35,619 nt of DNA from Cryomorphaceae bacterium. Lineage in GTDB: Bacteria; Bacteroidota; Bacteroidia; Flavobacteriales; Schleiferiaceae. The stretch spans positions 1 to 35,619 of the forward strand of contig JAFIEY010000175.1 of NCBI GenBank assembly GCA_020832345.1, given 5' to 3'. Below, one piece after another: positions 1-35,619 of this stretch (position 1 is the stretch's first letter; each line of letters begins with the position of its first letter). The notes under the pieces are model-generated. The model was not told the DNA's origin. It did not search any database and worked only from the letters and a program-made list of their open reading frames with translations. Both the position numbers and the translations under genes were made by a program.

Positions 1-139
1 AATACCCCAGTTTATAAGTATCCTTCAAAGAAGCTTCGGAAACCATATAAGATTTGAGGTGTTTTTTGTATGCTTCTTGTTCTTTTACGCTCATATTTTT
101 AACCTTTAGTTTTTCCGACAACAAAGATAAGGTTTTTGA
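1..139 (-). pseudogene. C-terminal fragment of an Rpn/PD-(D/E)XK-like protein, cut by the window edge
   Basis: An open frame on the minus strand enters from the left edge. It can be read from a TAA at 140-142 down to base 1, with an internal ATG at 92-94 starting MSVKEQEAYKKHLKSYMVSE. The protein matches, residue by residue, the decayed copy at 18738-19085 (this copy ...KTLSLLSEKLKVKN, other copy ...KTISFLSRKVRVKN). The spacing of E-x-EAY-K-x-L-K-x-Y followed by a charged tail resembles the C-terminal part of Rpn-family (recombination-promoting nuclease, PD-(D/E)XK transposase-like) proteins of Bacteroidota. The N-terminal nuclease domain is absent: upstream lies the decayed end of a mobile repeat and then ybjQ. 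It is therefore probably a remnant, although translation from the ATG at 94 remains possible. The family assignment is from recall. Confidence 0.5.
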
Positions 140-167
140 TTAGAATCATCCTTTTTGGCGTGGGCTT
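134..167 (+). repeat. Decayed right end of the MITE-like repeat
   Basis: These bases match the right-hand end of the dispersed repeat at about 30 of 34 positions, including the core AATCATCCTTTTTGG. The terminal GAGTGGACTC is degraded to GCGTGGGCTT. No left end is present within the window's adjoining sequence, so this is a truncated old insertion. It ends one base before the ybjQ stop codon (169-171). Confidence 0.6.
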
Positions 168-168
168 A

Positions 169-495
169 TTATTTGGACGTCAATTTTACAGCAGTACCAT
201 AAACCAAAATTTCCGCAGCATTTTGCATAACCGGTGAGGTCATAAACCGGACATTGACGATGGCGTCTGCATTTAGGGAAAGCGCTTCAGATTCCATTCT
301 ACGCATGGCCTCTTCTCTGGATTCGGTCATTAGTTCCGTATATTCGTTGATTTCTCCACCGACCAGACCGCGTAATCCGGCAAAAATATCCCGACCTAAA
401 TTTCGAGCTCGGACGGTGTTTCCGCGTACTACGCCTAATATCTCTGTGATTTCTCGACCGGGGATTTTTTCTGTATTTGTTATAATCATTTCCAT
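169..495 (-). CDS. ybjQ: YbjQ/UPF0145 family protein
   Basis: Small cytosolic protein of the YbjQ/UPF0145 family (putative heavy-metal-binding domain, PF01906), whose biochemical role is not established. Seen: the family hallmarks GVVRGNTV near the start, RDIFAGLRGLVGGEINEYTE in the middle, the segment A-L-x-A-D-A-I-V, and the C-terminal GTAVKL. I start at the ATG at 493-495 (MEMIITNTEKIPG), giving 108 aa, the family's usual length. A longer reading from a TTG at 516 is unlikely because that TTG is part of the promoter box TATCTTTG. An AAAGGA-like ribosome site precedes the ATG. The ATG at 487-489 is a second possibility. The stop codon abuts a decayed mobile-repeat end. Confidence 0.88.
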   Translation of the reverse strand: MEMIITNTEKIPGREITEILGVVRGNTVRARNLGRDIFAGLRGLVGGEINEYTELMTESREEAMRRMESEALSLNADAIVNVRFMTSPVMQNAAEILVYGTAVKLTSK

Positions 496-513
496 TCCTT
501 TGTAATTTGACCT

Positions 514-521
514 CAAAGATA
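514..521 (-). promoter_or_regulatory. Bacteroidota -7 promoter box for ybjQ
   Basis: TATCTTTG on the minus strand fits the Bacteroidota -7 consensus TAnnTTTG, 18 nt before the chosen ATG. A TTGA at a spacing of about 19 nt upstream may serve as the -33 element. Confidence 0.6.
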
Positions 522-553
522 CTAATGTGCTATAGTATTTTCAATGATTTTTT

Positions 554-689
554 GAGTCTGCTCTAAAAAGTCCCTTTCTGCCAAAATCTTCCTTGTTGGT
601 AGATTTTTGAATCCTCACCAACAGCTGGTTAGCTCCGGTTCAAAAATCCCCTCGATTTTGATTGAAATCATCCTTTTTGGAGTGGACTC
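554..689 (+). mobile_element. MITE-like repeat, long form (copy 1)
   Basis: A 136-bp element with left end GAGTCTGCTCTAAAAAG and right end CTTTTTGGAGTGGACTC, which are inverted repeats of each other except for a fixed TG/CA asymmetry. Inside are nested shorter inverted repeats (CAAAATC/GATTTTG and TTTTTGAA/TTCAAAAA), so a transcript would fold into a branched structure. It is flanked by TTTTTT on both sides (548-553 and 690-695), consistent with the 6-bp duplications seen at other copies, though a T-run is weak evidence by itself. No reading frame of note. Confidence 0.85.
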
Positions 690-695
690 TTTTTT

Positions 696-837
696 GAGTC
701 AGCTTCAAAAAATCCCTTTCTACCAAAATCTTCCTTGTATGTAGATTTCCGAATATTCACTAACATCTAGCTAGCTCCGTCCCGAAAATTCCCTCCACGT
801 CGATTTTGATTGAAATTATCCTTTTTAGAGTGGACTC
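696..837 (+). mobile_element. MITE-like repeat, long form (copy 2)
   Basis: A 142-bp copy in tandem with copy 1, separated only by six T. It is the most diverged long copy (left end GAGTCAGCTTCAAAAAA, right end CTTTTTAGAGTGGACTC) and is slightly longer in the central hairpin region. It is followed by a run of seven T, again compatible with a T6 target duplication. Copies 1 and 2 differ at many positions, so this is two insertions or an old duplication rather than a recent tandem copy. Confidence 0.82.
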
Positions 838-884
838 TTTTTTTGAAAGTCGAAAAGTTAAAATGGAGGTTGAGACTTCGATGT

Positions 885-1045
885 GTGCGCCAGGGATGGA
901 AACGGCAGCCCACCACCAGCTGGGGCTTACAGCGGCGTGGGCGGCGGAGGCTGTTAAGACCCCGCACGCCCCGCTGATGTAGTCCCAGGGGGTGGTGGCT
1001 ATAGTGGACAGCCCGGTGACACCCCCACCCGAAAGACACCGAAAA
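885..1045. ncRNA. GC-rich structured RNA candidate, strand unclear
   Basis: This stretch is strikingly G+C-rich compared with its surroundings and carries no convincing gene. On the plus strand it can fold into one long hairpin: 908-917 pairs with 991-999 (CCACCACC/GGTGGTGG), 921-924 with 984-987, and 931-939 with 965-975 (AGCGGCGTG against CACG-CC-CCGCT, two bases bulged). The hairpin is bracketed by two similar motifs ending in CGGCAGCCC (about 894-911) and TGGACAGCCC (about 998-1014). A smaller CGGTG/CACCG hairpin follows near 1015-1042. It does not match what I can recall of SRP RNA, RNase P RNA, tmRNA or common riboswitches. It resembles GC-rich palindromic intergenic elements I have seen in other Bacteroidota genomes, but I cannot name a family. 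Confidence 0.5.
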
Positions 1046-1152
1046 TAAAACTAACTTTCAGATGCCTTTTGAAATTATTTGAATTGGGATGCTATATGGG
1101 GTGGCAGGCGCCCAAAATTTTATATTTGAGCATGTGTTAGAATAAAAGCCAT

Positions 1153-1160
1153 TACCTTTG
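1153..1160 (+). promoter_or_regulatory. -7 promoter box for engB
   Basis: TACCTTTG fits TAnnTTTG and lies 15 nt before the engB ATG. A TTTG at 1125-1128 is a possible -33 element with a slightly long 24-nt spacing. The short leader means translation starts almost at the transcript's 5' end. Confidence 0.6.
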
Positions 1161-1175
1161 TCGCAAATATTTTCT

Positions 1176-1778
1176 ATGGAAATCAAGCAAGTTGAATTTG
1201 TTAAGAGCAGTACAAATTTAAAGCAGTGCCCAACGGCTGATAAACCTGAATTTGCCTTTATTGGACGATCCAATGTGGGTAAAAGCTCTTTGATTAATTT
1301 GCTGTGCAATCGAAATAAATTGGCCAAAATTTCTACCCGACCGGGAAAAACGCAATTGCTCAATCATTTTTTGGTAAATGAAGCGTGGTATTTGGTGGAT
1401 TTACCCGGGTATGGTTATGCCAAAGTCAGCAAGGGGCAAAGAAAAATTTTCAAGGGAATGATGCTAAATTATCTGGAAGGACGGCGTACTTTGCTTTGCA
1501 CTTTTGTGTTGATAGACAGTAGGTTGTCGCCACAGCAGGTGGATCTTGACTTTATACAATGGATGGGGGAAAAAGGACTTCCTTTTGCTTTGGTGTTTAC
1601 CAAAACCGATAAACTTGGAAAAAATCAGGTGCAATCTAATATTGCTCTTTTTCGTAAAACGCTGATAAAAGATTGGGAGGAGCTCCCACCGATTTTTCTT
1701 ACATCGGCATTTAAAAAGGAGGGTAGGGATGAATTGCTGGCGTATATCGGGGAGGTGTTTTCTGCTTTGAATGATTGA
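1176..1778 (+). CDS. engB: Ribosome biogenesis GTP-binding protein EngB/YsxC
   Basis: Essential GTPase needed for late assembly of the large ribosomal subunit. The 200-aa product has all G motifs: G1 GRSNVGKS (residues 30-37), the TRPGKTQ switch I segment (54-60), G3 DLPGYGYA (75-82), G4 TKTDK (142-146) and the G5-like TSA (176-178). Length and motif order are typical of the family. I start at ATG 1176; an in-frame TTG at 1158 is the end of the TACCTTTG promoter box and is not a credible start. It is followed after an 84-bp gap by fabG, which has its own promoter-like box. Confidence 0.96.
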   Translation: MEIKQVEFVKSSTNLKQCPTADKPEFAFIGRSNVGKSSLINLLCNRNKLAKISTRPGKTQLLNHFLVNEAWYLVDLPGYGYAKVSKGQRKIFKGMMLNYLEGRRTLLCTFVLIDSRLSPQQVDLDFIQWMGEKGLPFALVFTKTDKLGKNQVQSNIALFRKTLIKDWEELPPIFLTSAFKKEGRDELLAYIGEVFSALND

Positions 1779-1797
1779 TATTTGAACCTTCCTTTCC

Positions 1798-1805
1798 TAT
1801 CTTTG
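1798..1805 (+). promoter_or_regulatory. -7 promoter box for the fabG gene group
   Basis: TATCTTTG, matching TAnnTTTG, lies 57 nt before the fabG ATG. No well-spaced TTTG -33 element is evident. It would drive fabG and the immediately following membrane-protein gene. Confidence 0.5.
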
Positions 1806-1862
1806 GCCTTTTCTTTTTGCAGACTTGTTTATTAGAATATTTAAAACCGTAAACCAATTAAC

Positions 1863-2609
1863 ATGAAATTATTAGAGGGAAAAGTTGTTCTCGTAACCGG
1901 TGCAAGCAAAGGCATTGGGAAAAGCATTGCCGAAGCCTGTGTTTCGCACGGAGCATCAGTGGCCTTTACGTATTTGTCGAATGTGGAAAAGGGAAAGGCA
2001 TTGGAAGATGAATTGTCCGCCGGTGGGAATTCCGTGAAGGGTTTTCGTTCGGATGCTTCTGATTTTAATCAAGCCCAAACATTAATTGATGATGTGGTAA
2101 GGGAATTTGGGCGCTTGGATATTTTGATCAATAATGCCGGAATTACGAGAGATAACCTTCTCCTTCGCTTGTCGGAAGAGGATTTCGATAAGGTGATAAA
2201 AACCAATTTGAACTCCGCTTTTAATACCACCAAAGCAGTTATTAAAACCATGATGAAACAGCGTTCCGGCTCCATCATCAACATCAGTTCGGTGGTAGGT
2301 GTAAAAGGAAATGCCGGTCAGGCTAATTATGCAGCTTCTAAAGCGGGAATGATTGGGTTCACGAAATCGGTGGCGCTGGAACTCGGATCCAGAAATGTGC
2401 GATGCAACGCCATTGCGCCCGGTTTTATTGAAACCGAAATGACTGATGTACTCGACGAAAAAGTAGTGCAGGGCTGGAGAGATGCTATTCCACTCAAACG
2501 TGGAGGTAAACCTGAGGACGTAGCAAATGCTTGTGTTTTTCTCGGCTCGGACATGTCTGCTTACGTCACGGGCCAGGTACTTAATGTTTGCGGAGGAATG
2601 TTAACTTAA
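1863..2609 (+). CDS. fabG: 3-oxoacyl-[acyl-carrier-protein] reductase FabG
   Basis: NADPH-dependent reductase of type II fatty-acid synthesis, cytosolic, reducing 3-oxoacyl-ACP to 3-hydroxyacyl-ACP. The 248-aa protein is a classical short-chain dehydrogenase: cofactor loop TGASKGIG (12-19), NNAG (90-93), catalytic Ser143, Tyr156 and Lys160 (QANYAASK), and the FabG-like tail PGFIETEMT with a final GGMLT. Length is typical for FabG. The SDR superfamily is large, so a related keto-reductase role cannot be ruled out, but the sequence is close to canonical FabG. The next gene begins one base after its TAA, indicating transcriptional and probably translational coupling. Confidence 0.93.
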   Translation: MKLLEGKVVLVTGASKGIGKSIAEACVSHGASVAFTYLSNVEKGKALEDELSAGGNSVKGFRSDASDFNQAQTLIDDVVREFGRLDILINNAGITRDNLLLRLSEEDFDKVIKTNLNSAFNTTKAVIKTMMKQRSGSIINISSVVGVKGNAGQANYAASKAGMIGFTKSVALELGSRNVRCNAIAPGFIETEMTDVLDEKVVQGWRDAIPLKRGGKPEDVANACVFLGSDMSAYVTGQVLNVCGGMLT

Positions 2610-2610
2610 T

Positions 2611-4668
2611 ATGCTCGCCATTCTATTTCAATTCCACTGGATTTGGTTTTTTATTGGATTGACCATCATTTTTGCACTGGTGTGGACGGTGTATGGCCGT
2701 TCTTCCGGATTTTTCAGTTCCCGACAAAGACTTTTTTTGGGCACTTTACGATTTTTGGCACTACTCATTTTGCTCATTTTACTAATGAAGCCGCAGCTGC
2801 GAAGGATTGTGCAAGAGCCGGAAAAGCCCATTGTTATTGTTGGTGTAGATCAGTCCCGATCAATGACCATCAATATGGATTCCACGGAATTGCACCAATC
2901 GGTAAATGATTTTTCACAGTCGTTGAAGTCCAGATGGGGAAAGGTTTTTGATTTTGACTTTGTCGGTTTTCACAGCGATGTATTTCCTTTAGAATCCATG
3001 GATTTTAATGGAAAGGAAACCAATATTTCTCGTGTTTTGGACTATGGGATGTCTCGATATCCCGAATCTAGAATGCGCGGTTTGGTATTGCTTACCGACG
3101 GTATTTACACCACCGGGGTCGCTCCGGGGAATATGACTTTCACCCGACCGATTTTTCCCTTGGTTTATGGAGACACCGTTCAGCGTGCTGATGCTTCGAT
3201 AGAGCGGGTGGTTCATAATCGTTTTGTGTATCGTGGAAATGCTTTTGAAGTAGAGGCGGATCTTTCCTTTGAAGGACTATCAGGTGAAAATGTAGTTATA
3301 AATATGCACCGTGAAGGCGTGCTTGTCGATCGGCAAACTTTCACACTTGGTCCAATCCCAACCCAACTCAAAAATCTAAAGTTGCGTTTGCCCCCTGTAG
3401 ATAAGTCGGGACTGGTGGCTTATGAATTGGAAATAGAACCTGTTGGCAATGAGCGATTTTTGGAGAATAATCGATATCCATTTTATGTGGAGGTGCTGCA
3501 ATCTAAAAAGCGTGTGGTCATTTTTGGTTCCGCGCCACATCCGGATATTGGCGCCTTACGAAGCGCGATAATGGGTATGGATCACTACGAAGTTGAGGTG
3601 GTTTTTGGTTCTGATATTTCAAGTTTCGACAAGGATTTTGATGTGGCCATCCTACATGATATTAATCTTCCCGCAGCGAGAATGCAGCAATTAGAAGATG
3701 CCCGAATTGGTACATTGCAAATCATTGGGGCTAAATCTTCCGTGAAAAATCTTCAGGGCACTTTTAATTTTTCCGGATTAGGTGGTTCATTTGAACGTGC
3801 GCGTCCGGGATTTAATACCAACTTCACGTATTTCAATATTGATTCTTGGTGGCGGGAAAATGGAAAAAATCTTCCTCCACTTTTGATGTTTCATCCCAGG
3901 GTTTTAAAAGGTAGTCAATCCGAAGTAATTGCTCATGCCAGCATAGAGGGAATTCAAACAGAAAGGATTTTACTTGGGGCAGGGTATCGCAATAATATTC
4001 CCCACGTATTGGTAAATGGAACTGGATTGTGGCAATGGCGCATGTCGGTATTTCGCGAACGCGAAAGTCACGATATCTTCGACGATATGGTGTCGCAAAT
4101 GCTGCGATTTATTGGTTCTGTGCCCAAGCAAGAGCGTTTGCAGCTCTATCATGCAAAGCGTTTTTCAGAAGGCAGAGCTGTTCGCATTGATGCCCGTTTG
4201 TACGATGCATCATTTGCTCCCACGACCACCGGTGCGGTGAAAATCAGGATTTTCTCTAATGAACAGGAGCGTTTTCAGTACGATTTTACCCCGAGGGGCA
4301 TTCAATATTATTTGGAGGTAAAAGGTCTGGAGCCGGGGGTGTACACTTATATTGCCGAAAGCAAATTGGGTGCGGAAAAACATCAGGTTGAAGGAACCTT
4401 TGTGGTAGAAGATTTTCAAGCTGAGTTTGTATCGACCCGAGCAAATATGTCTGGAATGATAACAGTAGCCAACCAAAGTGGGGGGGAAGTCTTTTACCAT
4501 ACGGAGGTCGATCAACTGCTGGAAGCCTTATCCACTATAGAAACCCGACCAATTTTGCGGGAAAGGATAAAATTAACTCCATTGATAGACCTGTGGATTT
4601 TATTTGTTATACTTTTGACGCTGCTTAGCGCCGAATGGTTTATTCGTCGAAGAGCGGGTTCTTACTAA
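2611..4668 (+). CDS. Membrane protein with von Willebrand A-like domain
   Basis: Function unknown. The 685-aa protein has two N-terminal membrane segments (about 8-28 and 42-60), a large extracytoplasmic part and a C-terminal membrane segment (about 660-678) ending in RRRAGSY. A VWA-type fold is suggested by the MIDAS-like DQSRS (80-84) just after a hydrophobic strand and by LTDG (161-164) at the expected distance. The middle and end look like beta-sandwich and extension domains. Proteins of this layout are common as uncharacterised VWA membrane proteins in Bacteroidota. It starts 1 bp after fabG and is followed after 17 bp by an SPFH gene. Related VWA proteins often belong to the MoxR/BatA type of membrane system, but no AAA ATPase is present here. 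Confidence 0.8.
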   Translation: MLAILFQFHWIWFFIGLTIIFALVWTVYGRSSGFFSSRQRLFLGTLRFLALLILLILLMKPQLRRIVQEPEKPIVIVGVDQSRSMTINMDSTELHQSVNDFSQSLKSRWGKVFDFDFVGFHSDVFPLESMDFNGKETNISRVLDYGMSRYPESRMRGLVLLTDGIYTTGVAPGNMTFTRPIFPLVYGDTVQRADASIERVVHNRFVYRGNAFEVEADLSFEGLSGENVVINMHREGVLVDRQTFTLGPIPTQLKNLKLRLPPVDKSGLVAYELEIEPVGNERFLENNRYPFYVEVLQSKKRVVIFGSAPHPDIGALRSAIMGMDHYEVEVVFGSDISSFDKDFDVAILHDINLPAARMQQLEDARIGTLQIIGAKSSVKNLQGTFNFSGLGGSFERARPGFNTNFTYFNIDSWWRENGKNLPPLLMFHPRVLKGSQSEVIAHASIEGIQTERILLGAGYRNNIPHVLVNGTGLWQWRMSVFRERESHDIFDDMVSQMLRFIGSVPKQERLQLYHAKRFSEGRAVRIDARLYDASFAPTTTGAVKIRIFSNEQERFQYDFTPRGIQYYLEVKGLEPGVYTYIAESKLGAEKHQVEGTFVVEDFQAEFVSTRANMSGMITVANQSGGEVFYHTEVDQLLEALSTIETRPILRERIKLTPLIDLWILFVILLTLLSAEWFIRRRAGSY

Positions 4669-4685
4669 TTAAAAATTAAATTGTC

Positions 4686-5501
4686 ATGCCAAGAAAAAGT
4701 TCATTATTACTCATATTAGGCGCAGCCGGTTTGCTGGTTCTCGTCATCCTTTGGAATAATATCACTACCATTGTTGAGTCCGGTGAAAAAGGCGTAATTT
4801 TCAGACCCTTTAGTGGTGGTTTGGAAAAGGACAAGCAATTGGGTCAAGGATTTCACCTTATTGCTCCGTGGAACGATGTTTTTAAATACGATGTAAAAGT
4901 TCAGGAATCTACTTCTATTATGGAAGTGCTTTCCAAAAACGGACTGACCATCAAGTTGGAGGTTTCATATTGGTATCGCGCCGATGAAACCCGGATTGGT
5001 TATTTACACGACGAAATAGGTTTGAATTACCATTCAAAAATAGTTGCTCCGGCCATGCGCTCTGCAACTCGTGAGGTAATTGGTAAATACCTGCCTGAGG
5101 AATTGTACTCCAGCAAGCGTGAAGTTATAGAAGACGAAATGCTCAGTCGTGCACGTAGGACGATGGAAGGTAAATACATTACCCTCGACGACGTACTCAT
5201 CCGCGATGTTTCATTGCCACAGTCTTTACGTGATGCCATTGAGAAAAAACTCAAGCAAGAGCAGGCATCATTGGAATATGAATTTAGATTGGAGCAGGCA
5301 GAAAAAGAAGCGGAGCGTCAGCGTATAGAAGCGGAAGGTAAAGCTAAAGCCAATAATATTGTTAGTCAATCTCTTACCGATAAGATTTTAAGGGAGAAAG
5401 GCATTGGTGCCACACTTAAGTTATCGGAGTCCAATAACGCAAAGGTGGTCGTAATTGGGTCTAGCAAGGATGGGTTGCCGCTTATTTTGGGTGATAATTA
5501 A
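4686..5501 (+). CDS. Prohibitin/SPFH (Band 7) family membrane protein
   Basis: Membrane-anchored scaffold protein of the prohibitin branch of the SPFH superfamily, 271 aa. Visible: one N-terminal membrane segment (about 6-23), the SPFH domain beginning VESGEKGVIFRPFSGGLEKD, a conserved central segment with IKLEVSYWYR and the E-VIGKYLPEELYSSKRE stretch, and a long charged coiled coil (about 185-225, rich in E, R and K). Such proteins form oligomeric rings on the membrane and often regulate FtsH-type proteolysis; that role is inferred from the family. It lies 17 bp after the VWA gene and probably shares its transcript, ending just before a long mobile repeat. Confidence 0.9.
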   Translation: MPRKSSLLLILGAAGLLVLVILWNNITTIVESGEKGVIFRPFSGGLEKDKQLGQGFHLIAPWNDVFKYDVKVQESTSIMEVLSKNGLTIKLEVSYWYRADETRIGYLHDEIGLNYHSKIVAPAMRSATREVIGKYLPEELYSSKREVIEDEMLSRARRTMEGKYITLDDVLIRDVSLPQSLRDAIEKKLKQEQASLEYEFRLEQAEKEAERQRIEAEGKAKANNIVSQSLTDKILREKGIGATLKLSESNNAKVVVIGSSKDGLPLILGDN

Positions 5502-5553
5502 AAATAGAATGGTGAATTGTGGATGATCAGTGGTAAGCTGGAAATTCAACTTT

Positions 5554-5678
5554 GAGTCTGCTCCAAAAAGTCCCTTTCTGCCAAAATCTTCCTTGTCTGT
5601 AGATTTTTGAATCCTCACTTGCTCCGTTTCAAAAACCCCCTCGATTTTGATTGGAAACATCCTTTTTGGAGTGGAATC
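5554..5678 (+). mobile_element. MITE-like repeat, long form (copy 3)
   Basis: A 125-bp copy with a good left end (GAGTCTGCTCCAAAAAG) and a mutated right end (GGAGTGGAATC instead of GGAGTGGACTC). It lies between two convergent genes, and its last two bases form part of the pyrB TGA stop codon. The flanks AACTTT and AAGTAT agree at four of six positions, as expected for a decayed target duplication. Located here it could act as a bidirectional terminator for the SPFH and pyrB transcripts. Confidence 0.82.
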
Positions 5679-6597
5679 AAGTATTCGCTAACAAATATAA
5701 AACAGCCATTCGAATAGCGACACCATTTTCCACTTGGTTTAAAATGATGCTGTAATCGCTGTCGGCTACTTCGGAAGTGATTTCAACGCCCCGGTTGATG
5801 GGCCCAGGATGCATGATGACGATGTCCCGGCTTGCTGCTTTCAGCTTTTTCATGGTGAGTCCATATTGCATGGCGTACTCCCGTATGCTGGGAAAATACC
5901 CTTTGTCCATACGCTCTTTTTGAACGCGAAGCATGTTGGCTACATCACACCATTCTAGCGCTTCTTCTAAGCGGTAACTTACTTTTACCCCTAAACTTTC
6001 TGCGTGTAAGGGCATTAAGGTGCGAGGGCCACAAAGCATGACTTCAGCTCCGGCTTTTTGCAAACAAAAGACGTTGGAAAGCGCAACCCTCGAATGAAGA
6101 ATGTCGCCTACTACTGCCACTTTTTTACCGGATAAATCGCCCAATCGCTCGCGTATGGAAAAGGCATCCAACAGGGCTTGGGTCGGGTGTTCGTGGGTGC
6201 CGTCTCCAGCATTGATGATGGTGGCTTTTACTCGCCGGCTAAGGAATTCAGCGGCGCCGGGATTAGGATGACGCATGACAATCATATCAACTTTCATCGC
6301 CAAAATATTGTTGGCCGTGTCGATTAAGGTTTCTCCTTTGCTGAGCGATGATCCGGAGGCGGAAAAATTCAGCACATCCGCGCTCAAGCGTTTTTCTGCA
6401 AGTTCAAATGAAAGTTTGGTGCGGGTAGAGTTTTCAAAGAATAAATTGGCAATGGTTATGTCCCGTAGGGAGGGCACCTTTTTAATCGGACGGTTGATTA
6501 CTTCTTTAAACTGATCTGCAGTTTTGAAAATCAATTGAATATCCTCAGGTGTGAGGTCTTTGATGCCCAAAAGGTGGTCAGTACTAAGTTGACTCAT
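5677..6597 (-). CDS. pyrB: Aspartate carbamoyltransferase catalytic chain
   Basis: Catalyses carbamoyl phosphate plus L-aspartate to N-carbamoyl-aspartate, the first committed step of pyrimidine synthesis. The 306-aa protein has the carbamoyl-phosphate site STRTK (57-61, in FFENSTRTKLSFE), HPTQALLD (137-144) and the aspartate-site HPGPINRG (263-270). The variant STRTK instead of STRTR is, from recall, normal in Bacteroidota. No pyrI regulatory chain is adjacent. It overlaps pyrR by 14 bp, so the two are translationally coupled. The TGA stop spans the junction with mobile repeat copy 3, which may have replaced the original 3' end. Confidence 0.96.
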   Translation of the reverse strand: MSQLSTDHLLGIKDLTPEDIQLIFKTADQFKEVINRPIKKVPSLRDITIANLFFENSTRTKLSFELAEKRLSADVLNFSASGSSLSKGETLIDTANNILAMKVDMIVMRHPNPGAAEFLSRRVKATIINAGDGTHEHPTQALLDAFSIRERLGDLSGKKVAVVGDILHSRVALSNVFCLQKAGAEVMLCGPRTLMPLHAESLGVKVSYRLEEALEWCDVANMLRVQKERMDKGYFPSIREYAMQYGLTMKKLKAASRDIVIMHPGPINRGVEITSEVADSDYSIILNQVENGVAIRMAVLYLLANT

Positions 6598-7129
6598 GAG
6601 GAATGATGCTGATTTGGTCTTTTCCGTGAACTTCTTTCCATTCTACAAGCACGCGTTCGGAGTCGATGGAATCCACGCTGTGCCCACAGTAGTTGGGGTA
6701 AATGGGTAATTTGCGACTAAACCGCCGCTCAATAAGGGTCAATAATTCGATATCGGCAGGACGGCCAAAGGAGTGGATGGCGTCAAGGGCAGCTCTAACG
6801 CTTCGTCCGGTATAGAGTACATCGTCGATGAAGATCACCCGCTTTCCCTCCACCAAAAAGTCTATTTTGGTCTGATTGGGTTGCAAAGGAGCATCTCGAC
6901 GACGAAAATCATCCCGAAAAAAAGTGATGTCCAATAGACCCAGCGGCAAATGAGAAACGCCTTTACTCCTTAACATTTTTACCAAACGTTCCGCCAGTGC
7001 AGCACCCCTCGGTTGGAGTCCAATCAGCACACTATTGGTAAAGTCGCCATGTTGCTCAACTAGCTGAAAACACAACCGTTCTAAAACGATGTGCATCCGT
7101 TCTTCATCAAGTATAATTTTTTTTCGCAT
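6584..7129 (-). CDS. pyrR: PyrR: pyrimidine regulator / uracil phosphoribosyltransferase
   Basis: PyrR-family phosphoribosyltransferase of 181 aa, the same length as the Bacillus protein. Visible: LDEERMHIVLERL at the start, LIGLQPRGAALAERL, GLLDITFFRDDF, and the PRPP loop VIFIDDVLYTGRSVRAALDA. The start is ATG 7129; an upstream in-frame ATG at 7186 would add 19 residues, extend through the promoter box TACCTTTG and overlap the divergent wbpB start, so it is rejected. In Firmicutes PyrR attenuates pyr transcription by binding the leader RNA; here the leader predicted from the promoter is very short, so regulation through that mechanism looks unlikely and UPRTase activity may be the main role. 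Confidence 0.93.
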   Translation of the reverse strand: MRKKIILDEERMHIVLERLCFQLVEQHGDFTNSVLIGLQPRGAALAERLVKMLRSKGVSHLPLGLLDITFFRDDFRRRDAPLQPNQTKIDFLVEGKRVIFIDDVLYTGRSVRAALDAIHSFGRPADIELLTLIERRFSRKLPIYPNYCGHSVDSIDSERVLVEWKEVHGKDQISIIPHEST

Positions 7130-7150
7130 AGGGGCACAAATATACCGCGC

Positions 7151-7158
7151 CAAAGGTA
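7151..7158 (-). promoter_or_regulatory. -7 promoter box for pyrR-pyrB
   Basis: TACCTTTG on the minus strand, 21 nt before the pyrR ATG. It leaves a leader of only about 15 nt, too short for an attenuator hairpin. It lies within a 55-bp divergent region shared with the wbpB promoter. Confidence 0.6.
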
Positions 7159-7171
7159 GCAATTTCTCTTT

Positions 7172-7179
7172 TACTTTTG
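7172..7179 (+). promoter_or_regulatory. -7 promoter box for wbpB-wbpD
   Basis: TACTTTTG, matching TAnnTTTG, only five bases before the wbpB ATG at 7185. This implies a leaderless or nearly leaderless transcript. It sits back to back with the pyrR promoter box at 7151-7158. Confidence 0.5.
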
Positions 7180-7184
7180 TGGGC

Positions 7185-8138
7185 ATGAAGCAAAAAACAT
7201 ATGCATTGACCGGAGCAGCCGGTTATGTTGCCCCTAAACACATGCAAGCCATGCTGGATACCAATGGACTACTGGTGGCTGCGTTAGACCCCTTCGACAG
7301 TGTTGGGGTAATGGATGCTTACTTTCCGCAAACCACTTTTTTTACCGAATTTGAACGTTTCGATCGGCATCTCGACAAACTTCGTCGAAATGGGAATGCG
7401 GTGGATATGCTTTCAGTTTGCTCGCCAAATTATCTCCACGATGCGCATATTCGGTTCGGATTGCGTTCTGGTGCAGATGTTATTTGTGAAAAACCACTGG
7501 TTTTGAATCCTTGGAACGTGGATGCACTTTGTGATATGGAAAATGAAACCCAAAAAAGCATTTATTCCATCCTTCAACTTCGTTTGCACCCACAAATGTT
7601 AGCACTAAAAGAAAAAGTTGCAAAACATCCCGATAAGGTTTTTGATGTGGATTTGACCTATATAGCCTCTCGCGGCAATTGGTACTATACTTCATGGAAG
7701 GGTGATGAAAGTAAAAGTGGAGGAATCGCCACAAATATCGGAATTCATTTTTTTGATGTGCTCCAATGGATTTTTGGTACACCAACCCAATCCAAAGTGC
7801 ATATACATGCTCATGATAGGGCTGCGGGTTTCCTGCTCTGTCCCAATGCTCGGATACGTTGGTTTCTCAGTATCAATGCAGATTGTTTGCCGCAAAATGC
7901 GCAGGGAACTTTTCGGGCCATTACCATTGAAGGTGAGGAATGGGATTTTTCCGGTGGCTTTACCGACTTGCACACCAAGTCGTATCAGGAAATACTAGCC
8001 GGACGTGGATTTCGCGCAGGTTCTACCCGATCAACCATCGCATTGGTTCATGATATTCGCAATCAATCCCCGGTTGGACTTGTCGGTGATTACCATCCAT
8101 TTGCCAAACTACCGCTTACAAAACATCCATTTCACTAG
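7185..8138 (+). CDS. wbpB: WbpB/WlbA-type UDP-GlcNAc(A) 3-dehydrogenase (Gfo/Idh/MocA)
   Basis: NAD-dependent oxidoreductase expected to oxidise UDP-N-acetyl-glucosaminuronate at C3 during synthesis of 2,3-diacetamido-uronic acids for surface polysaccharide. The 317-aa protein has the nucleotide-binding start GAAGYVAPKHM (10-20), CSPNYLHDAHI, the CEKPL motif with the conserved Lys103, and GIATNIGIHFFD with His188. The segments ILQLRLHP, SRGNWYYTSWKGD and GFTDLHTKSYQEILAGRG are close to Pseudomonas aeruginosa WbpB as I recall it. The start is ATG 7185; the longer frame runs back through pyrR. It is followed after 29 bp by the wbpD-like acetyltransferase. The intervening transaminase (WbpE) step is not encoded in this window. 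Confidence 0.9.
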   Translation: MKQKTYALTGAAGYVAPKHMQAMLDTNGLLVAALDPFDSVGVMDAYFPQTTFFTEFERFDRHLDKLRRNGNAVDMLSVCSPNYLHDAHIRFGLRSGADVICEKPLVLNPWNVDALCDMENETQKSIYSILQLRLHPQMLALKEKVAKHPDKVFDVDLTYIASRGNWYYTSWKGDESKSGGIATNIGIHFFDVLQWIFGTPTQSKVHIHAHDRAAGFLLCPNARIRWFLSINADCLPQNAQGTFRAITIEGEEWDFSGGFTDLHTKSYQEILAGRGFRAGSTRSTIALVHDIRNQSPVGLVGDYHPFAKLPLTKHPFH

Positions 8139-8167
8139 CGATTTAAATTTAAATTATCCATTATATC

Positions 8168-8752
8168 ATGACTCAACCTCAAAGTATTCAAGTCCACCCC
8201 TCCGCATTTATCGATGAAGGTTGCAGCATCGGGGAAGGTACCAAAATTTGGCACTTTTCGCATATCATGCCCCGTGCAGTAATCGGAAAAAACTGCAATA
8301 TTGGTCAAAATGTCGTAATCAGTCCGGATGTGGTTTTGGGTAATAATGTCAAAGTACAAAACAACGTAAGTTTATATACCGGAGTTATTTGTGCCGATGA
8401 TGTGTTTATTGGTCCTTCTGCGGTTTTTACCAATATTACCAATCCGCGTTCTGCTGTGGTACGTCGCGACCAGTATGAAAAGACCATGATAGGGAAGGGG
8501 GCGAGTATTGGCGCTAATGCCACGATTGTTTGCGGTTACGAAATTGGAGCTTATGCATTTATAGGCGCGGGCGCCGTAGTGACACGTGCAGTTTTACCGT
8601 ATGCCTTGGTGGTTGGTAATCCCGCCAAACAAATTGGGTGGATGAGCCGTTATGGACACAGATTGGTTTTTGACGATAATAATGAAGCCATTTGTCCGGA
8701 ATCGGGAGAGCGCTATTTGTTGGAAATGGGTGAAGTAGTGAAATTGGGTTGA
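8168..8752 (+). CDS. wbpD: WbpD-like N-acetyltransferase (left-handed beta-helix)
   Basis: Acetyl-CoA-dependent transferase expected to acetylate the 3-amino group of UDP-2-acetamido-3-amino-glucuronate, the step after WbpB and WbpE. The 194-aa protein shows hexapeptide repeats throughout (for example IGEGTKIWHF, IGKNCNIGQNV, IGKGASIGANATIV, IGAYAFIGAGAVV), forming a left-handed beta-helix. The segments VFTNITNPRSAVVRRDQYEK and NPAKQIGWMSRYG match WbpD-type enzymes as I recall them. It lies 29 bp after wbpB, so the two form an operon. An inverted repeat follows at 8784-8843. Confidence 0.9.
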   Translation: MTQPQSIQVHPSAFIDEGCSIGEGTKIWHFSHIMPRAVIGKNCNIGQNVVISPDVVLGNNVKVQNNVSLYTGVICADDVFIGPSAVFTNITNPRSAVVRRDQYEKTMIGKGASIGANATIVCGYEIGAYAFIGAGAVVTRAVLPYALVVGNPAKQIGWMSRYGHRLVFDDNNEAICPESGERYLLEMGEVVKLG

Positions 8753-8783
8753 GGGTTAGGAGGAAATGGTGTTGAAATTAAGG

Positions 8784-8843
8784 TTGTTGTGAACGTTTTT
8801 ACACTTTTTGAAACCAACATTTTTGTATAAACGTTCACAACAA
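8784..8843. repeat. Inverted repeat, 19-bp arms with one mismatch
   Basis: Arms at 8784-8802 and 8825-8843 (core TTGTTGTGAACGTTT against AAACGTTCACAACAA, 15 of 15 paired, then three further pairs after one mismatch) around a 22-nt loop. It lies 31 bp after the wbpD stop and about 88 bp before the pdhA promoter box. It could end the wbpBD transcript or be an operator; there is no strong U-tract, and the symmetric half-site GTGAACGTT would also suit a dimeric regulator. Confidence 0.6.
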
Positions 8844-8930
8844 ACTTATGGAAACAATGATTTTTGTGGATAAACCTCAACCGAAAGTTATTTTTGTTTG
8901 ATTTTGTATTGGACACACAGTTTTGCATTC

Positions 8931-8938
8931 TATTTTTG
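8931..8938 (+). promoter_or_regulatory. -7 promoter box for pdhA-pdhC
   Basis: TATTTTTG, matching TAnnTTTG, 20 nt before the pdhA ATG. A TTTG at 8903-8906 is a possible -33 element at a 24-nt spacing. A GAAAAGG-like ribosome site follows. Confidence 0.6.
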
Positions 8939-8958
8939 CCCCTGTTAAAAGAAAAGGT

Positions 8959-9960
8959 ATGGCCAAGAAAAAGAAAATCACCAAAAACGTTTACCTCCAA
9001 TGGTATGAGGAGATGTTGTTTTGGAGAAAATTTGAAGACAAAGCATCTGCACTGTATATACAGCAAAAGATTCGCGGATTTTTACACTTGTATAATGGTC
9101 AGGAGGCCGTTTTGGCCGGATCTGTTTTGGCCATGGAGAAAGGTGATAAAATGATTACGGGATATAGGAATCACGTGCAGCCCATCGCCTTAGGCGTAGA
9201 TCCTCGCCGAATTATGGCTGAGCTAATGGGAAAAGAAACCGGTACCAGTAAAGGTAAAGGTGGTTCCATGCACATGTTTTCCAAAGAACACCATTTCTAC
9301 GGCGGACACGGAATTGTGGGCGGACAAATTCCTTTAGGCGCAGGACTTGCCTTTGCAGATAAATACAAGGGAGACAAATATGTTACCCTTACCTATATGG
9401 GGGATGGTGCAGTTCGCCAGGGGGCCTTCCACGAAACACTAAATATGGCCATGCTCTACAATTTGCCGGTGGTGTTTATTGTGGAAAACAACGGCTACGC
9501 GATGGGAACATCCGTGGCTCGAAGTGCAAATCATACGGATATTTACAAACTCGGACTGGGGTACGAAATGCCATGTAGTTATTTTGATGGCATGGATCCT
9601 TCCGCAACCTATGATGCTGTATTTGAGGCGGTAGAACGCGCTAGAAATGGTGACGGCCCAACCCTGCTTGAAGCCCGCACATATCGTTATAAGGGACACT
9701 CCATGAGTGATGCACAACATTATCGCACAAAGGATGAGGTTGCTGATTATCAAAAAATTGATCCCATTAATACGGTACTGAAAACCATTCAGGATAAGAA
9801 GTATGCTAATGAAGAAGAAATAAAGGAAATTGAACAGCGCGTAAAAGATTTGGTTAAAGAATGTGTGGACTTTGGAGAGGAAAGTGATTTCCCGAAAGAC
9901 GAAGCGATTTATCAGGATATTTACGCACAAGAAGATTATCCATTTTTGAAAATACAATAA
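8959..9960 (+). CDS. pdhA: Pyruvate dehydrogenase E1 component, alpha subunit
   Basis: Thiamine-diphosphate-dependent subunit of the pyruvate dehydrogenase complex, which decarboxylates pyruvate and transfers the acetyl group to the E2 lipoyl domain. The 333-aa product has the E1-alpha signature: KGKGGSMHMFS (98-108), GGHGIVGGQIPLGAGLA, and the ThDP/Mg motif from GDG (148-150) to NN (177-178). The start is ATG 8959 (MAKKKKITKN); a longer frame from 8923 would begin inside the promoter. It is followed by the E2 gene after 4 bp. The E1-beta (pdhB) and E3 (lpd) genes are not in this window; a separate pdhB is common in Bacteroidota as I recall. Confidence 0.94.
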   Translation: MAKKKKITKNVYLQWYEEMLFWRKFEDKASALYIQQKIRGFLHLYNGQEAVLAGSVLAMEKGDKMITGYRNHVQPIALGVDPRRIMAELMGKETGTSKGKGGSMHMFSKEHHFYGGHGIVGGQIPLGAGLAFADKYKGDKYVTLTYMGDGAVRQGAFHETLNMAMLYNLPVVFIVENNGYAMGTSVARSANHTDIYKLGLGYEMPCSYFDGMDPSATYDAVFEAVERARNGDGPTLLEARTYRYKGHSMSDAQHYRTKDEVADYQKIDPINTVLKTIQDKKYANEEEIKEIEQRVKDLVKECVDFGEESDFPKDEAIYQDIYAQEDYPFLKIQ

Positions 9961-9964
9961 GATT

Positions 9965-11206
9965 ATGGCAGAAATCATAACCATGCCCCGCTTGAGCGAT
10001 ACCATGCAGGAAGGTACGGTGGCAAAGTGGCATAAAAAAGTAGGCGACAAGGTTGATGAAGGCGATTTGCTCGCGGAAATTGAAACCGATAAAGCCACCA
10101 TGGAATTTGAATCTTATGTGGAAGGAACGCTTCTTTACATAGGTATCAATGAAGGTGAAACTGCACCGGTTGATTCTGTTCTGGCCATTCTCGGTGAAGA
10201 AGGTGAAGATTATAAATCATTACTTGAAGAGGCAAAAAGCGGTGGAGACAAAAAGGAAAGTTCATCAGCAACTGAGGAATCAAAACCAAGTAAAGAATCT
10301 GACAAGGATCCCGAAAAGGAAGTCAAATCTGAAAAGTCCGTAGCATCCTCCTCTGATGGTGGACGGATAAAAGCATCTCCTTTGGCTAAAAAAATGGCAG
10401 AGGACAAAGGTATTGATATCTCTCAAGTTGAAGGAAGTGGAGAAGGTGGTCGAATCGTAAAGCGCGATATAGACGACTTTAAAGCTCCAAAGTCTGCAAG
10501 TCCTTCGGCTGTAGGTTTGCCGGAAGTTGCCTATACTACCGAAAATGTATCGCAAATGCGGAAAACCATCGCTCGTCGATTGAGCGATTCCAAGTTTACG
10601 GCACCTCATTTTTACTTGACCATGGAAATCGGTATGGATGCAGCGCTTGAAGCTCGCAAGGCCATCAATGCATCCGGTGATGTTAAGATTTCCGTTAATG
10701 ATATGATTATTAAAGCTTGTGCCATGGCACTTCGTCAGCACCCTGCCATCAATAGCTCGTGGTTGGGCGATACCATTAGGAGGAACAACCACATCAATGT
10801 AGGCGTTGCAGTAGCAGTTGACGATGGTTTGCTCGTGCCGGTGGTAAAAAATGCCGATCATAAAGGATTTAAGGTTATTGGTGAGGAAGTCCGCGAATTC
10901 GCAGCAAAAGCCAGGGAGAAAAAACTTCAACCTGCGGATTGGGAAGGCAACACTTTTACAATTAGCAATTTGGGTATGTTTGGAATTGATGAGTTCACCG
11001 CAATTATTAATCCACCTGATGCCTGTATCCTCGCCGTAGGTGCAACTAAGGAAACTCCGGTTGTTCGTGACGGTCAGTTGGTTGTTGGAAATGTTATGAA
11101 AGTAACGCTAAGTTGCGACCATCGAATTGTGGACGGTGTTACCGGTGCAAAGTTTTTACAAACTGTAAAAGCCATGCTCGAAAATCCGGTAAGTATGCTG
11201 GTTTAA
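9965..11206 (+). CDS. pdhC: Dihydrolipoamide acetyltransferase, E2 of pyruvate dehydrogenase
   Basis: Core acetyltransferase of the pyruvate dehydrogenase complex. The 413-aa protein has, in order: one lipoyl domain (about 1-78) with lipoyl Lys43 in ETDKATMEFES; a flexible linker rich in S, K, E and D (about 88-132); the peripheral-subunit-binding domain (about 136-170, SPLAKKMAEDKGID); and the catalytic domain ending with DHRIVDGVTGAKF, whose His386 and Asp390 are the active-site pair. It lies 4 bp after pdhA. The TAA stop lies at the target-site duplication of mobile repeat copy 4, and a strong hairpin terminator follows at 11300-11343. Confidence 0.95.
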   Translation: MAEIITMPRLSDTMQEGTVAKWHKKVGDKVDEGDLLAEIETDKATMEFESYVEGTLLYIGINEGETAPVDSVLAILGEEGEDYKSLLEEAKSGGDKKESSSATEESKPSKESDKDPEKEVKSEKSVASSSDGGRIKASPLAKKMAEDKGIDISQVEGSGEGGRIVKRDIDDFKAPKSASPSAVGLPEVAYTTENVSQMRKTIARRLSDSKFTAPHFYLTMEIGMDAALEARKAINASGDVKISVNDMIIKACAMALRQHPAINSSWLGDTIRRNNHINVGVAVAVDDGLLVPVVKNADHKGFKVIGEEVREFAAKAREKKLQPADWEGNTFTISNLGMFGIDEFTAIINPPDACILAVGATKETPVVRDGQLVVGNVMKVTLSCDHRIVDGVTGAKFLQTVKAMLENPVSMLV

Positions 11207-11211
11207 TAATT

Positions 11212-11264
11212 GAGTCTGCTCCAAAAGTCCCTTTCTGCAAAAATATTCCTTTTTGGAGTGACTC
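11212..11264 (+). mobile_element. MITE-like repeat, short form (copy 4), with 6-bp duplication ATAATT
   Basis: A 53-bp copy that keeps both ends (GAGTCTGCTCCAAAAG and CTTTTTGGAGTGACTC) but lacks the inner hairpins of the long form. It is flanked by perfect direct repeats ATAATT at 11206-11211 and 11265-11270, the first starting on the last base of the pdhC stop codon. It would fold as a simple hairpin in RNA. Confidence 0.88.
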
Positions 11265-11299
11265 ATAATTTGAATTTGCTGTACTAGCAAATATAGAAT

Positions 11300-11343
11300 A
11301 AGCCCGCATTTGTCCATTAAATTATGTTGACGAATGCGGGCTT
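11300..11343. terminator. Hairpin terminator after pdhC, probably bidirectional
   Basis: AAGCCCGCATT (11300-11310) pairs perfectly with AATGCGGGCTT (11333-11343), extended inward by one wobble and three more pairs around a 14-nt loop. A/T-rich tracts flank it on both sides. It lies between convergent pdhC and the proline dehydrogenase gene. Confidence 0.8.
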
Positions 11344-11452
11344 TAATTATGATGCTGTTGGTGGGATATTCGTAAGCCGGCGAAAATATTTTTGACATAG
11401 TTTTACTTCGCCAACCTTCGAATTCACGATGGCAATTCAGGGTCACAAACCA

Positions 11453-12616
11453 TCAACCCCGCCTTCGTTTTAATTCTTTTTCAATAAGTGCAAGTTCTCT
11501 GCCTGTTTGTCCTTTTACAGAGGTGTTTTCCTCCGCTCGACGAATAAGGTAGGGAAGGACTTCTTTTACCGGGCCAAAAGGCAAATACTTGACGACATTA
11601 TAACCCGCATTGGCGAGGTTAAAACTGAGATTGTCGCTCATGCCGTAAAGTTGTGAAAAATAAATCCGACCATCATCGGGAGCAATGCCCTTTGTATTCA
11701 TTATATTTACCAAATGAATAGAGCTGGCTTCATTGTGCGTGCCGGCAACCAAATGAATTTGATCCAGATGATCTACAATAAATTCAATGGCTTTGTCGTA
11801 ATCGTGGTCGGAGGCAGCTTTGTCGAGCTGAATGGGTGATGGGTAGCCCATAAGTGCAGCCCGTTCCCGTTCCTTTTCCATATATGCGCCACGCACCACT
11901 TTTATACCAAGCAGGTATTTTTCCTGTTGAGCCCTTATGTGCAAATCCATCAGGTAGTTTAAACGGTCGTGTCGGTACATTTGAACCGTGTTGTAAACCA
12001 ATGGCTTTTCTTTGTTGAATCGCGCCATCATTTCCTCGCATAATTCGTCGATACCGCCCTGAATCCAACTTTCCTCGGCATCAATCATGACAGGAAAATC
12101 GTTTTTAGCACCAGCCTCACATATTCGCAAAACCCGTTGGCGAACTCGTGTCCATTCTTGCTCCTCCTCATAGTTGAGTGGCTCGTTTCGGGATTTCTTT
12201 TCAAGAAGTTCGTGCCGACAAACCCCAGTCACTTTAAAAACCGCAAAGGGAATGGCTTTTTGCGTTTCAGCCATTTTTACGGTTTTTAATAACTTCGTTG
12301 TGGTTTTTTCAAATTCCTTCTCATTCTCATTTCCTTCAACGGAATAATCGAGAATGGCTTTTACACCGTATCCCTTAATCCGGTCAATAACTTCATTGCT
12401 TTCTTCAGCAGTTTCGCCTCCGCAAAATTGTTTAAATACCGTGATCTTTACTAGCCCTTGTAAAGGCAAGCCTATCTCAATGGCCGGAATCAAGGTTTTT
12501 TTTCCCAGACGAACCAACCAGGGATACCCCAGCATTTTAAACATGTAATATGCTTTTTTTAACTCAGAACTCGTCCGGTATTTAAAAGCAACTTCTGTGT
12601 TGTCGAAGTCAATCAT
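11453..12616 (-). CDS. Proline dehydrogenase
   Basis: FAD-dependent enzyme oxidising L-proline to pyrroline-5-carboxylate, the first step of proline use. The 387-aa protein is a monofunctional PRODH (TIM-barrel) without the P5C dehydrogenase half of PutA. Key segments are IDAEESWIQ, QMYRHDRLNYL, LGIKVVRGAYMEKER, HLVAGTHNEAS and the C-terminal substrate-site helix YLIRRAEENTSV. The start is ATG 12616 (MIDFDNTEVAFKYR); the longer frame from a TTG at 12658 runs through the promoter box TACATTTG. It is divergent from valS. No P5C dehydrogenase is nearby. Confidence 0.92.
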   Translation of the reverse strand: MIDFDNTEVAFKYRTSSELKKAYYMFKMLGYPWLVRLGKKTLIPAIEIGLPLQGLVKITVFKQFCGGETAEESNEVIDRIKGYGVKAILDYSVEGNENEKEFEKTTTKLLKTVKMAETQKAIPFAVFKVTGVCRHELLEKKSRNEPLNYEEEQEWTRVRQRVLRICEAGAKNDFPVMIDAEESWIQGGIDELCEEMMARFNKEKPLVYNTVQMYRHDRLNYLMDLHIRAQQEKYLLGIKVVRGAYMEKERERAALMGYPSPIQLDKAASDHDYDKAIEFIVDHLDQIHLVAGTHNEASSIHLVNIMNTKGIAPDDGRIYFSQLYGMSDNLSFNLANAGYNVVKYLPFGPVKEVLPYLIRRAEENTSVKGQTGRELALIEKELKRRRG

Positions 12617-12647
12617 ACGGTGTACACAATCAAGCGGTTTTAAAGGG

Positions 12648-12655
12648 CAAATGTA
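12648..12655 (-). promoter_or_regulatory. -7 promoter box for proline dehydrogenase
   Basis: TACATTTG on the minus strand, 31 nt before the chosen ATG. No clear TTTG -33 element is seen. Confidence 0.5.
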
Positions 12656-12758
12656 CAAGGGAAATTTTGGAGGTCTTTACCTTCCACAACAATTTTTTTT
12701 CTTCCCTTTTGTCCTTGTTTAATGATTTTCAGACTTCGGTAAACCGTTGCCTTTTGCC

Positions 12759-12766
12759 TATCTTTG
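12759..12766 (+). promoter_or_regulatory. -7 promoter box for valS
   Basis: TATCTTTG, matching TAnnTTTG, 23 nt before the valS ATG. No T-box or other leader structure is present in the short leader. Confidence 0.6.
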
Positions 12767-12789
12767 CCAACTTATTAAATTAACATTGC

Positions 12790-15411
12790 ATGCAAGTTTA
12801 CCAACCCGCTGATATTGAAAAAAAATGGTATGAATACTGGACAAAACATCGGTTTTTCAGTTCAGTACCCGATGATCGTGAGCCTTATACAATCGTAATT
12901 CCTCCGCCAAATGTAACCGGAATTTTGCACATGGGGCACATGCTTAATAACACCATTCAGGATGTTCTTGTTCGCCGTGCGCGTTTGTTGGGAAAAAATG
13001 CATGCTGGGTTCCCGGTACGGATCACGCATCAATTGCAACCGAAGCTAAGGTGGTTGCCCGGCTAAAAGAAACCGGAAAGACCAAAACTGATCTTGGTAG
13101 AGATGCTTTTTTAGAGGAAGCTTGGAAGTGGACAGACGAATATGGAGGGTTGATTTTACAGCAACTAAAAAAACTTGGTGCTTCGTGCGATTGGGAACGC
13201 ACGGCTTTTACGCTTGATGAAACCCGCTATGCTTCGGTAATTAAAGCCTTTGGTGACCTATACCAAAAAGGTTTGATTTATCGTGGATACCGCATGGTCA
13301 ATTGGGATCCGGAAGCAAAAACAACCATTTCGGATGAGGAGGTAATTCACAAGGAGGTAAATGGAAAACTTTACCATGTTCGCTACCAAATTGAAGGATC
13401 GGATGAATCTTTAACCATCGCGACCACTAGACCTGAAACGATTATGGGAGATACGGGTATTTGTATCAACCCACTTGACGAAAGATATAGACACCTACAC
13501 GGAAAGCGCGCCATTGTGCCCATCGTAAATCGATCGGTGCCAATCATTCTGGATGATTATGTGGACGCAGAATTTGGAACCGGTTGTTTGAAGGTTACCC
13601 CGGCAAATGATATTAATGACTACAATCTTGGACAGAAGCACAATTTGGAAATAATAGATGTGCTAAATGAAGACGGAACTTTAAGTGTTCACGGCGCACA
13701 ATTTGTCGGCATGGAACGATTTGCCGCGCGAAAAGCCGTAGCCAAGGAATTGGAAAGTATGGGAATTCTCGTCAAAGTTGAGGATTATCAAACGAGCGTG
13801 GGAACTTCAGAGCGTACTGGTGCAGTGATCGAACCGCGTCTTAGCAGACAATGGTTTTTACGAATGAATGAACTTGCGCAACCGGCTCTTGACGCGGTCA
13901 ATAACGGAGATGTTCAACTCGTGCCCGATAAGTTTTTGAACACATACCGACATTGGATGGAAAACATTCGGGATTGGTGTATCAGCAGACAGCTTTGGTG
14001 GGGGCATCGGATTCCGGCCTATTACTATGGCGCGGGTGACGAGGATTTTGTCGTAGCCAATAATGCGGAAGAAGCACTTAAATTGGCAAGGAAAAAATCC
14101 GGAAATAACAATTTGAATTTGACTGATATCCAACAGGATGAAGATGTTTTAGATACCTGGTTTTCTTCTTGGCTTTGGCCGCTGAGCGTTTTTGATGGTG
14201 TTGTATCTCCTGAAAACGAGGAGATAAAGTATTATTACCCGACAAATGATTTGGTGAGTGGCCCGGATATTTTGTTTTTCTGGATCGCCCGAATGATTAT
14301 GGCAGGTTATGAATACCGAAATGAAAAACCTTTTTCTCATGTTTATCTCACTGGAATAGTGCGAGATGAAAAAGGACGAAAAATGTCTAAACAGCTTGGG
14401 AATAGTCCGGATGCTCTAAAGCTTATTGAAACTTACGGAGCTGATGGTGTTCGGGTTGGAATATTGCTTTCTGCTCCGGCGGGAAATGACTTGCTTTTTA
14501 ATGAAGATTTGTGTTTGCAGGGCAGGAATTTTGCCAATAAGATTTGGAATGCCTTTCGCCTCGTTTCCCAATGGTCTGGTGATGATACTGTAGAAAGATT
14601 GCAAACCGATGATCTCGCCATAGCCTGGTTTGCCCAGCGGAAAAGTGATGCATTAAAGGAAATAGACGATGCATTGAGTAAATACCGATTGTCCGACGCA
14701 TTAATGACCATTTATAAATTGGTGTGGGACGACTTTTGCAGTTGGTATTTGGAAATGATAAAGCCTAAATCCGGCAAACAATTGCATCCTTCAGTTTATG
14801 ATCAGACGAAATTATATTTTGAGGAATTATTGGTGATCATTCATCCTTACATGCCATTTATTTCTGAGGAATTATGGCAGTCTTTGAAAGATCGCAAAGA
14901 GGGAGAGACCATTATGTACGCCAAATGGCCTATGTCTATCGAGACAAATCCATCTATTATAAAACGCTTTGAAGAAGCCAGAGAGGTTATTACACAGGTT
15001 CGTCAAATTCGTTTGGAAAAACAACTCGGCTTTAAAGAGCCATTGCCATTACACGTGAAATCAGACGATGACTTTTCACATGATTTTGCTCCGGTAATTG
15101 CTAAAATGGCAAATATTTCAACATTTGAATCCGTGAATGAAGGGCCTGAAGGGGCTGTAAGTTTTCTGGCAGCCGGATCGACTTTTTATCTCGATTTGGG
15201 AGACAAGATAGATATCACGGCTGAAATTGAAAAAATTAAAACAGAATTAAAATATTTGCAAGGTTTTTTGAAAAGTGTGACCAAAAAGTTGTCAAATGAG
15301 CGATTTGTCGCCAATGCGCCGGAAGCTGTTGTGGCCAATGAGCAAAAGAAAATGGCGGATGCTGAAGCCAAAATTGCCCAATTGGAATCAAGGTTAGAAG
15401 GGTTGTCATAG
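12790..15411 (+). CDS. valS: Valyl-tRNA synthetase
   Basis: Class I aminoacyl-tRNA synthetase attaching valine to tRNA-Val. The 873-aa protein has the HIGH motif as HMGH (47-50, in [13 protein letters not shown]), the CP1 editing domain (about 190-340, with [12 protein letters not shown]), the KMSKQ motif (531-535), an alpha-helical anticodon-binding domain (about 600-760), and a C-terminal coiled coil (about 805-873). Length is normal for the family. It has its own promoter box and ends one base before the comF stop codon on the opposite strand. Confidence 0.97.
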
Positions 15412-15412
15412 G

Positions 15413-16126
15413 TTATCCTTTTGCGAGAGCAGCAGAAAAAACACTAATCCGGATATCGTTTCGTACTTCCAAAAGTTTAGACGCACAAGCTTCCAGGGTT
15501 GCCCCTGTGGTGATAACATCATCCACTAGCAAGATGTGTGCACAAGGTGGAAGGTATTCGGTGTTTTCCACATAAAATGTATCCGATACATTTACCCAAC
15601 GATCCCAGCGACTGAGCTTGGTTTGTGAAGGGGTATGTGTTCCGCGTTTGACCACGTTGTATAAAACAGGAGCGTCACAAACCCGGCTCACCCCATAAGC
15701 TAATTCTTCTGCCTGATTATAACCGCGAATGCGCCTCTTTTTTGGATGAAGTGGTACGGGAATGATGTAGTCGGGAATTTCCGGCCAGGGCTTTGTGAGA
15801 ATTTGTAAGCCCATAAATAAACCCAGATATCTTCCAATGCCCGGCTGACGCATGTATTTTAGATAATGAAGTAAGCGTTGAACCGCACTTTGTTTTTTAA
15901 AATAACAAAATGCATCACCGTAAACCAATGGAACCCGACCAAAAAAGACATGGGTAACCGGGTTGTCTTCCAGTTTTTCAAATCGTGTAAGTGGGAGGTC
16001 TTCCTCGCAATAGATACAAAGAAACTCCTCAGAAGCTGTGAGGGTTCTGGCGCAGTTTACGCATACGTCCGGATAAATAAAATGCAGTAGTGCATCAAAG
16101 AAATCTGCTGGTAAATTACTTTTCAT
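15413..16126 (-). CDS. comF: ComF family phosphoribosyltransferase-like protein
   Basis: ComF family protein, associated with uptake of transforming DNA in competent bacteria; its exact biochemical role is unsettled. The 237-aa protein has an N-terminal zinc-binding pair CVNC (22-25) and CIYC (37-40), then a phosphoribosyltransferase-like domain with YNQAEELA (136-143), and the PRPP loop VDDVITTGAT (201-210). It overlaps nothing but is separated from the convergent valS stop by a single base. It begins just after an inverted repeat at 16130-16173, downstream of the outer-membrane receptor gene on the same strand. Confidence 0.9.
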   Translation of the reverse strand: MKSNLPADFFDALLHFIYPDVCVNCARTLTASEEFLCIYCEEDLPLTRFEKLEDNPVTHVFFGRVPLVYGDAFCYFKKQSAVQRLLHYLKYMRQPGIGRYLGLFMGLQILTKPWPEIPDYIIPVPLHPKKRRIRGYNQAEELAYGVSRVCDAPVLYNVVKRGTHTPSQTKLSRWDRWVNVSDTFYVENTEYLPPCAHILLVDDVITTGATLEACASKLLEVRNDIRISVFSAALAKG

Positions 16127-16129
16127 GAT

Positions 16130-16173
16130 GTAAGATTTAATTGTAGGCGTAAAGCTACAAAATAAAATCTTAC
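16130..16173 (-). terminator. Hairpin between the outer-membrane receptor gene and comF
   Basis: GTAAGATTT at 16130-16138 pairs with AAATCTTAC at the other end, with a second inner helix TTGTAG/CTACAA around a short loop. It begins about 10 nt after the receptor stop codon on the minus strand and ends 4 nt before the comF start. It may be a weak terminator or a leader structure for comF; G+C content is low. Confidence 0.45.
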
Positions 16174-16182
16174 CAAAAGGTG

Positions 16183-18645
16183 TTACATGTCAAACATTTC
16201 CTCTCCATCGGATCCGCCGCCATTTCGCCCTTTTCGCTCATCGCGGGTGCGCTTATCGTCACGACCAAATTTATAAGTAAATGACAAGAAAGCGATTTGC
16301 GTTTCCCGATTAAACATCAAGGTGTTGACAAAAGCCGGGTCTTCTATTTCCAGACGAAATCTGCGGGTGTTGAATATGTCGCTTATGCGAAGACTAACAC
16401 TGGCTTTTTTGTTCCAAAAATCATACTTTGCTCCAATGTCTGTTCCGAAAATACCCAAACGTCGGCCTTGTGGTGTTGGTCCGGGTCCCCAATAAAAAAC
16501 GCTTAATTGAAAGCTCCATTTGTCTGTTGGGGAATAGTTTGCGTTTCCCCGAGTCGTCCAGCTTCTGCCTTCGTTATTCAAATCGGCTTGAATGTTTTCC
16601 CCAAATAGCCTTCGATAAAAATAGTTAAAACTTCCCTGCGCATTGAGTTTTCTCCCCAAGGATAAAATGTAAACCCCTTCAAAGCCCATGGATTGTGCGG
16701 ATACTAGGTTTTCAAAACTTGTTAGGGTAATGCCTTCGCGCCCATCAGCAACCGGATCTGAAGGGTCTAGTAATCTGCGAAAGCGTGTGATTTGATTATT
16801 TGTGGAGCGGAAATACAACGCCCCGGTGAAGGTGTGTTTTTCAATTATTCGTTCATATCCAATTTCGTATGAGTCGAAATATTCTGGAATTAGGGTAGGG
16901 TTGCCTCGACGAAAATTTAGCGGGTCGGTAACATCCGTAAATGGGTTTAGGGTTCTGGAGGAAGGTCTGTTGATTCGACGGGTATAACTGGCTTGCCATT
17001 TTTTCCCTTTTGCCACTTCGTACGAAATAAAAGCAGAAGGGAATAGGTTGAAATAATTGTAGGGGTAAATAGAATCCGTAGTGCGCTGTTCAGATTGGGT
17101 AATGGCCATCTCAGCTCTCATACCACCCTGAAACCGAAGTTTTCCCCAGGCATTCTGGTAATTTCCATAAGCAGCATGAACAGTTTCGGTAAATCGAAAG
17201 GCATTGGAAACCCTTTCATCTCTCATAAACTCTCCGTCTTCACCGGGAATTTGACGTTCTAAATCTGTGTCGATGGTTCGCATGACAGTTTTCGCACCAA
17301 TTTCAAATAGACTTTTTTCAGAAAGTGGATGAACGTAGTCAGTTTGTATGGTTAAAAATGTGTTTTCGTTTTCGTTTATGAAATTCTCACGAAAAACGGA
17401 ATCTCGCTCAAAACCCGGACGATATATCGCGGGTTGTCGTTGTCTGACAAATTGATCGTCGGTTTCTGTATTTCGGCTAAAAGAAAAATCTGAAGTCCAT
17501 TCCCGCCCTTGTTGTTTGAAGTTCATTCGGTGGGTAGCGCCAAATTCCATGGTATTGCGCGGCCTGTAATTAGCAGATCGCCGGGAAAACTCGTTGAACA
17601 ATTGATCGCGGCCATCGAGAAAGGTAAAGTCATCTGTTTCGTAACTGTGCCTATTGGTGTGCCCTGCGCCCATCGTGATGCCGAGTGTATTTCGTTTGTT
17701 CATTTCGTAATCCACTGAAAGACGCGCAACATGGTTTCGATTGATATTGTTGGTCCAACTACTTTGGTTGTTGGTAAAAGTCGAATCAGATAGAAAGTTA
17801 GTCCTAGATGATTCCCTTTCTCTATAAATTTCCCGGTAATTAAAGGAGTAGCTGAATCCTATATTAAATTTCCCTTGTTTATGGTTGAGTAACAGGTTTT
17901 GATTGGTTTTATTTCGAGTTCCTACGGCTGTGGTAAATGAGCCATTGGTGCCATTTCTGCGGTCTTTTTTAAGAATGATGTTGATGATTCCTCCGGTTCC
18001 GTCCGCATCGTATTTTGATGAGGGATTGGTAATTATTTCGATTCTATCAATTTCGCTGGCTGGCAATTGGTCAAGAAACGCATTTCGATCCCCACCAATT
18101 AATGCAGATGGTTTTCCGTTGATCCATATCGTAACATCACTACTACCTCTAAGAGAAATACCCCCATCCATATCTACTGAAACTGATGGAATGTTTTGTA
18201 AAGCTTCCTCTGCCGTACCACCTTCAGAAACGATGTTTTGACTGATGTCGAAAACCTTTTTGTCGAGATTTGAAGTCATAAATGCACGCTTACCTTCCAC
18301 ATCTACTGCGCCTAATTCGCTGGAGGAGGGGCGCATAAAAATTCGACCCACCGAATGCGCTTCTTTGTCTTTTGAAAGATTAATATCGATGTTTTGGTTT
18401 TCATAACCAACAAAGAAAACCCTTAGCTCTAAATTTTTAACTCGGTTTACCGTAAGAATAAACTCTCCATTTTCACCACTAATTGTACCGTCCAGAGCGG
18501 GCTTATCCGGATTAGATTTGTCAAAAATAGCAATTTGAGCGAAGGGCAAAGGCTCGTCGTTTTCGTCCATAATTATACCAGTGATTGTCACCGTTTGAGC
18601 AAAGCTCGAGACGAAGGGAAAGAGCAGCAATAAAAGAAATCTCAA
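16183..18645 (-). CDS. TonB-dependent-type outer-membrane beta-barrel receptor
   Basis: Outer-membrane protein of the Bacteroidota OMP_b-brl_3 kind, presumably importing or sensing an unknown ligand. The 820-aa protein has a signal peptide (about 1-17, MRFLLLLLFPFVSSFAQ), a carboxypeptidase-regulatory-like beta-sandwich (about 20-105), a plug domain (about 120-235, with LQNIPSVSVD, ISLRGSSDVTIWINGKPS and DADGTGGIINI), and a long beta-barrel rich in aromatic and charged residues. The tail is unusually polar (RTRDERKGRNGGGSDGEE). No SusD partner, TonB or lipoprotein is adjacent, so the substrate cannot be inferred. A CATCTTTG box lies upstream at 18668-18675. Confidence 0.88.
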   Translation of the reverse strand: MRFLLLLLFPFVSSFAQTVTITGIIMDENDEPLPFAQIAIFDKSNPDKPALDGTISGENGEFILTVNRVKNLELRVFFVGYENQNIDINLSKDKEAHSVGRIFMRPSSSELGAVDVEGKRAFMTSNLDKKVFDISQNIVSEGGTAEEALQNIPSVSVDMDGGISLRGSSDVTIWINGKPSALIGGDRNAFLDQLPASEIDRIEIITNPSSKYDADGTGGIINIILKKDRRNGTNGSFTTAVGTRNKTNQNLLLNHKQGKFNIGFSYSFNYREIYRERESSRTNFLSDSTFTNNQSSWTNNINRNHVARLSVDYEMNKRNTLGITMGAGHTNRHSYETDDFTFLDGRDQLFNEFSRRSANYRPRNTMEFGATHRMNFKQQGREWTSDFSFSRNTETDDQFVRQRQPAIYRPGFERDSVFRENFINENENTFLTIQTDYVHPLSEKSLFEIGAKTVMRTIDTDLERQIPGEDGEFMRDERVSNAFRFTETVHAAYGNYQNAWGKLRFQGGMRAEMAITQSEQRTTDSIYPYNYFNLFPSAFISYEVAKGKKWQASYTRRINRPSSRTLNPFTDVTDPLNFRRGNPTLIPEYFDSYEIGYERIIEKHTFTGALYFRSTNNQITRFRRLLDPSDPVADGREGITLTSFENLVSAQSMGFEGVYILSLGRKLNAQGSFNYFYRRLFGENIQADLNNEGRSWTTRGNANYSPTDKWSFQLSVFYWGPGPTPQGRRLGIFGTDIGAKYDFWNKKASVSLRISDIFNTRRFRLEIEDPAFVNTLMFNRETQIAFLSFTYKFGRDDKRTRDERKGRNGGGSDGEEMFDM

Positions 18646-18667
18646 AATGACAGGTGTGTTGGTTTTT

Positions 18668-18675
18668 CAAAGATG
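18668..18675 (-). promoter_or_regulatory. Possible -7 box for the outer-membrane receptor
   Basis: CATCTTTG on the minus strand differs at the first base from TAnnTTTG and lies 22 nt before the receptor ATG, at a typical spacing for this window. Confidence 0.4.
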
Positions 18676-18737
18676 CAAAAGTCCGATAATTAGTTGAATT
18701 GAATTGGGAAGGAATGGTTAAGAATTATTGTTGGAAA

Positions 18738-19085
18738 TCAGATTGTCTTTTGGTCAATCAGTTGTATCTTAGGTGTTAAAATGCTTTTCGAGGCTTTCCA
18801 TAAATTATTTTCTTTTATAATATCAGCAACTTTTTGTTCTGATAAAGCAATAATTTCTGAAAGCAGGGATATTTCAACCTCCTTTTTGTGGGCGTTTATC
18901 GCGGTCTCGATAATTTTCTTCTTCATTCCTTTCTCCTCACTAAAAAGATACCCCAATTTAAATGTATCTTATAAATGAGCTTGGGAAACCACATAAGAAT
19001 TGAGGTGTTTTTTTTGCTTCTCGTTCTTTCACCCTTATATTTTTGACCCTTACTTTTCTCGACAAAAAGGAAATGGTTTTTTGAT
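18738..19085 (-). pseudogene. Decayed C-terminal copy of the Rpn/PD-(D/E)XK-like protein
   Basis: This is the second copy of the fragment at the left edge of the window. Reading on the minus strand it begins QKTISFLSRKVRVKN, then IRVKEREA where the first copy has MSVKEQEA (ATG changed to ATA). After that it has a 2-bp deletion, and an in-frame TAA within SQAHL*DTFKLGY. The frame then stays open through EEKGMKKKIIETAI and LLSEIIALSEQKVADII to a stop at 18738. The tail of repeated helical, charged residues is like the C-termini of Rpn-family nucleases. The N-terminal catalytic domain is missing in both copies. It lies between tpiA and the receptor gene on the same strand. Confidence 0.65.
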
Positions 19086-19101
19086 TTACAATTTTCAGGA
19101 A

Positions 19102-19141
19102 TCTCGGATTTTTGTTGTTGTACAACAATAAAAATCCGAGA
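19102..19141. terminator. Near-perfect 40-bp palindrome downstream of tpiA
   Basis: The two 20-bp halves (TCTCGGATTTTT... and ...AAAAATCCGAGA) are reverse complements at 19 of 20 positions with no spacer. It starts 39 nt after the tpiA stop on the minus strand. In RNA it would form a long hairpin and in supercoiled DNA a cruciform. The sole mismatch is a G-U wobble in a plus-strand transcript. It probably terminates the doxX-permease-tpiA operon, though a mobile-repeat remnant is also possible. Confidence 0.65.
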
Positions 19142-19179
19142 AATGATTTTGCGTATAGCCGGACTGTCGGCGATCGCGA

Positions 19180-19938
19180 TTATTGTTTTTCCCCAGCTGT
19201 AACAATTGCACAAAAATCTTCTGCATTTAGGGATGCTCCGCCAATTAATCCCCCATCAACTTCAGGTTGGGCGAGGAGTTCATCTGCATTTGAGGGCTTC
19301 ATAGAACCACCATAAATAATACGGATTTCCTGGGCTGATTCGGAGCCGAAATACTCGGTGAGAATTGAACGAATATGTCCATGAACCTCATTAGCTTGTT
19401 CGGGACTAGCTGTTTCTCCAGTCCCAATGGCCCAAACAGGTTCGTAAGCAACAACAAGTTTTTTTGGATCCATTTCACGGGAAAGACCTTCGCGAACCTG
19501 CTCTTCTACAATATTAAGATAATTTCCTGATTTACGTTCAGATAAAACCTCACCAACACAAACAATGGGCTTCATTCCCAATTCTAAACAACGCAAAGCC
19601 TTTTCCTTTACAATGGTGTTGGTTTCGCCAAAGTGTTCTCGGCGCTCACTGTGTCCTATAATTACATATTCTACGCCAGTGTCTTTTAGCATTTGTGCGG
19701 AAACTTCTCCGGTGAATGCGCCTTTTTTATCTTGATGAATATTTTGCGCACCCAACATGATTTGGGTTCCGTTTAAAAGCGTGTTTACGATACTTAAATG
19801 GGTAAATGGTGGGCATACGGCGACTTCAACCGTGGCGGATGGGCGTATTGTTTTTTTAAGTGCGCTACAAAGTATTTGAGCTTCAGAAAAGTTGGTGTTC
19901 ATTTTCCAGTTTCCGGCAATGAGTTTGGTTCGAGACAT
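19180..19938 (-). CDS. tpiA: Triosephosphate isomerase
   Basis: Interconverts dihydroxyacetone phosphate and glyceraldehyde 3-phosphate in glycolysis. The 252-aa protein has the catalytic Lys12 (GNWKMN), His96 (IIGHSERR) and Glu166 (AYEPVWAIGTG, with flexible loop 6 following), and the phosphate-binding GGSMKPSN and GGLIGGASL near the end. It is the last gene of the doxX-permease-tpiA unit, 18 bp after the permease. A DoxX/BT_3928 gene close to tpiA is, from recall, a familiar arrangement in Bacteroidota. Confidence 0.97.
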   Translation of the reverse strand: MSRTKLIAGNWKMNTNFSEAQILCSALKKTIRPSATVEVAVCPPFTHLSIVNTLLNGTQIMLGAQNIHQDKKGAFTGEVSAQMLKDTGVEYVIIGHSERREHFGETNTIVKEKALRCLELGMKPIVCVGEVLSERKSGNYLNIVEEQVREGLSREMDPKKLVVAYEPVWAIGTGETASPEQANEVHGHIRSILTEYFGSESAQEIRIIYGGSMKPSNADELLAQPEVDGGLIGGASLNAEDFCAIVTAGEKQ

Positions 19939-19956
19939 GGTTATTTATTCTTAACG

Positions 19957-21030
19957 TTATTGTTTTTCTTTTATTCGTGGATCTAGTTTTGCATGAATTA
20001 TATCCACGGCAAAATTAATGAAGACAAAAAATGTGGCAATAATTAAAACGCACCCCATTACCACGGGCAGGTCTAAGGTGTCTAATGCTTCCACAATGAG
20101 TTTTCCTAAACCATTCCATCCGAATATGTATTCAACAAATACTGCGCCCGCTAACATGGAAGCCAACCAACCCGAAGCAGATGTAATGACTGGGTTTAAA
20201 GCATTGGGAAGGGCGTGTCGAAGTGCTTGTTGTCGCAATGTGAGTCCTTTGGCACGTGCAGTCCGCATATAGTCTTGTTGCCAAACCTCCAGCATACTCG
20301 ATCGTGTCAGTTGGGTTATTACAGCCAATGGCCGAATCCCTAAAGTAAATGCCGGTAATATTAGGTTTTCCCAGGCAATCCGTTTGCTTTCCCCCCAATC
20401 ATCCCATTCTACCAATGTGCCGTTCATCGGAAGTCCGGTATAAGACGACCACAAGAACCCAAATAAATAGGCAATGGCAATGGCGGATAAAAAAGATGGC
20501 ACCGACATCCCCAGGGTGCTGACCAATGTAATGGTGTGATCCAATATGCTCCCCGGACGAATTGAGCTTATCACACCTAATGTAATTCCAAGAATTAAGG
20601 CCAGTGTCATGGCGGCTAAAGCCAAAATAATGGTGTTGGGTAAAACCCTTCCAATTATGCTATTTACCCGCTGTCCTTGTTGCTGGAAACTTTCGCGTAA
20701 ATGGGGCCATTTAAGAAGAAAATGACCGCTACTTGCTTTATAAAAAACGACTAAAACCGGACGATTCTGATGCGCGGAAACGTGCTCAGGATCACTACTA
20801 TGCCAGCCAATTGGTGAGAGGTCGTTGAGGAACCATAGATACTGTTGGTAAATCGGAAGATTGAAGCCGTGTTTTTTTCTAACGGCTTCTAGTGTTTCAC
20901 TGTCTTCGCGCTGGTCAAGCATCATCCGGGCCGGATCGCCGGGAAGTACGGTAAAAAGGAAAAACACGAGTGAGACTACCCCCAAAAGAACCGAAAAGGT
21001 GTAGGTGGTATTTTTTAGGTTTTTTCGCAT
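19957..21030 (-). CDS. DppB/OppB-type peptide ABC transporter permease
   Basis: Inner-membrane permease of the dipeptide/oligopeptide importer type. The 357-aa protein has an N-terminal membrane helix with the family signature FFLFTVLPGDPARMML, then five further helices in the C-terminal half, and the cytoplasmic EAA-type loop QDYMRTARAKGLTLRQQALRHALPNAL that contacts the ATPase. The loop after the first helix is long (about 100 residues). The start is ATG 21030, 10 nt after the doxX stop with a GGAAT-like ribosome site; the longer frame to 21096 lies within doxX. No second permease, ATPase or binding protein is adjacent, so partners must be encoded elsewhere. Confidence 0.9.
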   Translation of the reverse strand: MRKNLKNTTYTFSVLLGVVSLVFFLFTVLPGDPARMMLDQREDSETLEAVRKKHGFNLPIYQQYLWFLNDLSPIGWHSSDPEHVSAHQNRPVLVVFYKASSGHFLLKWPHLRESFQQQGQRVNSIIGRVLPNTIILALAAMTLALILGITLGVISSIRPGSILDHTITLVSTLGMSVPSFLSAIAIAYLFGFLWSSYTGLPMNGTLVEWDDWGESKRIAWENLILPAFTLGIRPLAVITQLTRSSMLEVWQQDYMRTARAKGLTLRQQALRHALPNALNPVITSASGWLASMLAGAVFVEYIFGWNGLGKLIVEALDTLDLPVVMGCVLIIATFFVFINFAVDIIHAKLDPRIKEKQ

Positions 21031-21040
21031 TTGAAATTCC

Positions 21041-22183
21041 TCAGCGGTTGAAAAACTTTTCAGATTCCGGAAGGTCACGGGGATTCCACTTGGCAACGAC
21101 AGTGCCTTTTTGTAAAATAACTACCCCGGGGTTTGCTCTTACTATTGTTTTTAATGTGGTTTGGTCTGCCAATGCAAATGGAAAAGCCAATTGGTGTTCG
21201 TGCCGCAGATCTTCAACCCATTCGCCATCGGAGGCGGTGAGCATGAGCACGGGAATATTTCGTTCCTCTGCACCGATGATAAATGAATTGATTCGGGGAA
21301 AATGTTTGGCATTAACTTTTCGTAAATCATAAGAAATAATCAGAACGATTTCATCTTCTTCCAAAACGGCGTCAGTCACATCATCACCATCTAATTCCAA
21401 AACAAAATCGTGAATAGGAGGCTCATAACCCTTGCTAATTTGCTTGGTAAATGTCCGGTCACTGTCTATTTCCCAGGCTTCGTCTTTCCACCATTTATCT
21501 TTGACATACGCATCCGAATCCACTTTTTTCTCCGCTCCGGTTTCTTTATTTACCATGGTGTAATATGTCAAGTGCTTGGGCGGTTCCAGTCCAAGCTCTT
21601 CAGCGGGTTTCATTCCATCTGCAATGTTTTTCCCCACTGCATAAGCTCTAAAATCGATAAAGGGGAGGTGGCGAAGCACGTAATAACCCATCCAGACGTT
21701 GAGTAATAAAACTACCGACATGGCAATGACACCTGATTTGGGAGATAAAATGGGACGTATTTGCCTTTCAAATTTCCAAATCCACAAAATGAAAACCAAC
21801 AAAATAATATCTTTGGTAAAAGACTGCCAGGGGGTAAGTGGGATTGCATCTCCAAAACAACCACAATCGGTCACTTTATTAAAATAGGCGGAGTAAAAGG
21901 TTAGGAAGGTGAAAAAGACGATCAAGGCCATGAGGAGCCGAATGGTAAGTTTGCTTTTCCAGCCCAATAAAAGCGCAACGCCGAGTAAAACTTCTGCTAT
22001 AACGATGACCAGGGCTAAGCCCAATGTAATTGGGATGAGAAAAGTGAGGTTTAGTACGTCTGGCGCAAAGTAATCTTCAAGTTTGAAAGCCATGCCCATT
22101 GGGTCGTTGAGCTTTATGAGGCCGGAAAAGATAAAAAGGCCACCGACAATGATTCGTAAAATTTGGGTAATAAGTCGATTCAT
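21041..22183 (-). CDS. BT_3928-family DoxX protein with thioredoxin-like C-terminus
   Basis: Integral membrane protein of unknown exact role. The N-terminal half (about 1-185) has four to five membrane helices with DoxX/MauE features, including GGLFIFSGLIKLNDPMG (14-30) and a CxC pair at 107 and 109 (TDCGCFGDAIP). The C-terminal half (about 265-380) resembles a thioredoxin-like fold (strand VLIISYDLRK, then IVRANPGVVILQKGTVVAKWN) but lacks a visible CxxC. I recognise the layout as the BT_3928 family of Bacteroidota. It is divergent from folP and heads the doxX-permease-tpiA operon. A short mobile repeat sits 46 bp upstream. Confidence 0.82.
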   Translation of the reverse strand: MNRLITQILRIIVGGLFIFSGLIKLNDPMGMAFKLEDYFAPDVLNLTFLIPITLGLALVIVIAEVLLGVALLLGWKSKLTIRLLMALIVFFTFLTFYSAYFNKVTDCGCFGDAIPLTPWQSFTKDIILLVFILWIWKFERQIRPILSPKSGVIAMSVVLLLNVWMGYYVLRHLPFIDFRAYAVGKNIADGMKPAEELGLEPPKHLTYYTMVNKETGAEKKVDSDAYVKDKWWKDEAWEIDSDRTFTKQISKGYEPPIHDFVLELDGDDVTDAVLEEDEIVLIISYDLRKVNAKHFPRINSFIIGAEERNIPVLMLTASDGEWVEDLRHEHQLAFPFALADQTTLKTIVRANPGVVILQKGTVVAKWNPRDLPESEKFFNR

Positions 22184-22228
22184 GGGATCGTGATTTTATG
22201 GAAAATACAATAATTTGATTCAATTGTT

Positions 22229-22283
22229 GAGTCCACTCCAAAAAGGAAGATTTTGGCAGAAAGAGACTTTTTGGAGCAGACTC
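22229..22283 (-). mobile_element. MITE-like repeat, short form (copy 5), with 6-bp duplication ATTGTT
   Basis: A 55-bp short form in the opposite orientation to all other copies: the end nearest 22229 is GAGTCCACTCC and the other end reads GGAGCAGACTC. It is flanked by perfect direct repeats ATTGTT at 22223-22228 and 22284-22289. It lies in the region between the divergent doxX and folP genes, close to where the doxX promoter should be. Confidence 0.88.
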
Positions 22284-22371
22284 ATTGTTGTCGCGTACCG
22301 TTGGGTAATTCAATAGCAAATGTACACAACAAAACGCCTGAAAGGGCAATTGGGTTTATCACATTTTTCAC

Positions 22372-22379
22372 CATCTTTG
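22372..22379 (+). promoter_or_regulatory. -7 promoter box for folP-cdaA
   Basis: CATCTTTG, one mismatch from TAnnTTTG, 18 nt before the folP ATG. Confidence 0.45.
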
Positions 22380-22397
22380 CCAAAAGTTTCTTTTGAG

Positions 22398-23243
22398 ATG
22401 CAAAAAAATACCCCAACACATACCATCAGGCTGAATAACCGATTGTTGGATCTTTCAACGCCACGAGTAATGGGCATCATCAATGTTACCCCGGATTCTT
22501 TTTATTCAGGTAGCAGGAAAACATCACAACGCGAGATTTTTGATAAAGCGGAACAGATGATTTCTGAAGGGGTGGATATTTTGGATATTGGTGGACAATC
22601 TACTCGCCCCGGGGCGCAATTACTCAGTGAGGTAGAAGAATGGGATAGGCTTCGCGATGTTTTACCTGATCTGCGAAAATCATTTCCCGATGTGGGTATT
22701 TCTCTCGATACTTTTTATGCCGGGGTAGCTAAACGAGGTGCAGATGAAGGTGTAGATATCATCAATGACGTGAGTGGGGGTAACCTCGATGCAGAAATGT
22801 TTGATGTTGTGGGGCAACTAAGACTTCCTTATATTCTGATGCATTCGCGGGGTAATGCCCAAACCATGACCGACCAGACAGAATACGATAATGTAGTTGA
22901 GGATGTAATTTCTGATCTGCACCAAAAAGTATATAAGTTGCGTCATATAGGTGTGGCAGATATTATTTTAGATCCGGGGTTTGGATTTGCAAAAACGACT
23001 GCTCAAAGTTTTGAGATAATGGCAAACCTCAATGCATTTCATATTTTTGGATTGCCTATTTTAGTCGGGATTTCCAGAAAATCGATGGTCTATAAAACCC
23101 TTGGCGTTGAACCGGAAGAAAGTTTACACGGAACAACTGCATTACATTTTTGGTGCATTTCGCGTGGCGTGTGTATCTTGCGCGTACACGATGTGCGTCC
23201 TGCCAAAGACGCGATAAAAATGTATATGGCTTTACAAACATGA
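22398..23243 (+). CDS. folP: Dihydropteroate synthase
   Basis: Condenses p-aminobenzoate with dihydropterin pyrophosphate in folate synthesis; the target of sulfonamides. The 281-aa TIM-barrel protein shows MGIINVTPDSFYSGSR (25-40), DIGGQSTRPGA (63-73), and GISRKSM near the C-terminus. The start is ATG 22398; the longer frame to 22320 reads through the promoter box. Its TGA overlaps the ATG of cdaA in an ATGA overlap, so the two are translationally coupled. Its position next to cdaA and divergent from the doxX gene is a familiar Bacteroidota arrangement. Confidence 0.95.
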   Translation: MQKNTPTHTIRLNNRLLDLSTPRVMGIINVTPDSFYSGSRKTSQREIFDKAEQMISEGVDILDIGGQSTRPGAQLLSEVEEWDRLRDVLPDLRKSFPDVGISLDTFYAGVAKRGADEGVDIINDVSGGNLDAEMFDVVGQLRLPYILMHSRGNAQTMTDQTEYDNVVEDVISDLHQKVYKLRHIGVADIILDPGFGFAKTTAQSFEIMANLNAFHIFGLPILVGISRKSMVYKTLGVEPEESLHGTTALHFWCISRGVCILRVHDVRPAKDAIKMYMALQT

Positions 23244-24010
23244 TGGAATATTTGCGCATTATCGATTTGGGACTGGTGGTTCTGGTGATAGGACTGGTCT
23301 TTTTTTATGTTCGGCGAACCGTGCTGGTGAATTTGTTTTTACTCATCATTGCACTGTTTTTTGCTGCTCAGTTGTTTGATTATTGGAATTTAAAGTTGTT
23401 TTCCGGACTTGTTGGATGGAGTTTGCAGCTTTCTATTATTGCTTTACTAATTGTTTTTCAGCCCGAAATGCGAAAAATATTTTTGCAATTTGCCTCCATA
23501 GACCTCGGATTAAAAACCATTATTAAAGGTAAATTTTGGGCTAATGAACGTAAAAAACCATTGGTTTTCAATTGGGAATCTGTTATTACAGCAATTCAAA
23601 ATATGCAGGAACAGAGGATTGGTGCCATATTTGTTTTTGCTAGAAAAAATGCTTTATCATACTATGCTGAAAGTGGGGTGTTGATGGATGCGGAAATCAA
23701 TGCGCGTTTGTTGGAGGCCATTTTTTTACCTCAAAGTCCGTTGCACGACGGGGCAGTCATCATCAAAAACAATAGGATACTGGCTGCAAGTGCTATTTTG
23801 CCGGTGAGTGAGGGTCAGGCTATTTCCGGTCGTAAGGGACTAAGACACCGTGCGGCAATTGGTTTGGTAGAGCGAACCGATGCTGTTGCTGTTGTGGTAA
23901 GTGAAGAAACCGGTCAAATTTTCATGGCCCACGATGACTACATTGAAGAGGATATTTCCATCGAACACTTGCGCAAGCGATTCCAAAGGCTTTTTTCAGA
24001 AGAACAGTAA
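23240..24010 (+). CDS. cdaA: Diadenylate cyclase CdaA (c-di-AMP synthase)
   Basis: Membrane-bound enzyme making c-di-AMP from two ATP. The 256-aa protein has three N-terminal membrane helices (about 7-25, 29-46, 56-75) and a DisA_N-type cyclase domain (about 110-225) with the catalytic motifs LHDGAVII (DGA at 170-172) and GLRHRAAIG (RHR at 202-204). It starts at ATG 23240 within the folP stop (ATGA); a second ATG at 23243 is also possible. No CdaR/YbbR regulator or c-di-AMP phosphodiesterase lies next to it here. A small hairpin at 24014-24033 follows the stop. Confidence 0.95.
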   Translation: MMEYLRIIDLGLVVLVIGLVFFYVRRTVLVNLFLLIIALFFAAQLFDYWNLKLFSGLVGWSLQLSIIALLIVFQPEMRKIFLQFASIDLGLKTIIKGKFWANERKKPLVFNWESVITAIQNMQEQRIGAIFVFARKNALSYYAESGVLMDAEINARLLEAIFLPQSPLHDGAVIIKNNRILAASAILPVSEGQAISGRKGLRHRAAIGLVERTDAVAVVVSEETGQIFMAHDDYIEEDISIEHLRKRFQRLFSEEQ

Positions 24011-24013
24011 TCG

Positions 24014-24033
24014 GTGTTTTGCCACCAAAACAC
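24014..24033 (+). terminator. Small hairpin after cdaA
   Basis: GTGTTTTG and CAAAACAC form a perfect 8-bp stem around CCAC, 4 nt after the cdaA stop. It is only moderately stable and lacks a clear U-tract, so terminator activity is uncertain. Confidence 0.5.
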
Positions 24034-24058
24034 GGTTTGAATTGAAAAACACGCAACC

Positions 24059-24110
24059 ATAAAACCTAAACCCTCTAAACCCCCTAAACTATCTAAACCC
24101 CCTAACCCCC
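24059..24110. repeat. Degenerate CTAAACCCC-type tandem repeat
   Basis: About five imperfect units of roughly 9-10 bp (CCTAAACCCT, CTAAACCCC, CTAAACTAT, CTAAACCCC, CTAACCCC) between convergent cdaA and the GH26-like gene. The composition is C-rich on this strand with almost no G. Origin unknown; replication slippage is the simplest explanation. Confidence 0.6.
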
Positions 24111-25288
24111 TACAAACTCAAACCATCACCACCATTTTTTAATATCGAATCCCTTGCGTTAAAATAATATTTTAAAACTTCAAGGGTTTCTTGATCGTAT
24201 AAAAAGGTCCAATCCAATATTTTTTTTGTAGAAATGAAATCCTCTAGGGAATGGAAAAAAAGGATGCTTTTGATCATGGGGTATTGCGTGTGAATTTTTT
24301 GCAATGCGTCGGCGTACCAACCGGCCCGATGACCTCCATACGAGAGAGAACCAAATTCAGAAATCATAATGGGTTTGTTGTACAATGACAATGCTTCATA
24401 GCTTGTCTGAATGATTTCTTCAAATGTCCACCACTGACTCCATCCTACCACTTTTCCGTAATTTAAACCTGTAAGTCCTATCCAATCCACACAATCGTGG
24501 CCTGGGTAAAACATAAATTCATTGTCGTACGCCGGATGAGGTGACCAAACCCACAAAACATGGCTTAAATTGGCGGCTTGGAATTTTTGATGCACATGCC
24601 TCCAGGCCGCTATATAGGTTTCAGGTGTATTGTTGTGCGGCCCCCAGGGATACCGATAAGGGTCATTCATTTCGTGACCAAAACGCAGGAAAAATGGCGA
24701 ATCAAAATTTTTAACTCGCTCAATCCATTTGTCAATATAATCGTCGAACACACCTTGGGCAATAAGTGCCAAGCCGTTCATATTTACATTGTCTTTCCCC
24801 TTGAGTTGCGGGTATTTATTATTATCAAATACGTCCAACCAGGGTTCCCAGGTAATCATCGGTATGGAACCCAAATCGCGGATGGCGTTCACTTCCAGTA
24901 GCGGGAATTGATGCTTTTTTTTACTGCCCCAAGCTGTGTAAACCTGGATGATGGGGAGTCTTGTGTTTAACGAATCTTCTAATGCCAGTATTCTCCGCAC
25001 ACCATCCTTGTATTTATCATCATAAATGCCAAATAAAATGGTATCGGGGTTTTTTAATAATAATGAACTGTTCCGGTAGGGTTCAAGCCATTCCAGCTCA
25101 CCATATCGTTGATTGTTTTTGGTTATCCAGTGTTTTTCTAAACTTGTCCAAAAAGTGCCAACTTTTACCAAAGCATCGTTGATGGTGGTTACTGACCGAT
25201 TGCTAAAATAACTGGTCATTACAAATATGATTAATGCCAATAAAAGTGCGGCCAATACAACTACGATTCTAATAATCTTTGTCTTCAT
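24110..25288 (-). CDS. GH26-like membrane-anchored glycoside hydrolase
   Basis: Predicted extracytoplasmic glycosidase acting on a beta-linked polymer. The 392-aa protein has an N-terminal membrane anchor or uncleaved signal (about 6-26) and a TIM-barrel domain with GH26 features: general acid/base candidate Glu206 in LRFGHEMNDPYRYPWG and nucleophile candidate Glu311 in PIMISEFGS. Known GH26 members cleave beta-mannans, xylans or mixed-linkage glucans, so the family does not fix the substrate. It overlaps the upstream GT2 synthase gene by 20 bp and is the last gene of the three-gene operon. By analogy with BcsZ in cellulose and PgaB in PNAG export, it may trim the polymer made by that synthase. 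Confidence 0.8.
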   Translation of the reverse strand: MKTKIIRIVVVLAALLLALIIFVMTSYFSNRSVTTINDALVKVGTFWTSLEKHWITKNNQRYGELEWLEPYRNSSLLLKNPDTILFGIYDDKYKDGVRRILALEDSLNTRLPIIQVYTAWGSKKKHQFPLLEVNAIRDLGSIPMITWEPWLDVFDNNKYPQLKGKDNVNMNGLALIAQGVFDDYIDKWIERVKNFDSPFFLRFGHEMNDPYRYPWGPHNNTPETYIAAWRHVHQKFQAANLSHVLWVWSPHPAYDNEFMFYPGHDCVDWIGLTGLNYGKVVGWSQWWTFEEIIQTSYEALSLYNKPIMISEFGSLSYGGHRAGWYADALQKIHTQYPMIKSILFFHSLEDFISTKKILDWTFLYDQETLEVLKYYFNARDSILKNGGDGLSL

Positions 25289-26882
25289 CCGGGTTTAGTT
25301 TGTTAATTTCTTCAATGTCAATATCTTTCCAGGGTTCGGCTGCGTCAAGGTTGCGACTTTGCCATGCGGCATATATTCCGCCTAAGGTCATTACAAAGGC
25401 GATCGCGGCAAAAAATATCATCCCCCAGGTTTCCCATCGGGTAAAGGCAATTTCACCTTCAGGGGTAAAATGCATTCTTTTGATTATAACCCAAATAACT
25501 GTTAGTATAAAAAATAATGCAATGTAAACATGGGGACGAATAAAAGGGGTGAAGCCTTTCACGGCTTGTTTTGCGGTGGGAATATAAGGAATTTTACCGT
25601 TGATAAGTGAAAGTAGGAAACCTTGCAGAAATACGGGCCAACAAACGAATTTTAAAATGGTTCCTTTTAGGTGTAGCCCAAATTCTGTTTTAGGATGGGA
25701 TAGAAATCGCTGACAATATAAATAAATCACTGTGGCCGCTAAAGCAAGCGGCACCCAGTGGGTCAAAAATTCGGTAAATTCAATATCGATGGGGATTACA
25801 TCAAACCAAAGGGTGAAATAGGGTAAAATAAGGAATAGGAACATGGTAAGCCCCGAAATGTAATAGGTGCTAATACCAAAGTAGGTAAGTCTTTGAAGGG
25901 TGGATAAACCATTCCAGGTTTTTGGCAAATCTGAAAAGAGAATTTCGTGTACCCCACGCGACCATTTTAGTTGTTGCTTGCAAAACGAACCCAAATCCTC
26001 CGGCACCAAACCCCTGGTTACAATCACCGGGTGGTAAATACTTTTCCACCCCTTTCCGTGCAAGCGAATGGCGGTCATCATGTCCTCTGCCAATCCTATG
26101 GCGTGGCCACCGATGCTTTCGAGGGCTTCGCGTCTAAATGTGCAATTTGCCCCAATGGCAACGGAACTGCCCAAACCATATAAACCCATCAGTGTGGGGC
26201 CGTAAAATCCATAGGTTTGTTCGGCTGCTCCCTGGGCCACAAAGCTTCGGTATTGGTTGTAATAGCCTTGTGAAACCTGAACAAATCCCACATCAGGGTT
26301 GGTGAAAAATCCCAGCACTTCATCAAAGAAATTGGGAAAAGGAATGTGGTCCGGATCCATCACCAAAATGAAATCTTCTTTTGTCTTTTGTAAAGCAGCG
26401 TTGATTTTACCCGCTTTTGCTCCGGGAATTCCCACCAACTCTAACCAAACCGCGCCGTGTTTTTCAGCTAGTTCTTTAAAAGCTGGGTCTTGAGTGTCGT
26501 CCAAAAGGTAGGTGGTGTGTGGGTAGCGAATATTTTTACAAGCTTCAAGTGTTTTGTCAAACATGCTTAGTGGTTCGCCGGGAGAACTGGTGGTGAAAAT
26601 GGCCACACTTAGATCCTTTGGGGCTTTTTTCTTTCGCGGTTTGTTAATGGCGATATAGGAAATCCACATAATAATCATTCGGAAAATACTCCACCAAAAA
26701 ATAAGGGTGAGGATGAAAAATAGCCAAAACTGTCCGGGTTCTTGTTTAAACCACCACATTCCAAAGTTTACCACATTTATTAATCCGCCAAAAACCAAAA
26801 TGACGAGAATAAAAGAACTCCAAGCACTTGGTTTTCGTGCCTCGTGAAATTTCCAGAATTCGGGATCAAAGTTGCTATTCAA
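25269..26882 (-). CDS. Processive GT2 polysaccharide synthase, cellulose-synthase-like
   Basis: Inner-membrane family 2 glycosyltransferase expected to build and extrude a polysaccharide from nucleotide sugar. The 537-aa protein has two N-terminal helices (about 22-42, 52-74), a cytosolic GT-A domain with DDTQD (128-132), DPD (176-178), AED (265-267) and QQLKW (303-307), then about five further helices and a short acidic tail. These are the D, DxD, (T)ED and Q(Q/R)xRW motifs of cellulose, hyaluronan and PNAG synthases, with Lys replacing the usual Arg. There is no PilZ domain. The start is the TTG at 26880-26882 overlapping the previous gene's TGA (TTGA); no ATG is usable without losing the first helix. 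Confidence 0.87.
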   Translation of the reverse strand: MNSNFDPEFWKFHEARKPSAWSSFILVILVFGGLINVVNFGMWWFKQEPGQFWLFFILTLIFWWSIFRMIIMWISYIAINKPRKKKAPKDLSVAIFTTSSPGEPLSMFDKTLEACKNIRYPHTTYLLDDTQDPAFKELAEKHGAVWLELVGIPGAKAGKINAALQKTKEDFILVMDPDHIPFPNFFDEVLGFFTNPDVGFVQVSQGYYNQYRSFVAQGAAEQTYGFYGPTLMGLYGLGSSVAIGANCTFRREALESIGGHAIGLAEDMMTAIRLHGKGWKSIYHPVIVTRGLVPEDLGSFCKQQLKWSRGVHEILFSDLPKTWNGLSTLQRLTYFGISTYYISGLTMFLFLILPYFTLWFDVIPIDIEFTEFLTHWVPLALAATVIYLYCQRFLSHPKTEFGLHLKGTILKFVCWPVFLQGFLLSLINGKIPYIPTAKQAVKGFTPFIRPHVYIALFFILTVIWVIIKRMHFTPEGEIAFTRWETWGMIFFAAIAFVMTLGGIYAAWQSRNLDAAEPWKDIDIEEINKLNPDEDKDY

Positions 26883-28369
26883 TTTCCAAGGGGTTTTTTT
26901 AATCCAATTTGGTGGGCGGTGAAAAAGAAAATTCTTCGATAGTCGTAGGTAAAGAATAGTTTTTCTTTATTTTTCGCACCAAATCCCAGCGTTAAATTAA
27001 ATTCAATTGGGGTAAATGTTATGGGGGAAAAATATGTTGTTGATATGACCTCACCTTGGCCGTTGATATCTGCAAATAAACTTGGGTTGTCTGCAATAGC
27101 ATACAATGAACGAGATATTTGTGTGCTGATTTGAATTTTTTCCAGTGAAATACTCATTTTCCCCAATCCTGCGTGTATCCATTGATTTCTCGGGGTGAAA
27201 TAGGGCTCATAAATTCCCGGTAGCGCTTCGTCAAAGGGGGTGTTGACCGATAAATCCTCGATGGGCGAAAATGTGTTTGTTGTGGCAGTTGCAAAATTAA
27301 TTGAGTAACCCAGCGAAAAGTTCACCACCTCATTTTGGTAAATGGAATGCATAAAATAAGCATAAGAAGTAGAAAGGACGCCTCCGTCTGGAAATTGCCA
27401 AAGCATTTGTCCTAATTTGGCATTTCGCTTTTCACCTACACCATAAGTAATGGAGAACCCATAGTCGTTGTAGAGAAATGGATTTGATAGACTGGCAGAA
27501 GTGAAAAGGTATGGCACCCTATTAAAGCTGAATTCAGCCTTGGTGGTTTTGGATATTGTTTGTTCAATAGATGATTGAAAGGTGATAAATCTTTTTTCAC
27601 TGATGCTGAAAAATCCGGTTCCGAAGGTGAGTTTAGATTTGGTCTGTGATATTAAGATGTTGTTGTTGACGTGAGCGCGAATGCCGAGAAGCTGTCTGTT
27701 GGTTTCATGCTCAAGGTTTGTCGAAAATCCCCGTACCGACAATCCACCTTCGAGATGAAGATACCGATGGAAAAATTTTCCGCCTTGGACTCCCACCTGC
27801 AGATTCTGTACAATTTGATCATCGATATAATATTGCGTTTCTGCAACTCCTTTGGTGGAAATGATATTTTTTAAGAAAAGTTTCAATTCGCGAATTTCTT
27901 CTCTTGGGTGGGTAAACGAAAATTCGAGAAAATCAATGTGCTTTTTAGCTGATTTGGTTTTCCCTTCCCATAAATCCATCCAGGCTAAAAGGGCAACCGC
28001 TTCCGTGTTATCAGGTTGAAAGATTCTGTAGTTTTCCAAAACTTGCCTGCTACGCTTGTGTTTCCCGATGTTAAACAGAAATTTACCGTAATCCAATTTG
28101 ATGTCATGGTTTTGCGGTTGCAATTCCATTGCAGATTGATAAAGACTATCGGCTTTTTTGTTTTGTCCTAATGCTGTTTTGACCTGAGCAAACAACCATT
28201 GTTCGTAAAAGCCTAATTCTGAATGATGAACGCTAAGGATGCTATCGGCAACCTCGTAGTTCTTTTTTGTGAAATTTGCTCTGGCTATGCCTTCCCAATC
28301 GCTATCCGATTGTGCATGTATAGCAAATTGCTGAAACAGAAAAGTTGACAAAAGCGCCACGAGCCTCAT
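26879..28369 (-). CDS. TPR plus outer-membrane beta-barrel protein (BcsC/PgaA/YaiO-like)
   Basis: Predicted outer-membrane protein with periplasmic TPR repeats, first gene of the operon. The 496-aa protein has a signal peptide (about 1-19, cut after HAQ), helical TPR-like repeats (about 25-170; for example ADSLYQSAMELQPQNHDIKLDYGKFLF) and a C-terminal region (about 190-496) of alternating aromatic and polar strands typical of a YaiO-type beta-barrel. The same layout, with more TPRs, occurs in cellulose exporter BcsC and PNAG exporter PgaA. It would guide and export the polymer of the GT2 synthase that follows with a 4-bp overlap. Export function is inferred from context. Confidence 0.8.
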   Translation of the reverse strand: MRLVALLSTFLFQQFAIHAQSDSDWEGIARANFTKKNYEVADSILSVHHSELGFYEQWLFAQVKTALGQNKKADSLYQSAMELQPQNHDIKLDYGKFLFNIGKHKRSRQVLENYRIFQPDNTEAVALLAWMDLWEGKTKSAKKHIDFLEFSFTHPREEIRELKLFLKNIISTKGVAETQYYIDDQIVQNLQVGVQGGKFFHRYLHLEGGLSVRGFSTNLEHETNRQLLGIRAHVNNNILISQTKSKLTFGTGFFSISEKRFITFQSSIEQTISKTTKAEFSFNRVPYLFTSASLSNPFLYNDYGFSITYGVGEKRNAKLGQMLWQFPDGGVLSTSYAYFMHSIYQNEVVNFSLGYSINFATATTNTFSPIEDLSVNTPFDEALPGIYEPYFTPRNQWIHAGLGKMSISLEKIQISTQISRSLYAIADNPSLFADINGQGEVISTTYFSPITFTPIEFNLTLGFGAKNKEKLFFTYDYRRIFFFTAHQIGLKKPLGN

Positions 28370-28387
28370 TATGAAATATTATAACCT

Positions 28388-28395
28388 CAAATATA
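28388..28395 (-). promoter_or_regulatory. -7 promoter box for the polysaccharide operon
   Basis: TATATTTG on the minus strand, 18 nt before the ATG of the TPR/barrel gene, matching TAnnTTTG. It would drive the whole three-gene operon (28369 down to 24110). Confidence 0.55.
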
Positions 28396-28461
28396 GATAA
28401 AATTGATGGATATAATGAGTTTTCCTATCGTTTTTCATCAATAGTTTTTAATGAAGCTTAG

Positions 28462-28809
28462 TTAATAACTTTTTATGGGTTTTTTGTAAAAAGACATGTT
28501 CTCTATCTTTTCTGCATGATTCTCTTTTGAAAAGGAAAATCCCTTTTCTGCTGCCCAGACAATACAAATGGCAAATAATATGGATAAAATTCTAGAAATC
28601 TTCTGCTTCTGATTTCCAATTAGCTGTACCAATTGAAACAAAACATGAATGACAAAAAATATGTAAAAAATAAATCTCAAGCCGATGCGCCAAAATATTT
28701 TAGCAGAGTCCGCATCAGGATCTAGGTTGATGTAGTAAATGGGTATGGCCAATAATAGCAAAGGCAATAAACCCACAATTTGTCCGGTGTAAAAACTATT
28801 CCATTTCAC
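28462..28809 (-). CDS. Small hypothetical membrane protein
   Basis: Not recognised. The 115-aa product has three predicted membrane helices (about 8-27, 40-64, 71-90) and a basic, lysine-rich tail (ENHAEKIENMSFYKKPIKSY). The start is ATG 28809, 5 nt after the bshB1 stop, so it is the last gene of the gpx-bshB1 unit. No conserved motif is visible. The tight spacing suggests a real gene. Confidence 0.65.
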   Translation of the reverse strand: MKWNSFYTGQIVGLLPLLLLAIPIYYINLDPDADSAKIFWRIGLRFIFYIFFVIHVLFQLVQLIGNQKQKISRILSILFAICIVWAAEKGFSFSKENHAEKIENMSFYKKPIKSY

Positions 28810-28814
28810 GGTAG

Positions 28815-29534
28815 CTAAATTAAGTCAAACAATGTTTTGGTTCCTAAGGGCTGAGCAGATATAAATCCCTCTCCAGCTTCGGTATAAATCAAACGTCCCA
28901 TATCCTTGGCACGATAGGTTATGCTTTCAAAAAAGTTTTTCGAGGATATTGCGGTTTGTGGTTCTTCACTGTTGGCTTGGTAAAACTGAGAAGCGTAGGC
29001 ACGCACAGATTTGACCTTTATGTCCAAATATCCCGTTACATCCATGATGATTTCGGGCTGAATGTTCCAAAACTGAATGTAGTGAAAAATGGTTTTTGGT
29101 CGGTGGGCTTGTTGTATTTGCCCTTTAAACGCACTGGGAATTTTTTGCAACCCGGCTTTAAATCCTGCATCGCGGCATAATTCAGCGGCGTGACCGTGGT
29201 CAGGATGTCGGTCGGTGGGTGCGTTAATAAGGAGCATTTGCGGCTGAAAGTATCTGATCCACTTGATGACTTCTAATTGGGAAGCCTCGTCGTTTCGGAT
29301 GCTTCCATCTTTTAAAAAGGCTTGAGCGCGATGTTTTACGCCTAAAATTTTGGCGGCTTCTTCTGCTTCTTGGTCGCGGAGGTCTGCGCTGCCGCGTGTG
29401 CCGAGCTCGCCACGGGTAAGATCAAGTATGGCAACAGACTTACCGGATGCACTAAATTTTGCCAAAGAGCCACCGCAGCCGAGTTCTACATCGTCCGGGT
29501 GTGCCCCTATAGCCAAAATATCTACTTTTTGCAT
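28815..29534 (-). CDS. bshB1: Bacillithiol biosynthesis deacetylase BshB1
   Basis: Zinc-dependent PIG-L/LmbE-family deacetylase that removes the acetyl group from GlcNAc-malate in bacillithiol synthesis. The 239-aa protein has the metal-site AHPDDVELGCGG (11-22), TRGELGTRG, and the second histidine motif HPDHGHAA. The segments YIQFWNIQPEIIMDV and the C-terminal KDMGRLIYTEAGEGF match BshB1 as found in Bacteroidota (from recall). The start is ATG 29534; the longer frame to 29627 lies within the preceding peroxidase gene. It lies 4 nt after gpx. No bshA or bshC is in the window. Confidence 0.92.
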   Translation of the reverse strand: MQKVDILAIGAHPDDVELGCGGSLAKFSASGKSVAILDLTRGELGTRGSADLRDQEAEEAAKILGVKHRAQAFLKDGSIRNDEASQLEVIKWIRYFQPQMLLINAPTDRHPDHGHAAELCRDAGFKAGLQKIPSAFKGQIQQAHRPKTIFHYIQFWNIQPEIIMDVTGYLDIKVKSVRAYASQFYQANSEEPQTAISSKNFFESITYRAKDMGRLIYTEAGEGFISAQPLGTKTLFDLI

Positions 29535-29538
29535 GAAT

Positions 29539-30120
29539 TTATTTTCCTTCTGCAAAGGAAACGATTTCTTCCGAAATAGGCGATACTTTAGATGAAAAAT
29601 CTCTGACGAGGTTTCCGTTTTCGTCAATTAAAAATTTGTGGAAATTCCAGGCGACCTTGTAATCGTCCTTTCCATTGAGATTTTTCTGGGTCAACCACTG
29701 GTAAATGGGATGTATTTCTTTGCCCTTGACGTCAATTTTGCTCATCATGGGGAAGGTGACCCCGTAATTTTTTTGACAAAAAGCTTTGATGTCTTCTTCG
29801 GTGCCCGGTTCTTGTCCCATAAAATTATTGGATGGAAAGCCGATGATGGTAAAGTTATCTCCGCCCAGTTTTTCGTAAAGTTCTTGAAGTTGCTCATACT
29901 GAGAAGTGAATCCGCATTTTGAGGCAACATTGACAATTAGAATGCGCTTTCCTTTAAGGTTGGACATGGGGAAATCATTTCCATCAATGTCTTTGGCGGA
30001 AAAGTCGTAGAAGGTTTTGGTAGCGTTGCTCATTTCGGCAAAGGTTTTTTCGGGTTGAACGGTTTCATTACAGGACAAAAGCGATGTAACTGCGAGGGTA
30101 AAAAAGATTTTCTTTATCAT
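29539..30120 (-). CDS. Glutathione-peroxidase-family lipoprotein
   Basis: Thiol peroxidase of the glutathione peroxidase family, probably on the cell envelope. The 193-aa protein has a lipoprotein signal (LLSC, lipidated Cys17), a catalytic domain from about residue 36, peroxidatic Cys69 (NVASKCGFTSQYEQL), GFPSNNFMGQEPG, and WNFHKFLID (158-166) with the conserved Trp and Asn. Cys115 could be the resolving cysteine of thioredoxin-dependent relatives. The organism's low-molecular-weight thiol is probably bacillithiol (bshB1 follows after 4 nt), so the true reductant is likely thioredoxin or a bacillithiol system rather than glutathione. It heads the gpx-bshB1-membrane protein operon. Confidence 0.92.
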   Translation of the reverse strand: MIKKIFFTLAVTSLLSCNETVQPEKTFAEMSNATKTFYDFSAKDIDGNDFPMSNLKGKRILIVNVASKCGFTSQYEQLQELYEKLGGDNFTIIGFPSNNFMGQEPGTEEDIKAFCQKNYGVTFPMMSKIDVKGKEIHPIYQWLTQKNLNGKDDYKVAWNFHKFLIDENGNLVRDFSSKVSPISEEIVSFAEGK

Positions 30121-30292
30121 GGTTTGATGATTTTTCTATTGGTTAAACACGGTTGTTGTCCACAAAGTTCTCGAAGGCTTGGGAACAAATAAAATATTCC
30201 TCAATATATAATTTTGTAAAATTAGGATTTAATCTAACATCTCCAAAATTTTTATAGGGAGATTTTGGTTGTAATAGGATTTGTTCAAATCT

Positions 30293-30913
30293 TTATTGGG
30301 ATTGCTGAAGGTAATTTATTTGTTCCTTGTAAGCATTTGATATTTCAGTTTTTAATTCACTGTACTTCTTATTTCCGGTCAACTTTTTTAATGAGTTAAT
30401 TGTGATGGAAGTTTGACTTCTTTTATAATTGTCAAGACGAAATGTGGGTAAAACGTAAAAATCCCACTGTTCCATTTTTAGTGGGTCAATAGAGCTTTGA
30501 TCTTTGTGTTTTAAGTGGCAAAATACATAAAGATCTGCATGCCTTTTGGGTTCACTGCATTGGATGTTTGATTCTGCATCCCAGTACCTTGCTTGTTTAA
30601 TTGAAAAGGAAATGTTAGATAAACGTTTTTGATTCCAACTTTGAATAAAAGCAGCAGATTTAACTTCTATTTTGATTCCTTCATTTGTGACCAAGTCAAA
30701 AGCGCCCCAATCGTCTCTCAAATTTTTTGGATTAATTCCAATAGCTGTTCCAACAATAAATTCAGCAAATTTTCCACGAGTTGTGTTACTCAAAATATCG
30801 GATCCGCTCCACTGCCAAAAATCCAATAGACAATACTTAGTTTTTAGACCATTATCAGTTAATAATTCGTCACCAGTTTTTGGATTTGCGTTTATTTTTT
30901 TTAAATTAATCAT
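30293..30913 (-). CDS. Orphan PD-(D/E)XK nuclease-like protein
   Basis: Not assigned to a named family. The 206-aa protein has the layout of a PD-(D/E)XK nuclease core: a helix with Glu51 (GKFAEFIVGTAIGI), Asp73 in WGAFDLV, and Glu83-x-Lys85 in IKIEVKSAAFIQSW. These would form the metal site of a restriction-type or other DNA-cleaving enzyme. There is no adjacent methyltransferase or specificity gene. The gene is visibly A+T-richer than its neighbours and lies next to a mobile repeat, which suggests acquisition. ATG 30913 has an AAGG-containing ribosome site upstream. A stand-alone defence or repair role is possible. Confidence 0.65.
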   Translation of the reverse strand: MINLKKINANPKTGDELLTDNGLKTKYCLLDFWQWSGSDILSNTTRGKFAEFIVGTAIGINPKNLRDDWGAFDLVTNEGIKIEVKSAAFIQSWNQKRLSNISFSIKQARYWDAESNIQCSEPKRHADLYVFCHLKHKDQSSIDPLKMEQWDFYVLPTFRLDNYKRSQTSITINSLKKLTGNKKYSELKTEISNAYKEQINYLQQSQ

Positions 30914-30949
30914 GTATCACCCTTTATAGTTTCCCACCATTCAATTCCT

Positions 30950-31080
30950 GAGTCTGCTCTAAAAAGTCCCTTTATGCCAAAATCTTCCTTGTCGGTAGAT
31001 TTTTGAATCCTCACTTGCTCCGGTTCAATAATCCCCTCCGCGTCGATTTTGATTGAAATCATCCTTTTTAGAGTGGACTC
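30950..31080 (+). mobile_element. MITE-like repeat, long form (copy 6), with 6-bp duplication ATTCCT
   Basis: A 131-bp long form with ends GAGTCTGCTCTAAAAAG and CTTTTTAGAGTGGACTC and the same inner inverted repeats as copies 1-3. It is flanked by perfect direct repeats ATTCCT at 30944-30949 and 31081-31086; the second copy ends on the last base of the aminotransferase stop codon. This is the clearest full-length insertion in the window. Confidence 0.9.
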
Positions 31081-31085
31081 ATTCC

Positions 31086-31934
31086 TTATGGTTCAAATTG
31101 CGCATTGACCATTTCTAAAATTCTCCGACTAACAGCAACTTCATAGACTTTCTTTTTGTAGTGGGTTACCGGTTGAATGCCGCGAATAGAGTTGGTTAAA
31201 AATACCTCGTCGGCTTTGAGTAAAGCAAAGGGATTGAAATCTTCCTCTACAACTTCATACCCCAAATACGGCGCGAGCTTTTCCGATATTTTTTTTCGCA
31301 TTATACCTTTTATGCAACCAGAGGACAATGGAGGTGTTTTAATCGTTTTGCCTTGAACCATAAAAATATTTGATGAAATTGCTTCCACTACGTTTTTGTC
31401 ATTATTGATCAAAAGACATTCATCTAGTTGGTTTTCCATACGGAAAATTGAGGCTAAAATATATAGCTGTGCATTACAACTTTTCACATTGCTTAGCAAT
31501 CCTTTGGGTTTGGGGTAGTCTTTAAATATATCTATTCGGAAATCGCCGTCCTCGAAGGTGTAGGTGTTGTGGGTCAACCTTTCCGCAGTGGCTAAAAGGT
31601 TTACTTCGTTGGTATTTGGACTGTATTTGCCACCGGCTTTCCGCCAGGCTTGAAATCGCAACCGAACGGCGCCTTTTTCCCAGTGATTTGACCGCACCAA
31701 CTCCGTGAGAACCTCACTGAAATATTCCGGTGTTAGGTTTTCGGGAATGTGCATTCGCATAATTCGCATATTGGCCATCAAACGGAAATAATGATCTTCC
31801 GGCCAGTGAATTTGACCCCGATCGAATCGAATGGTTTCAAAGACGCCATCTCCGTAATTTAAACCGCGATCGTCAGTTGATATTTCTATTTGTTGTTTTT
31901 CAAAAAATTCTCCGTTGAGAAAAATGGTCTGCAT
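31086..31934 (-). CDS. Class IV aminotransferase (BCAT/PabC-like)
   Basis: PLP enzyme of fold type IV. The 282-aa protein has the family start RGLNYGDGVFETIRFDRG, PLP lysine Lys151 (LLSNVKSCNAQLY), VVEAISSNIFMVQG, TPPLSSGCIKGIMR and the C-terminal VFLTNSIRGIQPV. The length suits either an aminodeoxychorismate lyase (PabC, folate synthesis) or a branched-chain or D-amino-acid aminotransferase; the motifs do not separate these for me. The presence of folP elsewhere in the window does not settle it. Its stop codon lies at the target duplication of mobile repeat copy 6. Confidence 0.85.
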   Translation of the reverse strand: MQTIFLNGEFFEKQQIEISTDDRGLNYGDGVFETIRFDRGQIHWPEDHYFRLMANMRIMRMHIPENLTPEYFSEVLTELVRSNHWEKGAVRLRFQAWRKAGGKYSPNTNEVNLLATAERLTHNTYTFEDGDFRIDIFKDYPKPKGLLSNVKSCNAQLYILASIFRMENQLDECLLINNDKNVVEAISSNIFMVQGKTIKTPPLSSGCIKGIMRKKISEKLAPYLGYEVVEEDFNPFALLKADEVFLTNSIRGIQPVTHYKKKVYEVAVSRRILEMVNAQFEP

Positions 31935-31955
31935 GTTTAACTATAATTATATGCC

Positions 31956-31963
31956 CAAAAATA
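31956..31963 (-). promoter_or_regulatory. -7 promoter box for the class IV aminotransferase
   Basis: TATTTTTG on the minus strand, 21 nt before the ATG at 31934, matching TAnnTTTG. Confidence 0.55.
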
Positions 31964-32008
31964 ATCAGACGTTTTACGTGATTTGAAAAATTATCCCGGA
32001 AAATCAGT

Positions 32009-33331
32009 TTAATCGTAATAAGCGTATTTGCTTCGAATTTCAGCGTATTGGCTCAGTCCTTCCAGCCATTCCTGCGCAATAATATCCTCTTTTTTTCCCG
32101 CAATAATATCCTTTCGCAACTGATCGGTTCCCGCCAATAAATCGAAAAAATTGGTAAAAAAAGATTTTTTGTCACCGGGGAATGTTTCGTAGGCAGCAAT
32201 CAGCCAAGCGAGATATAACCGTGGCTCATTGTTGATATATCCTTCGGCGAAATTGGTCAGGTTGAATCCTTTGCATCGCTGGTTGATAAACTTTGGTTTT
32301 GGTGCAGCTTCTACGGATTTTGGTGTGAAATGATAATCACCACTGGTAAACCACGGGGCTCCAATGACCTGGAAGGGTTTGTCGGTTCCTCTTCCCACAC
32401 TAACTGGTGTGCCTTCAAAAAAGCAAAGTGAAGGGTAGAGGAGGATGGCGTTATGGTTGGGAAGGTTTGGCGAGGGTGGAATTGGCAGCTCGTACCGCTC
32501 TTGAATGTTGTAGTTCCGACAGTAAACAACGTGTAAACTACAAGGGTGAGAAATCCATTTTTCACCATTTACCATTTTCGCATATTCACCAATGGTAAGT
32601 CCATAAACCACAGGAACAGGGTGTAGCCCAACAAAAGATCGAAACCGTGTGGTGTCGAGTACCGGACCGTCGATATAATGGCGGTGCGGATTTGGCCGGT
32701 CAAGAACTATGACAGGGATATTTTCCTCACCCGCCCTTTCCATGACATAGGACAGGGTACTGATGTATGTGTAAAATCTGACACCAACATCCTGAATGTC
32801 GAAAAGAATAACATCGAGGCCGGCAACGTCTTCGGCATTGGGTTTTTTCTTTTTACCATAAAGTGATATGATTTCCAAATTCCCCAATTTATCATCCCCA
32901 ATTTGCTCACCTGCACCTGCCTTTCCCAGATACCCGTGTTCCGGAGCAAAGATTTTCACCACCTCTACACCCCTGTGCAATAAGTAATCCACCATGTGCA
33001 TACTGTCGCGATAAGTAGAGCTGTGGTTTATTACCAGCCCAACTTTTTTGCCCAAAAGCAGCGGCAAGTACCCGCCGGGATGGTCTGCTGCAGGGATGTG
33101 GTTTTGCCCGTTTACCGCCTGTAAAACTACCATACATACAATCAGCAAAAAAAACCTGCGATTCCAAGTCTTTGATAAGAAAATCCCATAGACAAGGCTT
33201 TCAACCCCGAAAGCTTTCGGGGTGAAGGTCAGGCGCTTATTGGAATAAGTAACTGATTCAAAAACTTTGAGTAACGCCGTATATGGGGTTTTCTTGCAAA
33301 GACTAAATAGGTATAAAAAAATTCGATTCAT
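32009..33331 (-). CDS. NamZ/DUF1343-family exo-muramidase-like protein with disrupted N-terminus
   Basis: Secreted hydrolase of the DUF1343/NamZ family, whose characterised members release terminal N-acetylmuramic acid from peptidoglycan fragments. The mature part (after about residue 76 of 440) has KVGLVINHSSTYRDSMHMVD, KIFAPEHGYLGKAGAGEQIG, LDVILFDIQDVGVRFYTYIS and VIVLDRPNPHRHYIDGP, all typical. I start at ATG 33331, 20 nt after promoter box TACTTTTG. The first nine codons are followed by a 46-codon insert (33167-33304) that is an inverted-repeat element, and only then by the signal-peptide-like RRFFLLIVCMVVLQAVNGQ. Without the insert the frame joins exactly and gives a 394-aa protein with a normal signal peptide. 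Whether the present protein is still secreted is uncertain. Confidence 0.8.
   Translation of the reverse strand: MNRIFLYLFSLCKKTPYTALLKVFESVTYSNKRLTFTPKAFGVESLVYGIFLSKTWNRRFFLLIVCMVVLQAVNGQNHIPAADHPGGYLPLLLGKKVGLVINHSSTYRDSMHMVDYLLHRGVEVVKIFAPEHGYLGKAGAGEQIGDDKLGNLEIISLYGKKKKPNAEDVAGLDVILFDIQDVGVRFYTYISTLSYVMERAGEENIPVIVLDRPNPHRHYIDGPVLDTTRFRSFVGLHPVPVVYGLTIGEYAKMVNGEKWISHPCSLHVVYCRNYNIQERYELPIPPSPNLPNHNAILLYPSLCFFEGTPVSVGRGTDKPFQVIGAPWFTSGDYHFTPKSVEAAPKPKFINQRCKGFNLTNFAEGYINNEPRLYLAWLIAAYETFPGDKKSFFTNFFDLLAGTDQLRKDIIAGKKEDIIAQEWLEGLSQYAEIRSKYAYYD
33167..33304. mobile_element. 138-bp inverted-repeat element inside the namZ-like gene
   Basis: The ends are imperfect inverted repeats of about 26 bp starting AGTCTTTG (33167) and closing CAAAGACT (33304); the next bases, AAGAAAA-CCCATA, also match between the ends. 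A perfect 20-bp palindrome, ACCCCGAAAGCTTTCGGGGT, lies inside at 33204-33223. The element is exactly 46 codons long, starts and ends on codon boundaries of the namZ frame, and contains no in-frame stop. It is unrelated to the GAGTC-ended MITE family. No clear target duplication was found. Confidence 0.6.
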
Positions 33332-33351
33332 ATGGGTGAATTTTATCCCCA

Positions 33352-33359
33352 CAAAAGTA
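33352..33359 (-). promoter_or_regulatory. -7 promoter box for the namZ-like gene
   Basis: TACTTTTG on the minus strand, 20 nt before ATG 33331. It supports transcription starting upstream of the inserted element rather than inside it. Confidence 0.55.
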
Positions 33360-33382
33360 TGGGTAAATTATCGCTTTATCCT

Positions 33383-33390
33383 TAGGTTTG
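33383..33390 (+). promoter_or_regulatory. -7 promoter box for the LolC/E-like permease
   Basis: TAGGTTTG, matching TAnnTTTG, 19 nt before the TTG start at 33410. It faces away from the namZ box at 33352-33359, so the 78-bp intergenic region carries both promoters. Confidence 0.5.
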
Positions 33391-33409
33391 CACAACTAAA
33401 TTAACTGCT

Positions 33410-34642
33410 TTGTCATTCTCTTGGTTCATTACTCGCCGCTTGGTTTCCAGTGCGCAAAAACAATATGCTTTTAGTAAGCCAATCATCCGGTTATCGGTGG
33501 TAGCTATTGCTTTTTCAGTGGTGGTTATTATCATCTCGCTGGCGACCGGTATGGGACTACAGCACCAAATAAAGTCTAAAATAACCTCTTTCTCCGGACA
33601 AGTGCAACTCCGTTCTTACGAAAGTAGCCTTGGTATGGAGAGTTCTCCCATCTTACCAAATCTCGATTGGGTAAGTCGCCTGAAGGCCATGCCGGAAATT
33701 GAAGTTTTACAACCGGTGGCAAACCGAACAGGCATACTCAAATCTAGTGCCTTTTTTGAAGGCGCAGTTTTTAAAGGTGTAAACGAAGACTACAATCAAG
33801 GATTTATTCAAAAATCTATGTTGTGGGGGCGAATTCCGAATTATGGCAGTACGTTTCCAAACGACAGTATTGTTATCTCCAAATACCTTTACAATTTGTT
33901 GGCCATTGAGGAAGGTGAGCGCATTGCGATGTATTTTTTTCGCCAATCTCCGCAGCCGCCCCTTTTGCGGTATTTTCATGTAAGTGGTGTTTTTGAAACC
34001 GGCTTGGAACAAATCGATGAACAGTTGATCATTGGTGATTTACGTCATTTGATTCGAATAAATGGTTGGGATAGTTTGGCCGTTGGGGGTTTTGAAATAT
34101 TCCTCCGGGATGGCGAGGATATGATGGAAATGACCCAAAACATTCGCGAAGTTGTACCCTTTGATGTGGAAGCTATTTCTGCACGTGAACAATACGAGCA
34201 GATTTTTCAATGGGTAGATTTATTTGATGTCAATATCATCATCATTTTTATTGTTATGATGGTGGTTTCTGCGATTAATATTTCATCTGCCTTAATGATT
34301 ATGCTACTGGAGCGTACCCCTATGGTGGGATTGCTAAAAGCTTTGGGTGCTTCTAATGTTCAAATTCGACAAATATTTCTCAACAAAAGTTTAATGCTTT
34401 TGCTAAAAGGACTCCTTTGGGGCAATGGAATAGGATTGCTATTATGTTGGCTGCAAAGTCAGTTTACCATTATTACCCTCGATCAATCAGTTTATTACGT
34501 AAGTCACGTCCCGATATATCTCAAGGCGTGGTGGGTTATTGGAGTCAATATAGCTACGGTAGGTTTTTGTCTGCTCTGTTTGCTTTTGCCTTCACTATAT
34601 ATTAGTTCTATACGACCGGCAAAAACCATAGACTTTAAGTAG
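33410..34642 (+). CDS. LolC/LolE-type ABC transporter permease (FtsX/MacB fold)
   Basis: Inner-membrane permease of the MacB/FtsX-like superfamily, close to LolC/LolE, which extract lipoproteins from the inner membrane for transport to the outer membrane. The 410-aa protein has an N-terminal helix (about 26-47), a periplasmic domain (about 50-265), and three C-terminal helices (about 270-297, 325-352, 370-398). The ERTPMVGLLKALGASNVQIRQIF segment is the family's cytoplasmic coupling region, and RPAKTIDF is the typical tail. The start is a TTG at 33410; the next internal ATG (residue 48) would remove the first helix. The ATPase (LolD) is not in the window. Role in lipoprotein sorting is inferred. 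Confidence 0.87.
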   Translation: MSFSWFITRRLVSSAQKQYAFSKPIIRLSVVAIAFSVVVIIISLATGMGLQHQIKSKITSFSGQVQLRSYESSLGMESSPILPNLDWVSRLKAMPEIEVLQPVANRTGILKSSAFFEGAVFKGVNEDYNQGFIQKSMLWGRIPNYGSTFPNDSIVISKYLYNLLAIEEGERIAMYFFRQSPQPPLLRYFHVSGVFETGLEQIDEQLIIGDLRHLIRINGWDSLAVGGFEIFLRDGEDMMEMTQNIREVVPFDVEAISAREQYEQIFQWVDLFDVNIIIIFIVMMVVSAINISSALMIMLLERTPMVGLLKALGASNVQIRQIFLNKSLMLLLKGLLWGNGIGLLLCWLQSQFTIITLDQSVYYVSHVPIYLKAWWVIGVNIATVGFCLLCLLLPSLYISSIRPAKTIDFK

Positions 34643-34668
34643 GGTTTGCAATTAGGTTTTTTTTCGGG
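34643..34668. other. Start of the gene-free region 34643-35619
   Basis: From the LolC/E-like stop codon to the right edge (977 bp) I see no credible gene. The region contains the heptamer array, the 81-bp repeat, the palindromes, the twin repeat and the AACCATT array listed below, then about 85 bp of A+T-rich sequence with a promoter-like box. The two longest frames in it (34734-35048 and 35133-35459) are repeat-derived. Confidence 0.7.
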
Positions 34669-34701
34669 GTCGGAAGTCGGAAGTCGGAAGTCGGAAGTCG
34701 G
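34669..34701. repeat. GTCGGAA heptamer array
   Basis: Four perfect tandem GTCGGAA units plus a partial fifth, starting 27 nt after the permease stop. A related GTCGGAG array (35010-35029) closes the other side of the 81-bp repeat block. Simple-sequence arrays like these can vary in length. Confidence 0.85.
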
Positions 34702-35007
34702 GGGTTGGTTTTGGGAATTGGGTTGGGTGGGGTTTGGATTGTGGGCGTTATTTGGAGGGTTTAATCGTTTATGCGTTTAATCGTTTAATCGTTGTTTTTT
34801 GGGGAGCGTGGGTTGGGTTCGGTTTGGATGGTGGAGGTAATTTGAAGGGTTTAATCGTTTATGCGTTTAATCGTTGTTTTTCGGGAAAGGGGGTTGGGTG
34901 CGTTTTATATTGTGGATGTTATTTGAAGGGTTTAATCGTTTATGCGTTTAATCGTTGTTTTTCGGGAATTGGGGTTGGGTGCGGGTTGGATTGTGGACGT
35001 AATTTGC
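34697..35007. repeat. 81-bp G/T-rich tandem repeat (minisatellite), about 3.7 units
   Basis: Units start at 34757, 34847 and 34928, each opening GGGTTTAATCGTTTATGCG and continuing with a G/T-rich stretch (GGTTGGGTGCG... GGATTGTGG). The first unit has an extra 9 bp (a repeated TTTAATCG-like segment), making periods of 90, 81 and about 80. A partial unit lies before 34757. G and T dominate this strand, and C is rare. No protein is credible here. Confidence 0.85.
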
Positions 35008-35075
35008 GGGTCGGAGGTCGGAGGTCGGGGGTTGGTCGGGATATATAGTGCAAGGTAGGTGTCTTTGCTCCTTAC

Positions 35076-35095
35076 CCCCAGGTTAAAACCTGGGG
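35076..35095. repeat. REP-like palindrome CCCCAGGTT/AACCTGGGG
   Basis: Perfect 9-bp stem with a 2-nt loop. A second perfect 5-bp palindrome, GCTCC-TAC-GGAGC, follows at 35110-35122. Palindromes of this kind in clusters resemble REP elements associated with RAYT-type transposases; no RAYT gene is in the window. Confidence 0.6.
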
Positions 35096-35150
35096 CAATT
35101 AATTCGGTCGCTCCTACGGAGCTAGTAGGTGCGTGTGTGTTTGTGGCGTT

Positions 35151-35234
35151 GTTATAATCATCAACACCCCTACAGGGTTATTTCGAGCGTTTGGTTTGTC
35201 GTTTTGTTATAATCATCGACACCCCTACGGGGTT
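35151..35234. repeat. Two 29-bp copies of a palindrome-bearing repeat
   Basis: Copies at 35151-35179 and 35206-35234 each read GTTATAATCATC, then A or G, then ACACCCCTAC, then A or G, then GGGTT; the end forms an ACCCC/GGGGT hairpin (perfect only in the second copy). They lie 55 bp apart in direct orientation and belong to the REP-like cluster. Confidence 0.75.
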
Positions 35235-35262
35235 GATCCTGTATGTTGTGCTTACTATAAAA

Positions 35263-35438
35263 ACGACGACCAAATGGTTTCGGTCTCTCGCAATCTCTAC
35301 AAAAACCGAAACCCGTTCGTCGTCCACATTGTCCATTGTCAACTAAAAAAGCCCCGATTACCCGAATGTTTACAGAACAAAAAAGACCAAGAACCAAATG
35401 ATTCCGGTATCACGAAACCTCTACGAATACCGAAGATA
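35263..35438. repeat. Nested inverted repeat and a diverged direct repeat
   Basis: ACGACGA (35263-35269) pairs with TCGTCGT (35317-35323), and inside it GGTTTCGGT (35276-35284) pairs with ACCGAAACC (35305-35313). The block from 35269 to 35313 recurs in diverged form at 35393-35437 (both begin ACCAAATG, share a CTCTAC and end near ACCGAA). It reads like two old copies of one structured element. Confidence 0.55.
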
Positions 35439-35450
35439 GTTGGTTATTTT

Positions 35451-35499
35451 AACCATTAACCATTAACCATTAACAATTAACCATTAACCATTAACAATG
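35451..35499. repeat. AACCATT heptamer array, seven units
   Basis: Seven consecutive 7-bp units: five AACCATT, one AACAATT and a final AACAATG. This is a second, unrelated heptamer array in the same gene-free region. Confidence 0.9.
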
Positions 35500-35585
35500 A
35501 ACCCTCATAATATAGGTTGCCTTCGGTTAGTTACCTTTTACTTATTTTGTTAATAACCTCCAAGTTAATAAAATTTAGTTTCAAC

Positions 35586-35593
35586 TACATTTG
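35586..35593 (+). promoter_or_regulatory. Possible -7 promoter box for a gene beyond the right edge
   Basis: TACATTTG matches TAnnTTTG and is followed by 26 nt to the window edge (ending GGAGATAGG). The gene it would serve starts outside the window. No -33 TTTG was found. Confidence 0.4.
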
Positions 35594-35619
35594 CATCATC
35601 AAGCCTAAGCGGAGATAGG

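Follow-up and report, generated by a model that had tools for sequence, protein, structure and literature searches.

Synthase-dependent exopolysaccharide (EPS) systems are made up of a membrane GT2 with a processive-synthase fold and motifs, a TPR-linked outer-membrane barrel exporter, and a polymer-modifying hydrolase encoded in the same operon. Control by c-di-GMP is common, though not universal, among them. The bacterial cellulose machine (BcsA/BcsZ/BcsC) has a PilZ-bearing GT2, the adaptor BcsB, a GH8 glycosidase, and the TPR-porin BcsC. PNAG export (PgaA/PgaB/PgaC) likewise uses a TPR-barrel exporter, a GT2, and a hydrolase domain, together with a deacetylase. Glycoside hydrolase family 26 includes CtLic26A (endoglucanase H), a lichenase of C. 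thermocellum that is a degradative enzyme. Mixed-linkage glucan synthases, e.g., BgsA of S. meliloti (bgsBA) and RiGT2 of Romboutsia, are BcsA-like GT2s. BgsA is described as binding c-di-GMP (PMC5567048). RiGT2 carries a PilZ domain, and the term GH26 does not occur in the main text of its paper (PMC10374906).

The window is the whole 35,619-nucleotide stretch of DNA analyzed here. Reading its ORFs confirms three genes on the minus strand, encoding a TPR/barrel protein, a GT2, and a GH26 (Table 1). The original prediction that they overlap by 4 and 20 bp is correct: the GT2 gene overlaps the TPR/barrel gene by 4 bp and the GH26 gene overlaps the GT2 gene by 20 bp. The promoter box proposed for the run is present, but it is weak evidence because the window contains 49 copies of TAnnTTTG, both strands counted, and the 30 bases upstream of this one include no TTG. 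It was rejected as strong evidence.

Table 1. Features of the three-gene locus, in positions of the window.
Feature	Position	Strand	Basis or remark
Promoter-like box TATATTTG (TAnnTTTG)	28388-28395	-	26 bases before TPR/barrel start codon; weak
TPR + beta-barrel outer-membrane exporter (predicted), 496 aa	26879-28369	-	ATG start; Pfam TPR_19, AlphaFold, Foldseek
TPR helices, about residues 25-170	27860-28297	-	AlphaFold model
Barrel strands, about residues 173-494	26888-27853	-	AlphaFold model
Processive-type GT2 polysaccharide synthase (predicted), 537 aa, without PilZ match	25269-26882	-	TTG start; Pfam, PDB sequence matches, Foldseek
Ser100 codon, loop after beta-strand 1 (TTSSPGEP), inferred base pocket	26583-26585	-	Cassette versus non-cassette column scan
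DD motif, Asp128-Asp129	26496-26501	-	Alignment to BcsA 179-180; position from ungapped probe alignment
DxD motif (Asp176-Pro-Asp178)	26349-26357	-	Both Asp invariant, 17/17 and 40/40 sequences
QQLKW (QxxKW; QxxRW in described beta-glucan synthases)	25962-25976	-	40-sequence alignment
Gating-loop-like YIPTAK (cf. FxVTxK)	25569-25586	-	Thr436 and Lys438 invariant in alignments
Membrane-anchored GH26 (predicted), lichenase-like, 392 aa	24110-25288	-	ATG start; Pfam, PDB sequence matches
Glu206 (GHEMND), predicted acid/base	24671-24673	-	Aligned with HE motif of Lic26A
Glu311 (ISEFGS), predicted nucleophile	24356-24358	-	Aligned with AEFAS of Lic26A

The first protein matches Pfam TPR_19 (33.3 bits; cut-off 25), and no Pfam barrel family exceeds its cut-off. 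Its AlphaFold model forms a barrel (pLDDT 92.4). In Foldseek against the PDB, the top matches are E. coli BcsC (9b8a/9b8h/6tzk; TMq 0.74 for 9b8a), followed by PelBC and then 4y25. The barrel therefore models as a BcsC-like pore, as the original prediction needed, and a TPR-linked outer-membrane exporter is present by sequence and model. Its TPR part is short, at about 146 residues.

The second protein matches Pfam Glyco_trans_2_3 (72.5 bits; cut-off 27), and its 11 PDB sequence matches are all cellulose synthases. The model (pLDDT 92.8) has BcsA 4p00 as its top Foldseek match (E 2.4e-27, TMq 0.79). It shares the DxD, ED, and KAG motifs and the gating-loop Thr and Lys with cellulose synthase; the gating-loop motif FxVTxK is described in PMC6821405 and PMC10592267. 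By sequence and model, it is a membrane GT2 with a processive-synthase fold and motifs. The QxxRW hallmark of BcsA is replaced by QxxKW in all 40 aligned GT2s, which include four fused relatives and L063, and Gln303, Lys306, and Trp307 are invariant in all 40. A Pfam scan of the GT2 gave no match to PilZ. In a quick tree with long reference branches, where deep placement is unsure, the window GT2 does not fall within the BcsA+BgsA group. The GT2s of S. meliloti and A. fabrum that were taken for BgsA, by their position beside an adaptor gene, group in that tree with BcsA and away from the window, and the branch of PgaC is very long and remote from the window. No weight is given to these deep placements because of the long branches and the quick method. 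The three genes also include no deacetylase.

A GT2 of this kind might instead make a short glycolipid or oligosaccharide. The HpnI model gives only a weak score (49 bits; cut-off 310). We regard a short product as very improbable: the best structural matches are channel-forming synthases, the protein models as BcsA and not as a single-addition transferase, the gating-loop-like Thr and Lys are invariant, and barrel and glycosidase genes are linked to it.

The third protein is a member of GH26, with a Pfam Glyco_hydro_26 match of 41.8 bits (cut-off 20.2) and the catalytic Glu pair. Both positions are Glu in 67/67 aligned GH26 rows; by eye, the acid/base context looks degenerate in some fused relatives (L050, L052, L053). 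The N-terminus, also read by eye, is hydrophobic and has no Cys in its first 60 residues. The top PDB sequence match is CtLic26A (E 8e-30), followed by a beta-1,3-xylanase (E 3e-7) and mannanases (E 2e-5 or weaker). Profile matching gives the same order: 160 bits for CtLic26A, 58 for the xylanase, 52 for a GH26 that carries no name, and at most 47 for the named mannanases. Both catalytic Glu residues align with those of CtLic26A; unlike that enzyme, the window GH26 is membrane-anchored and linked to a synthase.

The sequence favors a lichenase-type beta-glucan as the substrate over mannan or xylan, although the family consists mainly of mannanases and a distant best match does not reveal the substrate. 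Of the polymers first suggested by the GH26, the mixed-linkage type is preferred to beta-mannan and xylan. Characterized GH26 enzymes, as covered in PMC6556568 and PMC13390465, are mostly mannanases, which would fit a polymer of beta-mannan built from GDP-mannose, with the GH26 as its trimming mannanase. This is quite improbable, since the GH26 matches the lichenase with an E-value 24 orders of magnitude lower than that of the top mannanase and the PDB sequence matches of the GT2 are cellulose synthases. The GT2 also retains the DD motif. Its Asp129 aligns with Asp294 of poplar CesA8, which lies at H-bond distance from a uracil ring nitrogen (PMC10592267).

Gene order and its conservation, the folds, the catalytic motifs, and the lichenase-like character of the GH26 stand by sequence or model. 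We think it fairly probable that the three genes form a synthase-dependent EPS secretion system that uses a UDP-hexose, probably makes a beta-glucan, and has no c-di-GMP gating. The donor, linkage, GH26 substrate, export, surface location, and product chemistry are what we infer in the following scheme. The inner-membrane GT2 would polymerize a UDP-hexose, most likely UDP-glucose, into a beta-glucan, possibly of mixed linkage, and pass the growing polymer along a channel that the GT2 itself forms. From an anchor in the inner membrane, the GH26 would extend its catalytic domain into the periplasm and trim or release the chain, and the TPR-porin would guide the chain across the outer membrane. 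A lichenase-like hydrolase would suit a mixed-linkage glucan of the BgsA/RiGT2 kind. Synthase activity would not be gated by c-di-GMP, because the GT2 has no PilZ match and a search of the whole genome, beyond the scope of the original prediction, gave no match to GGDEF. The c-di-GMP control seen in many systems of this class thus has no counterpart here. Points counted against this beta-glucan scheme are QxxKW in place of QxxRW, the position of the GT2 outside the BcsA+BgsA group, the short TPR part, the prevalence of mannanases in GH26, and the three-gene run itself, which includes no BcsB- or HlyD-like adaptor.

Relatives of the locus numbered 522, and the best 80 were kept for the motif-cassette comparison. 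In all, 65/72 related named loci, mostly of Bacteroidota, have a TPR gene directly upstream of the GT2 gene and a GH26 gene on the same strand. The arrangement is beyond chance because the order recurs in this way. The GH26, by predicted activity the polymer-modifying hydrolase of the operon, stays beside the TPR-GT2 pair and is not displaced in relatives. Together with the models, the conserved order supports the proposal of a compact set of exporter, synthase, and hydrolase. On the other side, three loci (L109, L142, L149) have the GT2 and GH26 with no TPR partner detected, and in L084 the GH26 is split across two ORFs. In a sister clade, the GT2 and GH26 are fused into a single polypeptide, a form not noticed originally. 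The draw from the window's order returned the window alone (1/395), and the draw from its class returned the window and G249 (2/395).

In one genus, a comparable set of three genes encodes a TPR protein, a GT2, and a GH8 (L064-L066), which also speaks for an EPS system here. This replacement of GH26 by GH8, along with the BcsA- and BcsC-like folds, would agree with a product of cellulose or 1,3-beta-glucan, where the GH26 only resembles a lichenase and acts as a BcsZ-like editing glucanase. We hold this to be unlikely, though a reading to be taken seriously. The GT2 scores 160.6 bits with the NCBIfam CelA equivalog, whose cut-off is 699.1, it has no PilZ match, it carries QxxKW, and no BcsB lies within the three-gene run. 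Pure cellulose is also a poor substrate for lichenase. The system is related to the bacterial cellulose machine, is uncharacterized, and has a patchy distribution.

Of the related named loci, 24/72, three of them by less direct evidence, carry a linked CDP-6-deoxyhexose pathway (RfbF, RfbG, SDR), here the cassette. The original prediction noted neither these loci nor the change in the inferred base pocket of the GT2 that accompanies the pathway. In the cassette loci, the DD motif of the GT2 is no longer intact, and Ser100 is lost as well. When later loci are counted too, all 26 DD-broken GT2s have the pathway and all 52 DD-intact GT2s have none adjoining. The rule fits 3/3 set-aside and 5/5 new loci. 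The DD motif is replaced by DS, DG, or TD in different lineages. A scan for disjoint residue sets, comparing 20 GT2s from cassette loci with 47 from loci lacking the cassette, picks out column 100 alone. Two loci, L118 and L123, lie inside the cassette clade and have seemingly lost the cassette; in both, DD and Ser are present again.

These contrasts suggest a natural UDP-to-CDP donor switch in relatives, from three independent contrasts only. The chances are about even that the family changed its donor nucleotide repeatedly, with cassette GT2s having exchanged the DD motif that reads uracil and polymerizing a CDP-6-deoxyhexose into a 6-deoxyhexose polymer, the matching GH26 cutting that polymer, and loss of the pathway restoring the UDP-type motif. 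If so, these would be, as far as known, the first cellulose-type processive synthases to use a CDP-sugar; a literature search found none. Shared ancestry could also produce the match, or the cassette could supply a decoration, with no switch of donor. The tree holds only three independent pairs (sign test p 0.25, on too few pairs to be decisive), and most of the nine GT2 columns that differ by majority between the groups look like lineage marks. We find the absence of a switch possible but rather doubtful. In L118 and L123, only columns 100 and 129 of the nine turn to the cassette-free type, while six stay of the cassette-clade type and column 151 is mixed. The varied DD replacements, the return of column 100 alone by the disjoint-set scan, and the conforming set-aside and new loci also speak for a switch of donor, as does L122, which has no second glycosyltransferase among its six genes.

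The window is a UDP-type member: its DD motif is intact, and no CDP-glucose gene exceeds its cut-off. A supply of CDP-sugars from elsewhere in its genome was rejected, as no RfbG exceeds the cut-off (nine matches, all far under) and no RfbF is found at E 1e-40. The mere presence of RfbF somewhere in a genome was rejected as an explanation of the motif, since 18 genomes with a cassette-free triplet (10 from one search and 8 from another) have an RfbF over cut-off at some place and their GT2s keep DD. Six of these were inspected (L173-L178), and none has such a GT2 or GH26 near RfbF. Four of the six have a 435-438 aa ORF adjoining rfbG, a putative RfbH. A GH26 column tracking the cassette was likewise excluded; the single majority difference, column 358, is unrestored in L118 and L123.

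The locus adds an uncharacterized type of machinery for making and exporting polymers, mostly of Bacteroidota, whose hydrolase is lichenase-like and which shows no sign of c-di-GMP input in this host. Its relatives are a natural experiment, where synthases with and without the linked CDP-6-deoxyhexose pathway differ at two inferred base-pocket sites. If the donor switch is true, the choice of donor nucleotide in cellulose-type synthases would be testable by exchanging these two sites, and the cassette loci would point to unknown 6-deoxyhexose polymers. It may then be possible to read from genomes that a polymer-making enzyme has switched its donor.

The triplet is composed of a TPR/barrel exporter, a cellulose synthase-like GT2, and a membrane-anchored GH26 hydrolase. 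ORF calls in the window agree with the original prediction of three overlapping genes, with 4 bp shared by the exporter and GT2 genes and 20 bp by the GT2 and GH26 genes. The promoter box proposed for the set holds only in position: TATATTTG does sit 26 bases ahead of the exporter start codon, yet it is one of 49 boxes of this type in the window, and TTG is absent from the 30 bases upstream of it. A DisA_N-type (DAC) gene adjoins a pterin-binding gene and converges with the end of the GH26 gene, and short repeats lie between the two stop codons. Upstream of the triplet are a PIG-L family deacetylase and a glutathione peroxidase on the same strand, both probably unrelated to it.

Features of the triplet and its neighbors in the window
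Feature	Position	Strand	Assignment
TPR/barrel ORF	28369-26879	minus	Pfam TPR_19 over cut-off
GT2 ORF	26882-25269	minus	Pfam Glyco_trans_2_3 over cut-off
GH26 ORF	25288-24110	minus	Pfam Glyco_hydro_26 over cut-off
DAC gene	23150-24010		DisA_N-type
Pterin-binding gene	22320-23243		FolP-like
Short repeats	24050-24110		CCCTAAAC-like
PIG-L family deacetylase	28815-29627
Glutathione peroxidase	29539-30120

The GT2 is BcsA-like in sequence and predicted structure. All 11 PDB sequence matches are cellulose synthases (BcsA, E 7e-34), and the top match of its model (pLDDT 92.8; 40 sequences) is BcsA 4p00 (E 2.4e-27, TMq 0.79). It possesses KAG, DPDH, and AED motifs and a gating-loop-like YIPTAK. Cellulose synthases have QxxRW where the window GT2 has QQLKW. 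The QxxRW Arg grips the diphosphate in CesA8 and BcsA, and its change to Ala abolishes activity (PMC10592267); the Lys of QQLKW would retain this charge. NCBIfam does not class the GT2 as BcsA (160.6 bits against a cut-off of 699.1), and the Pfam scan gave no PilZ match in it. GGDEF was not matched in the window genome, rated 100% complete, by a search that was positive in 8 of 14 control genomes.

The AlphaFold model of the exporter (pLDDT 92.4, with 49 homologues as input) contains TPR helices at residues 25-170 followed by 17 long strands (DSSP). Its top Foldseek match is E. coli BcsC 9b8a (E 2e-15, TMq 0.74), followed by PelBC and then the outer-membrane secretin 4y25. Identities are ~10%, which argues for a common fold rather than close kinship.

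In sequence, the GH26 is closest to a lichenase. Its best PDB sequence match is CtLic26A, named endoglucanase H in the PDB (E 8e-30), ahead of a beta-1,3-xylanase (3e-7) and mannanases (2e-5 or weaker). A profile from nine family GH26s scores CtLic26A at 160 bits, AlXyn26A at 58, an unnamed GH26 at 52, and named mannanases at 47 or less. In the tree of PMC6556568, GH26 lichenases, represented by two sequences only, form a branch separate from two mannanase branches. Both predicted catalytic Glu residues are kept in 67/67 aligned GH26s, one from the window and the others from 66 loci in the set of 72 analyzed below. The alignment does not include the fragment L128, or L131, L135, and L137, which stop at contig ends; L084 and L097 were likewise not among its rows. 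The GH26 of L084 is spread over two ORFs. Judged by eye, the N-terminus has a hydrophobic stretch and no Cys in the first 60 residues. A GH26 is also reported from an actinomycete cluster of the Wzx/Wzy type (PMC13390465), which is a system of another kind. The triplet operon was not found in the literature searched, which covered open-licence papers only; the print record may differ.

Across 296 genomes of the phylum, the GT2 search gave one close triplet beyond the window, in Algoriphagus boritolerans (57% identity). A wider contig scan gave at least 593 stretches and at least 522 relatives, of which the best 80 were analyzed; 72 (L078-L149) are unfused triplet-clade GT2s, and eight fused or solo loci (L150-L157) stand outside the triplet counts. 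The exporter gene lies directly upstream of GT2 with a same-strand GH26 in 65 of these 72. Three exceptions reach a contig edge before GH26 (L131, L135, L137), L087 begins at one, and no TPR match was found in L109, L142, and L149; that of L148 is weak (3e-6). Judged by their labels and the tree, loci beyond Bacteroidota belong to Gemmatimonadota (L136, L139), Ignavibacteriota (L128), Fibrobacterota (L148, L149), and Myxococcota (Sorangium, L142). Two others are in MAGs labelled Chlorobiota (L090) and Saccharibacteria (L106), the latter suspected to be misbinned.

The spread is patchy: 1/395 genomes of the window's order, 2/395 of its class, 3/378 of the family of Flavobacterium aciduliphilum (L122), and 11/370 of the Algoriphagus family. 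None of four congeners has a close GT2 match (G002 reaches only E 1.3e-10). The window genome is 4.03 Mb against 2.3-2.6 Mb in these congeners, and together these suggest acquisition in its lineage.

Other relatives carry GT2 and GH26 as a single polypeptide of ~1250 aa. Pfam confirms both domains in L054 and L055 (867 aa), and L058 and L062 are split at other borders. Eight fusions (L051, L054, L056, L057, L059, L060, L061, L153) measure ~1200-1300 aa with an extra C-terminal stretch. These eight mostly adjoin a ~440 aa ORF, which in L054 has a weak GH2_C TIM-barrel match. By eye, the fused GH26 appears degenerate in L050, L052, and L053. In Pontibacter (L151, L154-L157), the fusion-clade GT2s are ~600 aa, and GH26 was not detected. 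Genus g83 (L064-L066) has a TPR protein, GT2, and GH8, with a PgaA-barrel match below cut-off in L065; this triplet is predicted to form a comparable export machine whose hydrolase is a GH8.

In a subclade, three further genes lie between GT2 and GH26. In L122, two of them encode glucose-1-phosphate cytidylyltransferase (RfbF; TIGR02623, 381 bits, cut-off 300) and CDP-glucose 4,6-dehydratase (RfbG; TIGR02622, 476 bits, cut-off 278; 1rkx, E 7e-118). The third encodes an SDR, which among proteins of solved structure comes closest to a UDP-glucose 4-epimerase and a GDP-6-deoxy-4-hexulose reductase. GT2 is the sole glycosyltransferase among the six L122 genes. Elsewhere, this cassette was identified through similarity to the L122 genes. 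It lies upstream of TPR in L126, L141, and L148 and downstream of GH26 in L142; L135 has rfbF only, then the contig end.

The cassette covaries with the putative base pocket of GT2. At nine columns (42, 100, 115, 129, 151, 206, 261, 393, 421), the majority residue of cassette loci is not that of cassette-free loci. A stricter scan of 20 cassette and 47 cassette-free rows gave disjoint residue sets at one column, 100, which is Ser in cassette-free GT2s and Ala, Met, or Thr in cassette GT2s. As a pair, Asp128-Asp129 is DD in cassette-free loci and DS, DG, or TD in cassette loci. In the larger set, DD is broken in 21/21 cassette loci and intact in 49/49 cassette-free rows, window included, and Ser100 splits identically. 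L131, L137, and L149 were set aside from it because their flanks were unknown; DD is broken in all three. L149 carries its cassette ~5 to 8 kb upstream on the GT2 contig. The L131 and L137 genomes have the cassette on a separate contig, followed by a GH26 truncated by the contig end, and we infer that these contigs join the GT2 contigs. Twelve further loci (seven repeats, five new) added two with cassette and DS (L182, L183) and three with DD and no cassette (L184, L190, L191). Counting the inferred L131 and L137 links, totals are 26/26 DD-broken with cassette and 52/52 DD-intact without one beside GT2.

The tree yields three independent pairs only (p 0.25). Two loci nested within the cassette clade, L118 and L123, have no cassette, and no RfbF over cut-off was found in their genomes (MAGs). 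Of the nine columns, 100 and 129 alone match the cassette-free state, six stay as in the cassette clade, and 151 is mixed, an apparent reversal to the cassette-free state.

In poplar CesA8, uridine lies in the groove of the beta-strand 1 STVDP motif, and Asp294 of DDG is within hydrogen-bond distance of the uracil ring nitrogen (PMC10592267). A 63-residue probe aligned end to end on the CesA8 chain (6wlb 271-333). Taking Ser258 as the first residue of STVDP, Asp294 is the second Asp and matches window Asp129. Cytosine lacks an N3 hydrogen; loss of Asp129 would thus be consistent with a CDP donor.

The window GT2 has both DD and Ser100. In its genome, RfbG-model matches are all far under cut-off, and RfbF was not found at E 1e-40. 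On this reading, the window GT2 would be of the UDP type. Since the GT2 is BcsA-like and the GH26 lichenase-like, the product would most likely be a beta-glucan, possibly mixed-linkage.
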